A DNA stretch of 6,065 nt. Source: a bacterium. Lineage in GTDB: Bacteria > CSSED10-310 > JAJRTK01. The stretch is from the NCBI GenBank assembly GCA_024278345.1, contig JAJRTK010000067.1, forward strand, positions 1 through 6,065, read 5' to 3'. Positions 1 to 6,065 of this stretch are shown piece by piece. The first letter of the stretch is position 1; the number at the start of each line of letters is the position of its first letter. The notes below the pieces were generated by a model. The model worked only from the letters and a program-made list of their open reading frames with translations, had not been told where the DNA came from and did not search any database. The translations under genes were made by a program, and so were the position numbers.

Positions 1-10
1 ACAAAGATGT

Positions 11-111
11 GGGTCCAGGGAGCTGGCTCCCTGGCGTGGGTCTGGGAGCGGCGCTCCCAGCGGAGGTCCGGAGGCAGAGCCTCCGCCGGGTTCCAGGGCT
101 GGAAGCCCTGG
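11..111. repeat. Tandem array of four diverged hairpins, period about 26 bp
   Basis: Four units start near 11, 38, 64 and 88, each with a G-rich lead ending in T (GGGT, GGGT, AGGT, GGGTT) followed by a near-perfect palindrome. The arms are CCAGGGAGC/GCTCCCTGG (15-23 with 26-34), CTGGGAGC/GCTCCCAG (42-49 with 53-60), CGGAGGC/GCCTCCG (69-75 with 79-85) and CCAGGGCT/AGCCCTGG (93-100 with 104-111), with loops of 2 to 3 bases. The arms differ between units yet stay complementary. Arrays like this occur between genes in some Desulfobacterota. They may act as a terminator or mRNA-end structure for a gene left of the window, or be a dispersed intergenic repeat. No T-tract follows, so I do not call a classical intrinsic terminator. 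Confidence 0.8.
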
Positions 112-175
112 GGCGGCGTCTGAAATCTGCACCGTGTCCGGTACCATGACCGAGGCCGTCTCCGCCGCCAAGAGC

Positions 176-201
176 GTGCGCAGGCCGGAAGGCCTGCGCA
201 C
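176..201. repeat. Hairpin A: perfect 11-bp inverted repeat with GGAA loop
   Basis: The arm GTGCGCAGGCC (176-186) pairs perfectly with GGCCTGCGCAC (191-201) across the loop GGAA (187-190), which is a GNRA-type tetraloop in RNA. No run of T follows directly; the nearest is a short AATTTT about 15 bases on. It could be a weak terminator, a protein-binding palindrome or part of a folded leader. Its loop-side segment 185-195 is also complementary to 231-241 in hairpin B. Confidence 0.8.
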
Positions 202-224
202 AAACTCCATTCCCCAATTTTGTC

Positions 225-250
225 GCATGGAGGCCTTCCGGTCTCCATGC
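225..250. repeat. Hairpin B: 8-bp perfect stem extendable to 11 bp, TTCC loop
   Basis: GCATGGAG (225-232) pairs with CTCCATGC (243-250). The stem can extend inward by a G-T, a C-G and another C-G pair, leaving the loop TTCC (236-239). That loop is complementary to the GGAA loop of hairpin A. The right arm is shared with hairpin C, so B and C exclude each other. Confidence 0.75.
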
Positions 251-285
251 AGGAGTGTGTTTTCACGGTAACAGTCATGGAGACC
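240..285. repeat. Hairpin C: 10-bp inverted repeat sharing an arm with hairpin B
   Basis: GGTCTCCATG (240-249) is the exact reverse complement of CATGGAGACC (276-285), with 26 bases between the arms. The left arm overlaps the right arm of hairpin B, so only one of the two can form at a time. The C structure lies about 100 bases before the first start codon, which is compatible with a regulatory leader. Leftover palindromic repeat DNA is an equally good explanation. Confidence 0.65.
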
Positions 286-372
286 CATCGAACCACCCCG
301 AAGAATGAAAGAAAAGAGGCGCGGCGTCAAAAAAAGAGGCGGTAGCCTGCCAGAAGAGCGCCACGCCATATC

Positions 373-377
373 GGAGA
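373..377 (+). promoter_or_regulatory. Ribosome binding site for the nuclease gene
   Basis: GGAGA sits six bases before the GTG at 384 and is the best Shine-Dalgarno match near the start of this frame. Together with the absence of any earlier ATG, GTG or TTG in frame back to the stop at 306, it supports GTG 384 as the start. Confidence 0.5.
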
Positions 378-383
378 GATCTT

Positions 384-1571
384 GTGGAGAGGGTGCGGAA
401 ACAACTGGATCGTCATCAATCGGTGCGGAGGGCTGGTGTTCCGAGGATATCGGTGTTTGGCGAGATGGAGGGCGTGAGCCAGTGGTCGTCCTGGCTCCGG
501 CGGCGGTGCCGGGCCTGCGTGGAAGCGACGGCTCCGGAGGTCGAAGCCATTGCTGCCGCCTTCCGGCGGGAGCTGCGGGGCAGCCGGGATCTTCTGGCCG
601 ATGTCGCTCGCGGTTTTGCCGAAGTTTTTCCCGATTCCGGTGAGCTGGCCATCCGGTGGCGCCGCGCCAGGTGCGTGGAGCGGGAAGACGCCGTGGGAAT
701 TGTTCTTGGCGCCAGCCGGTCCCGGCCAATGCGCGAAGTCGCCGCCGCTCTTCTGGGGGGTCCGGCAGTGGCGGATCCGGTGGTTCTATTCGGCGGGTTG
801 GCCGCATTGGTTCCAGAGCCCGAACAGCCCGGGATTCTCGTTCGCGCCTTGGAAGACGGTGCCATCGAGCCTGTTTTGGCTTCCCTGCTTCTCCTTGCCG
901 AGGCGGCGCCATCCGTTCCTTTCGCCATGGTGGGGGATTGGGAGGCGATCCGCCGCGTGGCCGGTGGAGCCCCGACAAGGGTCGTGATGGCGGTGCGGGA
1001 AGGAATGATCGATTCGAGGGAAATGGAGCGAGGCGGCGACCATGGCGAGCAGCGGGTGTCGGACGGCGCACGATGGGAGCGGAACTTAACACAGAGAAAA
1101 CAAAGGGATTACCGAGATTTACGACCTAGACGAAGAACACGATTGGAGAGCCCGGGGATGGCGGGGATTCCTGGAGGAGGCAGCGACGGGGGAGAATCTG
1201 GCGGTGAGGGGGAGGCGGGGCGGGAAGGAGAGGCCAGGAGTGTGGCGGAACGCGAATTGTGGAGGCTTCTTGAAGAGCATTCCGAGAGCCGAGGGCTGTT
1301 TCGCCTCAACCAGCGGATGCCTTACCGTTTTGGGTCCCGCCCGGCGGAGATCGATCTTTTCGCGATTTCCATTGGCCTTGCCATTGAGGTGGATGGCTAC
1401 TACCATTTTCTTGACGCAGAAGCTTACCGCCGTGATCGCCACAAGGACGTCCTGCTCCAGGAACGGGGACATTTGGTCCTACGGGTCCTGGCTGATGATG
1501 TGTTCGACCGGCCGGCGGATGTCTTGAAGTTCATCATCGACGCGGTACGCCGCAGAAGGTTGCCTCCATGA
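384..1571 (+). CDS. DUF559/Vsr-like nuclease-domain protein with uncharacterised N-terminal region
   Basis: A predicted 395-aa protein likely to cleave or nick DNA through its C-terminal domain. Residues about 286-390 match the DUF559 layout of the PD-(D/E)XK superfamily: an E-R-E-L-W helix (289-293), D324 in AEIDLF, then IEVDGYYHF (334-342) giving E335, D337 and H341, an RRDRHKD segment (349-355) and a closing LRVLADDV strand-helix (366-373). Residues 1-210 are helical and match no family I can name. Residues 211-285 form a linker rich in Arg, Gly and Glu. The start is GTG 384, with GGAGA upstream; GTG 393 is an alternative. The stop overlaps the next gene's ATG by 4 bp, implying coupled translation. 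Oddity: across 1110-1208 the third codon positions hold only 15 G/C of 33, against 23 of 33 in the +1 frame, which reads like ordinary protein; two compensating frameshifts are possible. The nuclease domain call is strong; substrate and role are unknown. Confidence 0.82.
   Translation: MERVRKQLDRHQSVRRAGVPRISVFGEMEGVSQWSSWLRRRCRACVEATAPEVEAIAAAFRRELRGSRDLLADVARGFAEVFPDSGELAIRWRRARCVEREDAVGIVLGASRSRPMREVAAALLGGPAVADPVVLFGGLAALVPEPEQPGILVRALEDGAIEPVLASLLLLAEAAPSVPFAMVGDWEAIRRVAGGAPTRVVMAVREGMIDSREMERGGDHGEQRVSDGARWERNLTQRKQRDYRDLRPRRRTRLESPGMAGIPGGGSDGGESGGEGEAGREGEARSVAERELWRLLEEHSESRGLFRLNQRMPYRFGSRPAEIDLFAISIGLAIEVDGYYHFLDAEAYRRDRHKDVLLQERGHLVLRVLADDVFDRPADVLKFIIDAVRRRRLPP
1554..1559 (+). 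promoter_or_regulatory. Ribosome binding site for the winged-helix gene, inside the nuclease gene
   Basis: AGAAGG lies eight bases before the ATG at 1568, within the final codons of the upstream gene. With the ATGA overlap at 1568-1571 it supports translational coupling of the two genes and this choice of start. Confidence 0.5.
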
Positions 1572-2533
1572 CACGGCAGATCGACCATCGTCGCCTTGAT
1601 CTCGTTCTTCTGGCCCGGATGTATACTCCCGGCAAAACAGTGCTTTCCCGGCGAATGCTGGTGAAGGCCATCGAACCGTTCTTCCACGGCCATGGAGGCG
1701 GCCGGCTGGCGGAGCTCGTGGAGGCGCGCCTGGCCTCCATGCGGGAAAGCGGGCTCGTCGAAGAGACGATCCATCGCCCCACGGACGCCGGAAAGAAGGT
1801 TCTTGCAAAAACTTTGGGCATGCGGCGCGCGGAGCGTTGGGATTCCGTCAAAAGGCGGCGGATTTTGGCTCTCGTTCTGGGCCTCGATCCCAAGGAGGCG
1901 AAGTCCAGAGATTGCGCTGGATCTATCGATAGGGTTCGCGCGCGTTTGCTACGCCAGCGTTTCGGCGTGCCCAAGACTGCGACCCCGACTCTGAGGCAGG
2001 CCGTGGACGCTCTGGTTTGCCGGCAGTTGGGACTTCCTGGAGAAAAGCCGACGTGGCAGGCCGTTCGAGAACTGGCGCTTCGCCAAGCCTTGGGCACCGA
2101 TGCGGCCATGAATGACGATGGGTTAGCACGACTGCTCGCGGCAAGGGAAGCGGGAGCGCCCAACACCGAGGACGCCGCGGTTCGGAATTCCCTGATGACC
2201 CGGTGGTTGGAGTCGATTTCCAAGGAAGAGGACCTGGAGTCCTTCGCCCGTTTGATCCAACGGGTGTTGGAAGAGGTCCCCCAGGACGGAAAGTTCGGCG
2301 AGAACCGGGTGTTTATCGCGGCGGCCTGGCGGGCATTCCTGAAACGGGGTGAGAAACTGGAGCTTCCGGAGTTCAAGAGCCGGCTGGTGGCTGCGAATCG
2401 CGAGGGTCTCTTGCGGCTGCACCGGGCCGATCTGGTGGGGGCGATGGATCCCCACCTGGTTCGGGAGTCGGAGAGCCGCTACCTCAATGCCACGTTCCAT
2501 TTCATCGAGTTTCAACCGGGACAGCCAACCTGA
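1568..2533 (+). CDS. Winged-helix-like protein of a nuclease/ATPase gene cluster
   Basis: A predicted 321-aa soluble protein with no enzyme motif, signal peptide or membrane segment. Residues about 8-85 look like a winged helix: helices around 8-18, 28-38 and 46-62 (AELVEARLASMRESGLV), then a short wing and a PTDAGKKVLAKTLG end (71-84) typical of wHTH folds. The middle (90-235) is helical and Arg-rich. Residues about 245-315 form a second compact unit with RVFIAAAWRAFL, EFKSRLVAANREGLLRLHRADLVGAMD in two parts, and a final SESRYLNATFHF; I recall this tail from unnamed proteins beside large ATPases in other bacteria. It probably binds DNA or bridges the nuclease and the motor, by analogy with wHTH adaptors in other defence systems. 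Its ATG overlaps the upstream stop, and 28 bases separate it from the next gene, so it is surely co-transcribed. A transcriptional regulator of the cluster is the main alternative. Confidence 0.78.
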   Translation: MTRQIDHRRLDLVLLARMYTPGKTVLSRRMLVKAIEPFFHGHGGGRLAELVEARLASMRESGLVEETIHRPTDAGKKVLAKTLGMRRAERWDSVKRRRILALVLGLDPKEAKSRDCAGSIDRVRARLLRQRFGVPKTATPTLRQAVDALVCRQLGLPGEKPTWQAVRELALRQALGTDAAMNDDGLARLLAAREAGAPNTEDAAVRNSLMTRWLESISKEEDLESFARLIQRVLEEVPQDGKFGENRVFIAAAWRAFLKRGEKLELPEFKSRLVAANREGLLRLHRADLVGAMDPHLVRESESRYLNATFHFIEFQPGQPT

Positions 2534-2549
2534 CCGGTGCATCTCAACA

Positions 2550-2556
2550 GGGGAGG
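2550..2556 (+). promoter_or_regulatory. Strong ribosome binding site for the double-ATPase gene
   Basis: GGGGAGG lies five bases before the ATG at 2562, in the 28-base gap after the winged-helix gene. It is the best Shine-Dalgarno match of the three genes and fixes the start of the long frame. Confidence 0.75.
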
Positions 2557-2561
2557 CTTCA

Positions 2562-5500
2562 ATGAGTAAGAGGATTGTTCAGCCCAATAGCGAGTTTCTG
2601 GTGCAGGAGATCGATGCCATCACCAGTCTCTTGGATCAGGTGGTCACCGATTCCAATCGGGAGGCAATCCTGGGACTTGCGGACAGGCTTCTGTCGCCGG
2701 CCTTGCCCAGCCGGCAGCTTGTCATCCGGGCGGCCCTCTGCTCCGATTGCATGTGGGTGGCCACCGAGGCCATCTACGCGGACAGTCGTCTTTCGCGGCG
2801 GGAAGTGGCGTTCATCAAGGATCTGGCGTTTCACGTGGCGAACCTCCTGGCCCGGATTCGCGAAGAGTACAAGCCCTTCTTTTACCTTGCTCAGGGCGTT
2901 CCGGCATTTCTTCATCGGTACCGATTCGATGAGGGCCTCTTTGGCAAGGCTTGCCGGGAGACCATGGGCGCGGGTGTCAGCATGTGCCGAAACGTGGCTC
3001 TCGCTTTCCAAGACGATCAGCCTTTGCGCCGGTTCGAACTGCTTCTCCTTCGGGTTGTGGACGACGTGATCGCCCTCGAAGAAGAGAACGGCGGTTTGCG
3101 GAACCTGCGGCTGACGGTTCGAGCAAAAGTAGAAGACTGGCTCGAGGCAGCCACCGAAACGGGGGACGAGCATTCCGATCCGCGGGTCGCGGCGTTTTGC
3201 AGGGCGGACGGGCCTCCGGTCTTTACGGCGATCGTTCCGGTTCACGAGGTTTGGAAACGCGATCCCCTCGACGTGGAAAGCGTTCACTCCGAGGCACGGG
3301 ACACGTTCCAGCACCTCATCGACCAGGTGACGGCGCCGGGGAATGTGGGATCCGGCCGCATCATGTTGCTCCTGGGCGAAGCCGGAAGTGGCAAGACCCA
3401 CCTCATGCGAGCCTTCCGCAACTACCTCCACCGAAGGCGCCTGGGAACCGCCGCTTATCTCCAGATGGCCACGCGGGCCGACGACTACGCACGGTACGCT
3501 CTGGGGAACCTCATCGATTCTCTTGAAAAACCCTACGACCCGCCGGACGTGACCGCTTCCGGGCTCATGGAGTTGTCGGACATCCTTGTGGAGGGGCCAG
3601 GCATCCTGGAGGGGGAAGAAATCGAGAAGCTCCGGAACGACAGCGGTATCGCCAACGACGGCACCGGCATCGACCCTGCGGTCGATTGCCTGTTGACGGT
3701 GCCGCGTTTGGCGGGCTTCGATTCGGACCTCTTGAGGGTGTTCCTCCTTCTTCAGCGCCGCAACCCGGCTGTCACCGCCCGGATCCTGAAATACCTCCGG
3801 TGCGAGCCGTTGACCGAATACGACCGCAGCGTTCTTGGCGGCATTGCGCCACGCTCCACTCCGGAAGCGCCGCAGCGCACCCTCAGCGAGATCGGGCGCC
3901 TCATCTGGCAAGTGACCGGCGGATCATTGGTGTTTCTTGTGGATCAGATGGAGGATATCCACAGCCAGGACGATCCCGAGCGCCGTTTCACCAGCGCCGT
4001 GGATGTTTTTCGGCGGATTGTGGACGATGTGCCATCGACCGTGGTGGTGCTGGCCTGCCTTTCGGACCTCTACACGAACCTCAAATCCCGGTTGACCCAA
4101 TCGGCCGTCGATCGGTTGGAGCGGAATCCGGCTCCAGCACGGCTGGCGGCTACGCGTAGTATCGAGGAGATCGAGAGCCTGGTTTCCCTGCGGCTGGCCT
4201 ATCTCTACGATTCTCAGAACGTCGGCCCTCGTACCGACGAGCCCCTTTTCCCCTTTTCTCTGGAAGACCTGGAGCGAATGCGGAATCTGCGCACCCGGGA
4301 TGTCTTGAGCTGGTGCCACAAGTTTCGCCAACGTTGCATCGAGTGTGGAGAGATAGTGGATTCGTCGGACATCGATCTGGAACCATCCCTTTCCGATGTT
4401 CCCGATGAGGCCAGCTCCATGTCCATGATCCGGGCCTGGAACGACTGGCGGCTGACTTTTGCGGAAGCCCCCTCGGACGACGGCGCCAGACTGGCCGCAA
4501 TTCGGTACGCCGTGGAGTTGCTGTCCCAAATGATTCGCCAAATCCAGACGAAATCCATGAGGGACGGAGACGTGTTGCTCGTCACGCTGGAAACCGCCGA
4601 CGGATCGCGGGATCACCTTTGCCTGGGACTCTGCAACAAGGGGGCACAACGGGGGGCGTTGGGAGCGCAGCTCCGGAGCCTCGAAGAAAAAGCGAAACAA
4701 GAGCATGCGCGGGTCGTGGCCCTCCGTTGTTCCCACTGGCCAAAAAGCAGGCGCGGCAAGATCGCAACACAACTGGGCCAGTTGACGCGGCGGGGCGGCC
4801 GGTGCCTCGTGGCCATGGATTCCGATTTGCGCACCCTTGCCGCCCTGCACGCCTTCCAAAGGCGGGAAGACGTGCCGGCTGTTTCGTTTTTACGCTGGCT
4901 TGAGGTGGAAAGACCCCTCCATCCCATGTCGTGGTTCTGGGATGCACTTGGCCTCGATCACGCCGCCGCCTTCAAGGCGGCGAGCATGGCCGGAGCGATC
5001 CCGCGGCGAACCTTTTCCCGGCCTGAGGCACAGAAAGCGATTCCAAGGGCCGGATCAAAACCCTCTGCCGCCAGCCGGAAAGAGAGGGTGGCCGCCGCCG
5101 GGGCGAAAAGCAGGGGAGATCGCACCAAACCCAAACCAGCGCCGCTTCCAGGAAAAAAGGCGGGCAAGGCTGTTCCTCCAGGGCTTTCCAAGGAGACTTC
5201 GCCAGCGCCTTCTCCCCCTCGTCGTGACGGTAGCGATCTCTCGGTCGGTCGCACCACGGGGCTCCGGAGCAGGGAGGTTCTCTTCCCGCTGAAGGAGATT
5301 CCCATGCACATTGGTTTCCTTGGATCCACGGGATCTGGAAAGACCACGGTGGCGCTGCACCTCGTGGAGCAGGCGCTGGCCAGAGGGATTCACACGCTGC
5401 TGGTCGATCGCAAGGGGGACCTCTGTGGTTATGCCGATCCCTCGTGGTGGGCCCGGCCGGCGCCGTCGGAGGAAGCGACGGCCCGGAAACACGCTCTGAG

Positions 5501-6065
5501 GGAGCGGCTCGACATCGCCCTCTATACTCCCGGCAGCCCTCACGGCCGACCGCTCTCGATTCCCGTCGTTCCGCCGGGATTGGCCAAAATGACCAGCTTC
5601 GACCGCAACATGGCATCCCGTCGCGCGGCGGAGGCTCTTGCCGCCATCATGGGTTACACCGCGGGCCGCACCTACTCAACCCTACGGGCCATCCTCACCA
5701 AGGCCGTAGAAATGCTGGGGGAATACGTTTCGGGCTCCCCTTCCCTGGAAGACCTTATCGCGCTCCTGAGAAACGAAGATCCGGGCCTCGTGAACGAAGT
5801 CGGGGGCCTTGGCACGCGCCACTTCGGAAAGCTGGTGGAACACCTGGAAACCCTGCGGATCGATCAGGGCCATCTCTTGGCCTCCCAGGGCGAGACTCTC
5901 GACGCAAAGCGCTTCTTTACGGGCTCCGGCCACAAGACCCAGCTCACCATTATCAGCACTAAGTTTCTCCGGGATCGGGCGCTGGAGTTCTGGATCTCCC
6001 GGCTCCTGGTGGAGATCGCCCGTTGGGCCAGCTCGTCTCCCGCCCAGAGCCTCCAGGCCCTGGTC
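2562..6065 (+). CDS. Two-motor ATPase: STAND/AAA-type NTPase fused to HerA/VirD4-like ATPase (3' end outside window)
   Basis: The frame runs 1168 codons without a stop and leaves the window, so the C-terminus is missing. Residues 1-215 are helical; around 65-95 a pattern with ADSRLSRREVAFI recalls TerB-like domains. Residues about 240-600 form a P-loop ATPase: Walker A GEAGSGKTH (272-280, K278), Walker B-like LVFLVDQMED (456-465, D461) and a conserved-looking DRLE (517-520) that may hold an arginine finger. Residues about 670-770 are alpha/beta and could be a decayed PD-(D/E)XK fold. Residues about 806-905 are a disordered linker rich in Lys, Arg, Ala and Pro. From 906 a second ATPase begins: Walker A GSTGSGKTT (921-929, K927) and LLVDRKGDL (946-954), as in HerA/VirD4/FtsK DNA pumps; its Walker B should lie just past the edge. 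The protein probably couples sensing or assembly (first ATPase) to DNA translocation (second), with the upstream nuclease as likely effector. The domain calls are firm; the biological role is inferred. Confidence 0.88.
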   Translation, partial: MSKRIVQPNSEFLVQEIDAITSLLDQVVTDSNREAILGLADRLLSPALPSRQLVIRAALCSDCMWVATEAIYADSRLSRREVAFIKDLAFHVANLLARIREEYKPFFYLAQGVPAFLHRYRFDEGLFGKACRETMGAGVSMCRNVALAFQDDQPLRRFELLLLRVVDDVIALEEENGGLRNLRLTVRAKVEDWLEAATETGDEHSDPRVAAFCRADGPPVFTAIVPVHEVWKRDPLDVESVHSEARDTFQHLIDQVTAPGNVGSGRIMLLLGEAGSGKTHLMRAFRNYLHRRRLGTAAYLQMATRADDYARYALGNLIDSLEKPYDPPDVTASGLMELSDILVEGPGILEGEEIEKLRNDSGIANDGTGIDPAVDCLLTVPRLAGFDSDLLRVFLLLQRRNPAVTARILKYLRCEPLTEYDRSVLGGIAPRSTPEAPQRTLSEIGRLIWQVTGGSLVFLVDQMEDIHSQDDPERRFTSAVDVFRRIVDDVPSTVVVLACLSDLYTNLKSRLTQSAVDRLERNPAPARLAATRSIEEIESLVSLRLAYLYDSQNVGPRTDEPLFPFSLEDLERMRNLRTRDVLSWCHKFRQRCIECGEIVDSSDIDLEPSLSDVPDEASSMSMIRAWNDWRLTFAEAPSDDGARLAAIRYAVELLSQMIRQIQTKSMRDGDVLLVTLETADGSRDHLCLGLCNKGAQRGALGAQLRSLEEKAKQEHARVVALRCSHWPKSRRGKIATQLGQLTRRGGRCLVAMDSDLRTLAALHAFQRREDVPAVSFLRWLEVERPLHPMSWFWDALGLDHAAAFKAASMAGAIPRRTFSRPEAQKAIPRAGSKPSAASRKERVAAAGAKSRGDRTKPKPAPLPGKKAGKAVPPGLSKETSPAPSPPRRDGSDLSVGRTTGLRSREVLFPLKEIPMHIGFLGSTGSGKTTVALHLVEQALARGIHTLLVDRKGDLCGYADPSWWARPAPSEEATARKHALRERLDIALYTPGSPHGRPLSIPVVPPGLAKMTSFDRNMASRRAAEALAAIMGYTAGRTYSTLRAILTKAVEMLGEYVSGSPSLEDLIALLRNEDPGLVNEVGGLGTRHFGKLVEHLETLRIDQGHLLASQGETLDAKRFFTGSGHKTQLTIISTKFLRDRALEFWISRLLVEIARWASSSPAQSLQALV

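What the first reader, a model, noticed from the sequence alone, without database searches (positions are those of the whole stretch)
384..6065. Compact nuclease / winged-helix / double-ATPase operon: candidate uncharacterised DNA-defence or DNA-processing system
Seen: three same-strand genes joined by a 4-bp overlap and a 28-bp gap, encoding a DUF559-type PD-(D/E)XK domain, a winged-helix protein and a large protein with two P-loop ATPases, the second HerA/VirD4-like. Known: nucleases paired with HerA-like motors and wHTH adaptors recur in prokaryotic defence systems (for example DptFGH and DUF4297-HerA). Inferred: this is a multi-subunit machine in which the motor moves on DNA and the nuclease acts as effector. 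The gene set does not match the composition of BREX, DISARM, Dpd, DptFGH, Zorya, Wadjet or Druantia as I know them. I recall similar trios in myxobacteria and actinobacteria but no assigned function.
Basis: partly seen in the sequence, partly recalled or inferred. Interest (0 to 1): 0.75.

Follow-up and report, generated by a model that had tools for sequence, protein, structure and literature searches.

The report
Three-gene DNA-motor nuclease defence cassette
Three neighbouring genes encode a DNA-cutting enzyme, a DNA-binding protein and a large double motor that very probably work together as one unit to catch and destroy invading DNA; the same trio turns up in unrelated bacteria at different places in their chromosomes, and in some relatives the cutting enzyme is missing and other weapon-like genes stand beside the motor.

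Summary
The window (a whole 6,065-bp contig) carries three same-strand genes: P1 (unknown N-domain + DUF559 nuclease), P2 (winged helices at both ends) and P3 (AAA+ ATPase plus HerA motor, cut by the contig end). The trio is a real evolutionary unit. In 43 relatives with full-length P3 start and enough upstream DNA, P2 precedes P3 in 42 and the complete DUF559 trio occurs in 34, across Myxococcota, Planctomycetota, Nitrosomonas and deltaproteobacterial MAGs. It is patchy in Nitrosomonadaceae (13/125 genomes) and sits at six unrelated sites in seven Nitrosomonas loci, once beside Thoeris. AlphaFold plus structure comparison shows P3's first ATPase is Orc/Cdc6/BrxC-like, followed by a restriction-endonuclease-like domain lacking catalytic acids, then HerA. 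That closely matches the predicted 'HerA/FtsK capture' systems of a 2024 comparative-genomics paper (PMC10853773), so the anti-invader reading is supported but the class is not new. New here: this three-gene DUF559 form, its distribution (near-universal and positionally stable in several Myxococcaceae genera), and relatives where the P2-P3 core stands without DUF559 beside YcaO-TfuA/trypsin-EAD1 or caspase-bDLD3 genes. No experiment shows defence.

The parts
384..1571 (+). P1: N-terminal ~210-residue domain of unknown fold + C-terminal DUF559 (PD-(D/E)XK/EDxHD-type) nuclease
   Evidence: ORF; DUF559 4.9e-7; homologues in same frame over residues 8-384; PDB profile hits 3hrl, 3r3p
1236..1547 (+). 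DUF559 nuclease domain of P1 (D324 at 1353-1355, E335 at 1386-1388)
   Evidence: Pfam residues 285-388; D324, E335, D337, H341 invariant
1017..1142 (+). copy of a ~127-bp interspersed genomic repeat read in frame as the P1 linker
   Evidence: 41 further hits in G000 at mostly 78-87% identity; frame 0 open
1568..2533 (+). P2: protein with N- and C-terminal winged-helix domains
   Evidence: ORF; model; VIA-align matches residues 1-112 to HxlR/DtxR/PadR/MarR wHTHs (Z up to 8.8) and 209-321 to Cdt1/ORC1 winged helices (Z 7.2-7.9)
2562..6065 (+). P3: double-ATPase protein, cut by the contig end
   Evidence: ORF; homologues; contig length 6065
2562..3176 (+). P3 N-terminal extension of 205 residues, absent from the relatives aligned
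   Evidence: alignment; no Pfam match; purine-rich ggggagg sequence just upstream of ATG 2562
3195..4394 (+). [quoted passage not shown] Walker B region D461-Q462)
   Evidence: AAA_16/BrxC_BrxD/nSTAND hits; Cdc6/Orc1 Z 14.1; BrxC and Orc1 top Foldseek hits
4401..4958 (+). P3 restriction-endonuclease-like domain, apparently inactive
   Evidence: alpha-beta-beta-beta-alpha-beta order; Foldseek hits EcoT38I and EndoMS; no conserved catalytic acids, CNK/CQK/CNR where ExK is expected
5220..6065 (+). P3 HerA/FtsK-type motor domain (Walker A K927 at 5340-5342), incomplete at C-terminus
   Evidence: DUF87 7.5e-9; solved HerA proteins 3.3e-7

Best explanation
The trio is a self-contained anti-invader DNA-restriction complex of the 'HerA/FtsK capture' kind. 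Shown here: the three proteins form one conserved, co-evolving unit; P3 joins an Orc/Cdc6/BrxC-like AAA+ ATPase, a restriction-fold domain without catalytic acids and a HerA translocase; P2 has two winged helices, the C-terminal one resembling those of ORC1/Cdt1; P1 carries an intact nuclease active site. Inferred: P2 and the Orc-like ring of P3 load onto DNA, the inactive restriction-fold domain helps hold or read it, the HerA ring pumps the bound DNA, and the DUF559 nuclease of P1, tethered by its N-terminal domain, cuts it. How invader and host DNA are told apart is unknown; no methyltransferase belongs to the trio.
For: Trio architecture and invariant catalytic residues. Conservation as a unit in 34/43 scorable loci, P2-P3 in 42/43; pairwise-distance correlations between P1, P2 and P3 of 0.94-0.96 against a shuffled maximum of 0.29, though shared ancestry contributes; P2 and strong P3 hits in the same 31/58 Myxococcia genomes. 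Mobility: 13/125 Nitrosomonadaceae; six unrelated sites in seven Nitrosomonas loci; full P3 only in the window's genome among 8 of its phylum. P3 fold: Cdc6/Orc1 Z 14.1 and the anti-phage ATPase RdrA Z 13.7, BrxC top Foldseek hit plus restriction enzymes. Some defence neighbours: Thoeris in L093, methyltransferase and a DUF262-like NsnA match in L118, ZacB-like gene in L078, type I-G CRISPR in L113 (hand-picked flanks). Domain set matches PMC10853773.
Against: No experiment. In Myxococcaceae it is near-universal and keeps its neighbours within lineages, which is unusual for a defence cassette. Many relatives sit among ordinary genes, and defence neighbours were picked by eye, without a background rate. 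The window's own flanks are unknown. A co-evolving gene set could serve any DNA transaction.
Confidence: 0.66

Rival explanations
1. The trio is a cellular DNA-handling machine (chromosome segregation, repair or developmental DNA processing) rather than a defence system; HerA and Orc-like ATPases are typical of such roles and the nuclease trims DNA ends.
For: Near-universal presence in two large Myxococcaceae genera with conserved neighbours over several species; ordinary neighbours in many other loci.
Against: Only 13/125 Nitrosomonadaceae carry it, at unrelated sites; relatives without P1 or with a broken P3 (L062, L071, L072); several relatives sit near defence genes.
Confidence: 0.17
2. 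The complex acts as an abortive, self-damaging sensor: phage replication or DNA ends trigger P3, and the nuclease cuts DNA indiscriminately, killing or arresting the cell instead of selectively restricting invader DNA.
For: No modification enzyme in the unit; the first ATPase also resembles signalling ATPases (NACHT, nSTAND hits; RdrA Z 13.7); relatives of the core sit beside caspase-bDLD3 and trypsin-EAD1 genes.
Against: A HerA motor and multiple winged helices suggest direct work on DNA; DUF559 has no shown toxicity here.
Confidence: 0.12
3. The genes belong to a mobile element (transposon or integrative element) and serve its own transfer or target selection; the Orc-like ATPase is a TnsC/MuB-type targeting ATPase.
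For: TnsC and MuB are among the closest folds (Z 13.3-13.7); the unit moves between sites.
Against: No transposase, integrase or relaxase recurs next to the trio in the ORF lists read; it occurs as three genes only; no viral-contig relative found and only one weak plasmid match, to the HerA part.
Confidence: 0.05

Closest known systems
HerA/FtsK capture systems of the Orc/CDC6 type (PMC10853773, NAR 2024; restated in PMC12839542, NAR 2026)
   Same: Same core set: Orc/CDC6 AAA+, inactive restriction-fold domain, HerA/FtsK motor, winged helices, an active nuclease; domains distributed over one or several polypeptides; mobile
   Different: DUF559 is not named in that paper's text; here Orc-like ATPase, inactive domain and HerA are fused in one protein and the Orc-type winged helix lies in a separate protein; whether the authors' supplementary list includes these genes could not be checked
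DndFGH/DptFGH
   Same: HerA motor + nuclease + multi-winged-helix protein
   Different: No DptF, DptG or DptH model matches at E<=1; no SWI2/SNF2-like or DAM-like module seen
BREX (BrxC) and BREX-related capture systems
   Same: P3's first ATPase is structurally close to BrxC/ORC; BrxC_BrxD Pfam model matches 12 of 32 members
   Different: No PglZ, methyltransferase or DUF4007 component in the trio
MADS (mad8)
   Same: PADLOC mad8 model matches part of the HerA domain (5.6e-13)
   Different: Only residues 907-1050 match; P1 and P2 match no mad model; three genes, not eight
Sir2-HerA / DUF4297-HerA (HerA-effector pairs)
   Same: Works like: HerA ring with a nuclease or NADase effector
   Different: Those are two-gene systems with stand-alone HerA and no Orc-like ATPase (from general knowledge)

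Membership tests
HerA/FtsK capture system, Orc/CDC6 type (PMC10853773) | Orc/CDC6-family AAA+ ATPase | tested here: met
   Model residues 13-420 match S. solfataricus Cdc6/Orc1 at Z 14.1, rmsd 3.8 over 258 residues; Orc1, ORC and BrxC in top Foldseek hits; rows for TnsC, MuB and RdrA are tied within 1 Z
HerA/FtsK capture system, Orc/CDC6 type (PMC10853773) | HerA/FtsK translocase | tested here: met
   DUF87 7.5e-9; solved HerA proteins 3.3e-7; Walker A K927 invariant
HerA/FtsK capture system, Orc/CDC6 type (PMC10853773) | Inactive restriction-endonuclease domain following the AAA+ core | tested here: met
   Domain of P3 residues ~614-799 with restriction-fold order, Foldseek hits to EcoT38I (prob 0.97) and EndoMS (prob 0.96) (the aligned range is not printed); catalytic acids not conserved
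HerA/FtsK capture system, Orc/CDC6 type (PMC10853773) | Inactive domain inserted between AAA+ core and Orc-type C-terminal winged helix of the same protein | tested here: inconclusive
   In P3 the domain is followed by a low-confidence linker and HerA; an ORC1/Cdt1-like winged helix is found in P2 instead (Z 7.2-7.9)
HerA/FtsK capture system, Orc/CDC6 type (PMC10853773) | Active nuclease of one of two families (one shared with AbiJ) | tested here: inconclusive
   DUF559 nuclease with conserved catalytic residues, but the text does not name its two families
HerA/FtsK capture system, Orc/CDC6 type (PMC10853773) | Mobile gene neighbourhood | tested here: met
   13/125 genomes in one family, six unrelated sites in seven loci
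DndFGH/DptFGH | DptF, DptG, DptH proteins | tested here: not met
   No PADLOC model of these matched P1, P2 or P3 at E<=1
MADS | Eight mad genes including methyltransferase | tested here: not met
   Only mad8 (partial) and mad3 (weak), both on the HerA domain; P1 and P2 match none; standalone trio in relatives
BREX / BRC | PglZ and methyltransferase or DUF4007 with BrxC | tested here: inconclusive
   BrxC-like ATPase fold present, but no PglZ or methyltransferase in the three genes; the window ends at the contig end and flanks of relatives were annotated only in part

The most novel reading that the evidence does not exclude
P2-P3 (winged helices + Orc/Cdc6-inactive nuclease-HerA) is a general sensing-and-capture core that can be armed with unrelated effectors: a DUF559 nuclease in most lineages, and in Polyangiales without DUF559 a YcaO-TfuA cassette with a STAND/WD40 protein and a trypsin-EAD1 protein, or a caspase-death-domain protein. 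That would be a HerA motor controlling proteases or peptide modification instead of DNA cutting.
Probability: 0.3. Interest if true: 0.75.

Novelty: new variant of a known kind. Interest (0 to 1): 0.52.

Why it matters
If true, it turns a purely predicted class (HerA/FtsK capture) into a compact three-gene unit that can be cloned and tested, with named catalytic residues and natural hosts (Myxococcus, Nitrosomonas, Isosphaeraceae). Its near-core status in predatory, multicellular myxobacteria would be unusual for a restriction system, and the relatives with other genes in place of DUF559 suggest that one DNA-capture core may drive quite different effectors.

Tried and rejected
Single-sequence scan of genome contigs with window P3 found nothing; the profile scan found 55 loci. 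Viral contigs: no relative; plasmids: one partial HerA match in Methylobacterium. Literature searches for DUF559 with HerA or anti-phage terms: none; DUF559 with defense: four papers, none chosen for reading from titles and abstracts. The 'MADS' lead from PADLOC was rejected as a partial HerA match. Rfam: no match in the window. Two genome-search runs failed on the server. A first tally of gene gaps used a wrong index and was redone.
Full report
What is there. The window is the complete contig C534 of a 6.06-Mb, 550-contig genome. P1 (395 aa) ends in a DUF559 nuclease domain, related to solved structures 3hrl and 3r3p, an endonuclease-like protein and a mobile-intron protein. P2 (321 aa) has no Pfam family. 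P3 (at least 1168 aa) has a first ATPase (AAA_16) and a HerA-type second one. The homologue in G035 continues for very roughly 150 residues beyond the point where the contig ends.

It is a real unit. A genome of another phylum (G035, the same contig as Citreicoccus inhibens L087) carries all three in the same order at 30-34% identity. In its class, 31 of 58 genomes have strong P3 hits, and the same 31 have P2. A profile scan of GTDB genomes gave 55 loci from Myxococcota, Planctomycetota, Verrucomicrobia, Nitrosomonas, deltaproteobacterial, Bacteroidales and other MAGs. Of 43 loci with a full P3 start and enough upstream DNA, 42 have P2 directly upstream and 34 the full DUF559 trio: 21/21 Myxococcaceae and kin, 13/16 others, 0/6 Polyangiales. 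Distances between homologues correlate at 0.94-0.96 among the three proteins; shared ancestry contributes to that figure.

How it is distributed. In Nitrosomonadaceae it is patchy, 13 of 125 genomes, and seven Nitrosomonas loci lie at six unrelated chromosomal sites, so it moves as a cassette. In the window's own phylum only its own genome among 8 carries a full P3. In Myxococcaceae the picture is different: it is near-universal in two large genera and keeps neighbours within lineages, and some genomes have two diverged copies. Decayed versions exist, such as a split P3 and P1 remnant in a Verrucomicrobia MAG, or P2-P3 without P1.

Structure of P3. An AlphaFold model of P3 residues 200-880 built on 32 relatives has mean pLDDT 82.8. 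Its first 400 residues match archaeal Cdc6/Orc1 (Z 14.1) with RdrA, TnsC, MuB and ORC close behind; BrxC and Orc1 head the Foldseek list, and 12 of 32 members hit the BrxC_BrxD Pfam model. The next domain (P3 ~614-799) has the restriction-enzyme order of strands and helices, Foldseek returns EcoT38I and EndoMS, and the expected ExK position reads CNK, CQK or CNR with no conserved acids, so it is probably inactive. A disordered linker leads to HerA. P2's model is weaker (pLDDT 75.7), with winged-helix matches at both ends, the C-terminal one to Cdt1 and ORC1; these Z values (7-9) are modest.

Comparison with the known. This domain set closely matches a class predicted in PMC10853773: Orc/CDC6 ATPase, inactive restriction domain, active nuclease, HerA/FtsK and winged helices, proposed to capture invader DNA and feed it to the nuclease. 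The window trio therefore appears to be a DUF559-armed, three-gene form of it. DUF559 does not occur in that paper's text, and its supplements could not be read, so whether these very genes are listed there is open. It is not DndFGH or MADS by PADLOC.

Context. Some relatives sit beside defence genes: Thoeris ThsB (8.6e-115) and a ThsA-like gene in L093, a methyltransferase and an NsnA-like (DUF262-type by eye) gene in L118, a ZacB-like gene in L078, and type I-G CRISPR genes in L113. These flanks were picked by eye, so no enrichment is claimed. In Sorangium, Minicystis and Polyangium the P2-P3 pair lacks DUF559 and follows an FHA/sigma-54 regulator, a kinase-AAA protein, an unknown protein, YcaO and TfuA; a WD40-repeat NTPase-like protein follows in Sorangium and a trypsin-EAD1 protein in Minicystis. 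In two other Polyangiales loci it is followed by a caspase-bDLD3 gene and a sigma-region-4 protein. This suggests, without proving, that the core can be armed with different effectors.

Verdict. Mechanism and defence role remain inferred from architecture, mobility and context.

Noticed in passing
window 1017-1142; L002-L008: A ~127-bp interspersed repeat with 41 further hits in the same genome (mostly 78-87% identical) is read in frame as 42 codons in the P1 linker; relatives lack it there. No Rfam match.
   Followed up: partly
L074:558-16978, L078, L096, L117: In Polyangiales P2-P3 lack DUF559 and lie in a conserved run: FHA-sigma54 activator, kinase-AAA, 216-aa unknown, YcaO, TfuA, P2, P3, with STAND/WD40 and trypsin-EAD1 genes downstream.
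   Followed up: partly
L120:13203-19392, L092:10777-16981: P2-P3 followed by a caspase-bDLD3 protein and a ~1270-aa protein with RNA polymerase alpha-CTD and sigma region 4 matches.
   Followed up: partly
L113:9074-17771: A more distant P3 relative in a Verrucomicrobia genome lies next to type I-G CRISPR-Cas genes (Cas3g, Cas5g/csb2).
   Followed up: no
window 2562-3176: P3 of the window has a 205-residue helical-looking N-terminal extension missing from the relatives aligned; no Pfam match.
   Followed up: partly
L104 (BNCN01000002.1): Record titled Comamonas sp. KCTC 72670 has the length and trio of G065:C2, which groups with Myxococcaceae; the record is probably mislabelled.
   Followed up: no
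L058/L057, L061/L060, L063/L062: Three myxobacterial genomes carry two diverged copies of the core; one copy (L062) has lost P1.
   Followed up: no
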